Assembly: GCA_902790475.1 (NCBI GenBank)
Contig: CADASG010000020.1
Span: forward strand, 1-45,458
Reading direction: 5' to 3'
Source of the DNA: an uncultured Ruminococcus sp.
GTDB taxonomy: Bacteria; Bacillota; Clostridia; Oscillospirales; Acutalibacteraceae
Length of the DNA stretch: 45,458 nt
The notes under the pieces are model-generated. The model made no database searches. It saw only the letters and a list, made by a program, of their open reading frames with translations, and was not told where the DNA came from. Each line of letters starts with the position of its first letter. Within the stretch, counting starts at the first letter, position 1. The translations under genes and the position numbers were made by a program. Positions 1 through 45,458 of the stretch are shown piece by piece.

Positions 1-156
1 TTTAGTGTACATCTCACTGTAATGTTTGAGTATTTACTCAAAGTCATTACGGGTTTCTTTCTTTATTACTTATTGTTCAATTTTCAAGGTTCTGTGCGCC
101 TTTTGAGGTGATTCACAGCTGTTTTCTCAGCTCCGCACCTCAGCAGTGCATGAGCT
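1..156 (-). ncRNA. rRNA operon leader transcript (5' part, runs out of the window)
   Basis: Read on the minus strand, this is the transcribed leader downstream of a perfect promoter. It contains the phrase AACCTTGAAAATTGAACAA, which resembles the conserved leader/spacer phrase found next to 16S and 23S rRNA genes in Firmicutes. Near 20-55 there is a processing-type stem (TTTGAGT/ACTCAAA, extended by TAATG/CATTA). No 16S sequence itself is inside the window, so the rRNA gene is inferred to lie just left of position 1. Confidence 0.6.
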
Positions 157-213
157 ATTATATAACAATTCCGCCCTCTTGTCAACACTTTTTTTATTTT
201 TTTTAAAATTTTT
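157..213 (-). promoter_or_regulatory. Consensus sigma-A promoter with UP-like A-tracts, probably rRNA P1
   Basis: On the minus strand the -35 TTGACA (180-185) and -10 TATAAT (157-162) are both perfect and separated by 17 bp. Immediately upstream of the -35 (186-213) are runs of A and T typical of an UP element bound by the RNA polymerase alpha subunit. Transcription proceeds toward position 1 into the rRNA-type leader. Confidence 0.8.
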
Positions 214-247
214 TTCGGCACGGAAAAAAACTGCTCTCCGTGCCGAA
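214..247 (-). terminator. Terminator-like hairpin between the RND gene and the rRNA promoter
   Basis: An 11-bp perfect inverted repeat (TTCGGCACGGA / TCCGTGCCGAA) lies 36 bases after the RND stop codon. On the minus strand it is followed by A-rich rather than T-rich sequence, so it may stop transcription only weakly, or it may insulate the rRNA promoter from read-through. Confidence 0.5.
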
Positions 248-282
248 TAATTCTATGCAATATATTTATTTTTTGGTCGTTA

Positions 283-3200
283 TCAGTCTGTTATATCGAT
301 CAAATCCTCTTTTTCGACCTTGCGAAGTTCCTTGCGGCTAAACAGATCGTATATCGAAGGAATGATATAGAGGGTCATAACGGTCGCGTAAAGCAATCCG
401 CCAATGCAGACGATCGCAAGCGGCTGAACGAGCTCAGCGCCTGTGCCTATTCCGAGCGCCATGACGGACAATCCCAGCACGGTAGTCAGAGCGGTTATGA
501 AAATCGGGCGCATACGGGTTTTGCCTGCCTCAACTATGGCTTCGCGCCGCTCCATTCCGCCGAGTCTCAGATTATTAATGTAATCAACCAGTACGATGCC
601 GTTGTTTACGATTATGCCGCAGAGCATAACGAAGCCGAGCATAGACACTACGCTGACGTCGAAACCGGTGATCAGCAGCGCCGTGAAACCTCCCGTGAAC
701 GCAAGAGGTATCGTAAACATTATAATGAGCGGAGATTTCAGGCTTTGGAACTGCGCTACCATAATGAAATAGATCAGTATGACACCGAGAAGGAGCATAA
801 GAAGAAGCTGCTCCAGCGCCTCCATTGTCTGTTTGTCGGTGCCGCGAAATTCGTATGAAACACCGTCGGACAGCTCGGTTTTCTTCATCATTTCTTTCGC
901 TCTGTTTGTGGCATCGGTGAGCGCTGTACCCTTTTTAAGCGAACCCTCAACGTTTATATATCGCTTTTGATCTAATCTGGAAATTGTATTCATAGACCTT
1001 CCGCGCGAGATGTCCGCGATTTTTGACAGCTCTGTTTTTTTATTGCCGCCCTCTTTATCGGTATACTGTATCGCAATGTCGCCGATCTTCTCAGCGGCGA
1101 TTTTCTGCTTTTCATCCTTGACAATAACAACGTCCATGCTGCCACCGTTTTCAGCGTTCAGGGTAGTTGACGCCTTCTCCTCGGAGACAGACGCGGCGAT
1201 CTGCTGAAACACCTGCGCTACGGTCAGTCCCTTTTGCGCCGCTTTCTGTTTATCCACGGCTATGCGGATCTCGGGTGAAGTCGCGCCCACGCCGTCATCG
1301 ACCGTTTCGATGCCATCGAGCTTTTCAAGGTTTTTGCCTGTCTGCTCAGCCGCCTTGCGAAGCGCTTCCAGATCATCGCTCTGGAGTGAGATCTCAACAC
1401 CGCCGCCGCCCAAAATCTGCGACATGGAGGACAAAGCGCCTGCGCTTACATTGACCTCTCCGTTTATATCGGCAAGCTCTTTTTTCAATTCATCCGCAAT
1501 ATCGGAGCCCTGTTTGATCTTGTCGCTTTTCAGCACGCCGTAGGCTGACAGCGCTCCTGCGTCATTTCCTTTGACGCTGACTCCCATTACCGCCGCTCTC
1601 ATGGAGCTGCCCGCCATTACGCCGACGGTTTCAAATTCATCATGACGGTTGAGGATCTTGCTGAGCTTTTCGCCCTCCTCAACGGTTTCGGCAAAGGTCG
1701 CGTTGGAATCCAACGTTACATCGATCTGGATCTGTGTGCTGTGCATCTGCGGCATGAAGCTGAATCCCCTTGCAACTGCCGCAAAGCCGCTGCCGAACAG
1801 GAAAACGACTGCGATAAGAATAGCTATGATCTTGTGACGAAGCACAAGTCGTATCGACTTATCGTAAAATTTCAGAATAACACCTTCGCCGTTTTTCTTC
1901 GGCGGACGGATCTTTTTCAGCATTCCCTGACCCATCGCCGGGACGAGCGTCAGCGCCACGATCAGACTCGCGAGGAGTGAATAGGTTACGGTCAGCGCCA
2001 TATCCGCAAAGAGCTGACGGGTGATTCCCTCCACAAAAACTATGGGGGCGAACACGCAAACAGTTGTCAGCGTTGAAGCAATAATAGCGCCTGCCACTTG
2101 TTTCGCGCCGTTGAGCGAAGCCTGAACCGCATTATATCCCTTGGCGCGGAGGCGGTATATATTCTCGATAACAACTACCGAGTTATCCACCAGCATTCCG
2201 ACGCCGACAGCAAGACCGGAAAGGGAGATCATGTTCAGCGAGATACCGCTGAAATACATGAGCACTATTGCAAACACCACGCTGATTGGTATGGATATTC
2301 CGACAATCAGAGTGGGCTTTAAGTCGCGAAGGAACAGGAAGAGGATGACTATAGCGAGCACCGCGCCCATAAGCAGGTTTTGCAGCACGTTGTTCACAAT
2401 GATGTCGATATAGTCTCCCTGGCTGTAAAGAGCAGTAAAGCCAAGCCCCTTGTATTCCTTTTCCAGTTCGGCAACGGTTTGGTTGATATTATCGCAAACC
2501 GTTGAGGTCGCCACGTCGCTTTGCTTGCTGAAGCTAAGCACCACACCGTCTCTTTGATTTATCTTTGCAAAGATATCCTCGGAGTCGTCGGTAGTGAGCA
2601 CATCTGCAACGTCGCTGAGCTTCACCACACCTAAACCGTCGATCTTGGTATCGAAGAGCGCCAGTGAAGAAAGCTCCTTTTGACTTTTCACTTCTTCGCC
2701 GACGCGAACCAGGATACGGTTGTTTTTGTCGTCGGAAACATAGCCGGCAGGCATGGAAAAATTCTGAGCCTTTAGAATTGCCGCGATATTGTCGGATGTG
2801 ACTGTATTGTTAACATCCGCCTTTTCCTTGGCTTCTTTCTTTTGCTTGTTTAACTCCTTGAGGTTTTTATCCACCTCGGTTTTTGCGGCATTGAGCTGAG
2901 TTACGGCTGCGTTCAGTTCACCCTGCTTGGCAGTCAGAGTCGCCACCGTTCCGGACATTTTATAGTCCGCCGACGAACGCTGCTGAGATATGGTGGAAAG
3001 CGCCTGATTGACGGAAAGTGTGTTATCCTCCAACCCTTTTTCGGCTTTTTCGATCTGCCCGATACCTTCGTTGATCGTTTTGATTTTATCGCTGAGAGTA
3101 TTCAGAGTTTCGTCAAGGGACATTACATTCGCGCCCTGTTCCCTGAGCTTTCCCTCAAGTGTTTTTATAGCGTTGTTAACCTCGGTCAGTGTTTTTTTAG

Positions 3201-4320
3201 CTGACTCTATCGCGGCTGAAACGCCGTCGAATTTCAGATTGTATGCCTCCAGTTGCTTTTCCAGTGAGGTAAGCTGCGCGTTTAACGCGTCCCTTTCCGC
3301 ATCCAAAAGCGATCCGTCCTGTAATTTTGCAGCTATCTCCTTATAAGCCTTATCTATTTTGGTCAGCACGCTTACATTGGAAACGAGCTGCTCTTTCTTT
3401 TGATTAAGCTCATTCAAAGAGGTTTTCGCGCCGAGCAGCGTCTGATAGGTCAGTTCAAGAACTGTTTTTGTCTGCGTGAGAGAAGCCTTTTGATCAAGCA
3501 GCTTCATCTGCGCGGTAAGCAGCTTGGTACCTCCGTTCGACGCCTGAGTTTGTGCGTCGCTGAGCTGCTTTGCGGCTTGGCTCTGGGCGGAGTTTATATC
3601 GTCGATTGAGTTGTCGATGGTTTGAGAGCCGTTTTCCGCTTTCTTTAAATTATCCTCAAGCTTCTTTTTAGCCTCGTTGATCTTCCCCTCCGCCTTGGCG
3701 AACTGAGAATCAAGCGCGGCGTTTATTTTCTTGTTCAGAGCGTCGAGCTTTTTTTGCGAGAGCACTACGCTCTGCTTTCGCGTGACCACGCCCTTGTCGG
3801 AAACAGAGGCTACGCCGTCGATGCCCTCGAGTCTGTTTATAAGCTTATCTGTCACAAAATCCGAAAGTTCGTTTCTTTCCTTGCCCTCGTAATCCACCGC
3901 CATCATCGCGACCGGCAGGATATTGGGATTTGCCTTGATAAGATACGGAGAGCCCACCGCGTCGTCCCACGCGTCGGAAACAGCGTCAAGTCCCGAACGC
4001 ACATCGACCGTGGCTGTATCCATATTCGTGCCGTCCTCGAACTCCAGCAGCAGCATTGAGTAATTATCCGTTGAGCTTGACGTGATCTGCTTTACCCCGT
4101 CAACTGTAAACAGAGCGCTTTCAAGCGGCTTTGAAACAGCGGTCTCAACGGTTTCCGGCGTCTGACCGACATATGTGGTAAGTATCATTATATAAGGAAA
4201 ATCCATGTTCGGGAGCAGATCGGGCGTCATTTTCATAAAAGACACCACTCCCAGCACCAGTACAAGGATCACGCAGACAAAAATCGTCAGCGGTTTTCTA
4301 ACGCTAAGCTTAGATAACAT
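283..4320 (-). CDS. RND superfamily efflux permease with long coiled-coil insertion
   Basis: This is a 1345-residue inner-membrane exporter of the AcrB/MmpL-like RND superfamily, driven by the proton gradient. The first membrane segment is at about 10-28. The TM2-TM4 block includes a VGMLVDNSVVVIEN motif, which corresponds to the proton-relay segment. A second permease half with the usual duplicated membrane bundle ends near 1325. Residues about 188-505 are a highly charged K/E/Q/A-rich coiled coil inserted in the first extracytoplasmic porter domain. This explains the length compared with about 1040-1065 residues for ordinary members such as SwrC. No membrane-fusion adaptor gene is adjacent, so the coiled coil may act in its place (inference). 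AAGGAG lies 13 bases before the ATG. The upstream TetR gene on the same strand is the likely regulator. Substrate unknown. Confidence 0.9.
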   Translation of the reverse strand: MLSKLSVRKPLTIFVCVILVLVLGVVSFMKMTPDLLPNMDFPYIMILTTYVGQTPETVETAVSKPLESALFTVDGVKQITSSSTDNYSMLLLEFEDGTNMDTATVDVRSGLDAVSDAWDDAVGSPYLIKANPNILPVAMMAVDYEGKERNELSDFVTDKLINRLEGIDGVASVSDKGVVTRKQSVVLSQKKLDALNKKINAALDSQFAKAEGKINEAKKKLEDNLKKAENGSQTIDNSIDDINSAQSQAAKQLSDAQTQASNGGTKLLTAQMKLLDQKASLTQTKTVLELTYQTLLGAKTSLNELNQKKEQLVSNVSVLTKIDKAYKEIAAKLQDGSLLDAERDALNAQLTSLEKQLEAYNLKFDGVSAAIESAKKTLTEVNNAIKTLEGKLREQGANVMSLDETLNTLSDKIKTINEGIGQIEKAEKGLEDNTLSVNQALSTISQQRSSADYKMSGTVATLTAKQGELNAAVTQLNAAKTEVDKNLKELNKQKKEAKEKADVNNTVTSDNIAAILKAQNFSMPAGYVSDDKNNRILVRVGEEVKSQKELSSLALFDTKIDGLGVVKLSDVADVLTTDDSEDIFAKINQRDGVVLSFSKQSDVATSTVCDNINQTVAELEKEYKGLGFTALYSQGDYIDIIVNNVLQNLLMGAVLAIVILFLFLRDLKPTLIVGISIPISVVFAIVLMYFSGISLNMISLSGLAVGVGMLVDNSVVVIENIYRLRAKGYNAVQASLNGAKQVAGAIIASTLTTVCVFAPIVFVEGITRQLFADMALTVTYSLLASLIVALTLVPAMGQGMLKKIRPPKKNGEGVILKFYDKSIRLVLRHKIIAILIAVVFLFGSGFAAVARGFSFMPQMHSTQIQIDVTLDSNATFAETVEEGEKLSKILNRHDEFETVGVMAGSSMRAAVMGVSVKGNDAGALSAYGVLKSDKIKQGSDIADELKKELADINGEVNVSAGALSSMSQILGGGGVEISLQSDDLEALRKAAEQTGKNLEKLDGIETVDDGVGATSPEIRIAVDKQKAAQKGLTVAQVFQQIAASVSEEKASTTLNAENGGSMDVVIVKDEKQKIAAEKIGDIAIQYTDKEGGNKKTELSKIADISRGRSMNTISRLDQKRYINVEGSLKKGTALTDATNRAKEMMKKTELSDGVSYEFRGTDKQTMEALEQLLLMLLLGVILIYFIMVAQFQSLKSPLIIMFTIPLAFTGGFTALLITGFDVSVVSMLGFVMLCGIIVNNGIVLVDYINNLRLGGMERREAIVEAGKTRMRPIFITALTTVLGLSVMALGIGTGAELVQPLAIVCIGGLLYATVMTLYIIPSIYDLFSRKELRKVEKEDLIDITD

Positions 4321-4357
4321 AGTGACTTCAAAACTCCTTGAAAACTATTGTATGAAC

Positions 4358-4402
4358 AAAAAATCGGCTTTAAGACTACCTGATCTTAAAACCGACTTTT
4401 TC
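4358..4402 (-). terminator. Hairpin with T-run between tetR-type gene and RND gene
   Basis: On the minus strand, AAGTCGGTTTTAAGA pairs with TCTTAAAGCCGATT (one G-U pair, 8-base loop) and is followed by six T residues. It has the shape of an intrinsic terminator placed inside the intergenic gap. It would partly uncouple the permease from its regulator or act as an attenuator. Confidence 0.65.
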
Positions 4403-4408
4403 GGGAAG

Positions 4409-5020
4409 CTATGCTACCGCTCCCGATTTAACTATATCAACCTGCTTAAGATAAGATTTTTTGACGATTTCATATTCGCCGCCGTTGATGAAGTACTCGC
4501 GAACGCAGCGTTTGAGCACCGTCATAAGAACAGCATTAACCAATCTAAAGAAATCGTCGTCCTGCGACTTCAGGTTTTTGCGGGAAAGCTGCTTTTTTAA
4601 GCCATCGATCTCAGCAAGTCCCTGATAGCGCTTGCTGATAAATTCCGAAACAATGCTGCAGGAATCGTACAATCCGGAGAACACCTTGCGAAAAACAGCC
4701 TTGTTTCTTTTCGATTTGCCGAGCTCTGCCATGATAGAAAAGCATTCTTCATAGGTATAGAAGATATCTCCGCGTGAAATATCAATTACCTTGCTGATTT
4801 CCGAAACGCACTGCTCTGCGTAATAGTGAAACACAACCTCTACCAGATCCATTTTGTCATCAAAATACTGATAAAAGCTTCCGCGGGAAATGTTTGCCTG
4901 TTCAATTATGTTGTTTATGCTTACACGGTTGGTATCCTCACGTGCAAACTCATCAATGATCGCGCTTATAACCCTTTGCTTTTTTGATTCAGACAAATTC
5001 AAAAACGTGCTCTTAATCAT
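4409..5020 (-). CDS. TetR/AcrR-family transcriptional regulator
   Basis: A 203-residue DNA-binding protein. The N-terminal helix-turn-helix is clear (VSINNIIEQANISRGSFYQY at about 33-52, followed by F-DDK-DL), as in TetR/AcrR repressors. The C-terminal part is helical and variable, as expected for a ligand-binding/dimerisation domain, so the effector cannot be predicted. It lies 88 bp upstream of the RND exporter on the same strand and most likely controls it and itself. The start is supported by an AAAAGGGGTG ribosome binding site just upstream. A consensus-like promoter lies at 5139-5167. No convincing palindromic operator was identified by eye. Confidence 0.88.
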   Translation of the reverse strand: MIKSTFLNLSESKKQRVISAIIDEFAREDTNRVSINNIIEQANISRGSFYQYFDDKMDLVEVVFHYYAEQCVSEISKVIDISRGDIFYTYEECFSIMAELGKSKRNKAVFRKVFSGLYDSCSIVSEFISKRYQGLAEIDGLKKQLSRKNLKSQDDDFFRLVNAVLMTVLKRCVREYFINGGEYEIVKKSYLKQVDIVKSGAVA

Positions 5021-5138
5021 GCGTAATACACCCCTTTTTATTAAACAACCGACACGCGCCGTCCCCCATAAAAAGTCTGAAAAAACGCGAAAATGTGCTG
5101 AACAGACCGTAAGCGCCGAGCCGTGTTATTTATCACTC

Positions 5139-5167
5139 AGTATATCATTTTTTATATAAAGTGTCAA
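5139..5167 (-). promoter_or_regulatory. Promoter of the TetR regulator (and probably the RND gene)
   Basis: On the minus strand, -35 TTGACA (5162-5167), 17-bp spacer, -10 TATACT (5139-5144). It lies about 120 bp upstream of the regulator start, leaving a long untranslated leader. Confidence 0.7.
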
Positions 5168-5369
5168 GATTTTGTTTGGGCTTATTATATCATACTTATT
5201 TAGATATACTGTTCAAATCATCCTATACGCAGGGTTATTTTGTTCTTCTCAAACAGATGATCGCGGCACGATATGCCCTTCGTTAAGATACCGAAACACA
5301 ATCATATATTTATACAAATCACACAAAACAATAAATCGTACACTTTATCCGATAGAAGGAGCATTTTTC
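5168..5369. other. Intergenic stretch without recognised feature
   Basis: AT-rich DNA between the minus-strand TetR promoter and repeat copy A. A 90-codon open frame crosses it and runs into the repeat. It has no ribosome binding site and no recognisable domain, so no gene is called. Confidence 0.5.
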
Positions 5370-5513
5370 TTAAGGCAATACCGCATAATTCAGGTGTGCG
5401 GATTGCGCAGTAAGATTTTTCGTCAGGTTGCACAAATAAATTGAGGTAAGGCTGTCGCCTTGCCGAGAGATTCAAGCAAGCCGTGCGCCTTGAATTGTGC
5501 GGTGTTGCCTTAA
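5370..5513 (+). repeat. Dispersed inverted-repeat element, copy A (full length)
   Basis: A 144-bp element bounded by TTAAGGCAATACCGCA and its near-perfect inverse TGCGGTGTTGCCTTAA. The inverted match continues inward through AATTCA and more loosely to about 43 bp. The centre holds GGTAAGGC-TGTC-GCCTTGCC, so the whole element can fold into a long hairpin with a nested stem. It has no coding capacity. Related copies lie at 27447-27561, 29857-29955 and 35097-35143. It ends 7 bp before the -35 box of the V-ATPase promoter. Confidence 0.9.
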
Positions 5514-5520
5514 TTTTTTA

Positions 5521-5549
5521 TTGCAATTTGCAAAGAATTATGATATGAT
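5521..5549 (+). promoter_or_regulatory. Promoter of the V-ATPase operon
   Basis: -35 TTGCAA (5521-5526), 17-bp spacer, -10 TATGAT (5544-5549). It is the only good promoter between repeat copy A and the first V-ATPase gene, giving a leader of about 60 bases. Confidence 0.7.
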
Positions 5550-5615
5550 TAAAAATAATATGGGCGTTGTATTGTTATTTCTTTAACAATAAAGCGTCAA
5601 CGAAAGGAGTATCTT

Positions 5616-5927
5616 ATGGCTAAGGATATGTTGGACGCGATTTGCGCCGCCGAAGCGGAAGCCAAAAACAGCGAACTGAACGCGCGCCAAACCGCAGCGC
5701 AGATGACAGCCAAGGCGCGAAAAGACGCCGCCGAGCTGATCTCGCAGCGCGAACAGGAGGCTGAAAAGAGCGCTGAGGACGAGCTGGAGCGGACAAGAGC
5801 CGAAGGCGAACGCGCCGCTGCGAAAGCGGCAAAAAACGCCGAAACCGAATGCAAGAGGATTTCGGCAGCGGCTGACAAAAACCGTGCGACTGTAATCAAA
5901 AAAGCCGCCGACGCCCTGCTGGGCTGA
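5616..5927 (+). CDS. ntpF: V-type ATPase subunit G/H (peripheral stalk)
   Basis: A 103-residue, almost entirely helical Ala/Glu/Lys/Arg-rich protein (repeated AEAEAK, AAKAAKNAE stretches), as expected for the G/H subunit. That subunit pairs with subunit E in a right-handed coiled-coil peripheral stalk holding the A3B3 head against the membrane part. Family assignment rests on length, composition and first position in an operon whose order matches Enterococcus hirae ntpFIKECGABD. The AAAGGAG ribosome binding site precedes the ATG by 9 bases. Sequence similarity alone would be weak, so context carries much of the call. Confidence 0.85.
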   Translation: MAKDMLDAICAAEAEAKNSELNARQTAAQMTAKARKDAAELISQREQEAEKSAEDELERTRAEGERAAAKAAKNAETECKRISAAADKNRATVIKKAADALLG

Positions 5928-5957
5928 ACGCGGAAAATAAAAGTGTGGTGATGCTAT

Positions 5958-8416
<2,459 letters not shown>

Positions 8417-8451
8417 TTCGGTCTGAAAATCAACACCAAAGGAGGACGCGT

Positions 8452-9033
8452 ATGAACGGCGGTGAAAAAATTATCGACCGCATCAAGGCTGACAGCAAAA
8501 GCGCAGTGGACGCGGTGATGGCAGAAGCCACACGCAGCTGCGAAGGCATTATGCAGGACGCCGAAAAAACTGCCGCTAAGCGCGCGGCGGTCATCAGCGA
8601 AAAGACGCAGGCAAAACGCAGGCAGCTTGAAGCTTCCGCCAAAAGCCGCGCCGAGCTTGAAACACGCAACGCCCTGCTCAGGCAGCGCAGAGCGGAGATC
8701 GACAAAACCGTTAAGGGTCTGCAAACCTATCTGCAGACGCTTGATGATAAAAATTATTTCAATGCTTTATACAGACTTGCCGCTCAGCTTAAAGGCAAAA
8801 GCGGCGAGATATATCTCAATCAAAAGGATTTAAACCGGCTTCCGCGGGATTTTGAGGAACGCTTGAAAGAAAACGGCGTAACCGCAAAGGTCAGCCGCAA
8901 ACCCGCCGACATCGTCGGAGGCTTTGTGCTCAAGGACGGAGACATTGAGGAAAACATGGACTTCAAGGCGCTGATCAGCGCCCGCAGAGACGAGATTGAG
9001 GATTTGATTAACCGCGAGCTTTTTGCTCGGTAA
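8452..9033 (+). CDS. ntpE: V-type ATPase subunit E (peripheral stalk)
   Basis: A 193-residue stalk subunit. The N-terminal half (about 1-100) is a charged coiled coil that would pair with the G/H subunit. The C-terminal half is a mixed alpha/beta head that binds subunit B, with the family phrase GGFVLKDGDIEENMDFKAL at about 163-181. The length matches the bacterial E family (about 190-200). AAAGGAGG precedes the ATG. It sits 35 bp after ntpK and 9 bp before ntpC. Confidence 0.92.
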   Translation: MNGGEKIIDRIKADSKSAVDAVMAEATRSCEGIMQDAEKTAAKRAAVISEKTQAKRRQLEASAKSRAELETRNALLRQRRAEIDKTVKGLQTYLQTLDDKNYFNALYRLAAQLKGKSGEIYLNQKDLNRLPRDFEERLKENGVTAKVSRKPADIVGGFVLKDGDIEENMDFKALISARRDEIEDLINRELFAR

Positions 9034-9042
9034 GGGGGAGCT

Positions 9043-10014
9043 ATGGCGATATCGTATGAATTTTCCATCGGCTCCGTCAGAGCTAAGGAGACCTCGCTTT
9101 TGTCCGCACAGGACACAGAGCGCCTTCTCGGCTGCCGCGACACGGCGCAGCTTTGCTCTACTCTCAGCGATTTGGGCATAGGAAAAGGCAACAGCGTTGA
9201 CGCTGTTCTCGCTCAGCACGAAAAGGAAACCTGGGCGTATCTGAAAAGCGTCGCTCCCGACTTTGACATTTTTACACCCTTTATCATCGCAAACGATATT
9301 CACAACTTTAAGGTAACGCTTAAAGGCATCATGGCAGAGCGCGAATACAAACACCTAATGCTCTCGCCCAATATCGTACCCCATGAAACCATGATCAAGG
9401 CAGTGGAGAACCGCCGCATGAGCCTGCTGCCCGAGTTTATGCAAAAGCCCTGCGACGAGGCTTACGAGCTTCTTGCGCATACCGGCGACGCACGCTCCGC
9501 AGACAGCGTTTTGGACAGGGCGTTAATGGACGAAATGCTGCGTCTTTCCAAGCAATATCGCTCCGCGTTCCTGCGCGAGTATTTTCAGACGCAGATCTTC
9601 TATAACAACGTCAAGATCGCCATTCGCGCTTCACGCGCCAAGCCCACACGCGACTATTTGGAAAAGTCGCTGTGCGAGGTGCCGCATTTCCGCAAAAAGG
9701 AAATAATCGACGCGGCTCTCAAGGGCTATGACAGCCTGATCGGAGAGCTGTCAAAGGACAGCGCCTGCGAATGCGACAAGGCGATGGAAGCGTACAAGGA
9801 GTCTCCCTCGGCGTTTGAGAAATTCACGGACGACAAGCTTATGCGCCTCGCCCGCGAAAGCTGCAAGCGCACCTGCGAGGGCGCCGAGCCGCTGCTCGGA
9901 TATTACTTAGGCAGAGAGGCGGAAAAAAAGATGATACACATCATCGCAAGCGGCATCCGCACCGGAGCGGACGTTGACAATATCAGGGAAAGGCTGCGTG
10001 AAATCTATGGCTAA
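9043..10014 (+). CDS. ntpC: V-type ATPase subunit C/d (rotor-stalk connector)
   Basis: A 323-residue helical protein of the V-ATPase C (AC39/d) family, which forms a funnel on the c-ring and couples it to the central stalk D-F pair. Family features are the phrase FDIFTPFIIANDIHNFKVTL near 80 and the internal repeats of helical units. The length is typical (about 330). A GGGGGAG ribosome binding site precedes the ATG. The last 8 bases overlap the start of the next gene, consistent with translational coupling. Confidence 0.9.
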   Translation: MAISYEFSIGSVRAKETSLLSAQDTERLLGCRDTAQLCSTLSDLGIGKGNSVDAVLAQHEKETWAYLKSVAPDFDIFTPFIIANDIHNFKVTLKGIMAEREYKHLMLSPNIVPHETMIKAVENRRMSLLPEFMQKPCDEAYELLAHTGDARSADSVLDRALMDEMLRLSKQYRSAFLREYFQTQIFYNNVKIAIRASRAKPTRDYLEKSLCEVPHFRKKEIIDAALKGYDSLIGELSKDSACECDKAMEAYKESPSAFEKFTDDKLMRLARESCKRTCEGAEPLLGYYLGREAEKKMIHIIASGIRTGADVDNIRERLREIYG

Positions 10015-10330
10015 GGGCATTGCCGTTATCGGCGACAGCGAGAGCATCAAGGGATTTTCCGCCGTCGGACTGGATATTTTCCCTTGTGACGATTTTGAAG
10101 GCGCGGGTCACCTGCTCAGAAGACTCGCGGACAGCGACAATTACGCGATCATTTATCTGACAGAGGATATCTATCTTCTCAGCGAAAAGGAGCGCGGTCG
10201 CTATGAGGAGCGGCTGAGTCCCGCGATCATCCCCATTCCCGGGGTAAGGGGCAATCAAAGCACGGGCAGAAAACGCCTTTCGAGCTTTGTGGAGAAAGCA
10301 GTCGGCTCCGATATTATCTTCAACAATTAG
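10007..10330 (+). CDS. ntpG: V-type ATPase subunit F (central stalk)
   Basis: A 107-residue subunit F, the small Rossmann-like component of the central rotating stalk that binds subunit D. The N-terminal block KGIAVIGDSESIKGFSAVG and the later PIPGVRG are family hallmarks. An open frame extends 11 codons upstream, but ATG 10007 gives the family N-terminus and an 8-base overlap with ntpC. The length is as expected (about 100-105). Confidence 0.92.
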   Translation: MAKGIAVIGDSESIKGFSAVGLDIFPCDDFEGAGHLLRRLADSDNYAIIYLTEDIYLLSEKERGRYEERLSPAIIPIPGVRGNQSTGRKRLSSFVEKAVGSDIIFNN

Positions 10331-10342
10331 AGGTAATCAGAT

Positions 10343-12109
10343 ATGAATAAAGGAATCATTACGAAGGTCGCAGGCCCTTTGGTTATCGCAGAGGGTATGC
10401 GTGACGCCAATATGTTTGACGTTGTGCGCGTAAGCAGCCGACGCCTGATTGGCGAAATCATCGAAATGCACGGCGACAAGGCTTCCATTCAGGTTTATGA
10501 GGAAACCTCGGGCTTAGGCCCCGGCGAAACGGTGGAAAGCACCGGCGCTCCGCTGTCCGTTGAGCTGGGTCCCGGCTTGATCGGCGCCATTTACGATGGT
10601 ATCCAGCGCCCGCTCAACGAGATCATGAAGGTCGCGGGCACCAACCTCAAGCGCGGCGTAGACGTGCCGTCGCTTGATCACAAAAAACAGTGGGAATTTA
10701 CTCCCGTCGCTAAGAAGGGCGACAAGGTTAAAGCAGGCGACGTGCTGGGAACCGTTCAGGAAACCGCTGCCGTTCTGCATAAGATCATGGTGCCGAATAA
10801 GGCGGAAGGCACCGTTGAGAGCATCAAAGCAGGCAAATTCACGGTTGACGACGCTGTAGCCGTGATCAAAACCGCAGGCGGCAATCAAAAAGTAACCATG
10901 TGTACCGCATGGCCTGTACGTGTGGGCAGACCCTACAAAAAGAAGCTCTCACCCGACATTCTGCTGACAACAGGTCAGCGCCCCATAGATACCCTCTTCC
11001 CTCTCGCCAAGGGCGGCGTTGCAGCGGTTCCCGGTCCTTTCGGCTCCGGTAAAACCGTTGTACAGCACCAGCTTGCGAAGTGGGCGGCTGCGGATATCAT
11101 CGTCTACATCGGCTGCGGCGAGCGCGGCAACGAGATGACCGACGTACTTAACGAGTTCCCCGAGCTGAAAGACCCGCGCACAGGCAATTCGCTGATGGAG
11201 CGTACCGTGCTGATCGCAAACACCTCCGACATGCCCGTTGCAGCGCGTGAGGCTTCTATCTACACCGGTATCACTATTGCCGAGTATTTCCGCGACATGG
11301 GCTACACCGTTGCTCTGATGGCGGACTCTACCTCGCGCTGGGCGGAGGCGCTGCGCGAAATGTCCGGACGTCTGGAAGAAATGCCCGGCGAGGAAGGCTA
11401 CCCTGCATATTTAGGCAGCCGTCTGGCTCAGTTCTATGAGCGTGCCGGCCGTGTGCTGGTAAACGGCACCGAGGACACCGAGGGCGCGCTGTCTGTTATC
11501 GGCGCGGTTTCACCTCCCGGCGGCGATATCTCCGAGCCTGTATCGCAGGCGACCCTGCGCATCGTCAAGGTGTTCTGGGGACTGGACGCAAACCTCGCCT
11601 ACAAGCGCCACTTCCCTGCTATAAACTGGCTGACCTCCTATTCGCTCTATACCGATCAGCTCACAAAATGGTTCGCGGAAAACGCCGCGCCCGATTTCAT
11701 GGAGCTGAGAGGCAGACTGATGGCGCTGCTTCAGGACGAGAGCGAGCTTCAGGAGATCGTAAACCTGGTCGGTATGGACGCGCTGTCCGCACCCGACCGT
11801 CTGAAGCTTGAAAGCGCGCGTTCCATCCGCGAGGACTATCTGCATCAAAACGCTTTTGACCCGACCGACACCTACACCTCGCTTCCCAAGCAGGTGCTGA
11901 TGATGCGCGCGATACTCAGTTATTATGACAAGGCTCTGGAAGCGCTGAACAACGGCGCGAATATTGAGCTTTTGGTCAATATTCCCGTGCGCGAGCGCAT
12001 CGGACGTTTTAAATATGAACCCGAAAACAAGGTGAACGCTGAATTTGAGAGTATCCAGGCTCAGCTTGACAGCGAGATCGACGACGTACTGAAAAGGAGT
12101 GATGACTGA
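10343..12109 (+). CDS. ntpA: V-type ATPase catalytic subunit A
   Basis: A 588-residue catalytic ATPase subunit. It has an N-terminal beta-barrel, the V-type non-homologous insertion (about 110-190), the P-loop GPFGSGKT at 231-238, the GER block at about 260, and a conserved nucleotide-binding core through [20 protein letters not shown]. It forms the A3B3 hexamer with subunit B and hydrolyses ATP to drive Na+ export or the reverse. A strong AGAGGT site precedes the ATG. The stop codon overlaps the next start by one base (TGATG). Confidence 0.98.
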
Positions 12110-13482
12110 TGCCAAAGGAATACCGTACCATACGAGAGGTAGCAGGTCCTCTGATGATGATCAGTGACGTTGAGGACGTAAAATATGACGAGCTGGGCGA
12201 GATCGAGCTGCCCGACGGCGAAACACGCCGCTGCAAGGTACTTGAGGTTGACGGAAACAACGCTCTTGTACAGCTCTTTGACTCCGCCGCAGGTATCAAC
12301 CTTGCAGGCTCAAAGGTCAGATTTTTGGGACGCAGCATGGAGCTGCCCGTGTCCCCCGATATGCTCAGCCGCGTGTTTGACGGTCTGGGCAACCCCATTG
12401 ACGACGGTCCCGCGCTGATCCCCGAAAAGCGCATGGATATCAACGGAACGCCCATGAACCCCGCCGCGCGCAACTATCCGCAGGAGTTCATCCAAACAGG
12501 CGTATCCGCGATAGACGGACTTAACACACTGGTAAGAGGACAGAAGCTGCCGATCTTCTCCGCTTCGGGTCTTCCCCACGCTCAGCTTGCGGCGCAGATC
12601 GCGCGTCAGGCAACAGTAAGAGGCAAAAACGAGCAGTTCGCCGTTGTATTTGCCGCTATGGGCATCACCTTTGAGGAGTCCGACTACTTTGTTCAGTCCT
12701 TTAAGGAAACGGGCGCTATCGATCGTACCGTTATGTTTGTAAACCTCGCCAACGACCCTGCGATCGAGCGTATCGCAACGCCGAGAATGGCGCTGACCGC
12801 CGCGGAGTATCTGGCGTTTGACTTAGGTATGCACGTTCTGGTCATTATGACCGATATCACCAACTACGCCGACGCTCTGCGCGAGGTTTCCGCAGCCCGT
12901 AAGGAGGTTCCCGGCAGACGCGGATATCCGGGCTATATGTACACCGACCTTGCGACCCTTTATGAAAGAGCCGGACGACTCAGAGGCAAGGACGGTTCTA
13001 TCACCCTGATCCCCATTTTGACCATGCCCGAGGACGACAAGACCCACCCCATCCCCGACCTTACCGGCTACATCACCGAGGGTCAGATCATCCTCAGCCG
13101 CGAGCTGTACCGCAAGGGCGTTACACCTCCTGTTGACGTACTGCCGTCATTGTCCCGACTCAAGGATAAGGGTATCGGTCCCGACCGTACCCGTAAGGAT
13201 CACGCCGCTACAATGAACCAGCTCTTCGCCGCATATGCGCGAGGCAAGGACGCACGTGAGCTGATGGTCATTTTGGGTGAAGCCGCGCTGACCGACATGG
13301 ATAAAAAATACGCCGAGTTTGCCGAAGCGTTTGAAAAGGAATATGTTTCACAGGGCTACGAAGCCAACCGCACCATTGAGGAAACACTCGACATCGGCTG
13401 GAAGCTGCTCAAGATCCTCCCTCGCAGCGAGTTGAAACGTATCAAGGACGATATGCTCGACGAGTTCTACGGAAAGCAATAG
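12109..13482 (+). CDS. ntpB: V-type ATPase non-catalytic subunit B
   Basis: A 457-residue regulatory subunit of the A3B3 head. The P-loop position is replaced by [18 protein letters not shown], the typical non-catalytic form. The later blocks [20 protein letters not shown] and [13 protein letters not shown] are strongly conserved in the family. It is translationally coupled to ntpA. The G of the TAG stop is the first base of the hairpin that starts the inserted element at 13482, so the element abuts this gene exactly. Confidence 0.98.
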
Positions 13483-13569
13483 TGAATCGCAGCGCGATTC
13501 ACTTCATGTTGCGCAGCGGCAATTCATTTGCTTTGGCAATCTTCATGTCGGCAACGACAATTCATTTGG
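13482..13569 (+). repeat. Left micro-hairpin array of the IVP element
   Basis: Read on the minus strand, this region alternates the 8-mer ATGAATTG (or variants such as ACATGAAG) with short hairpins: TGTCG-TTGC-CGACA, TTGC-CAAA-GCAA, an imperfect TTGC/GCAA stem, and a perfect GTGAATCGC-GCT-GCGATTCAC. The array is inverted relative to the one at 13945-14028, so the two bracket the gene between them like terminal inverted repeats. Confidence 0.75.
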
Positions 13570-13579
13570 AGACAAACTC

Positions 13580-13948
13580 ATGAGAAACAATGAATTGGTA
13601 AACCTTTCGAAAACGTTTGCGGTAGATATTATCAATCTCTGCAATTCAATTCGTGAACAGAAAAAAGGAAACATACTTGTTAATCAACTGTTAAAGAGCA
13701 GCACCAGTATCGGAGCAAATATCCATGAAGCAAATTACGCTTCCGGCAGGAATGATTTCATTAATAAGCTTCATATTTCACTTAAAGAATGCTATGAAAC
13801 CGAATACTGGCTTGAAATTTTTAAAAACACAAGTATGATATCAATTCCTCAGTTCAACGCACTGATCTCACAGTGTTATAAATTACGCCGAATCCTTTCT
13901 GCTTCTGTCAATACCGCGAAAATGAACTCAAACAAGGAGCAGGAATGA
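13580..13948 (+). CDS. Four-helix-bundle protein, 23S rRNA IVP / Avd-like family
   Basis: A 122-residue protein of the 23S rRNA intervening-sequence / diversity-generating-retroelement accessory family (TIGR02436/PF05635-like). The signature SSTSIGANIHEANYASGRND followed by KLHISLKECYETEYWLEI is clear. Members form basic four-helix-bundle pentamers that bind nucleic acid; the cellular role of the stand-alone members is not established. It lies between ntpB and ntpD, where the operon normally has no gene. It is visibly more AT-rich than its neighbours and is bracketed by opposing hairpin arrays. GGAG lies 8 bases before the ATG. No reverse transcriptase or template repeat is nearby, so a retroelement role is not supported here. 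Most likely a mobile passenger. Confidence 0.88.
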   Translation: MRNNELVNLSKTFAVDIINLCNSIREQKKGNILVNQLLKSSTSIGANIHEANYASGRNDFINKLHISLKECYETEYWLEIFKNTSMISIPQFNALISQCYKLRRILSASVNTAKMNSNKEQE

Positions 13949-14028
13949 ATTGAAGCACTCGCTTCATGAATCGTTTGTTTAGCAAACATGAATTGTTTTG
14001 CAAACATGAATTTTGCGCACTGCGCAAA
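13945..14028 (+). repeat. Right micro-hairpin array of the IVP element
   Basis: On the plus strand, ATGAATTG or ATGAATCG separates four hairpins: AAGC-ACTC-GCTT, GTTTG-TTTAG-CAAAC, GTTT-TGC-AAAC and TTTGCGC-ACT-GCGCAAA. The stop codon of the IVP gene lies inside the first ATGAATTG. It mirrors the left array in inverted orientation. Confidence 0.75.
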
Positions 14029-14046
14029 TTAACAGAGGTAATAAAC

Positions 14047-14700
14047 ATGGCAATTATGAATGTTAATCCTACGCGTATGCAGCTGAGCAAGCTGAAAAAG
14101 CAGCTTCTAACGGCGGTGCGCGGACATAAAATGTTAAAGGACAAGCGCGACGAGCTGATGCGGCAGTTTTTGGATCTTGTACGCGAAACCAAGGAGCTGC
14201 GCGAGCAGGTGGAGCGCGAGCTGGAAAACTGCAACAATCACTTTGTCAACGCGAGCGCGGTGATGAGCAAGGAAACGCTCGACGGCTCTCTGCTGAGCCC
14301 AAAGCAGCGCCTTAACGTTGAAATAAACAGCAAAAACGTGATGAGCGTTGAGATACCGCAGTACGAAACCGGCGCGCGCACCTCCGACGAGGGCGACATT
14401 TTCCCGTACGGCTTCGCGTTCACCTCGTTTGAGCTGGACGACGCGGTACAAAGCCTCGACAAAGTGCTGCCCGACCTGATCAAGCTTGCCCAATATGAAA
14501 AAAGCTGCGAGCTGATGTCGGCGGAAATCGAAAAGACGCGCCGCCGCGTCAATTCGCTGGAGCACGTCATGATCCCGCGCTATCAGGAGACCATCAAGTA
14601 TATCTCCATGAAGCTCGAGGAAAACGACCGCAGCAGCCGGACAAGGCTGATGAAGGTCAAGGACATGCTTCTCGACAAAGCACATCATTATTCTGCATAA
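14047..14700 (+). CDS. ntpD: V-type ATPase subunit D (central stalk)
   Basis: A 217-residue central rotor shaft with long N- and C-terminal helices forming an antiparallel coiled coil. Family blocks include NPTRMQLSKLKKQL at the N-terminus and RRVNSLEHVMIPRYQETIKY near the C-terminus. An open frame reaches back to an ATG at 13966, but that region is the hairpin array. ATG 14047 has an AGAGGT site seven bases upstream and gives the family N-terminus. It is the last gene of the operon, separated from ntpB by the inserted element and followed by a strong terminator. Confidence 0.95.
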   Translation: MAIMNVNPTRMQLSKLKKQLLTAVRGHKMLKDKRDELMRQFLDLVRETKELREQVERELENCNNHFVNASAVMSKETLDGSLLSPKQRLNVEINSKNVMSVEIPQYETGARTSDEGDIFPYGFAFTSFELDDAVQSLDKVLPDLIKLAQYEKSCELMSAEIEKTRRRVNSLEHVMIPRYQETIKYISMKLEENDRSSRTRLMKVKDMLLDKAHHYSA

Positions 14701-14740
14701 AACAGGAGGTTCAGTCTTCGGCTGAACCCCCTGTTTTATT
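14699..14740. terminator. Bidirectional intrinsic terminator between ntpD and the lipoprotein gene
   Basis: A stem of about 14 bp (AACAGGAGGTTCAG pairing with CTGAACCCCCTGTT, one mismatch), short loop, with TTTTATT on the plus side and TTTTATG on the minus side. It separates the convergent V-ATPase operon and the minus-strand lipoprotein gene. Confidence 0.85.
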
Positions 14741-14798
14741 GTACGCTCTTTTGGGCGTTTTGTCATTTATTAAAGATGCCCTAATCCAAATCAAAAGT

Positions 14799-15734
14799 TT
14801 AGCTCTTTATAACTTTGCTTAACCATTCTTTAGCGCTGCTGTTTTCGTATGTTTTTCCGTCAGCGACATACGAATTAATAATACATCTGACACCCACGAT
14901 GTCGCCTTGTGAGAATCGGACTGCTAAGTTTTCGGTTTCTCCTGTGTCAATAGAAACATTTTCTTCACTTCCAAACGAGTAAATCAAAAAGTCAATATTG
15001 TTTGCTTTGAATTTTTTTGTCTTGATCGGCATAATGACGTTATCGGCGTTGTAAGCTACAACGTACATATCTAAATCGGAAACAGTCTTGCCGCTGTTGT
15101 TTTGAATCTCAAAAGTCAAAGCATCCTTGCCGTATTTATTTATTGTATCATAGTAATCCTTTTTAATTTCTTTATTCGTTACCTGAACATCAAAAGTATC
15201 GTCTACCTCGATTTCCTTTAGTTTATCAACATCAACAATCTGCTCGGAACTTCCGCCGATTTCATTGGTTTTTACACTTACTCCGTCCATAGACTCAACA
15301 TAGTATGATTTATCAACATCAATCTCTGAGGTGTTTTGGAATCTTTGAACCGAGCCGTCAAAAGAAATGTCTCTTGTTTGTTTGGTATCAATATTAAATA
15401 TGATATATTCAACACCATCGGGCAAATCATATGTATAGGTTTTTTCTTCTCCCGAAACCTTGTCCATTAATTGTCCGGGCCAAGAAATCATGGTTTTATC
15501 CTTTGCCCAGTAGTAAACATACATATTAGTACTATCCCATTGTGTATCCTTAAAAACAACAGTATTCGGACTAAGCTTAGTTTCATCCTTAGTTGCAGGC
15601 TTTATTGTGCTTGCCGCAGCAGCTTGCTCACTTGCGGTTGAGTTTTCCGAATCACTGCCGGAAGAAGGCTGTTCGCACGCCGCCATAAAAACAGCAAACG
15701 ACATTACAAGAATACATGATAGAACTTTTTTCAT
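14799..15734 (-). CDS. Lipoprotein with starch-binding (CBM26-like) module
   Basis: A 311-residue secreted lipoprotein. The signal peptide ends in the lipobox MAAC with the lipidated Cys at 20, followed by a Ser/Ala-rich linker to about 55. Residues about 58-135 resemble a family 26/25 starch-binding module: an aromatic-rich start (VVFKDTQWDSTNMYVYYW), the WPG motif, and a YIIFNID...TRDISF end. Residues about 190-311 look like a beta-rich domain of the DUF5780/FxLYD type, often paired with lipoprotein anchors in Clostridia. No catalytic domain is present, so it probably binds glucan or another polymer at the cell surface. It has its own promoter and shares a terminator with ntpD. Confidence 0.72.
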   Translation of the reverse strand: MKKVLSCILVMSFAVFMAACEQPSSGSDSENSTASEQAAAASTIKPATKDETKLSPNTVVFKDTQWDSTNMYVYYWAKDKTMISWPGQLMDKVSGEEKTYTYDLPDGVEYIIFNIDTKQTRDISFDGSVQRFQNTSEIDVDKSYYVESMDGVSVKTNEIGGSSEQIVDVDKLKEIEVDDTFDVQVTNKEIKKDYYDTINKYGKDALTFEIQNNSGKTVSDLDMYVVAYNADNVIMPIKTKKFKANNIDFLIYSFGSEENVSIDTGETENLAVRFSQGDIVGVRCIINSYVADGKTYENSSAKEWLSKVIKS

Positions 15735-15771
15735 TATTCTTCCCCAAAAATCCTTAGATACTTATTATATT

Positions 15772-15828
15772 GACATTCATTGAATGCCAGACTTTGTATA
15801 TTATACCATAATTTAATTGATAAGTCAA
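15772..15828 (-). promoter_or_regulatory. Promoter and possible operator of the lipoprotein gene
   Basis: On the minus strand, -35 TTGACT (15823-15828), 17-bp spacer, perfect -10 TATAAT (15800-15805). Just downstream, at 15772-15788, a near-perfect palindrome (GGCATTCA/TGAATGTC) sits at the expected start of the transcript. It could be an operator or a 5' hairpin. Confidence 0.7.
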
Positions 15829-15841
15829 TATATTTAACGAA

Positions 15842-15999
15842 CTTTTTAGTATAATGTGTACAAAAATGAATCGCAGCATTGACGGAATAATATATGTGAA
15901 GTCAATATTGCGCGAATGCGTAAAGAAACGAAAAACTTCGCAAAACCGTTTGGAGCCACCTGCGACAAACGGTTGGAAGAATCACGATTTCTAAAATTA
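15842..15999 (+). other. Structured intergenic region, possible small RNA or 42-codon ORF
   Basis: It contains an inverted repeat ATTGAC/GTCAAT (15878-15906) and a 9-bp perfect repeat AACCGTTTG/CAAACGGTT (15944-15974), and runs into a hairpin with a plus-strand T-run at 16000-16037. A TATAAT lies at 15850-15855 but no -35 box is present. A 42-codon frame (15866-15994) is open but lacks a ribosome binding site. Nothing here is certain. Confidence 0.3.
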
Positions 16000-16037
16000 T
16001 AAAAGGCAGCCGCGTGAGCAGCTGCCTTTTTTCTTTT
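16000..16037. terminator. Bidirectional terminator downstream of clpC
   Basis: A 9-bp perfect stem (AAAGGCAGC/GCTGCCTTT) with a 10-base loop. It is followed by TTTTTTCTTTT on the plus strand and TTTTATAATTTT on the minus strand. It ends the ctsR-clpC operon. Confidence 0.8.
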
Positions 16038-16044
16038 AGGGAAA

Positions 16045-18492
16045 TTATTGGTTTGTGAAGGTAAACTTTCCGTCTTGGTAATCGCAGGTGACGGTGCTGT
16101 TTTCTTTTATTTTGCCGTCAAGCATCTGCTCGCTGAGGACGTCCTCGATTTCGCTTTGTATCGCTCTGCGCAGCGGTCTTGCGCCGTATGCGTCGTCAAA
16201 GCCCTTGTCGGCGATCGCAGTGACCGCAGCGTCGGTGAAGGTGATCGTGATGTCCATAGCCGCCAGTCTTTGTGTGAGAGTGTCGAGCATTTTGGAAGCG
16301 ATCTGCTTGATCTCGTCCTGAGTGAGCTTGTTGAACATGATGATATCGTCAACACGGTTGAGGAATTCGGGACGGAACAGCTTTTTGAGCTCGCCCATAA
16401 CCAGCTCGCGGGTATCGGTCTTGACTTTGTCGTCATCCTGAGGTGTGAAGCCCAACGCTTTGTGCTTCTCGGTGATCAGACGCGCGCCCACGTTGGAGGT
16501 CATGATGATAACGGTGTTTTTGAAATCAACTGTTCTGCCCTGAGAGTCGGTAAGTCTGCCGTCCTCCAAAATTTGCAGAAGCATATTGAACACGTCGGGA
16601 TGCGCTTTTTCGATCTCGTCGAACAGCACCACGGAGTAGGGCTTTCTGCGCACCTTTTCGGTGAGCTGACCGCCTTCGTCGAAGCCGACGTAACCGGGCG
16701 GCGAGCCGATGAGCTTGGAGACGGTGTGCTTCTCCATGTACTCGGACATATCGAGGCGGAGCATTGCGTTCTCATCGCCGAACATCGCCTGCGCAAGCGC
16801 CTTGCAAAGCTCAGTTTTACCGACGCCTGTGGGTCCGAGGAAGATGAATGAACCGACGGGGCGCTTGGGATCCTTTAGTCCGACCCTGCCGCGGCGGATT
16901 GCTCTGGACACTGCGGAAACCGCTTCATCCTGACCGACAACGCGCTCATGAAGCACCTGCTCCATGTTGAGCAGCCTCTCGCTTTCCTCCTTGGTGAGCT
17001 GTACCACGGGAACGCCCGTCCAGTCGGAAACGATCTTGGCTATCGTCTGCGCGGTAACCTCGCCGCAGCTGTCCTTCTGGCGCTCCTGCCACTCTTTTTT
17101 GGCTTCGTCCAGCTTTTGCTGAACCGACTTCTGCTCGTCGCGCAGCTTGGCGGCGCGTTCAAAATCCTGCTCGTTTACGGCGCTCGCCTTTTCCTGCTCG
17201 AACTTTTTGACGGTTTCCTCCAGCTCCTTGATGTTGTCGGGAGAGGTCATGGAGGCAAGGCGCACCTTTGACGCGCCCTCGTCGATCAGGTCGATAGCCT
17301 TGTCAGGCAGGTAACGGTCTGCGATATAGCGCGAACTGAGGTTGACCGCCGCTTCTATAGCCTCATCTGTGATCTTGACCTTGTGATGCGCTTCGTAGCG
17401 GTCGCGCAGACCCTTGAGTATCAGCACCGCCTGCTCATTGGTAGGCTCGCCGACCTTTACGGGCTGGAATCTGCGCTCCAAAGCCGCGTCCTTTTCGATA
17501 TATTTGCGGTACTCGTTAAGGGTGGTCGCGCCGATAACCTGGAAATCTCCGCGTGCAAGCGAAGGCTTCAGGATATTTGCCGCGTCCGCACTGCCCTCTG
17601 CCGCGCCTGCGCCTATGATGGTGTGAAGCTCGTCGATAAAGAGAATGGTGTTCTTGCTGTTCTTTACCTCGTCGATCGCCGCTTTTATGCGTTCCTCAAA
17701 GTCGCCGCGGTACTTAGCGCCTGCGACCATACCGGTGAGGTCAAGAGTGACGACTCGCTTATCGCGCAGGATCTCGGGAACATTGCCCTTGCTGATTTCA
17801 AGCGCGAGACCCTCTGCAACAGCGGTTTTGCCGACGCCGGGTTCACCGATCAGCACGGGATTGTTCTTGGTGCGGCGCGAAAGAATCTGGATAACGCGTT
17901 CGATTTCTTTTTCCCTGCCGATAACAGGGTCGATCTCGCCGCTTTTTGCCGCCTTGGTGAGGTCTCTGCCAAACTTATCCAGTGCGGATTCTCCGCTCTC
18001 GCCTTCGGCGCCCTGCGGAGCGAATCCGCCTACTGCCTCAGCCTGAGCTCCGCCCTGCTGCATACCGTTGCCGATCGCCTGCGCAAGTCTGTCGCGGCTC
18101 ACGCCAAGCTCATTGAGGAAGCTGACGGCGTAGCTGTCGCTCTCGGAAATCACGGCAAGGAGCAAATGCTCGGTTCCTACATAGCTTTGTCCCATTCTTG
18201 ATGAGAGCATCAAGGCGGACTGCAGCACGCGCTTGGTGCGCGGTGTAAAATCATTGGGGCTGAGGTCGGTCGGTGCGCCTACGCCGCTGACGCTCTTGAT
18301 TTTTTCCTCTACCGACTGAGCGGTCACGCCGCAGTTTTTAAGCGCCGCAGCCGCTACGCCGCTGCCCTCGTTGATCAGCCCCAGAAGAATATGCTCGGTG
18401 CCTACATAGCTGTGTCCCAGCTTTTCCGCTGATTCAAGCGCCAAATTGAGCGCTGTGTTTGCTTTTTGTGTGAATCCCTGAAATTGGAACAT
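16045..18492 (-). CDS. clpC: ATP-dependent Clp protease ATP-binding subunit ClpC
   Basis: An 815-residue Hsp100 unfoldase that feeds proteins, including McsB-phosphorylated ones, to ClpP. Two N-terminal Clp repeats (about 5-75 and 80-145) form the adaptor- and phosphoarginine-binding domain. The first AAA+ module has P-loop GEPGVGKT at 216-223. A UVR-containing middle domain (about 410-460, [17 protein letters not shown]) marks it as ClpC, and the second AAA+ module has GPTGVGKT at about 550. The AAGGGGG ribosome binding site supports the ATG at 18492. It is the last gene of ctsR-mcsA-mcsB-clpC, 113 bp after mcsB. No separate promoter is evident in that gap. Confidence 0.98.
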
Positions 18493-18605
18493 ACATATAC
18501 CCCCTTAGATTTTAGCTTAATGTCATTTTCATAATATTATATCGGGTATCGGGCGGTTCGGTTGATTTCACGCCCGTTCGGATGAATCGGGATATGATCG
18601 GATCA

Positions 18606-19598
18606 TCACTTTTCACCGATCTCGGCGCGGATCATTTTTGCCCGTTCGATATCCCTGTCGTGAGGGCTCAGACTTTTTCTGAGCGTTACGGACAATGTGG
18701 CAGGCTCCACGGCTGTCATAAGGCTGTCGATCGTATCGCAGCTCACATCGGAGATCAGCCCTGCCTCAACGCCCAAGCGCACATTAGACAGCAGCTTTAG
18801 CGCTTCCTCGTGGCTCATCACCGTTGCGTAGCGCAATATACCCAAGCTGCGGCTGACGGTATCCTTTACCTCGTCGCTTTCACAGAGTCTTGCCCTTGCC
18901 TGCTCCTCCTGAGTTACGAGCTGCTCGGTGATGTTCTTTAAATTCTCGATCGCCGCCTTTTCGGAAATACCCAGCGTGACCTGATTGCTGAGCTGATAGA
19001 GCGAGCCCTGCGGCTCTGTTCCCTCGCCGTGAGCTCCGCGAATGGTCAGCCCCAGCTTAGAGAGGTTGCCGGAGATACGGCTGATCGCACGGCTTTTTTC
19101 AAGCGCCGGAAGATGGAGCATTACCGACGCTCTCATGCCCGTTCCCAAGTTGGTAGGACACTGTGTGAGATAACCGAGCTTGTCGTCATACGCGAAGCTG
19201 AGGTTTTCGTCGAGAAGTGTGTCGAGCTTATCGGCTATATCGTAGGTTTCTTCAAGCGAAAGACCCTTTTTGATCACCTGGAGGCGGATATGATCCTCCT
19301 CGTTTATCATGATGCTGAGGCTTTCATCCTTGCTGATCAACAGTGCGCGTCCTTTTCCCTCGCTGATGAACTCGGGGCTGCAAAGACGTTTTTCCACCAG
19401 CGACACGCTTTGAAGCGGTTCGAGATCGCTGATCCTGATAAAGTGAAAATCGTCTGCAATGGCGCTGCGGCTGTCTGTAACGGCGCGTCTCACGCTCTCA
19501 ACGATCTTTTCCCTGCCCTGCTCGCTGAGCTTGCGCGGGAAGGGATAATCCTTTAGATTACGGGCAAGCCGTACTCTTGTTGAAATCACTATACTCAT
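18606..19598 (-). CDS. mcsB: Protein-arginine kinase McsB
   Basis: A 330-residue phosphagen-kinase-like enzyme that phosphorylates arginine side chains, tagging damaged proteins and the CtsR repressor for ClpCP. The N-terminal TRVRLARNLKDYPFP and the central CPTNLGTGMRASVMLHLP blocks are family signatures. The length is slightly short of the B. subtilis enzyme (about 360). The start ATG overlaps the mcsA stop in an ATGA junction, so the pair is translationally coupled. This fits the need for McsA as the activator of McsB. Confidence 0.97.
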   Translation of the reverse strand: MSIVISTRVRLARNLKDYPFPRKLSEQGREKIVESVRRAVTDSRSAIADDFHFIRISDLEPLQSVSLVEKRLCSPEFISEGKGRALLISKDESLSIMINEEDHIRLQVIKKGLSLEETYDIADKLDTLLDENLSFAYDDKLGYLTQCPTNLGTGMRASVMLHLPALEKSRAISRISGNLSKLGLTIRGAHGEGTEPQGSLYQLSNQVTLGISEKAAIENLKNITEQLVTQEEQARARLCESDEVKDTVSRSLGILRYATVMSHEEALKLLSNVRLGVEAGLISDVSCDTIDSLMTAVEPATLSVTLRKSLSPHDRDIERAKMIRAEIGEK

Positions 19599-20113
19599 GA
19601 CTGCGCCTCCGTTTCTTTGATCTGATCGCGCAGCTCAGCCGCGCGTTCAAAGTTCTGTTCCTTTACAGCCGCGTCAAGCTCCTGCTTTAAAGCTGAAAGC
19701 TTTTCCTCACGGGAAGTCGGCTTGGATTCCGCCTGACGTATCTTTTCTTCCTTTGCCGACGGACTGTTTTTTCCGCAGTGGGTGGTGTTTCCGTGTATCC
19801 TGCGGATAGAGGGCAGGAGACGGTCGGCAAACAGGTCGTAGCAGCGTGCGCAGCCCACCATGCCTGTTTTTGCGATCTCCGGATAAGAGCTACCGCAGAA
19901 TTCGCAGCGTGTCGCCTGAGTCCTTGCAGGCAAAACATTTCCGAAGAAGCTTCCGAGCAAGCCCGAAAACTCGCTGTCAAAGTCGGCAAACATATTGGTA
20001 TAACCCATCTTGTGTGCGCAGTCGCTGCATAAATCGTATTCCTTGAACTCCCCGTTGATGACGGTTTTTACATGGGTGTTGGCGTTTTCTGCGCCGCATT
20101 TTTGACATTTCAT
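19595..20113 (-). CDS. mcsA: McsA, zinc-binding activator of McsB
   Basis: A 172-residue adaptor. Four CxxC pairs (CQKC at 3-6, CSDC near 29, CEFC near 70, CARC near 87) form two zinc-binding units. A C-terminal UVR motif (EQNFERAAELRDQIKE at about 150-165) resembles the ClpC middle domain. In B. subtilis McsA stimulates McsB kinase activity. It lies 13 bp after ctsR and overlaps mcsB by four bases. An AGGGAGG site precedes the start. Confidence 0.96.
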   Translation of the reverse strand: MKCQKCGAENANTHVKTVINGEFKEYDLCSDCAHKMGYTNMFADFDSEFSGLLGSFFGNVLPARTQATRCEFCGSSYPEIAKTGMVGCARCYDLFADRLLPSIRRIHGNTTHCGKNSPSAKEEKIRQAESKPTSREEKLSALKQELDAAVKEQNFERAAELRDQIKETEAQS

Positions 20114-20126
20114 AAAACATACCTCC

Positions 20127-20579
20127 CTAAGAATTCAGAGTCAGGAGCATATTTTTAAACAAATCCGCTCTGACTGAGTCGCGTTTATCCTGCTCCACCC
20201 TGCGCAGCGTTCTGTCTGACAGTGCCGCGGCGATCGCTTTGGCGGTTTGCAGACTGAGCAGCTGCCGCTGGAGCATGTTGTTGAGCATTGCCTCGGCTGT
20301 TGCCTTGTCGAGCCCCTCGCCGATGGAGTTGACTATGTGCATAAGCGCCGTGCCGCCGTCCATCTTGACTCGGCTGATGCGGATGTATCCGCCGCCGCCT
20401 CTGCGGCTCTCCACGATATAGCCCTGCTCGGGCGTGAAGCGCGAGGTGATAACGTAGTTTATCTGGCTGGGTACGCAGCCAAGATTGCCTGCCAGCTCGT
20501 TGCGCTGGATCTCGGCGCAGCCGTTTTGCTCGTCCAACATTTCCATTATATATTTAGCTACTAAATCACTCATTCTCAT
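20127..20579 (-). CDS. ctsR: CtsR, class III stress-gene repressor
   Basis: A 150-residue winged helix-turn-helix repressor. The family glycine-rich wing RRGGGGYIRI is intact, and this is the region that senses heat in CtsR. The C-terminal domain would be the McsB target. An open frame allows an ATG two codons earlier (20585). ATG 20579 is preferred because GAGG then lies eight bases upstream, but either is possible. It is the first gene of the operon and is autoregulated through the RGTCAAA repeats overlapping its own promoter. Confidence 0.96.
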   Translation of the reverse strand: MRMSDLVAKYIMEMLDEQNGCAEIQRNELAGNLGCVPSQINYVITSRFTPEQGYIVESRRGGGGYIRISRVKMDGGTALMHIVNSIGEGLDKATAEAMLNNMLQRQLLSLQTAKAIAAALSDRTLRRVEQDKRDSVRADLFKNMLLTLNS

Positions 20580-20611
20580 GTTCATTCCCTCTTTCCTGTG
20601 ACCTTGGCTTT

Positions 20612-20640
20612 ATTATAAGGTCAAAGAAAGTCAAAGTCAA
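20612..20640 (-). promoter_or_regulatory. ctsR operon promoter with overlapping CtsR box
   Basis: On the minus strand, -35 TTGACT (20635-20640), 17-bp spacer, -10 TATAAT (20612-20617). Inside the spacer the plus strand reads GGTCAAA-GAA-AGTCAAA (20619-20635), an exact match to the CtsR operator RGTCAAA-NAN-RGTCAAA, followed by a further GTCAAAGTCA. Binding would block RNA polymerase directly. Confidence 0.9.
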
Positions 20641-20728
20641 AGTCACTGATGGCCGCATATTGCTCATTTATCTCTTTAAATCAGGCAAATACGCCTGTTT
20701 TCTCGTGTTTTCTAAAAAATGAAAATTT

Positions 20729-20745
20729 TTTGACCTTTTCTGACT
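20729..20745 (-). promoter_or_regulatory. Second, upstream CtsR-box-like site
   Basis: On the minus strand, AGTCAGA-AAA-GGTCAAA matches the CtsR operator with one base different. It is preceded by another GATCAAA half-site. It lies about 110 bp upstream of the core operator and downstream of the zinc-ribbon gene terminator, so it can only serve the ctsR operon. Confidence 0.6.
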
Positions 20746-20778
20746 TTTCTTTGATCTTAGTTTTTATGCATTTCAGCT

Positions 20779-20809
20779 GAAAAAAGCGGCGAACCGAAGT
20801 TCGCCGCTT
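20779..20809 (-). terminator. Intrinsic terminator of the sigH-like / zinc-ribbon transcript
   Basis: On the minus strand, AAGCGGCGAAC-TTCG-GTTCGCCGCTT is a perfect 11-bp stem with a stable UUCG tetraloop, followed by a T-run. Confidence 0.92.
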
Positions 20810-20839
20810 AACGCGCTACTTATTGAATCAATTGTTTGA

Positions 20840-21130
20840 TTATTCAGCCGCTGCCTCAGACTCTTTGAGCTTTGCGAAGCACTCGCTGCAGTAGTAGCTT
20901 TTGCCTTCCATGGGCTTAAAGGGGATCCTTGCGGGTCCGCCGCAGGCTGCGCAAACAGTGTCGTGATACTCTCTGCCTGCTTTAACTGCGTTCTTTCTCG
21001 CCTGACGGCAATCCTTGCAGCGCTGGGGCTCGTTTTCAAAGCCTTTCTCTGCATAGAACTCCTGCTCGCCTGCGGTAAAAACGAATTCGTTTCCGCATTC
21101 CTTGCAAATAAGTGTCTTATCTTCGTACAT
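20840..21130 (-). CDS. Zinc-ribbon domain protein
   Basis: A 96-residue cytoplasmic protein with four CxxC-type pairs (CKEC, CKDC, CAAC, CSEC), forming two zinc ribbons. The first block (TLICKECGNEFVFTAGEQEF) is typical of a widespread small zinc-ribbon family of unknown function. The open frame continues upstream, but ATG 21130 has AGAAGGA six bases before it and gives the conserved N-terminus. It lies 64 bp after the sigma factor gene and is probably cotranscribed, ending at the strong terminator. A nucleic-acid or chaperone role is possible but not shown. Confidence 0.8.
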   Translation of the reverse strand: MYEDKTLICKECGNEFVFTAGEQEFYAEKGFENEPQRCKDCRQARKNAVKAGREYHDTVCAACGGPARIPFKPMEGKSYYCSECFAKLKESEAAAE

Positions 21131-21194
21131 AATTCCTTCTACCTCTCTTAAAAAACTATGATTTGTCCTAAGGGACATTATATATACTGATAGC

Positions 21195-21776
21195 TCAGTA
21201 TAAACCGCCTGCCTTGCGCCTGACTCTTTGCAGCGCATTGTCAACTGACTTTTCACTGATACCGAGCCGCTGTGAGATAGCGCTGTATCGCAGCCCCGAA
21301 GCATAAAGCATCATCACGCGGTATTCCCTGTCGGATAACAAAGCTCTTAGTTTTTTTTGCATGGCAGCGAGCTGTTCTTTATCCATCAAAAGCTGTTCGG
21401 GCGATTGTCTTTCGTCCGCCAGTTCCTCCGAAAGTCCGTCAATTTGCACCAGTGCCGCGTCCGGCACTGTCTTTTTAGAGTTCATACGCCTGATAATAGA
21501 GATAAATCTGCGTTCCACAACAACCGTCAGATACGTTTTGAATGAACTGCCGCAATTATCGTCATAGCTCTTGCACGCCGACAGCAGCCCCAGCAAGCCC
21601 TCCTGAACAAAGTCGTTCTGCTCATAGCTTTGAGCGGAATACTTACGCGCGATAAAACCTATTTTGCCGAGGTATCTCCTGACCAGCTCATCAAAGGCTT
21701 TTTGATCGCCGTCTTTGCACAAAGCCGCCAGCGAGGCGTCGGAGCGTGTAGGGTAAGCATTTTGTTCTCTGCTCAT
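21195..21776 (-). CDS. sigH: RNA polymerase sigma factor, SigH-like
   Basis: A 193-residue sigma-70 family factor. Region 2 is clear (LCKDGDQKAFDELVRRYLG, then DFVQEGLLGLLSACKSYD), and region 4 carries the helix-turn-helix YSAISQRLGISEKSVDNALQ. Length and region 2 resemble Spo0H/SigH, the post-exponential and early-sporulation sigma factor of Firmicutes. The absence of region 3 fits this group. ATG 21776 is preferred over an upstream GTG because GGGGTG lies five bases before it. Whether this organism sporulates cannot be decided here. Confidence 0.85.
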   Translation of the reverse strand: MSREQNAYPTRSDASLAALCKDGDQKAFDELVRRYLGKIGFIARKYSAQSYEQNDFVQEGLLGLLSACKSYDDNCGSSFKTYLTVVVERRFISIIRRMNSKKTVPDAALVQIDGLSEELADERQSPEQLLMDKEQLAAMQKKLRALLSDREYRVMMLYASGLRYSAISQRLGISEKSVDNALQRVRRKAGGLY

Positions 21777-21817
21777 TACTTCACCCCAACACACAGTAAT
21801 CTATTATCAATAACAAA

Positions 21818-21846
21818 ATTTTATTACAATTCTTTTGAAAAGTCAA
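21818..21846 (-). promoter_or_regulatory. Promoter of the sigH-like gene
   Basis: On the minus strand, -35 TTGACT (21841-21846), 17-bp spacer, -10 TAAAAT (21818-21823). It is divergent from the yifB promoter about 95 bp away. Confidence 0.65.
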
Positions 21847-21940
21847 CCTTTTTTCACTTTTCTGTTATGTTGCCCTAATATATTCATGATATTTATGCAA
21901 TATATATAATTCTCTGCAAAGAGACAACATACATTTTATC

Positions 21941-21969
21941 TTGTCTTGTTATCGCTAATATGGTATAAT
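21941..21969 (+). promoter_or_regulatory. Promoter of the yifB-type gene
   Basis: -35 TTGTCT (21941-21946), 17-bp spacer, perfect -10 TATAAT (21964-21969), about 70 bases before the start codon. Confidence 0.65.
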
Positions 21970-22040
21970 AAATCTAAAATATATAAAAATAATAAATGAT
22001 TAGGATTGTCATTTTTTGTAGATCCTTATGAGGCGATACT

Positions 22041-23570
22041 ATGGTTATTTCATGTTCAAGCTTTGGAATCAACGGTATAGACGGCTACAGGGTGATGGTG
22101 GAAGCGGATATGCAAATGGGTCTGCCGGCTATTGATGTTGTAGGTCTGCCCGACACGGCGGTCAAGGAGAGCCGCGACAGGGTGCGAAGCGCCCTGCATA
22201 ACTGCGGACTGAGGCTCCCTTCGGCGCATTTTATCTTTAACCTTGCCCCTGCCGACATAAAAAAGGAAGGTCCGGTTTACGACCTGCCGATCACGGTGAA
22301 CCTTATGGTGCTCAGCGGACACGTGCGCGCAGACGTATCAAATCTTGCGTTTATCGGCGAGGTCAGCCTGAGCGGAGCGGTGCGCAGGGTAGACGGCGTT
22401 CTGCCGATGGTGATAAAGGCGCACGAATGCGGAATAAAAGAGATCTTCGTGCCTGCCGACAACGCCCGTGAAGCGGCGGTAGTCGAGGGTATCAGCGTTT
22501 ATCCCGTTGAGCATATTGTGCAGCTAAAGGACATGCTCAACGGCGAGCTTCCGAAAGAACCTGCCAAGGCTCCGGAATCAGACGAAGAACGCGGCATAGA
22601 GTATGTGCCCGACTTTTCGCAGATTAAGGGACAGCTTGAAGCACGCCGCGCCATGGAAATAGCCGCTGCAGGCGGTCACAACATCCTGCTCATAGGTCCT
22701 CCCGGTTCGGGAAAAAGTATGCTTGCCAAGCGTCTGCCGTCCATTTTGCCTCAGATGACCTTTGACGAGATGATCGAAACCACCAAGATACATTCGATCG
22801 CCGGAAAGCTGGGCGAGCGTGCGCTGATAACTCAGCGTCCCTACCGCGCACCGCACCACGGCGTAACGCCTGTGGGTTTAGGCGGAGGAGGTAGCGGCAT
22901 CATCAAGCCCGGCGAGGTATCGCTCGCAAATAACGGCGTGCTGTTTTTGGACGAGCTGCCCGAATTTTCACGCGCTACGCTGGAAGTGCTGCGCCAGCCC
23001 ATTGAAGACGGTCAGATCACCATTTCACGCGCGGGACAGAACTGCACCTACCCGTGTACCATCATGGTCGCAGCCGCCATGAACCCCTGCCCCTGCGGTT
23101 ATTTCGGAGATCCGACCCACGCCTGCACATGCAGTCAAAAACGCATCAGGAATTATCTGGGAAGGATCTCGGGTCCGCTGCTCGACCGCTTTGACATCCA
23201 CGTTGAGGTTCCTCCCGTACCCTTTGAGGAACTGCGCAGTAAGGAGCAGAGCGAAAGCTCCGCCGCCATTAAGCGGCGCGTAGACGCGGCGAGAGCCATT
23301 CAGCATGAACGTTTCAAGGGAAGCAAAACGACCTGCAACGCTAAAATCAACGCGGCTGAATTTGAACGCTTTTGCCTAATCGACAAAGAAGCTGAGCAAA
23401 CGCTGAAGCAGGCGTTTGAAGCTCTCGGTCTTACCGCGAGGGCTTATGACAGAGTGCTCAAGGTATCGCGCACTATCGCGGATCTGGAGCAAAGCGAGAT
23501 CATCCGCTCCGACCATGTGCTTGAAGCGGTGCAGTACAGGAGCCTCGACCGCAAATACTGGAACCGCTGA
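22041..23570 (+). CDS. yifB: YifB/ComM-family Mg-chelatase-like AAA+ ATPase
   Basis: A 509-residue protein. The N-terminal Lon-like/ChlI domain (about 1-170, with [20 protein letters not shown]) is followed by a Mg-chelatase-type AAA+ module with P-loop GPPGSGKS at 219-226, Walker B FLDELPEF, and a CPCGYFGDP cysteine insertion. A C-terminal Mg-chelatase domain completes the family architecture. Relatives of this type (ComM) are branch-migration helicases that extend recombination during natural transformation. Whether this protein does so is inferred. The gene stands alone with its own promoter, divergent from sigH. Confidence 0.95.
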
Positions 23571-23604
23571 CAGCGATAAACGCGCGGATACGGCAACTTT
23601 CTTA

Positions 23605-23633
23605 TTGCAATCAAACCGCATTTGTGATATAAT
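23605..23633 (+). promoter_or_regulatory. Promoter of the DUF1858-trmK-nif3 operon
   Basis: -35 TTGCAA (23605-23610), 17-bp spacer, perfect -10 TATAAT (23628-23633), 30 bases before the DUF1858 start codon. Confidence 0.78.
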
Positions 23634-23662
23634 AAAAGACAGAAAAAAAGGAGGTCAACACC

Positions 23663-23857
23663 ATGGAAATCACTAAGAATTCAATCATCGGCGATGTACT
23701 GGATCAGCACCCCGAAACAGCTCAGCTTTTTCTGAGCATCGGTATGCACTGCCTCGGCTGCCCGGCTTCAAGAGGAGAGACCATCGAGGAAGCGTGCATG
23801 GTACACGGCGCTGACGCAGACGCGCTGGTCAAGGCGCTTAACGGAGCTCTCAACTGA
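23663..23857 (+). CDS. DUF1858 domain protein (small CxxC protein)
   Basis: A 64-residue protein consisting only of a DUF1858 domain. The motif MHCLGCPAS contains the CxxC expected for the family, and the N-terminus (ITKNSIIGDVLDQHPETAQLF) is typical. Related domains occur at the N-terminus of ScdA/Ric-type di-iron repair proteins, so a redox or metal role is likely but unproven. AAAGGAGG lies before the start. The stop overlaps the trmK start by one base (TGATG), so the two are translationally coupled. Confidence 0.88.
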   Translation: MEITKNSIIGDVLDQHPETAQLFLSIGMHCLGCPASRGETIEEACMVHGADADALVKALNGALN

Positions 23858-24534
23858 TGAACCGCCTTGACAACAGGCTCATGCTCTGCGCGAAAATGGT
23901 TCGACGCGGATCACGTTTGGCTGATATCGGCACAGACCACGCCTTTCTTCCCGTGTGGCTGTGCCGTAACGGCGTCTGTCCCTCGGCGATCGCCGCCGAC
24001 ATCAATCCCGATCCGCTTGAGCGCGGCAGACAAACCGTCGCCGCTGCGGAGCTTTCGGATACGATCGAGCTTCGGCTCAGCGACGGTCTGCACGAGATCG
24101 GCGCGGACGAGGCGGACGACATTGTGATCGCGGGCATGGGCGGCGAGCTGATAGCCTCTATTCTTGACGACTGCCACTACTCGCGCGATCCCGAAAAACG
24201 GTTCATCCTGCAGCCTATGACCAAAAGCGAAGAGCTGCTTCGCTGGATCTGCGAAAACGGCTTTGCGGTCGAAGCGCAGGACTGCTGCGAGGCGGCAGGC
24301 AAATGCTACACTGTACTCAGGATACAATACACAGGACTCACCCAAAATGCGGATGAGCTTTTTTATTATACGGGGATCCTTGACCCTGAACAGCCCTGCC
24401 ACAGACGTTTTTTGGAAGAAAACGCCGCGCGGCTGGACAAAAAAGCGAGGGGCGACAAAAGGTACGCAGAGCTTGCTAATCGGCTTCGACAGTACTGCGG
24501 CGCTCCCTGTGCAGAAAATGAGGAGATATTATGA
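23857..24534 (+). CDS. trmK: tRNA (adenine(22)-N1)-methyltransferase TrmK
   Basis: A 225-residue class I SAM methyltransferase that makes m1A22 in bacterial tRNAs of the Gram-positive group. The SAM loop is LADIGTDHAFLPVWL at about 21-35, and the family motif DDIVIAGMGGELIASIL is at about 88-104. A helical C-terminal domain follows. It is typically paired with a Nif3-like gene in Firmicutes, as here. It overlaps its neighbours on both sides (TGATG upstream, ATGA downstream), indicating one translationally coupled operon. Confidence 0.95.
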   Translation: MNRLDNRLMLCAKMVRRGSRLADIGTDHAFLPVWLCRNGVCPSAIAADINPDPLERGRQTVAAAELSDTIELRLSDGLHEIGADEADDIVIAGMGGELIASILDDCHYSRDPEKRFILQPMTKSEELLRWICENGFAVEAQDCCEAAGKCYTVLRIQYTGLTQNADELFYYTGILDPEQPCHRRFLEENAARLDKKARGDKRYAELANRLRQYCGAPCAENEEIL

Positions 24535-25292
24535 CAACCGTCAACGACATTTTATCATATTTGAACGACATCGCTCCGACAGAAACGGCAATGGATTTCG
24601 ACAACTGCGGTCTGCTGACCGGCGACGGCAGCACTCCCGTCACCAAGGTACTGCTCTCGCTGGATATCACTTCCGGGGTCGTCAGGGAAGCGCAGTCGCT
24701 CGGCTGCGAGCTGATCGTCAGTCATCACCCCGTGATATTTCAGCCGCTCAAACGCCTTGACGCGCACTCTGTGCCTTATATGCTGGCTCAGTGCGGAATA
24801 TCGGCGATCTGTATGCACACCAATCTCGATTTGGCTGAGGGCTTCGGTGTCAATACCTGTCTCGCGGAAGCGGCAGGAGTCAAGACTCCCGTTAAATCGG
24901 AACGCGGCGAATGTCTGTTTATCGGCGATCTTGAAGCGGAAACTGACATACACACCTTCGCCAAATCGGTCAGGGAATCGCTTGGCTGCGCAGGGCTTCG
25001 CTATACCGCTGTAAGACCCGCCGTAAAAACAGTCGCGGTATCCTCCGGTGCAGGCGGCTCGGAAATATTTGCCGCTGCCGCAGAGGGAGCGGACGTTCTT
25101 GTGACAGGCGAGATCAAGCACCATGAAATCAACGCCGCCAACGAACTTGGCGTAAACGTGGTTGACGCAGGTCACTTTAAAAGTGAAGATATTGTAATCG
25201 CACCGCTTCAAAAGAAACTCAGCCGGCAATTTCCCTCAGCGGTTTTTACAAAATCGAAAGAATACAGCGATAAAATGAATTATCTATCATAA
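24531..25292 (+). CDS. Nif3-like dinuclear metal centre protein
   Basis: A 253-residue member of the Nif3/YqfO family (annotated as GTP cyclohydrolase 1 type 2 homologue). The metal ligands are visible: SHHPVIF (about 64), HTNLD (about 99), and the C-terminal DAGHFKSED. The inserted PII-like domain of longer YqfO proteins is absent, so this is the short form. The biochemical function is still uncertain in the family. It follows trmK with an ATGA overlap, the standard arrangement in Firmicutes. Confidence 0.93.
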   Translation: MTTVNDILSYLNDIAPTETAMDFDNCGLLTGDGSTPVTKVLLSLDITSGVVREAQSLGCELIVSHHPVIFQPLKRLDAHSVPYMLAQCGISAICMHTNLDLAEGFGVNTCLAEAAGVKTPVKSERGECLFIGDLEAETDIHTFAKSVRESLGCAGLRYTAVRPAVKTVAVSSGAGGSEIFAAAAEGADVLVTGEIKHHEINAANELGVNVVDAGHFKSEDIVIAPLQKKLSRQFPSAVFTKSKEYSDKMNYLS

Positions 25293-25317
25293 TCCGCGAA
25301 TTATTGTTAAAATAAGG

Positions 25318-25346
25318 TTGCATAAACAGTTACAAAATGTTATAAT
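25318..25346 (+). promoter_or_regulatory. Promoter of the trmB-lipoprotein-two-component operon
   Basis: -35 TTGCAT (25318-25323), 17-bp spacer, perfect -10 TATAAT (25341-25346), 40 bases before the trmB start. Confidence 0.75.
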
Positions 25347-25386
25347 GATGTTTGGCAATCAAAATAACACTATATATTGAGGTTTT

Positions 25387-26061
25387 ATGAGAATCCGAAA
25401 GAAAAAATGGGCGGAGCCCGAACTTGCCGTCTGCGACTTCTATGTTAAGGAGCCCGAGCAGTTCGCAGGCAAGTGGAAAACCGCATTTAAAAAAGAACAG
25501 CCGCTGATCCTCGAGATCGGCTGCGGCAAGGGGGGGTTCGCCGGGCAGTTCGCCCTGCAAAACCCCGACAAAAATATTATCGCTCTCGACATCAAGGTTG
25601 ACATGCTGGGCGTCGGCAGGCGCACCATCGTAAAGCTTTTTGAGGAACAGGGCAAAACTCAGGACGAGATCGACAACCTGCTTTTGGTAAAATACAACGT
25701 GGAACAGCTTGACAAGATCATAACCGCCGAGGATAAGATCGAGCGGTTGTATATCAACTTCTGTAACCCGTGGCCGCGCCTCAAGCACAAAAAGCGCCGC
25801 CTTACATACTACAAAAAGCTTGAAATGTACAAGACCTTCCTGCGCCCCGAAGCGGAGATACGCTTTAAAACCGACGACGACGAGCTGTTTGAGGAAAGTC
25901 TGGAATACTTCGCGCAGACCGGCTACGAGATCCTGTATCTAACGCGTGATCTGCATAACAGCGACGTTAAAGACAATATCATGACCGAGCACGAAAGAAT
26001 GTTCATGGACGAGGGAAAAACCATCAAGTTCCTGATCGCGCGCCAAAAAAGCGCTGAATGA
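25387..26061 (+). CDS. trmB: tRNA (guanine(46)-N7)-methyltransferase TrmB
   Basis: A 224-residue SAM-dependent enzyme that makes m7G46 in the tRNA variable loop. The SAM-binding block is LEIGCGKGGF at 42-51, and the substrate motif is YINFCNPWPRLKHKKRRLT at about 122-140. In most members that motif reads F-x-D-PW. Here the aspartate, implicated in catalysis in E. coli TrmB, is N127. The rest of the motif (PW, H, KRR) is intact, so the gene is probably functional. A GAGG site lies upstream. It overlaps the next gene by ATGA. Confidence 0.94.
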   Translation: MRIRKKKWAEPELAVCDFYVKEPEQFAGKWKTAFKKEQPLILEIGCGKGGFAGQFALQNPDKNIIALDIKVDMLGVGRRTIVKLFEEQGKTQDEIDNLLLVKYNVEQLDKIITAEDKIERLYINFCNPWPRLKHKKRRLTYYKKLEMYKTFLRPEAEIRFKTDDDELFEESLEYFAQTGYEILYLTRDLHNSDVKDNIMTEHERMFMDEGKTIKFLIARQKSAE

Positions 26062-27446
26062 TCTATCGGCTGCTGTTTCGCCGAAAGGGGGTGCGGTGTA
26101 TCAAAAACTTAAAATTCAAAAGACTGCTTGCGTTTTCCTCGGCATTGTGCCTGCTGTTGTGCGGCTGCACTATGACCGGTATCGGCGAAAACGAGCTGCT
26201 GCGACCGCCGCGCACCACGGGCGACGAAGCTGAGATCGAAAATCTGATCTCCGTTTCCGCTCCTAACGGCTACACGCTGAAATATCCGAAATCAGGCAAC
26301 CACCGCAGCGCTATCGTTATGACCGATCTTGACGGCGATGAAAAAGACGAGGCTATCGCGTTTTTCCGCGATACCGACAGCGTGACCGGCGTTCATATGC
26401 TGGTTATGTACAAGGCTGATGACAAATGGAAGATATCCTCGGATTTTGAGACCGAGACCGCAGATGTTGACAGCGTGGAATTTGCCAACCTCGACGGCGG
26501 CGACAATATGGAGATATTGGTCGGCTACGCTACCTACACTCCGAACGTCAACTTTTTGTCGTGCTACAGCTACATCAACGGCACGACCCAGACCATTCAG
26601 ACGGGCAGCCCGAACTATTCCGCGTTTTACTGCGGCAGCCTTGACAGCAGCGGCAAAAGCAAGGTCATCACGCTTTCGCTGTTCACTCCCGAAAACGAGG
26701 CAAAGGCTACGATGCTCGAATACGATGAAAAGAAAAAGACGGTTTACACCAAATCATCGGTATCAATGGACGCGGGTATTATAAAATACCGCAGCGTCAT
26801 GTTTTCCGATCTTAATGAAAACGTAAAGGGTATCGTGGTGGACGGTTCCACTGCGACCGAGGACGTGAGCACGCAGGTCATTTACTTTAACAAGCAGCTT
26901 GACACGCTGCGCAATCCGCTCAACTTCGTCAAGCCGCAAAATCCCACCCTGCGCCACAGCGCGGTGATTTCGTCTGATACAGACAACGATATGTTTGTTG
27001 ATATACCGACTGTTCAGGCGCTGCCGAATATCAGAGACAGGGAAACAGACACTCCTGCCGATTTGGTGACCTGGAACAGCTTTGACACAAACACCGAGCA
27101 TCTGGAGCCGAAACGCACCGTTGCGGCGAACTATCACTTCAACTATACAATAAAGCTCGATCCTGACTGGAAAACAGGCAGCTTCACTGCTCTGAACAAC
27201 GAGGACGGCGACGTTATGACGTTTTACAGCATAAAAAAGGGCAAGCTTGACACAAAGCTGTTTGAGATACGCGTTTTTGACATCACCGACTGGGACCGCG
27301 CGAAGGGCAGAGAAGACTATACCCTTATCTACCGCGATCCGCGCTACGCCTATACATTTATCAACCATGACAGGACCGGTGAGCTTTCCCAGACCGACGA
27401 CGAAATAAAAACCGCTTTTTCCGTGCTGAACGAAGTGGCGGTATAA
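26058..27446 (+). CDS. Lipoprotein with FG-GAP/VCBS-like calcium-binding repeats
   Basis: A 462-residue secreted lipoprotein of no recognised function. The lipobox LLCGC places the lipidated Cys at 37. Several D-x-D-x-D/N-type calcium loops are visible (TDLDGDEKDEAIAF at about 94, ANLDGGDNMEILVGY, SDTDNDMFVDI at about 311), as in beta-propeller FG-GAP/VCBS repeats. The start is uncertain: ATG 26058 overlaps the trmB stop but lacks a ribosome binding site, while AAAGGGGG at about 26084 would better serve a non-ATG start near 26091-26100. It directly precedes a response regulator and kinase, suggesting a sensory or surface role. Repeat copy B begins immediately after its stop. Confidence 0.75.
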   Translation: MIYRLLFRRKGVRCIKNLKFKRLLAFSSALCLLLCGCTMTGIGENELLRPPRTTGDEAEIENLISVSAPNGYTLKYPKSGNHRSAIVMTDLDGDEKDEAIAFFRDTDSVTGVHMLVMYKADDKWKISSDFETETADVDSVEFANLDGGDNMEILVGYATYTPNVNFLSCYSYINGTTQTIQTGSPNYSAFYCGSLDSSGKSKVITLSLFTPENEAKATMLEYDEKKKTVYTKSSVSMDAGIIKYRSVMFSDLNENVKGIVVDGSTATEDVSTQVIYFNKQLDTLRNPLNFVKPQNPTLRHSAVISSDTDNDMFVDIPTVQALPNIRDRETDTPADLVTWNSFDTNTEHLEPKRTVAANYHFNYTIKLDPDWKTGSFTALNNEDGDVMTFYSIKKGKLDTKLFEIRVFDITDWDRAKGREDYTLIYRDPRYAYTFINHDRTGELSQTDDEIKTAFSVLNEVAV

Positions 27447-27561
27447 ATGCAATACCGCATAATTCAGGTGTGCGGATTGCGCAGTAAGATTTTTCGCCGG
27501 GCAAGCTGACGGAACAAAATTCAAGCAAACCGTGCGCCTTGAATTGTGCGGTATTGCCTAA
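27447..27561 (+). repeat. Dispersed inverted-repeat element, copy B (internal variant)
   Basis: The left part is identical to copy A from GCAATACCGCA through about 48 bases. The middle is shorter and different, and the right end (TTGAATTGTGCGGTATTGCC) matches copy A. It lies between the lipoprotein stop and the regulator's ribosome binding site, so it is transcribed within the operon. Confidence 0.88.
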
Positions 27562-27582
27562 AGGATTAAGGAGGAATTACCA

Positions 27583-28290
27583 TTGAAGAAAATTCTTGTT
27601 TGCGAGGACGAAGCCGCTATCCGCGACTTTGTGGTCATTAACCTGACACGCGCTGGCTACGACGTTGTGGAAGCCGACTGCGGCGAAACAGCGCTTAAAA
27701 AATATGAGGAAAACGACGGCAACTTCGATATTGCGATCCTTGACGTTATGATGCCCGGCATCGACGGCTTTCAGGTTTGCAAGGAGCTGAGAAACCGCAA
27801 CGGCGGCATCGGCATCATCATGCTCTCCGCGAAAACCCAGGAGATGGACAAGGTAACGGGTCTGATGCTCGGCGCGGACGACTACGTTGCAAAGCCCTTC
27901 TCACCGAGCGAGCTGCTCGCGCGCGTGGATTCGCTGTACCGTCGTGTTGCGCTGGCTCAGTCGCACAATGAAAATAACTTTAAGGAAGAGCTTAAAAGCG
28001 GCGAGTTTACCCTGAACCTTCGCAACCGTGCGCTGATGAAGGGCAGCAAGATGATCGAACTTACTCAGGTTGAATTTCAGATCATGGAATACTTCTTCTC
28101 CAATCCCGGCACCGCTCTTGACCGCATAGATATCCTCAATCACGTCTGGGGAGACGCATATGTGGGCGAGGATAAGATCGTTGACGTAAACATCCGCCGC
28201 CTGCGCATGAAGGTGGAGGACGAGCCCTCTAACCCCAAGCACATCATCACCGTTTGGGGACTGGGCTACAAATGGGACTCCGGAGAGTAA
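27583..28290 (+). CDS. Two-component response regulator, OmpR/PhoB family
   Basis: A 235-residue regulator. The receiver domain (1-120) has acidic residues E8/D9/E10, phospho-acceptor D54 in ILDVMMPGIDG, and the conserved lysine in YVAKPFSPSELL. The C-terminal winged helix (about 135-235) ends in the family phrase IITVWGLGYKWD. The start is TTG 27583, with AAGGAGG eight bases upstream and no alternative ATG nearby. It is followed after 63 bp by its histidine kinase. The pair resembles PhoP-PhoR/ResD-type systems, but the signal cannot be named. Confidence 0.95.
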   Translation: MKKILVCEDEAAIRDFVVINLTRAGYDVVEADCGETALKKYEENDGNFDIAILDVMMPGIDGFQVCKELRNRNGGIGIIMLSAKTQEMDKVTGLMLGADDYVAKPFSPSELLARVDSLYRRVALAQSHNENNFKEELKSGEFTLNLRNRALMKGSKMIELTQVEFQIMEYFFSNPGTALDRIDILNHVWGDAYVGEDKIVDVNIRRLRMKVEDEPSNPKHIITVWGLGYKWDSGE

Positions 28291-28353
28291 TCCCGCCGTC
28301 TCACAAATGATCGGAGCCGTCCGAAAATACAGCTAACGAAAGGAGTGACAACA

Positions 28354-29820
28354 ATGTTTAGGGGCATTACCAAACGCTGGATATTAAACACGCTCAGCGT
28401 GATCCTGACTATTATTATCCTGATTGTTGTCGCTCTGATTTTTATTGTCACCTACCTCTTTCAGTCAAGCGTGGAGCAGAGCCTGAACGCAGCAGGCAAC
28501 GAGCTGAGCCTGGTGTTTTCGGGCTATAAAAGCAACAGCTCCACCGATTTTTCTTCCACTGTGCGCGAGTACGTGGAAAACTTTGACAAAAAAGAACAGA
28601 TGGGCGTAATGGTGCTCAACCAAAGCGGCGCGGTAAAGCTTACCTCAACGGGGTTTTTGAACTACGAAAATGAAAAAATGACTGACTTTGAGGAAGCCGC
28701 AAAAAGCGACAGCGGCTACGCGTTCTGGCGCGGCAAGCTCAGCTCGGGCGAAAAAGCCATGAGCGAGACCCGCGTGATCCGCAGCGAAAGCGGCAGCGTG
28801 GTTGGCGGCGTGCGCTACATCGTATCAATGGAACCGGTAAACAGCCGCATAATCCTTTACAGCGTGATCATTGTAGCGATGGGACTGATCATCATCGCGC
28901 TGGTCATTATCCCGGGCTTGATGTTTATCCGCTCTATCGTGCGCCCCATACGGAGACTCAGCGTGATTTCCTCACAGATCGCGCAGGGCGACTTCTCCGC
29001 CTCCGAAAAAATCGAGCACAAATATGACGACGAGATCGGCGATCTCTGCGACGCTGTCAGCGACATGGCAAAGGATCTGCAGACCACCGAGCAGATGAAA
29101 AACGACTTTATTTCACGCGTTTCTCACGAGCTGCGCACTCCTCTGACAGCCATAAAGGGCTGGGCGGAAACCATGCAGCTAAGTGAAAACGGCACTATTG
29201 ACCGCCGCACCTTTGAACGCGGCATGGGCGTTATTATCAAGGAAAGCGGCCGCCTGACAAGCATCGTTGAGGAGCTGCTGGACTTTGGCAGGATACAAAG
29301 CGGCAGAATGGTGCTGATAAACGAAAAGATCGACATCCTTGCCGAGTTTGACGAAACTGTATATATGCTCAAGGATCGCGCCGTGGAAGAAGGTATCCAC
29401 CTGCTCTATGACGAACCCGACGCGATATACCCGCCTGTATACGGCGACCGAAACCGACTCAAGCAGGTATTTTTAAATATTTTAGATAACGCGCTGAAAT
29501 ACACGCCCAAGGGCGGCGTTGTGGCGGCGCAGGTGATCTATTCCGAGGACAATCCCGACGTGATAAAAATCATCGTCACCGACACCGGCTGCGGTATTTC
29601 CGCCGAGGATTTGCCGAAGGTCAAGGAAAAGTTCTTTAAAGCCAACCAGACGGTCGGCGGCTCAGGCATCGGACTTGCAGTTGCAGACGAGATCATGAAC
29701 CTCCACGGCGGCTCGCTTGACATTGAAAGCGGCGAAGGCGTCGGAACCACCGTAACGCTGACCTTCCCGATATATAAAGAAGGGCAAAAAAACGAGCTGC
29801 CCGAAAATATAAAGCTTTAA
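28354..29820 (+). CDS. Sensor histidine kinase
   Basis: A 488-residue membrane kinase. TM1 is at about 10-34, the extracytoplasmic sensor domain at about 38-165, TM2 at about 167-192, and a HAMP domain at 193-245. The HisKA box SHELRTPLTAIKGW has the phospho-accepting H258. The ATPase domain has the N box NILDNALKYTPKGG and the G boxes DTGCGIS and GSGIGL. A GTG three codons earlier is in frame, but ATG 28354 lies eight bases after AAAGGAG. It phosphorylates the preceding regulator (inferred from adjacency). The gene is followed by an inverted repeat that holds repeat copy C. Confidence 0.95.
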   Translation: MFRGITKRWILNTLSVILTIIILIVVALIFIVTYLFQSSVEQSLNAAGNELSLVFSGYKSNSSTDFSSTVREYVENFDKKEQMGVMVLNQSGAVKLTSTGFLNYENEKMTDFEEAAKSDSGYAFWRGKLSSGEKAMSETRVIRSESGSVVGGVRYIVSMEPVNSRIILYSVIIVAMGLIIIALVIIPGLMFIRSIVRPIRRLSVISSQIAQGDFSASEKIEHKYDDEIGDLCDAVSDMAKDLQTTEQMKNDFISRVSHELRTPLTAIKGWAETMQLSENGTIDRRTFERGMGVIIKESGRLTSIVEELLDFGRIQSGRMVLINEKIDILAEFDETVYMLKDRAVEEGIHLLYDEPDAIYPPVYGDRNRLKQVFLNILDNALKYTPKGGVVAAQVIYSEDNPDVIKIIVTDTGCGISAEDLPKVKEKFFKANQTVGGSGIGLAVADEIMNLHGGSLDIESGEGVGTTVTLTFPIYKEGQKNELPENIKL

Positions 29821-29831
29821 GGCAAGAGCGG

Positions 29832-29986
29832 GCAGCGGTTAGTGCGCAGTAACGATTTAAGGCAATACCGCATAATTCAGGTGTGCGGATTGCGAAGTAA
29901 GATTTTTCGTCAGGTTGCACAAATAAATTGAGGTAAGGCTGTCGCCTTGCCGAGATCCCTGATCGTCCCTATACACTAACCGCTGC
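29832..29986 (+). repeat. 13-bp inverted repeat enclosing repeat copy C
   Basis: GCAGCGGTTAGTG (29832-29844) and its exact inverse CACTAACCGCTGC (29974-29986) bracket copy C. Without copy C the two arms would form a hairpin just after the kinase gene, so the element may have inserted into a pre-existing hairpin or terminator. Confidence 0.7.
29857..29955 (+). repeat. Dispersed inverted-repeat element, copy C (right end missing)
   Basis: The first 99 bp match copy A with a single difference (GCGAAG for GCGCAG), then similarity stops after GCCGAGA. The right inverted end is absent, so this is a truncated copy. Confidence 0.9.
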
Positions 29987-30021
29987 TCACTGCCAAATAA
30001 CAACTCCAAAAGAGGTGTATT

Positions 30022-31026
30022 ATGTCTAAAAAAACAAAAAAAATCACATCGATCGGCGGCAGCGCTTTGATCGAAGGCATCATGATGAGAGGTCCCAAGC
30101 GCAGCACGGTTTGCGTGCGCACGGGTGAAAACGAGATTTACAGCGAGGACGTGAATATCACGACCCTTGCCGAGAAATGCGGTTTATTCAAGGTGCCCTT
30201 TTTCAGAGGCATAGCAGGTCTGATCGACTCCATGCGCCTAAGCTACAAGTCGCTGATGCTGGCGGCGGACAAAGCTATTGAGGGCGCTGAGATCGAGGAA
30301 GAACCCTCCAAATTTGAAAAATGGCTCGACGAGAAGTTCGGAGATAAGCTTGTAAGTATTTTGATGACCTTTGCTTCGATCATCGGCGTTGCGCTGGCTG
30401 TAGGACTGTTCTTGTTTTTGCCGTCATTTCTCTTTGATCTCACCGCCAATTTCATTCCTGCGTTCAAGATCGACGAAGCCGCGCACAACGAAGAAATGGT
30501 GCGTCTGTACAAATCAATCTTCGAGGGCGTTCTTAAAATCGTGCTCTTCCTCGGCTACATTGTGATCGTTTCACAGATGGGCGAGATGAAGCGTGTGTTC
30601 CAGTATCACGGCGCCGAGCACAAAACCATCTTCTGCTATGAGAATGAAGAAGAGCTGACAATTCCCAACGTCAAAAAGCAAACACGTTTTCATCCGCGCT
30701 GCGGAACCAGCTTTTTGGTTATAATGCTTCTGTTGAGTATCATAGTGGGACTGTTTGTGCCTGCCAACCCCTTCGGTATCGCATGGCTGCGTCCCGTTTT
30801 CAAGATCTTGCTTATCCCTATCACCTGCGGTCTCGGCTACGAGCTTATCAAGCTTTGCGGCAAGCATGACAACACGCTTACCCGTATTATCGCCGCTCCC
30901 GGTCTGTGGGCGCAGCGCATCACCACCAAGGAACCCGACGACAAGATGATCGAGGTCGCTATCGAAGCGATCAAGGCGGTCATCCCCGAGGACGGCTCCG
31001 ACATCGTAAACAACTGCGGATGCTGA
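30022..31026 (+). CDS. yqhQ: DUF1385 membrane protein (YqhQ family)
   Basis: A 334-residue multi-pass membrane protein of the DUF1385/YqhQ family. The N-terminal SIGGSALIEGIMMRGPK is the family signature. Four or more hydrophobic segments follow (about 115-140, 170-190, 235-255, 265-285). The conserved YHGAEHKTIFCYENEEELT and HPRCGTSF contain His/Cys residues that could bind metal. The molecular function is not established. It overlaps prmC by seven bases, the usual Firmicutes arrangement upstream of prmC/prfA. AGAGGTG lies before the ATG. Confidence 0.93.
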   Translation: MSKKTKKITSIGGSALIEGIMMRGPKRSTVCVRTGENEIYSEDVNITTLAEKCGLFKVPFFRGIAGLIDSMRLSYKSLMLAADKAIEGAEIEEEPSKFEKWLDEKFGDKLVSILMTFASIIGVALAVGLFLFLPSFLFDLTANFIPAFKIDEAAHNEEMVRLYKSIFEGVLKIVLFLGYIVIVSQMGEMKRVFQYHGAEHKTIFCYENEEELTIPNVKKQTRFHPRCGTSFLVIMLLLSIIVGLFVPANPFGIAWLRPVFKILLIPITCGLGYELIKLCGKHDNTLTRIIAAPGLWAQRITTKEPDDKMIEVAIEAIKAVIPEDGSDIVNNCGC

Positions 31027-31859
31027 GAGACATCATAAGCGAATGCCGTCAGTCACTGACCGACGGAGGAATAGAGGATCCCTCGTTTGAGACAGCATGT
31101 ATTGTTGAGGCGGTCACAGGCTATGACCGCACTCATCAAATACTTCACTCAGAAGAAAGCATCAGCGCCGAGTGTGAGGAAAAACTGCGCGCCATGGTAT
31201 GCAGGCGTCTAAAGCACTATCCCCTGCAGTACATACTCGGGAGCTGGAGCTTTATGGGATTCCCTCTGCGCGTTGGAGAAGGCGTGCTGATCCCGCGCGA
31301 CGACACAGAGGTTTGCGTATCGCTGTGTCTTGACTTTCTAAAGAATAAACCAAACGCCCGCGCACTTGATTTGTGCGCGGGAAGCGGCGCGATAGCGATA
31401 GCGCTCAACAAGCTTGCCGATGCGGACGTGACCGCTGTTGAGCTCAGCGAACGCGCGTATAAATTTCTTTCAGAGAATATTAAATCAAACCACGCTCAGA
31501 TAAAAGCTGTGCGCGGTGATATTTTTGTGTGTCACCAAGACTTTCCCGACCGCACCTATGACTTGATCGTTTCAAATCCCCCCTACATCCCCACCGGGGA
31601 GCTGACGGGACTGCAGCCCGAAGTCCGGCATGAACCGGATACGGCGCTGGACGGCGGACAGGACGGGTGCGATTTTTACCGCGCGATCATAAGCGAATGG
31701 AGCCGCAAGCTGAAAAGCGGCGGCGCGCTGGTATTTGAGTTGGGCGAACACCAAAGCGGTATCGTATCTGCTCTTTTAAAGGCTCACGGATTTGAAAATA
31801 TACGAACCGCTGATGACTTCGGAGGTATCCATAGGGCTATAATTGGGACAATGCTCTGA
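31020..31859 (+). CDS. prmC: Release factor glutamine methyltransferase PrmC
   Basis: A 279-residue SAM methyltransferase that methylates the GGQ glutamine of RF1 and RF2. A helical N-terminal release-factor-binding domain (1-75) is followed by the SAM site ALDLCAGSGAIAIAL and the catalytic NPPYIP motif. The open frame extends upstream, but ATG 31020 gives the correct N-terminus and a seven-base overlap with yqhQ. The target gene prfA, often next door, is absent: a recA promoter follows instead. Confidence 0.95.
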   Translation: MLRDIISECRQSLTDGGIEDPSFETACIVEAVTGYDRTHQILHSEESISAECEEKLRAMVCRRLKHYPLQYILGSWSFMGFPLRVGEGVLIPRDDTEVCVSLCLDFLKNKPNARALDLCAGSGAIAIALNKLADADVTAVELSERAYKFLSENIKSNHAQIKAVRGDIFVCHQDFPDRTYDLIVSNPPYIPTGELTGLQPEVRHEPDTALDGGQDGCDFYRAIISEWSRKLKSGGALVFELGEHQSGIVSALLKAHGFENIRTADDFGGIHRAIIGTML

Positions 31860-31897
31860 TTTTAGCTATTTTGTTCGATAAAATATCCTGTTTTTTC

Positions 31898-31926
31898 TTG
31901 TGCAGCACTCCCGTTTATGGTAGAAT
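31898..31926 (+). promoter_or_regulatory. recA promoter
   Basis: -35 TTGTGC (31898-31903), 17-bp spacer, -10 TAGAAT (31921-31926). No Gram-positive LexA box (CGAAC-N4-GTTCG type) was seen in the 130 bp upstream of recA. Confidence 0.65.
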
Positions 31927-31989
31927 AATAGCGGCACGGGAAAGGACAAATATCTTTTCCTACCAAAAAAACGATTTGGAGGTATATGT

Positions 31990-33126
31990 ATGGCAGTAGA
32001 TAAAACAAAAGCGCTGGAAACAGCGATAGCTCAAATTGAAAAACAGTTCGGCAAAGGCGCGGTCATGCGCCTCGGCGAAAACAAACATATGGCGGTGGAG
32101 CACATTTCAACAGGCTCTCTGTCTCTGGATATAGCGCTGGGTATCGGCGGCTTGCCGAGAGGCAGGATCGTGGAGATTTACGGTCCCGAATCCTCGGGTA
32201 AGACCACCCTTTCACTGCACTGCATCGCAGAGGGACAGAAAAACGGCGGCACCGTGGCGTTTATCGACGTTGAGCACGCGCTCGACCCCACCTATGCAGC
32301 GGCGCTCGGCGTTGATGTGGACTCCCTGCTCGTAGCGCAGCCAGACACCGGAGAGGATGCGCTGGAAATCGCCGAGTCGCTTATCCGCAGCGGCGCTATC
32401 GACGTGATCGTTATTGACTCCGTAGCGGCGCTTGTCCCCAAAGCCGAAATCGAGGGTGAAATGGGCGACAGCCATGTTGGTCTGCACGCGCGTCTTATGT
32501 CTCAGGCACTGCGCAAACTGGCAGGCGCGATCAACAAAAGCAACTGCGTAGCCATCTTTATCAACCAGCTGCGTGAAAAGGTCGGCGTTATCTACGGCAA
32601 TCCGGAGGTCACTACAGGCGGCCGCGCACTGAAATTCTACAGCTCCGTGCGCATCGACATTCGCCGTATCGAGACCTTAAAGGTCAACGGTGAAATGGTC
32701 GGCTCGCACACCCGCTGCAAGGTCGTCAAGAATAAGATCGCTCCCCCGTTCCGTGAGGCTGAATTCGACATTATGTACGGCGAGGGCATTTCCCGAGTCG
32801 GCGAGCTGCTTGATTTAGCGGTCAAGGCTGAGGTCGTACAAAAAGCCGGCGCGTGGTTCAGTTACAAGAACGAGCGTTTGGGACAGGGCCGCGACAAGGT
32901 CAAGGAGCTTTTGAAGAACAACCCCGAATTAGCTGATAAAATCGAAGCCGAGCTTTGGGAAAACATTGATAAGCTTTATGAGCGCGGAAAAGCTCCCGGC
33001 AAGAGCAAAAAAAGCGCTAAAGCAGCGGAAGCGGACGCCGAGCCGAAGGATGCTCCCAAGCCTGCCGCTAAAGCTGCTCCCAAAGCCAAAAATGACGCCG
33101 ATATCGACGTATTGATCGAAGACTGA
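31990..33126 (+). CDS. recA: Recombinase RecA
   Basis: A 378-residue strand-exchange ATPase and SOS co-protease. P-loop GPESSGKT at 65-72, Walker [12 protein letters not shown]2 region [17 protein letters not shown]. The C-terminal tail is a long Lys/Ala/Pro-rich segment ending in acidic residues ([10 protein letters not shown]). TTTGGAGGT lies before the ATG. Its stop overlaps the recX start by one base (TGATG), and it heads a long co-directional gene block. Confidence 0.99.
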
Positions 33127-33734
33127 TGCGCGTAACCGAAATCAGAGCGAGGCGCAAACAACTCAGCGCCTTGTATCTGGACGGTGAATACGCCGTCAGT
33201 ATTGATACAAAAACCCTGCTCGAACAGCGTGTCGATGTGGGAAGCGAGCTCGACGACGAGGATCTGCGGGAGCTGATTTCGCTCAGCGACGAAAACCGCG
33301 CCAAGGAAAAGGCTCTCCGCCTCATCTCCTACCGCAGTCACTCCAAAAAGGAGCTGACCGATAAGATACGCCGCACCGCAACCGATGAAGCTGCGCAAAA
33401 GGCGGCCGACCGTATGGAAGAGCTGGGGCTTGTAAACGACGAGGACTTCGCAAGGCGCTACGCGGAACAGCTGCTGACGGTCAAACACATGAGCAAACGC
33501 GCCGCCGCGATGGAGCTTCAGCGCAAGGGAATCGACCGCGACATGATAGAAGAAACCCTCGGGGAAATCGAGGTCGATCCCCGTGAACAAATCGCTGAAT
33601 TTCTTTCAAAGAAATATAAAAACCTCGATGACGAAAAAATAAAGCGCAGAGCCATAGCTGCCCTCCGTCGGCTGGGCTATGGCTGGGAGGATATTCGCGG
33701 CGCTTTAGATGAAATCGCCGAAGGTGAATTATAA
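33126..33734 (+). CDS. recX: RecX, regulator of RecA
   Basis: A 202-residue helical protein of the RecX family, which binds RecA filaments and limits or modulates their activity. The family blocks YRSHSKKELTDKI and VNDEDFARRYAEQL are visible, and the protein is built of three-helix repeats. Coupling to recA by a TGATG junction matches the classical recA-recX arrangement. The N-terminal 60 residues are beta-rich and typical of longer Firmicutes members. Confidence 0.94.
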   Translation: MRVTEIRARRKQLSALYLDGEYAVSIDTKTLLEQRVDVGSELDDEDLRELISLSDENRAKEKALRLISYRSHSKKELTDKIRRTATDEAAQKAADRMEELGLVNDEDFARRYAEQLLTVKHMSKRAAAMELQRKGIDRDMIEETLGEIEVDPREQIAEFLSKKYKNLDDEKIKRRAIAALRRLGYGWEDIRGALDEIAEGEL

Positions 33735-33752
33735 ATAAGGAATGATACGCAT

Positions 33753-35081
33753 ATGAATTACAAGGTGGGCATCGTGTCGCTTGGCTGCGCCAAAAACCAG
33801 GTTGACGCGGAAATGCTTCTGTACACACTGAAAGAACGCGGCTTTACGATCGTAAACGACCCGGCAAAAGCCGACGCGGTGATAGTGAACACCTGCGGCT
33901 TTATTGACAGCGCAAAGCAGGAGAGCATTGACGAGATCATAGAACTCGGCAAGCTAAAGCGCGAAGGTGTGATAAAAGCGATAGTCGTCACAGGCTGCCT
34001 TGCGGAGCGTTATCAAAATGAGATCACCAAGCAGCTCTACGAGGTTGATGCCGCTGTCGGCATCGGTGCAAATGAGAAAATAGCCGACGTTGTTTCGGAC
34101 GCCCTGAACGGCAGTAAGACAGAGCTTTTCCCGGATAAGCTGCTCCTTCCCCTTTCGGGCGGCAGAGTGCAGTCCACTCCCCCCTATACCGCTTATCTAA
34201 AAATCTCCGAGGGCTGCGACAACCGCTGCACCTACTGCGCGATACCGCTGATACGCGGCAGCTTCCGCAGCAGACCGATGGAGGATGTATTGCGTGAGGC
34301 ACGGGAATTGGCTGACAAGGGCGTTGTTGAGCTGAATGTGATCGCTCAGGACACCACTCGCTACGGCGAGGATCTGTATGGCGAACCTAAAACCGCCGAG
34401 CTGCTCAAAAAATTGTGTGAAATCGAAAATTTGAGCTGGATACGCCTGCTTTACTGCTATCCCGACCGTATCACCGACGAGCTGATCGACGTTATGGCGA
34501 CCGAGGATAAGATCGTAAAATATATCGACGTGCCGCTGCAGCACTGCAACGGCGAAATACTGCACCGAATGAACCGCCGCGGAAACCGCGAGAGCCTGAC
34601 GGCGCTGCTCAATAAGATCCGCGCCCGTATCCCGAACGTGGTGCTGCGCACGACGTTTATCACGGGATTTCCCGGAGAAACCGAGGCTCAGTTTGAGGAG
34701 CTTGCGGAATTCGCCAAGGAAATACGCTTTGAGCGCTTAGGCTGCTTCCCCTACTCTCAGGAGGAGGATACAAAGGCGGCTGAATTCCCCGACCAAACGG
34801 ACGAGGAGTTGCGTCAAAAACGCGCCGATATCATCATGGAACAGCAGCAAAACATTATGGCTGAATACTGTGAAAAGCTTATCGGCACAAAGCTCACGGT
34901 TTTGACCGAGGGTTGGGATCGCCTTGCCGAATGCTGGTTCGGCAGAAGCGCCGCCGACGCCCCCGAGGTTGACGGCAGAGTATTTTTCACCGCCGAGGGA
35001 AAGACTCCGGTTATCGGAGAATTTGCCGAGGTTGAAGTTACAGACTATATGGGTATTGACCCTATCGGCGTGATGGTATAA
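33753..35081 (+). CDS. rimO: Ribosomal protein S12 methylthiotransferase RimO
   Basis: A 442-residue radical-SAM enzyme that adds a methylthio group to an aspartate of ribosomal protein S12. The N-terminal MTTase domain carries three cluster cysteines (SLGCAKNQVDAE, VNTCGFI, VTGCLAERY). The radical-SAM motif is GCDNRCTYCAIP at about 153-164. A C-terminal TRAM domain follows. The CAKNQVDAE variant and the TRAM region distinguish it from MiaB. It lies 18 bp after recX, so it is probably cotranscribed. Confidence 0.96.
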   Translation: MNYKVGIVSLGCAKNQVDAEMLLYTLKERGFTIVNDPAKADAVIVNTCGFIDSAKQESIDEIIELGKLKREGVIKAIVVTGCLAERYQNEITKQLYEVDAAVGIGANEKIADVVSDALNGSKTELFPDKLLLPLSGGRVQSTPPYTAYLKISEGCDNRCTYCAIPLIRGSFRSRPMEDVLREARELADKGVVELNVIAQDTTRYGEDLYGEPKTAELLKKLCEIENLSWIRLLYCYPDRITDELIDVMATEDKIVKYIDVPLQHCNGEILHRMNRRGNRESLTALLNKIRARIPNVVLRTTFITGFPGETEAQFEELAEFAKEIRFERLGCFPYSQEEDTKAAEFPDQTDEELRQKRADIIMEQQQNIMAEYCEKLIGTKLTVLTEGWDRLAECWFGRSAADAPEVDGRVFFTAEGKTPVIGEFAEVEVTDYMGIDPIGVMV

Positions 35082-35096
35082 CCGTAACGCGCTTAT

Positions 35097-35143
35097 GACT
35101 TACAGCGCAATCCGCGCACATGAATTTTGCGGTATTGCCTTAA
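35097..35143 (-). repeat. Dispersed inverted-repeat element, copy D (one end only)
   Basis: On the minus strand this reads TTAAGGCAATACCGCA then AATTCATGTG...GGATTGCGCTGTAAG. It matches the first 46 bp of copy A with a few substitutions. Only the left end remains, in opposite orientation to copies A-C. It sits between rimO and the ribosome binding site of pgsA. Confidence 0.85.
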
Positions 35144-35157
35144 AAGGAACCGATAAC

Positions 35158-35736
35158 ATGAACCTACCTAACAAACTGACGCTGACGCGCATCATCATCG
35201 TGCCGTTTTTCGTTGCGGCAATGCTGATCGACTTTCCGCTTCATCACCTTGCCGCGCTGCTGCTTTTTATAGTCGCGTCCGTGACCGACATGTTTGACGG
35301 CAAAATTGCCCGAAAGCAAAACTTAGTGACCGACTTCGGCAAATTTGCCGATCCTCTGGCGGATAAGTTTTTAGTGCTTGCGGCGCTGCTGTGCTTTGTT
35401 CAAAATGATTTATGCGACTGCGTAGCGGTTATTCTGCTGCTGCTCAGGGAATTCGCGGTGACATCCGTGCGGCTTCTCGCCGCTTCCTCCGGCAAAGTGG
35501 TTGCCGCGAACATTTGGGGCAAGGTCAAAACCGTTACTCAAATGATAGCTGTCATCGGAATAATAGCCATGCAGATCATTAAGGATCTGTGTATATTCGG
35601 AGTGACCCTGCCAAACGGAACAGACGCTCTGTTCTTTATCGCAGGAGAGATTCTGATTTGGATATCCACCTTCTTCGCAATGCTGTCGGGAATTATATAT
35701 CTGCTTGAAAACCGCGAATTCATCAGCGATATCTGA
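35158..35736 (+). CDS. pgsA: CDP-diacylglycerol-glycerol-3-phosphate phosphatidyltransferase
   Basis: A 192-residue membrane enzyme that makes phosphatidylglycerol phosphate, the first committed step to phosphatidylglycerol. The CDP-alcohol motif D-x2-DG-x2-AR-x8-G-x3-D-x3-D is complete within TDMFDGKIARKQ and FGKFADPLADK. Hydrophobic segments flank it. An open frame extends 21 codons upstream, but that part is repeat copy D. ATG 35158 has AAAAGGA nine bases upstream and gives the family N-terminus MNLPNKLTLTRI. Confidence 0.95.
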   Translation: MNLPNKLTLTRIIIVPFFVAAMLIDFPLHHLAALLLFIVASVTDMFDGKIARKQNLVTDFGKFADPLADKFLVLAALLCFVQNDLCDCVAVILLLLREFAVTSVRLLAASSGKVVAANIWGKVKTVTQMIAVIGIIAMQIIKDLCIFGVTLPNGTDALFFIAGEILIWISTFFAMLSGIIYLLENREFISDI

Positions 35737-35786
35737 CCGCGCACTTCCGATGAACCGATAATTCTGCCTAATAAAAGGTGATGCTT

Positions 35787-36455
35787 TTGTTCAAGACAAT
35801 GAAATCCGATATTGACGCTGTGCTTGAGCGCGACCCTGCCGCCAGAACAAGGCTGGAGGTAATGCTGCTCTATTCGGGCTACAAGGCTGTTCGCCGTCAC
35901 CGCCGTGCGCACTGGTGCTTCAATCACAATATGAAATTTATCGCGCGTTACCTTTCTCAGCGCAACCGCCACAAGACGGGCATCGAGATCCACCCCGGAG
36001 CACAGTTAGGCAAGGGAGTGTTTATCGACCACGGCATGGGCGTGGTCATCGGCGAGACCGCCGTAGTGGGCGACTACTGCACCATCTACCAAAACGTTAC
36101 CCTCGGCGGTACAGGTAAAGATGTGGGAAAACGCCATCCCACTCTCGGCAACAATGTACTTGTAGGCTCCGGCGCAAAGGTATTGGGACCCTTTAAGGTG
36201 GGCGACAACGCCCGCATAGCCGCAGGCGCTGTGGTGCTCAGCGAAGTCCCTGCCAACGCAACTGCTGTCGGCGTGCCTGCAAAGATCGTTCGGCTCAACG
36301 GCGTGCGCCACGAAACACTTGACCAGATACACGTACCCGACCCCGTGCTCAACGCGATCTCCGAAATGCAGCAGAGGATCGAAGCACTGGAGAAAGCGGT
36401 TCAAGATAAAGACCGTTCGCTGAAAAGCGACACTGATACGGAGGAAAACTCATGA
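35787..36455 (+). CDS. cysE: Serine O-acetyltransferase
   Basis: A 222-residue hexapeptide-repeat transferase that acetylates serine for cysteine synthesis. The short N-terminal domain is of the EpsC/Gram-positive type. The left-handed beta-helix begins at IEIHPGAQLGKGVFIDHG and carries the active-site histidines and the GGTGKDVGKRHP acceptor loop. In-frame GTG (35778) and ATG (35781) exist, but AAAGG lies eight bases before TTG 35787. That start gives the family N-terminus MFKTMKSDIDAV. It overlaps cysS by ATGA, linking cysteine synthesis to its tRNA charging. Confidence 0.93.
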   Translation: MFKTMKSDIDAVLERDPAARTRLEVMLLYSGYKAVRRHRRAHWCFNHNMKFIARYLSQRNRHKTGIEIHPGAQLGKGVFIDHGMGVVIGETAVVGDYCTIYQNVTLGGTGKDVGKRHPTLGNNVLVGSGAKVLGPFKVGDNARIAAGAVVLSEVPANATAVGVPAKIVRLNGVRHETLDQIHVPDPVLNAISEMQQRIEALEKAVQDKDRSLKSDTDTEENS

Positions 36456-37858
36456 TTCTTTACAATTCACTGGGACAGACCAAACAGGAGTTTGTCCCCT
36501 ATTCGGACAAGCAGGTCAATATGTACACCTGCGGACCCACGGTATACCACTACGCGCATATCGGCAATCTGCGCACCTACATAATGGAAGATGTGCTCGA
36601 AAAGTATCTGCGCTTTGCAGGCTACAACGTCAACCGCGTGATGAACATCACCGACGTAGGTCATTTGTCGAGCGACGCGGATACAGGTGAGGATAAGATG
36701 CTGGCAGGAGCCAAGCGCGAACACAAAACCGTGCTTGAGATCGCCAAATTCTATACCGACGCGTTTTTTGCAGACTGCGAAAAGCTTAATATCAAGCGCC
36801 CTGACGTGGTGGAGCCTGCCACAAACTGCATAGACGAGTTCATTCACATGATCTCCGTGCTTCTGGAAAAGGACTACGCCTATATAGCAGGCGGCAACGT
36901 GTATTTTGACACCTCCAAGCTTGACGCTTACTATGTGTTCGGCAATATGAACGAAGATGATCTCGCGGTAGGCGTGCGCGACAGCGTGGAAGAAGACCCC
37001 AACAAGCGCAATAAAACCGACTTTGTGCTGTGGTTTACCAAGTCCAAATTCGATTCTCAGGAGCTGAAATGGGAAAGCCCCTGGGGACTGGGCTACCCCG
37101 GCTGGCACATTGAGTGCTCCTGCATCAGCTACAAGCATAACGGTGAATATTTGGACATTCACTGCGGCGGCATCGACAACGCCTTCCCCCACCACACCAA
37201 CGAGATCGCCCAAAGCGAATCCTTCCTCGGTCATAAGTGGTGCAAATACTGGTTCCACGTGCTTCACCTCAACGACGCACGCGGAAAAATGAGCAAATCC
37301 AAAGGCGATTTTCTCACGGTTTCCCTGCTCGAAAGCAAGGGCTACGACCCGATCGTGTACCGCATGTTCTGCTTACAGAGCCACTACCGCAAGCCGCTTA
37401 CCTTTACCTACGAAAGCCTTGACAACACTGCGAAAGCCTATGAAAAACTTATCAATCGCATTTCCGCACTTGATAACAGCGGCGAGGTCGATCAAAACAA
37501 GGCTGACGAGCTGATCGCGTCCTTTAAGGAAGCGATGGACAACGATCTCAACACCTCTCTCGGCTTGACCTGCGTGTATGATGTGCTGAAGGCTGACGCA
37601 AACGGCGCCACAAAGCGCTATGTACTCGGAGAACTGGACAAGGTGCTGAGCCTTGATCTGCTAAAAGCTCCCAAGGAAACGACCGCTTCCGCAGACGACG
37701 CTCTTACGGCTGAGATCGACGCGCTGATAAAGCAGCGCACCGAAGCAAGAGCCAACAAGGACTGGGCGACCGCCGACGCTATCAGGGATAAGCTCAGTGC
37801 CATGAACGTTGTGGTAGTTGACACAAAGGACGGTATTAGCTGGCACTTCGCAGACTGA
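36452..37858 (+). CDS. cysS: Cysteinyl-tRNA synthetase
   Basis: A 468-residue class I synthetase. The zinc cysteine and HIGH-type motif are in MYTCGPTVYHYAHIGNLRTY (about 24-43). The second zinc ligands are in GWHIECSCIS and HHTNEIAQSE, and the KMSKS loop is GKMSKSKGDF. A C-terminal DALR-like helical domain completes the usual length. It is coupled to cysE by an ATGA overlap, as in many Firmicutes. No T-box leader was seen, in keeping with an internal operon position. Confidence 0.98.
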   Translation: MILYNSLGQTKQEFVPYSDKQVNMYTCGPTVYHYAHIGNLRTYIMEDVLEKYLRFAGYNVNRVMNITDVGHLSSDADTGEDKMLAGAKREHKTVLEIAKFYTDAFFADCEKLNIKRPDVVEPATNCIDEFIHMISVLLEKDYAYIAGGNVYFDTSKLDAYYVFGNMNEDDLAVGVRDSVEEDPNKRNKTDFVLWFTKSKFDSQELKWESPWGLGYPGWHIECSCISYKHNGEYLDIHCGGIDNAFPHHTNEIAQSESFLGHKWCKYWFHVLHLNDARGKMSKSKGDFLTVSLLESKGYDPIVYRMFCLQSHYRKPLTFTYESLDNTAKAYEKLINRISALDNSGEVDQNKADELIASFKEAMDNDLNTSLGLTCVYDVLKADANGATKRYVLGELDKVLSLDLLKAPKETTASADDALTAEIDALIKQRTEARANKDWATADAIRDKLSAMNVVVVDTKDGISWHFAD

Positions 37859-37879
37859 TTTTATCGAATAAAAAACTCT

Positions 37880-37920
37880 CCCTCCGCATATACATTAAGT
37901 ATAAAGCGGAGGGATTATTT
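37880..37920 (+). promoter_or_regulatory. Hairpin enclosing the ribosome binding site of the deacetylase gene
   Basis: CCCTCCGC (37880-37887) pairs perfectly with GCGGAGGG (37906-37913), with an inner stem TATAC/GTATA. The ribosome binding site GGAGGG is the downstream arm, 7 bases before the ATG. The structure could be a weak cysS terminator, a translational switch, or both. Confidence 0.7.
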
Positions 37921-38691
37921 ATGAAACTGATTCTACTGACAAAGCGCAGCCTGATAACGCTGGGGCTTAGCCTGATGATAGGCGTTACAGCCGCTACCGT
38001 TGCCGTTACCTCGACCGTTCGGGCGGTTCAGACAGCCGCAGAACCGCGCAAGATCCCCGTTTACCGAGTTGAAAGCGATAAAAAACAGGTGGCGATCTCC
38101 TTTGACGCGGCGTGGGGCAACGAGCAAACCGAGGAGCTGCTGAAAATACTGGACGACCACAAGGTAAAAGCGACATTTTTCCTTGTAGGAAGCTGGGTCG
38201 ATAAATACCCCGAAAGTGTTAAAAGCATCGCCGCGCACGGGAATGATATCGGCAACCACAGCGACACGCATCCGCACATGCCCTCGCTTGAACAAGGCAA
38301 AGCACAAAACGAAATCTCAGCCTGCAACCATAAGATCGAGAAGCTGACGGGCAAAGCCCCTACCCTGTTCCGTCCTCCATACGGCGACTACGACAATATG
38401 GTTGTGGACTGTGTAAACGATCTTGGTATGTACTGTGTTCAGTGGGACGTCGATTCCTTAGACTGGAAAGACCCTACCCCTGAGCAGATGACAAAAACTG
38501 TTGTTGATAAGGTGACAGACGGCTCTATAGTACTGATGCACAACGGCGCAAAAAATACCCCTGCCGCGCTGCCCGGGATAATCGAGGGCATTAAAGACAA
38601 GGGATTTGATATCGTTCTGATAAAGGATCTGATCCCCGAGGGTGAGTATTACACGGATGTGCAGGGAGAGCTGCATTTGACTGAAAACTGA
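37921..38691 (+). CDS. pdaB: Polysaccharide deacetylase, PdaB-like
   Basis: A 256-residue secreted NodB-type deacetylase. A membrane anchor or signal segment is at about 10-33. The NodB core starts at VAISFDAAWGNEQTEELL, where the usual FDDGP is replaced by FDAAWG as in sporulation PdaB proteins. The metal histidines are in NHSDTHPHM and the RPPYGDYD motif is intact. Family members act on peptidoglycan during spore formation or cortex maintenance. A role here is inferred. It directly follows cysS, with its ribosome binding site buried in a hairpin. Confidence 0.88.
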   Translation: MKLILLTKRSLITLGLSLMIGVTAATVAVTSTVRAVQTAAEPRKIPVYRVESDKKQVAISFDAAWGNEQTEELLKILDDHKVKATFFLVGSWVDKYPESVKSIAAHGNDIGNHSDTHPHMPSLEQGKAQNEISACNHKIEKLTGKAPTLFRPPYGDYDNMVVDCVNDLGMYCVQWDVDSLDWKDPTPEQMTKTVVDKVTDGSIVLMHNGAKNTPAALPGIIEGIKDKGFDIVLIKDLIPEGEYYTDVQGELHLTEN

Positions 38692-38712
38692 AAAAAAGAA
38701 TAATTCAAAAGA

Positions 38713-38741
38713 TTGACAAATTTTTATTATTCATATATAAT
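38713..38741 (+). promoter_or_regulatory. Perfect consensus promoter upstream of the YcxB-like gene
   Basis: -35 TTGACA (38713-38718), 17-bp spacer, -10 TATAAT (38736-38741). Transcription would start near 38748, giving a leader of about 130 bases before the gene. Confidence 0.85.
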
Positions 38742-38747
38742 AAACGT

Positions 38748-38833
38748 AAAGAAACGGCATCGGCTGTTTCGCAAAGGGATTAAATTCGCTTATTTAACCG
38801 CTTGTGTTGCAGCACAGGCGGTTGTTTCTTTAT
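38748..38833 (+). ncRNA. Structured leader or small RNA ending in a terminator
   Basis: Starting just after a perfect promoter, the region has three stems: GAAACGGC/GCTGTTTC (38751-38770), TTAAAT/ATTTAA, and AACCGCTTGTG/CACAGGCGGTT (38796-38823, one G-U pair). The last is followed by a T-rich GTTTCTTTAT. The whole could be an attenuator for the YcxB-like gene or a free small RNA of about 85 bases. It does not match a riboswitch class I recognise. Confidence 0.5.
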
Positions 38834-38880
38834 GGTCAAGGCAATTCAAGCATGTCGATCAAATTTGAACGGAGGATAAA

Positions 38881-39396
38881 ATGAAAATAAACGTGAATGT
38901 AAACGAAAACGATTTCATTAAATTTAATGAATACTATATGAAAAACTCAAGTCAGGGAAAGCGGTCTACCCTGCTGTCAAGGCTTCTTCTTCCTGCTGTT
39001 TTTCTGGTGATTATCATGATCTGTCTTGTCGCAAAAGCAGATTTCACGGTAATTATTCTTGAAGTCATTATTTTTTCAATTACCACTGTCGTTTGGGAAC
39101 TGAAAATACCTGCTTTTATTCGCAATAATATCAAACGAAGCATTGAAACAGTAAAGAATGACGGCAAGCTTCCTTATCACGAGAATGCCGAATTTGAGTT
39201 CAACGATGAAGCAATTATCGAAACAACCCCAAATTCTGTTTTAAAAATCAAATACTCCGATGTATTGTCCGTAAAATCAACAGATGAATACATATATATC
39301 TTTTTCGGTGCAACACAGGCGTTTATTATTCCGCGCAGATGTATCGGAAATGAATATGATTTGGAAGAGTTTTTAAAGGAACGTGTCAGGAAATAA
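38881..39396 (+). CDS. YcxB-like membrane protein
   Basis: A 171-residue protein with two adjacent hydrophobic segments (about 31-50 and 53-75) followed by a C-terminal cytoplasmic domain. The late part (IKYSDVLSVKSTDEYIYIFF, then FIIPRRCIG) resembles the YcxB-like C-terminal domain found in many Firmicutes membrane proteins. No function is established. GGAGG lies before the ATG. It has its own strong promoter and structured leader, and is more AT-rich than the preceding operon. Confidence 0.72.
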   Translation: MKINVNVNENDFIKFNEYYMKNSSQGKRSTLLSRLLLPAVFLVIIMICLVAKADFTVIILEVIIFSITTVVWELKIPAFIRNNIKRSIETVKNDGKLPYHENAEFEFNDEAIIETTPNSVLKIKYSDVLSVKSTDEYIYIFFGATQAFIIPRRCIGNEYDLEEFLKERVRK

Positions 39397-39445
39397 AGCA
39401 CCCTGACAAATCATTCAAGTATTATAAAGAAAATGGATATTGCCA

Positions 39446-39481
39446 AAAAGGGCAGACACCGAATCTCGGCGTCTGCCCTTT
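39446..39481 (-). terminator. Terminator of the L,D-transpeptidase gene
   Basis: On the minus strand, AAAGGGCAGAC pairs perfectly with GTCTGCCCTTT, with an inner CCGA/TCGG stem, followed by TTTTT. It may also stop plus-strand transcripts from the YcxB-like gene. Confidence 0.85.
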
Positions 39482-39497
39482 GATGTATGAGATTAAA

Positions 39498-40910
39498 TCA
39501 ATATACGATAACGGGGGTGTTCCAGGTGGTGTTTTCCCAAACCTTGACTACCGCACTTCTCGGTGTGTTTACGCAGCCGTGAGAGCCGTTGCCGTTGTAT
39601 ATGCTTCCGCCGAAGCTTGAACGCCAGCTTGCGTCATGGATACCGCAGCCTCCGCAGAACGCCATCCAATACTCAACGAATGAGGAGTATCCGGGACCCG
39701 TCAGGGTGGTGTTGCGTGCGCGTGAATAAATCCTGTGGAAGCCCTTGGGTGTGTTGTGAACGCCGTCGTTGTTGCCTGTAACAACGTCTGTACTTACGAC
39801 AAGGTTTCCGTTTTTGTAAACCCACATATGCTGAGCACTGATGCTGATCTCAACATAGGAACCGCCAACGCTCTTGCTGTATGCGCCCGAGGTAACCGTG
39901 CAGGCTTTTGTAGTATAGGTACCGCAAACCTTGGTATTGGAAGCACCGACATACTTATAAGGACGAACGCGGAAGTAGTATGTCTTGTTGTTGGTCAGGT
40001 TTTTGGTGGTGTAATAGTTGCTCTTTGTAGTTCCCAGCTGAGTAAAGCCTGAGGACTTGTTGGTGGAGTAGAAAATATCGTAGCCCTGAGCATATGCGTT
40101 GTGGTTCCAAAGCAGATTTACCTTTGACAGTCTGGAAACCGCCGTGAATCCGGGAGCGCACATACCTGCGACAAATCTTACGACATTGCCTGCGGAATTA
40201 TACTCGCCGCCGTAGAGATTACGGTACGCCACGACCTTATAATAATATGCTCTTCCCTGCTCGGTGGCAGTGTCGGCAAAAGTGGTGGTCTTGTTGTTGT
40301 TGATGGTTTTATAGAGCTTGTAGCTTCCGTCGGTCTTGTAGCAGGCACGGTAGATCTTGTAGCCTGTTGCGCGGTCGTTGCGGTTCCACTTCATCTCATT
40401 GAGAGTAGAAGCGCGTGAAGCATAAAGACCTGTGACCTTGGCAGGCTGGGTAGCTGTCTTTTTCTGAGTAGCCTGACCCTCGATCTTCTTGCCGTCAACC
40501 TTGAGGTAAGCCGAAACCTTGAACCAATACTGAGTGGTGTGCTTAAGGTTTTTAACTGTGACCGTGGGAGAAGTAACATCCGCTACTCGGGTGTATTTTC
40601 CGCCGTCTGCGTTAAGACAGTATACATAATAACCCGAAGCTCCCTGAACACGATCCCAAGTCAAGGTGACCAAGTTGGTTTCAAAGCTTGTCTTTACGAT
40701 GTTCTTGACATTGCCCACAACGGTAACGGGAAGAACCTCTCCCTGATTTGCCGCAACCATTGCCGCTTCCTTTGATTCGGGAGCCGGAACAGAGGCAGCC
40801 ACCGGGCTCTTATCCTCTGCCGCCGAGAAGGTTCCGACGATAACCGACATGGAGAATACCAAAACCGCCGCAAGAACAATTGCTATGATCCTTTTGCTGC
40901 TGAATTTCAT
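39498..40910 (-). CDS. Secreted L,D-transpeptidase with three fibronectin type III domains
   Basis: A 470-residue exported protein. Signal segment at about 8-30, then three FnIII-like domains (about 68-155, 157-250, 252-340) with repeated Tyr-x-Val/Phe-x-Val-x-Ala/Pro-Tyr strands. A C-terminal YkuD domain (352-470) has the catalytic HGCVNTP motif (Cys446) and the upstream GIHDASW histidine (His425). It would cross-link peptidoglycan or attach wall proteins, with FnIII domains as spacers. An ATG six codons earlier is in frame, but AGAGGG lies six bases before ATG 40910. Confidence 0.93.
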   Translation of the reverse strand: MKFSSKRIIAIVLAAVLVFSMSVIVGTFSAAEDKSPVAASVPAPESKEAAMVAANQGEVLPVTVVGNVKNIVKTSFETNLVTLTWDRVQGASGYYVYCLNADGGKYTRVADVTSPTVTVKNLKHTTQYWFKVSAYLKVDGKKIEGQATQKKTATQPAKVTGLYASRASTLNEMKWNRNDRATGYKIYRACYKTDGSYKLYKTINNNKTTTFADTATEQGRAYYYKVVAYRNLYGGEYNSAGNVVRFVAGMCAPGFTAVSRLSKVNLLWNHNAYAQGYDIFYSTNKSSGFTQLGTTKSNYYTTKNLTNNKTYYFRVRPYKYVGASNTKVCGTYTTKACTVTSGAYSKSVGGSYVEISISAQHMWVYKNGNLVVSTDVVTGNNDGVHNTPKGFHRIYSRARNTTLTGPGYSSFVEYWMAFCGGCGIHDASWRSSFGGSIYNGNGSHGCVNTPRSAVVKVWENTTWNTPVIVY

Positions 40911-41038
40911 AGATTTCCCTCTTTTCATTATCTTTGAGTTTATAACTTCCCGAGCTTGCAGTCACGCAAAACTCATTTGTCAATTATAAACTCTCCCCAT
41001 GAAATATTTTACAATATTATGTCCGTGAACAAACAGAT

Positions 41039-41569
41039 TCAATCGTCACGCTCCGACACAGCCTTGTATACCTCAGCCTTTAGCCGTTCAAAGGGCGTGT
41101 CCTTTTGGCGTATAATGTCCTGCGCTGTCAGCTTGACAAGCTTGCGCGGATTAACGCTTGACGCATCGGACTGCGCGTGCATCTGAATCACAATATCTTC
41201 ATGCTGTATCAGCGCAAAAAGCTGGCTGAGCGAAGTTGTTTCCTCTATCAACCGCAAAAGCTCCTGCTTTGACTTGTGCTGATATCCGTGCGCAATAGTC
41301 GGCTTCGGCGCGTCCACCTGACCTGTTACCGAACGGATCACCTCAGCCTTGAGGCGTGCAAAAGGGTTGTCGGTTTCGGTCACGGGCTTGGGCGGCGCGA
41401 GCTTTTTGGGAGAGAGATTTGACGCTCCCGACTGCGCGTGCATTTGGATTTGTATATGTTCCTTTTGAATGAGCGCGAACAACTGACTCAGAGTCTTCGT
41501 CTCTTCGATCTCTTTTACTAACTGAGCCTTGGATTGATGTCGGAAGGATTTACTGTCTAACGCATTCAT
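41039..41569 (-). CDS. Unrecognised protein with a tandem-duplicated domain of about 75 residues
   Basis: A 176-residue cytoplasmic protein (no signal peptide or membrane segment) made of two copies of one module, at about 9-85 and 95-174. Each copy carries SLSQLFALIQ, then IQMHAQS-x-AS-x3-P-x-KL, and ends with PF-x-RLKAEV. The copies are about 60-65% identical by eye. The invariant core is TLSQLFALIQ-x-E-x-I-x-IQMHAQS. I do not recognise the family, and no catalytic or metal motif is evident. It has its own promoter (41618-41646) and lies between two envelope genes. The ribosome binding site is poor or very close (GAAAGG just before the ATG). Confidence 0.75.
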   Translation of the reverse strand: MNALDSKSFRHQSKAQLVKEIEETKTLSQLFALIQKEHIQIQMHAQSGASNLSPKKLAPPKPVTETDNPFARLKAEVIRSVTGQVDAPKPTIAHGYQHKSKQELLRLIEETTSLSQLFALIQHEDIVIQMHAQSDASSVNPRKLVKLTAQDIIRQKDTPFERLKAEVYKAVSERDD

Positions 41570-41617
41570 CCTTTCACCAACCTTTCAAACGCTCCTCACT
41601 TAATTTCCATAATAGTT

Positions 41618-41646
41618 ATTATACTGAAATTTTGCAGAGAATTCAA
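41618..41646 (-). promoter_or_regulatory. Promoter of the tandem-duplicated protein gene
   Basis: On the minus strand, -35 TTGAAT (41641-41646), 17-bp spacer, perfect -10 TATAAT (41618-41623), about 50 bases before the start codon. Confidence 0.65.
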
Positions 41647-41667
41647 TAGTAAAAACGCCAATAAATA

Positions 41668-41696
41668 TTTACAATCTTTTAATTTTATGATATAGT
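41668..41696 (+). promoter_or_regulatory. Likely promoter of the GH25 lysozyme gene
   Basis: -35 TTTACA (41668-41673), 17-bp spacer, -10 TATAGT (41691-41696). A second, weaker possibility uses TTGTAA near 41709 with TATAAC. They are divergent from the promoter at 41618-41646. Confidence 0.5.
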
Positions 41697-41767
41697 TTTT
41701 TAATAAGATTGTAAACATTCTTTTAAAGCATATAACCGCAGAAATACTAACAAAAGGGAATGATAAC

Positions 41768-42730
41768 ATGAGAAAATTTTTATCTGTAATTACTATTGGT
41801 TCAATGCTTATGACTGCTGCTTTTTGCGGCTGCTCGCAGCAAAATCAATCATCGCCTGCCTCGGGAGCTGCTACAGCAAACGACAGTAAAACTTCGTCAC
41901 CGGCTTCCGCAGATTCTTCTGCGTATACTTCCGCTGCCGGTTCGGAAAACTCCGCAGGCTCTTCCGGTAAAAAAGTCCGCGTGAGCGACAGCGCTTTGGG
42001 GCAGATCTGGATAGACGTGCTTGAAGGAGTAAAAAAGAACACGCTGAACAACGAAAGCTTCACCTCCGACGGCACCTTTAAATACTACGGTGAAAACGGC
42101 AATCCGTCGTCGCTCGTGGGAATCGACGTGTCAAGCTACAACGGCGATATCGACTGGAGCAGTGTAAAGAACAGCGGAGTTGACTTTGTTATGGTTCGTT
42201 TGGGAGGACGCGGCTACGGCGAGGACGGAACACTGTATCAGGACGACCGTGCAGCGGAATATATAAAAGGCGCTCAGGCGGCAGGTCTGAAAGCAGGAGG
42301 CTACTTCTTCTCGCAGGCAGTCACCAATGACGAGGCGGTTGAGGAGGCCGACAAGGTCAAGGAGATCTTGGGCGACCTGAAGCCCGACTTTCCGATCGCC
42401 TATGACTGGGAGATCATAAAGGAAGATGAAGCGCGCACCGATAAAGTAAGCGCCGAGCAGGCAACAGACTGTGCGAACGCTTTTTGCCGGCAAATAGCCG
42501 CTCACGGTTATACTCCTATGCTCTATTCCACAAGCCGTGAGCTTTACTTCAAGTATGACCTGTCCAAACTCGCCGACATTGACATATGGTACAGCGAATA
42601 TGAGGACACGCCCGGATTTTACTATCAGTTTTCCATGTGGCAGTACAGCAAAACCGGTCAGGTAGACGGTATAGAGGGAACTGTGGATTTGAACATTTGC
42701 TTTACCGATATAGCCGATTACGCAAAATAA
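41768..42730 (+). CDS. GH25 lysozyme-like lipoprotein
   Basis: A 320-residue surface lipoprotein. A short signal peptide ends at FCGC (lipid Cys about 22), followed by a Ser/Ala/Thr-rich linker to about 68. The catalytic GH25 domain occupies about 116-320: D120 in GIDVSSYNGDIDW, and D213/E215 in the AYDWEII motif, which holds the catalytic acid. The C-terminal strand MWQYSKTGQVDGIEGTVDLN is typical. GH25 enzymes cut the N-acetylmuramic acid to N-acetylglucosamine bond of peptidoglycan. As an anchored lipoprotein it probably remodels the cell's own wall. AAAGGGA precedes the start. Confidence 0.93.
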   Translation: MRKFLSVITIGSMLMTAAFCGCSQQNQSSPASGAATANDSKTSSPASADSSAYTSAAGSENSAGSSGKKVRVSDSALGQIWIDVLEGVKKNTLNNESFTSDGTFKYYGENGNPSSLVGIDVSSYNGDIDWSSVKNSGVDFVMVRLGGRGYGEDGTLYQDDRAAEYIKGAQAAGLKAGGYFFSQAVTNDEAVEEADKVKEILGDLKPDFPIAYDWEIIKEDEARTDKVSAEQATDCANAFCRQIAAHGYTPMLYSTSRELYFKYDLSKLADIDIWYSEYEDTPGFYYQFSMWQYSKTGQVDGIEGTVDLNICFTDIADYAK

Positions 42731-42837
42731 TACCACGGTAAAGCCGCTAAAGCATTAATACTATTTGTTTATCTATTTCAATGTCTATACATAACGTATA
42801 ATTAATTTTAAGAATTATTGTATATTATTCTTTTCAT

Positions 42838-42883
42838 AAACGGAGATTTTCACGGAAAAACTGTGGATATCTCCGTTTTTTAT
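42838..42883 (+). terminator. Terminator downstream of the GH25 gene
   Basis: AAACGGAGAT pairs with ATCTCCGTTT, with an inner CAC/GTG stem, followed by TTTTTTATTT. It lies about 105 bases after the stop codon. Confidence 0.8.
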
Positions 42884-42891
42884 TTCTAATA

Positions 42892-42919
42892 TTGAAAAAT
42901 CAGGATAATTTGTTATAAT
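42892..42919 (+). promoter_or_regulatory. Promoter of the M23 peptidase gene
   Basis: -35 TTGAAA (42892-42897), 16-bp spacer, perfect -10 TATAAT (42914-42919), 64 bases before the TTG start. Confidence 0.65.
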
Positions 42920-42983
42920 GGATAGTGGAATAAGTATATGACAGAATTGTAATAAGTTCAGTGAAAAGATAGGAGAATTCGAT

Positions 42984-44273
42984 TTGGAAACAAAATTCAT
43001 AGGTTTGGACGGCTTTGAGGAAATCGAGCCTATCCCAAGCGCACGCTACACACCGCAAAAAGGCAAGAGCGGCAAGCCTCAGCACGCCTCTTATCAGGTC
43101 GGAGAGCACAAGATCGTCAGAAAAAAGATCGTTCTTGCGGCAGTAACCTCAATGACAGCCGTGCTGCTCTCCTGCGTCACCGTGGCAAACGCACTGGGTG
43201 CTCAGAGTGATAAAAAACAAAAAATGCAGCCGACCGATCCGACATTGCCCGCATTGGTATCGACCGTAGATTCAGTAGATTCAGTAAACTCCGTGGATTC
43301 CGCGCCTTCGGCTACCCCCGACGAGCAAAAGCTCTGCGGACTGTATGTGGACAACGAGCTCATAGGCGTAACCTCCAACAAAACAGCGCTTGAGAAAGCC
43401 CTCAAAAAAGTCCTTGACGATTATAAAAAGGGCTATGACGCACAGACCACAACGGAATTTGCCAATGAGGTCGAGGTGCGCGAGCTGCCATATGAAGAAA
43501 AAAAGACGCTGACCGCCGAAGAGCTTGTTGACCTCGGTATGGATAAATTCAGCATCAACCTTGCGACCGACTATATTTACAAGGAAGAAACCGATTTCGA
43601 CACCGACTATACTTATGACGACAGCAAGCCCTCCACTTACAGCAAAACCGTAAAGAAGGGCAAAAAGGGCGTTACCGAATGGACGGTACGCTACACCTTC
43701 ACCGACGGCGAGATCACCGATTCCGAGATCACAGGCTCCAAGGAAACCCAAAAGGTGCAAAACGAGGAGATCGTGATAGGCACAGGCGAGGACATCGAAG
43801 ACAGTGACGACGGTTACAGCGAAGATTCAAGCTACAGCGGCGATACAGACGACGGCGATGACCGGCAAGCCGACTACACCACGGGAAGCTCGGGCAGCTT
43901 TATTTGGCCTCTCCCCCACACTCACAACCTTACCAGCCTTTTTGAATGGCGTTGGGGCAGAATGCACAACGGTATCGACATCGCAGGCGGCGACGACTAC
44001 GGACAGCCTATTATCGCGTCTGACAGCGGTACGGTCACCTGGTCGGGCAACGACGGCGGCGGCTACGGCAACTACGTTATTATAGATCACGGCAACGGTT
44101 ATTCCACCGTATACGGTCACGCGTGTGAGCTCGCATGTGAAACGGGCGATTATGTGGAACAGGGTCAGACCATAGCTTATGTCGGCTCCACCGGCAACTC
44201 AACCGGTCCGCACCTTCACTTTGAGATCCGCGAAAACGACGACCCCGTCGATCCGCTTGGATTTGTAGGCTGA
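42984..44273 (+). CDS. Membrane-anchored M23 (LytM-type) peptidase with G5-like domain
   Basis: A 429-residue protein with a 45-residue basic cytoplasmic N-terminus and one membrane segment (about 48-70), followed by a linker with VDSV repeats. The next domain (about 108-190) begins LCGLYVDNELIGVTSN. A G5-like domain (about 205-270) follows, then an acidic Ser/Asp linker and a C-terminal M23 domain (about 305-429). The zinc ligands are in MHNGIDIAGG and PHLHFEI, with the catalytic YGHA. It probably cleaves peptidoglycan cross-links. The start is TTG 42984 with AGGAG upstream, and no in-frame ATG is near. Confidence 0.92.
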   Translation: METKFIGLDGFEEIEPIPSARYTPQKGKSGKPQHASYQVGEHKIVRKKIVLAAVTSMTAVLLSCVTVANALGAQSDKKQKMQPTDPTLPALVSTVDSVDSVNSVDSAPSATPDEQKLCGLYVDNELIGVTSNKTALEKALKKVLDDYKKGYDAQTTTEFANEVEVRELPYEEKKTLTAEELVDLGMDKFSINLATDYIYKEETDFDTDYTYDDSKPSTYSKTVKKGKKGVTEWTVRYTFTDGEITDSEITGSKETQKVQNEEIVIGTGEDIEDSDDGYSEDSSYSGDTDDGDDRQADYTTGSSGSFIWPLPHTHNLTSLFEWRWGRMHNGIDIAGGDDYGQPIIASDSGTVTWSGNDGGGYGNYVIIDHGNGYSTVYGHACELACETGDYVEQGQTIAYVGSTGNSTGPHLHFEIRENDDPVDPLGFVG

Positions 44274-44330
44274 TTAAGTTAATCAAACAAGAAGATCTAA
44301 AGAAGCAAAACTTTATACCAAATACAAATA

Positions 44331-44390
44331 AAACGCTGTTATGAAATGACTTTGCTCTATTGACAAATGCCGCTTCATAACAGCGTTTTT
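44331..44390 (+). terminator. Terminator downstream of the M23 peptidase gene
   Basis: AACGCTGTTATGAA and TTCATAACAGCGTT form a perfect 14-bp stem with a 28-base loop, followed by TTTTT. Confidence 0.85.
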
Positions 44391-44506
44391 AGGACAATAA
44401 AAAGATACTTTATGATAAAGCATTACCATTACAACTCAAAAGTAATTGATAATGCTTGAGCATAAAGATACCGTATACAGAATAAAAGAGGCTAAATCTT
44501 AAATCA

Positions 44507-44716
44507 TCAGCCAAAGTAAAACAAATCTTCAAATTTTTTATCTAAAGCAACACAAAGAATCAATGCAAGCTTTGCTGTAGGATTGAACTGCCCTGTCTCG
44601 ATAGAGCTGATCGTGTTTCGCGATACACCGACGAGATTTGCAAGAGCCTGTTGAGAGAGTCCTGCCTGCTGTCTTGCTTGCTTAAGGTTATTTTTTAAAT
44701 CTAACTTATTGTCCAT
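44507..44716 (-). CDS. XRE-family helix-turn-helix regulator
   Basis: A 69-residue single-domain regulator of the Cro/CI (XRE) type. The helix-turn-helix LSQQALANLVGVSRNTISSI at about 20-39 is typical of small YozG/YgzD-type repressors. The C-terminal FEDLFYFG is the common tail. Its ATG overlaps the end of the membrane-protein gene by 11 bases, so expression is coupled. It is the obvious candidate to bind the twin GACAAGT palindromes at the operon promoter. Confidence 0.92.
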   Translation of the reverse strand: MDNKLDLKNNLKQARQQAGLSQQALANLVGVSRNTISSIETGQFNPTAKLALILCVALDKKFEDLFYFG

Positions 44717-45026
44717 TTATGATACCCATTACTAAAACACCTATAAAGATCACAAAATAAAATATGGATAATGCAAGCTCGTGCTTTTTCCTCAGCAAAA
44801 CATATTTTGTGATAAAAAGCGCCGACTGACTGAGCCATAATGCACCTAACCAATAATACATGACCTTGATATTATAGCGAAATTCAAAATAAATTGCGGC
44901 AATCCCTGTGGCAACACTTATGACAGCATAAGCAATTCGTGACGCATTTTTTATCGCTTCCGAGTCAGCAATATCCTTTCCTTTGCCCTCGTTTTGAGCT
45001 TTTGACAAAATTTCTTCTTTATTCAT
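44706..45026 (-). CDS. Small membrane protein (DUF6442-like), partner of the XRE regulator
   Basis: A 106-residue protein with a charged N-terminus (NKEEILSKAQNEGKGKDIAD) and three hydrophobic segments (about 29-46, 53-72, 83-103). It resembles the DUF6442 family of small membrane proteins encoded with XRE regulators in Clostridia. No function is known. An open frame extends upstream, but ATG 45026 has AGGAGG seven bases before it. It is transcribed from a perfect promoter with two operator-like palindromes and followed by the overlapping regulator gene. Confidence 0.82.
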   Translation of the reverse strand: MNKEEILSKAQNEGKGKDIADSEAIKNASRIAYAVISVATGIAAIYFEFRYNIKVMYYWLGALWLSQSALFITKYVLLRKKHELALSIFYFVIFIGVLVMGIINGQ

Positions 45027-45050
45027 ATCGAGACCTCCTATGCTCTTTGT

Positions 45051-45103
45051 GACAAGTAAACTTGTCATAGCCCTATTATACCATTGACAAGTTTACTTGT
45101 CAA
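45051..45103 (-). promoter_or_regulatory. Consensus promoter with two palindromic operators
   Basis: On the minus strand, -35 TTGACA (45098-45103), 17-bp spacer, -10 TATAAT (45075-45080). Two copies of the palindrome GACAAGT-WW-ACTTGTC lie at 45086-45101 (overlapping the -35 and spacer) and 45051-45066 (just after the start point). Their centres are 35 bp apart. They are most likely bound by the XRE regulator encoded in the same operon. Confidence 0.88.
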
Positions 45104-45282
45104 GCAATTTTGCACATCTTGATTATTTACAGATTTTTCATATAAATTTTTCAGTCAATCTTTACTACGATTTTTCAAATCCTGTGTTTTTTCGTTTTTG
45201 TTCCATTCCAGAATAATGACACATGTTAAAGGATTTTATTAGAGAATAGTATTAATAGGGGGAGGGATTTTATATAGAAAAA
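45104..45282. other. AT-rich intergenic region without recognised gene
   Basis: No open frame with a ribosome binding site and no clear structure is visible between the XRE operon promoter and the terminator at 45283. A polypurine AGGGGGAGGGA near 45258 is not followed by a plausible start codon. Confidence 0.5.
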
Positions 45283-45319
45283 GAGCGTTCATAACATAAA
45301 TCCGTTATGAACACTCATA
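45283..45319 (-). terminator. Terminator for a gene entering from the right edge
   Basis: On the minus strand, GAGTGTTCATAAC pairs with GTTATGAACGCTC (one G-U pair, short loop), followed by TTTTTCTAT. It implies a minus-strand transcription unit coming from beyond the right edge. Confidence 0.82.
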
Positions 45320-45413
45320 CTGGTGCGAGTGACCGCTGCGAATGGCTTAAAGCCTGAACTTTTCGCAGTTTGACTGCACTTTTGACTGCAGTTTGTGCCA
45401 ATCCTGCATTTTT

Positions 45414-45458
45414 TCACGCGATTTGCAGGTTGTTGGCTTTCATATATTCGTCGGCGAC
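45414..45458 (-). CDS. Possible 3' end of a gene truncated by the window edge
   Basis: The minus-strand frame from the edge reads VADEYMKANNLQIA then a TGA stop, followed by about 95 bases and a good terminator. Only 14 codons are visible, so the product cannot be named. A charged helical tail like this occurs in many proteins. The downstream spacer contains two direct copies of TTTGACTGCA (45369-45392), which may be part of a repeat or recombination site. Confidence 0.35.
   Translation of the reverse strand, partial: VADEYMKANNLQIA

What the first reader, a model, noticed from the sequence alone, without database searches (positions are those of the whole stretch)
13482..14028. IVP/Avd-type gene inserted into the V-ATPase operon between ntpB and ntpD
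Bacterial V-ATPase operons keep ntpA-ntpB-ntpD tightly packed, and here about 560 bp separate ntpB from ntpD. The insert encodes one AT-rich four-helix-bundle protein of the 23S rRNA IVP family. It begins on the last base of the ntpB stop codon, and ntpD's own ribosome binding site lies just after it. The placement suggests a mobile or domesticated genetic element that spreads as gene plus flanking hairpins without encoding a transposase. If so, mobility would have to be supplied in trans or act through RNA.
Basis: partly seen in the sequence, partly recalled or inferred. Interest (0 to 1): 0.78.

Follow-up and report, generated by a model that had tools for sequence, protein, structure and literature searches.

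The report
Jumping IVP gene with hairpin arms
A small gene framed by arrays of short DNA hairpins sits in the V-ATPase operon of a gut bacterium; it seems to belong to a widespread kind of mobile element with no recognisable transposase, which gives a lead on several old puzzles (rRNA intervening sequences, heptamer repeats and the orphan Gut-1 RNA).

Summary
Confirmed and enlarged. An intact, AT-rich IVP/Avd-fold gene (13580-13948) sits between ntpB and ntpD inside two arrays of four short hairpins, spaced by AATTCAT before the gene and ATGAATT after it. Of 43 readable genus junctions, 3 hold the gene, 33 are 3-45 nt long and 7 are 53-134 nt without it. In the three filled species the words persist while hairpin stems change and stay paired. 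Gene-less elements with this word occur twice in this genome and are amplified in some relatives. In the host family 44 of 108 IVP genes have complementary flanks against 0 of 94 control ORFs, mostly with period 7; 12 of 13 fetched plasmid IVPs have such arms too. Arms follow IVP similarity and outer flanks hardly do, so gene and arms travel together. Arrays of one related word type match Rfam Gut-1, an orphan RNA. Over 134 genera Gut-1 co-occurs with IVP (odds ratio 15.6), not with reverse transcriptases (0.99) or Y1 transposases (1.3). Best reading: a mobile element in which IVP is probably the specificity factor for its own word array. Against: most Gut-1 loci checked lack a nearby IVP, and no mechanism is shown.

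The parts
13483..13579 (+). upstream half-array: hairpins at 13483-13501, 13509-13522, 13528-13539, 13547-13558 (and a weak one 13566-13575 holding GGAG), separated by (A)(A)TTCAT words
   Evidence: best Rfam match in 13400-14100 is Gut-1 at 13496-13567 (minus strand), 17.7 bits, below its gathering score of 50, E 1.1
13580..13948 (+). IVP / four helix bundle protein, 122 aa; its stop codon lies inside the first downstream ATGAAT word
13945..14028 (+). downstream half-array: ATGAAT words at 13945, 13966, 13988, 14006, each followed by a hairpin (last one 14012-14028)
13483..14028 (.). whole insertion; 40 of 43 readable genus junctions lack the gene (33 with 3-45 nt, 7 with 53-134 nt)
12109..13482 (+). 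ntpB, V-ATPase subunit B (left host gene)
14034..14700 (+). presumed ntpD ribosome binding site AGAGGT (14034-14039) and gene (14047-14700), right host gene

Best explanation
The insert is a member of a family of mobile elements made of an IVP (S23/four-helix-bundle) gene and inverted arms built from a repeated 6-8-nt word. In much of the IVP tree the arms are plain tandem heptamers that can pair with each other across the gene. In one derived IVP clade, to which the window belongs, short hairpins stand between the words, so the two halves can also pair word to word with hairpins branching off. Gene-less copies of the arms multiply as non-autonomous elements; one word type of them is the orphan Gut-1 RNA. 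Shown here: the architecture, presence/absence at the site, co-movement of gene and arms, hairpins that change but stay paired, and co-occurrence of IVP with Gut-1. Inferred: the IVP oligomer binds its own word array, as RNA or as single-stranded or cruciform DNA, and is the specificity factor for spread. New copies are made by host replication or recombination at microhomology rather than by a transposase. In the operon mRNA the arrays fold up, and ntpD keeps its own ribosome binding site, so the insertion is tolerated, as rRNA intervening sequences are in 23S rRNA.
For: Empty and filled sites. Hairpins that differ yet pair between fixed words in three orthologous copies and in gene-less copies: stem of 4 bp or more in 91 of 128 units against 5.2% of shuffled ones; GNA triloops 57 of 87. 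One gene-less element folds with z -8.35 as RNA and -10.4 as DNA. Complementary arms in 44 of 108 IVP loci against 0 of 94 control ORFs, which are mechanical ORFs of 90-400 aa; period 7 or 14 in 36 of the 44 found (109 loci). Arm k-mer similarity rises with IVP identity (0.11 below 25%, 0.24 at 65-75%, 0.36 at 75-90%, 0.53 above 90%) while outer flanks stay at 0.14-0.16 (0.21 above 90%). The same 418-nt element, 88% identical, lies in two contexts on Nostoc plasmids. 12 of 13 fetched plasmid IVPs have arms above threshold. Gut-1 in 15 of 20 loci of one word type plus L131. Gut-1 against IVP, one genome per genus: 46 of 61 with IVP and 12 of 73 without, OR 15.6; Y1 OR 1.30, RVT_1 OR 0.99.
Against: No transposition has been watched and no target-site duplication was found. 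In the two Nostoc cases with readable empty relatives the element stands where 188-198 or 314-328 nt of host DNA are missing, so insertion may be coupled to deletion, or deletion came later. Of 12 genomes rich in ATTCAT arrays, 11 have some PF05635 match and G402 has none; among the IVP loci of these genomes whose flanks I printed, only one each in G013 and G052 has ATTCAT hairpin arrays. Of 30 Gut-1 loci held, 5 have an IVP match within about 1.5 kb, one of them a 27-residue fragment. In the range of 40-75% protein identity the mean arm similarity is only a little above permuted (0.150 against 0.142, sd 0.002). For the window copy the up/down complementarity score is 30, above the 95% null (24) but not the 99% null (34). 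Co-occurrence is not causation, and genera are not fully independent.
Confidence: 0.6

Rival explanations
1. The arrays are independent MITE-like elements moved by some other factor, and the IVP gene is only cargo that some copies picked up.
For: 25 of 30 Gut-1 loci held have no IVP nearby; the ATTCAT elements listed are gene-less; several ATTCAT-rich genomes showed no IVP with that word.
Against: Gut-1 co-occurs with IVP across genera (OR 15.6) and not with Y1 or RVT_1; words follow IVP similarity; complementary arms accompany IVP in Cyanobacteriota, Spirochaetota and Bacteroidota too.
Confidence: 0.2
2. A domesticated gene: the IVP protein and its hairpins regulate or process V-ATPase mRNA.
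For: ORF under purifying selection, pN/pS 0.17-0.21; same place in three species.
Against: Absent in 5 of the 8 species of the clade and in 40 of 43 readable junctions; close IVP relatives with the same word sit beside other genes, and no ntpA/B/D match (E 1e-3) was found in 95 other IVP loci of up to 3.4 kb.
Confidence: 0.1
3. A REP/RAYT-like system: hairpin units moved by a Y1 (REP-associated) transposase.
For: Short hairpins beside constant words; Y1-family genes, some RAYT-like by eye, in several genomes.
Against: Y1 does not co-occur with Gut-1 (OR 1.30, p 0.49); the 12 Y1-type matches inspected have no ATTCAT arrays in the 2.2-6 kb fetched around them; Y1 in 7 of 12 array-rich and 6 of 13 array-free genomes.
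Confidence: 0.08
4. A diversity-generating-retroelement relative: IVP acts like Avd with a reverse transcriptase that copies and diversifies the arrays.
For: Avd fold; stems variable beside constant words.
Against: RVT_1 in 3 of 12 array-rich and 9 of 13 array-free genomes; RVT_1 against Gut-1 OR 0.99.
Confidence: 0.06
5. A type III toxin-antitoxin-like pair: repeat RNA upstream of a small protein.
For: In many relatives a repeat array lies directly before the apparent promoter and gene (by eye).
Against: The best fold matches are IVP/Avd proteins; arrays come in inverted halves and occur without the gene. The comparison with ToxN is recalled, not tested.
Confidence: 0.04

Closest known systems
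23S rRNA intervening sequences (IVS) with S23p ORF
   Same: IVP-family ORF enclosed by ends that can pair; sporadic distribution (PMC4990558, abstract and introduction read)
   Different: here in a protein operon, not rRNA; arms are hairpin/word arrays; gene-less copies amplify; RNase III excision not tested
Gut-1 RNA (RF01706)
   Same: three hairpins separated by UGAAAU words, the plan of one half-array; found upstream of IVP genes in 16 loci
   Different: window word is AATTCAT and scores 17.7 bits, below 50; the 2010 paper lists Gut-1 as a noncoding RNA of human gut samples only (PMC2864571, passages read)
Intergenic heptamer repeats (GGGAATC repeats; TAACTGA repeats; STRR, the last name recalled)
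   Same: period-7 tandem words, in Xanthomonas often in inverted pairs (PMC4692102, PMC4679880, passages read)
   Different: 'four helix' occurs in neither main text, and 'IVP' and 'intervening' not in PMC4679880; the window type carries hairpins between the words
REP/REPIN elements with RAYT (recalled)
   Same: dispersed short hairpins next to constant sequence
   Different: no associated Y1 transposase found
Avd of diversity-generating retroelements
   Same: fold (4DWL, 8UBE); homology of PF05635 and Avd noted in PMC10053308 (passages read)
   Different: no reverse transcriptase gene in the element, and no RVT_1 match on the window contig

Membership tests
PF05635 / TIGR02436 (IVP, four helix bundle protein) | score above curated cut-off | tested here: met
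   83.7 vs 33.8 bits and 97.4 vs 24 bits
PF05635 / TIGR02436 (IVP, four helix bundle protein) | four-helix-bundle fold like solved members | tested here: met
   (2RLD TMq 0.84-0.87)
23S rRNA IVS | lies within an rRNA gene | tested here: not met
   lies between ntpB and ntpD
23S rRNA IVS | complementary ends that close the element | tested here: inconclusive
   arm score 30, null 95% 24 and 99% 34; fold z -4.6
23S rRNA IVS | excision by RNase III | not testable with these tools
   needs RNA work
Gut-1 RNA (RF01706) | score at or above 50 bits | tested here: not met
   window 17.7 bits; met by 16 related IVP loci
Diversity-generating retroelement | reverse transcriptase linked to the Avd gene | tested here: not met
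   own genome has RVT_1 matches on contigs C131, C40 and C95 only, not on the window contig C20
REP/RAYT | Y1 transposase gene flanked by the repeats | tested here: not met
   12 Y1-type matches in relatives inspected, no ATTCAT arrays in the stretches around them; own genome has no PF01797 match
Classical IS or MITE | target-site duplication | tested here: inconclusive
   two Nostoc filled/empty comparisons show missing host DNA and no duplication, two more could not be read; not decidable at the window site

The most novel reading that the evidence does not exclude
IVP elements are a separate class of prokaryotic mobile element with no transposase, integrase or reverse transcriptase. The IVP oligomer recognises a clade-specific 6-8-nt word array that folds into a ladder of junctions, and this nucleoprotein drives copying into new sites in trans, mobilising gene-less arrays. 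On this view rRNA intervening sequences, intergenic heptamer repeats and Gut-1 RNA are faces of one system.
Probability: 0.4. Interest if true: 0.93.

Novelty: new variant of a known kind. Interest (0 to 1): 0.8.

Why it matters
IVP/S23 proteins occur in several phyla and have no known function, and very little is known of what rRNA intervening sequences do (PMC4990558, introduction). Tying IVP genes to a word array that travels with them gives the protein a concrete candidate ligand and makes the mobility question testable. It also offers an origin for some intergenic heptamer repeats and a genomic partner for the orphan Gut-1 RNA.

Tried and rejected
RAYT/Y1 and reverse transcriptase as mobiliser: tested in 25 chosen genomes and then in 200, not supported. 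Target-site duplication: four filled/empty pairs of cyanobacterial plasmid loci compared, two readable, none found. tRNA insertions (L048, L057, L058) show what looks by eye like a partial copy of the tRNA-Leu 5' part on the left; not worked out. Other IVP genes in the own genome: one more, frameshifted, on C67, without AATTCAT arrays. Rfam on the whole window at gathering: nothing. Phages: 2 unannotated records with IVP, not followed. Papers: ten searches; in the listings shown, which for some are only the top 15-20 of 36 to 967 papers, I saw no report that links IVP genes to heptamer or hairpin arrays or to Gut-1. Subscription papers are mostly not held.

Selections and limits of the counts. 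The 12 array-rich and 13 array-free genomes were picked by eye, and some genomes with 4-5 hits were left out. The 20 loci were picked by eye for an ATTTCA-like word. 13 of 25 plasmid records were fetched; their period was not computed. The ATTCAT pattern also hits simple AT repeats, and its reversed control gives hits in 6 of 162 genomes. Two of 45 ntpD loci were dropped as unreadable (G034, G060). In one search IVP rows with internal stops or under 95 aa were dropped, and only 28 of the 67 rows of the hairpin clade pass the strict array threshold. In one search at most 22 candidates per genome were scored, and 1 of 14 control genomes rang below the cut-off. The one-genome-per-genus set (G061-G194) is inferred from the printed handle order.

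Full report
What is there. Between ntpB (ends 13482) and ntpD (starts 14047) lies one intact 122-aa ORF, 13580-13948. It is a clear IVP/four-helix-bundle protein, modelled with pLDDT 92.9 as four helices. Its nearest solved structures are two S23/IVP proteins, 2RLD and 2GSC, then Avd of diversity-generating retroelements. The insert is 37.9% GC against 55.7% and 53.2% for the host genes. The flanks are not random AT-rich DNA: upstream, short hairpins are separated by (A)(A)TTCAT; downstream the order is mirrored with ATGAAT(T). The first hairpin starts at the ntpB stop codon, the IVP stop codon overlaps the first downstream word, and the AGAGGT before ntpD follows the last hairpin.

Is the site empty elsewhere? 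Of 61 genus genomes searched with ntpD, 45 gave a strong hit and 43 could be read across the junction. Three hold the IVP gene (564, 546 and 553 nt: G000, G052, G013), 33 have 3-45 nt, two have 53 and 66 nt, and five have 92-134 nt without a gene. These five show heptamer-like inverted words, some convincing and some weak (fold z -1.5 to -3.1; the two of 53 and 66 nt z 0.3 and -1.1). In the ntpB+ntpD tree the three filled species lie in one 8-species clade (98/91) with five empty ones. Three changes are needed and two are forced, about as many as for shuffled labels (mean 2.9), so one gain with losses and repeated insertion both remain possible. One empty species (G006) keeps a single hairpin at the same spot, which looks like a footprint.

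What is conserved? In the three orthologous copies the words are kept while the hairpin stems are largely rewritten and still pair. Of 24 stems (8 positions in 3 species), 23 have at least 3 Watson-Crick pairs by script, and no position has the same stem in all three. The ORF is under purifying selection (pN/pS 0.17-0.21, with synonymous sites saturated).

Other copies. The same genome holds two gene-less elements with the same words, on C9 and C46. In the genus the three-word pattern occurs in 46 of 162 genomes and is strongly amplified in some (G352 79 hits, G401 43, G345 38, G372 31); the reversed control hits 6 of 162, and simple AT repeats are part of the 46. Typical copies among the 23 clusters printed are about 200 nt: about four hairpins facing one way, a short centre, often closed by CATTCCTG...CAGGAATG, then about four facing the other way. 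Stems of 4 bp or more are in 91 of 128 units against 5.2% of shuffled ones, and 57 of 87 triloops read GNA on the AATTCAT strand. GNA loops closed by C-G are very stable in DNA (recalled). One gene-less element folds with z -8.35 as RNA and -10.4 as DNA.

A family-wide rule. PF05635 matches occur in 120 of 250 genomes of the host family. I took 110 of these IVP loci plus the window; with later loci 166 were scored. Complementary up/down flanks beyond the null threshold occur in 44 of 108 IVP loci and in 0 of 94 control ORFs of the same loci, with period 7 or 14 in 36 of the 44. Chains of four or more hairpins upstream occur in 37 of 166 IVP loci, 3 of 104 control ORFs and 2 of 166 shuffles. 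In a tree of 154 IVPs all 28 rows scored as hairpin-array type fall into one 67-row clade (100/98) that includes the window, and complementary arms prevail elsewhere. The nine closest loci from named genomes (56-62% identity, Clostridia MAGs, six of nine from goat or deer by title) all carry AATTCAT/AAATCAT arrays; no ntpA/B/D lies near them, and four of the nine share neighbouring sequence.

Gene and arms move together. Over 10,440 pairs of 145 loci, arm k-mer similarity climbs from 0.11 (protein identity under 25%) through 0.24 (65-75%) and 0.36 (75-90%) to 0.53 (above 90%), while sequence 400-700 nt outside stays at 0.14-0.16 (0.21 above 90%). For pairs of 40-75% identity the excess is small (0.150 against 0.142 permuted) but no permutation of 999 reaches it. 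On Nostoc plasmids a 418-nt element of 88% identity sits in two different surroundings. Of 13 fetched plasmid IVPs (25 records matched), 12 have arms above the threshold; these span Cyanobacteriota, Bacillota, Spirochaetota and Bacteroidota, and the one from Chloroflexota scores 25. Two of them have near relatives in which the empty site can be read: the element stands in place of 188-198 nt (four relatives) and of 314-328 nt inside a DNA cytosine methyltransferase gene (two relatives), with no target-site duplication, and the left edge lies at a word-like AATT or CAATTCG in the target. Two further comparisons were too diverged to read.

The Gut-1 link. Rfam finds Gut-1 RNA (RF01706) upstream of the gene in 15 of 20 IVP loci chosen for an ATTTCA-like word, and in L131. 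In four loci both halves score, on opposite strands. The Gut-1 consensus is three hairpins separated by UGAAAU, i.e. half an array. In the window the best match of any family is Gut-1 at 17.7 bits, far below its threshold of 50, so this is only a hint. Gut-1 occurs in 89 of 200 family genomes (70 over its cut-off), in 76 of the 89 with two or more matches; of the 30 loci held, 5 have an IVP match within about 1.5 kb, one a short fragment. Taking one genome per genus (134), Gut-1 is in 46 of 61 genomes with IVP and 12 of 73 without (OR 15.6, p 6e-12, genera taken as independent). For Y1 transposases the OR is 1.30 (p 0.49) and for reverse transcriptases 0.99 (p 1).

Reading. The window copy is an IVP element of the hairpin-array type. 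It is mobile on an evolutionary scale, has no recognisable transposase, and is accompanied by gene-less derivatives. The likeliest job of the IVP protein is to bind its own word array and so give the system its specificity; this step is inferred from co-movement and co-occurrence, not shown. Whether copying passes through RNA, single-stranded DNA or recombination is open; missing target DNA and microhomology in the two Nostoc cases favour recombination or replication over a cut-and-paste enzyme. Against a tight pairing, the flanks I printed from the ATTCAT-rich genomes show an IVP with that word only in G013 and G052; most of these assemblies are incomplete. Ten literature searches showed no report of these links in the listings seen.

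Noticed in passing
L198 (G000:C9) about 1144-1271: A gene-less ATTCAT element in the same genome is itself interrupted by a roughly 130-nt stretch with inverted ends (ACTAATCTCAGATAAAAAGTGGAC / GTCTATTTTTTATTTGAGTTTAGT), apparently a second small mobile element.
   Followed up: no
L048, L057, L058: Heptamer-armed IVP genes sit just upstream of what look by eye like tRNA-Leu genes, with a partial copy of the tRNA 5' part on the far side of the element.
   Followed up: partly
for example L060, L111, L131, L137, L361: Hairpin-array IVP elements often begin shortly after a tRNA gene or a terminator-like T-run (by eye; tRNAs next to Gut-1).
   Followed up: partly
L314, L316-L318, L320-L322: Y1-family genes that look RAYT-like (by eye and recall), without ATTCAT arrays beside them, sit between host genes in several genus members.
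   Followed up: no
L337, L345, L346: On plasmids IVP genes lie between parts of restriction, DISARM or BREX gene sets (hsdS-hsdR, helicase-methylase, drmD-pglX).
   Followed up: no
L343 537-1433 against L430 and L431: An IVP element lies within what is an intact DNA cytosine methyltransferase gene in relatives, on a Nostoc plasmid, where about 314 nt of it are missing.
   Followed up: yes
G000:C67 5192-5496 (L004 2193-2497): Second IVP copy of the genome, frameshifted, after a tRNA-like stretch and an integrase-like ORF (both by eye), with ATTCTTTATTC-type arms instead of the AATTCAT arrays.
   Followed up: partly
PMC10910872 figure legend (passages read): A large CRISPR survey names 23S rRNA IVP in the legend on new associations of CRISPR adaptation modules; IVP-linked repeat arrays may have been called as CRISPR-like (speculation).
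   Followed up: no
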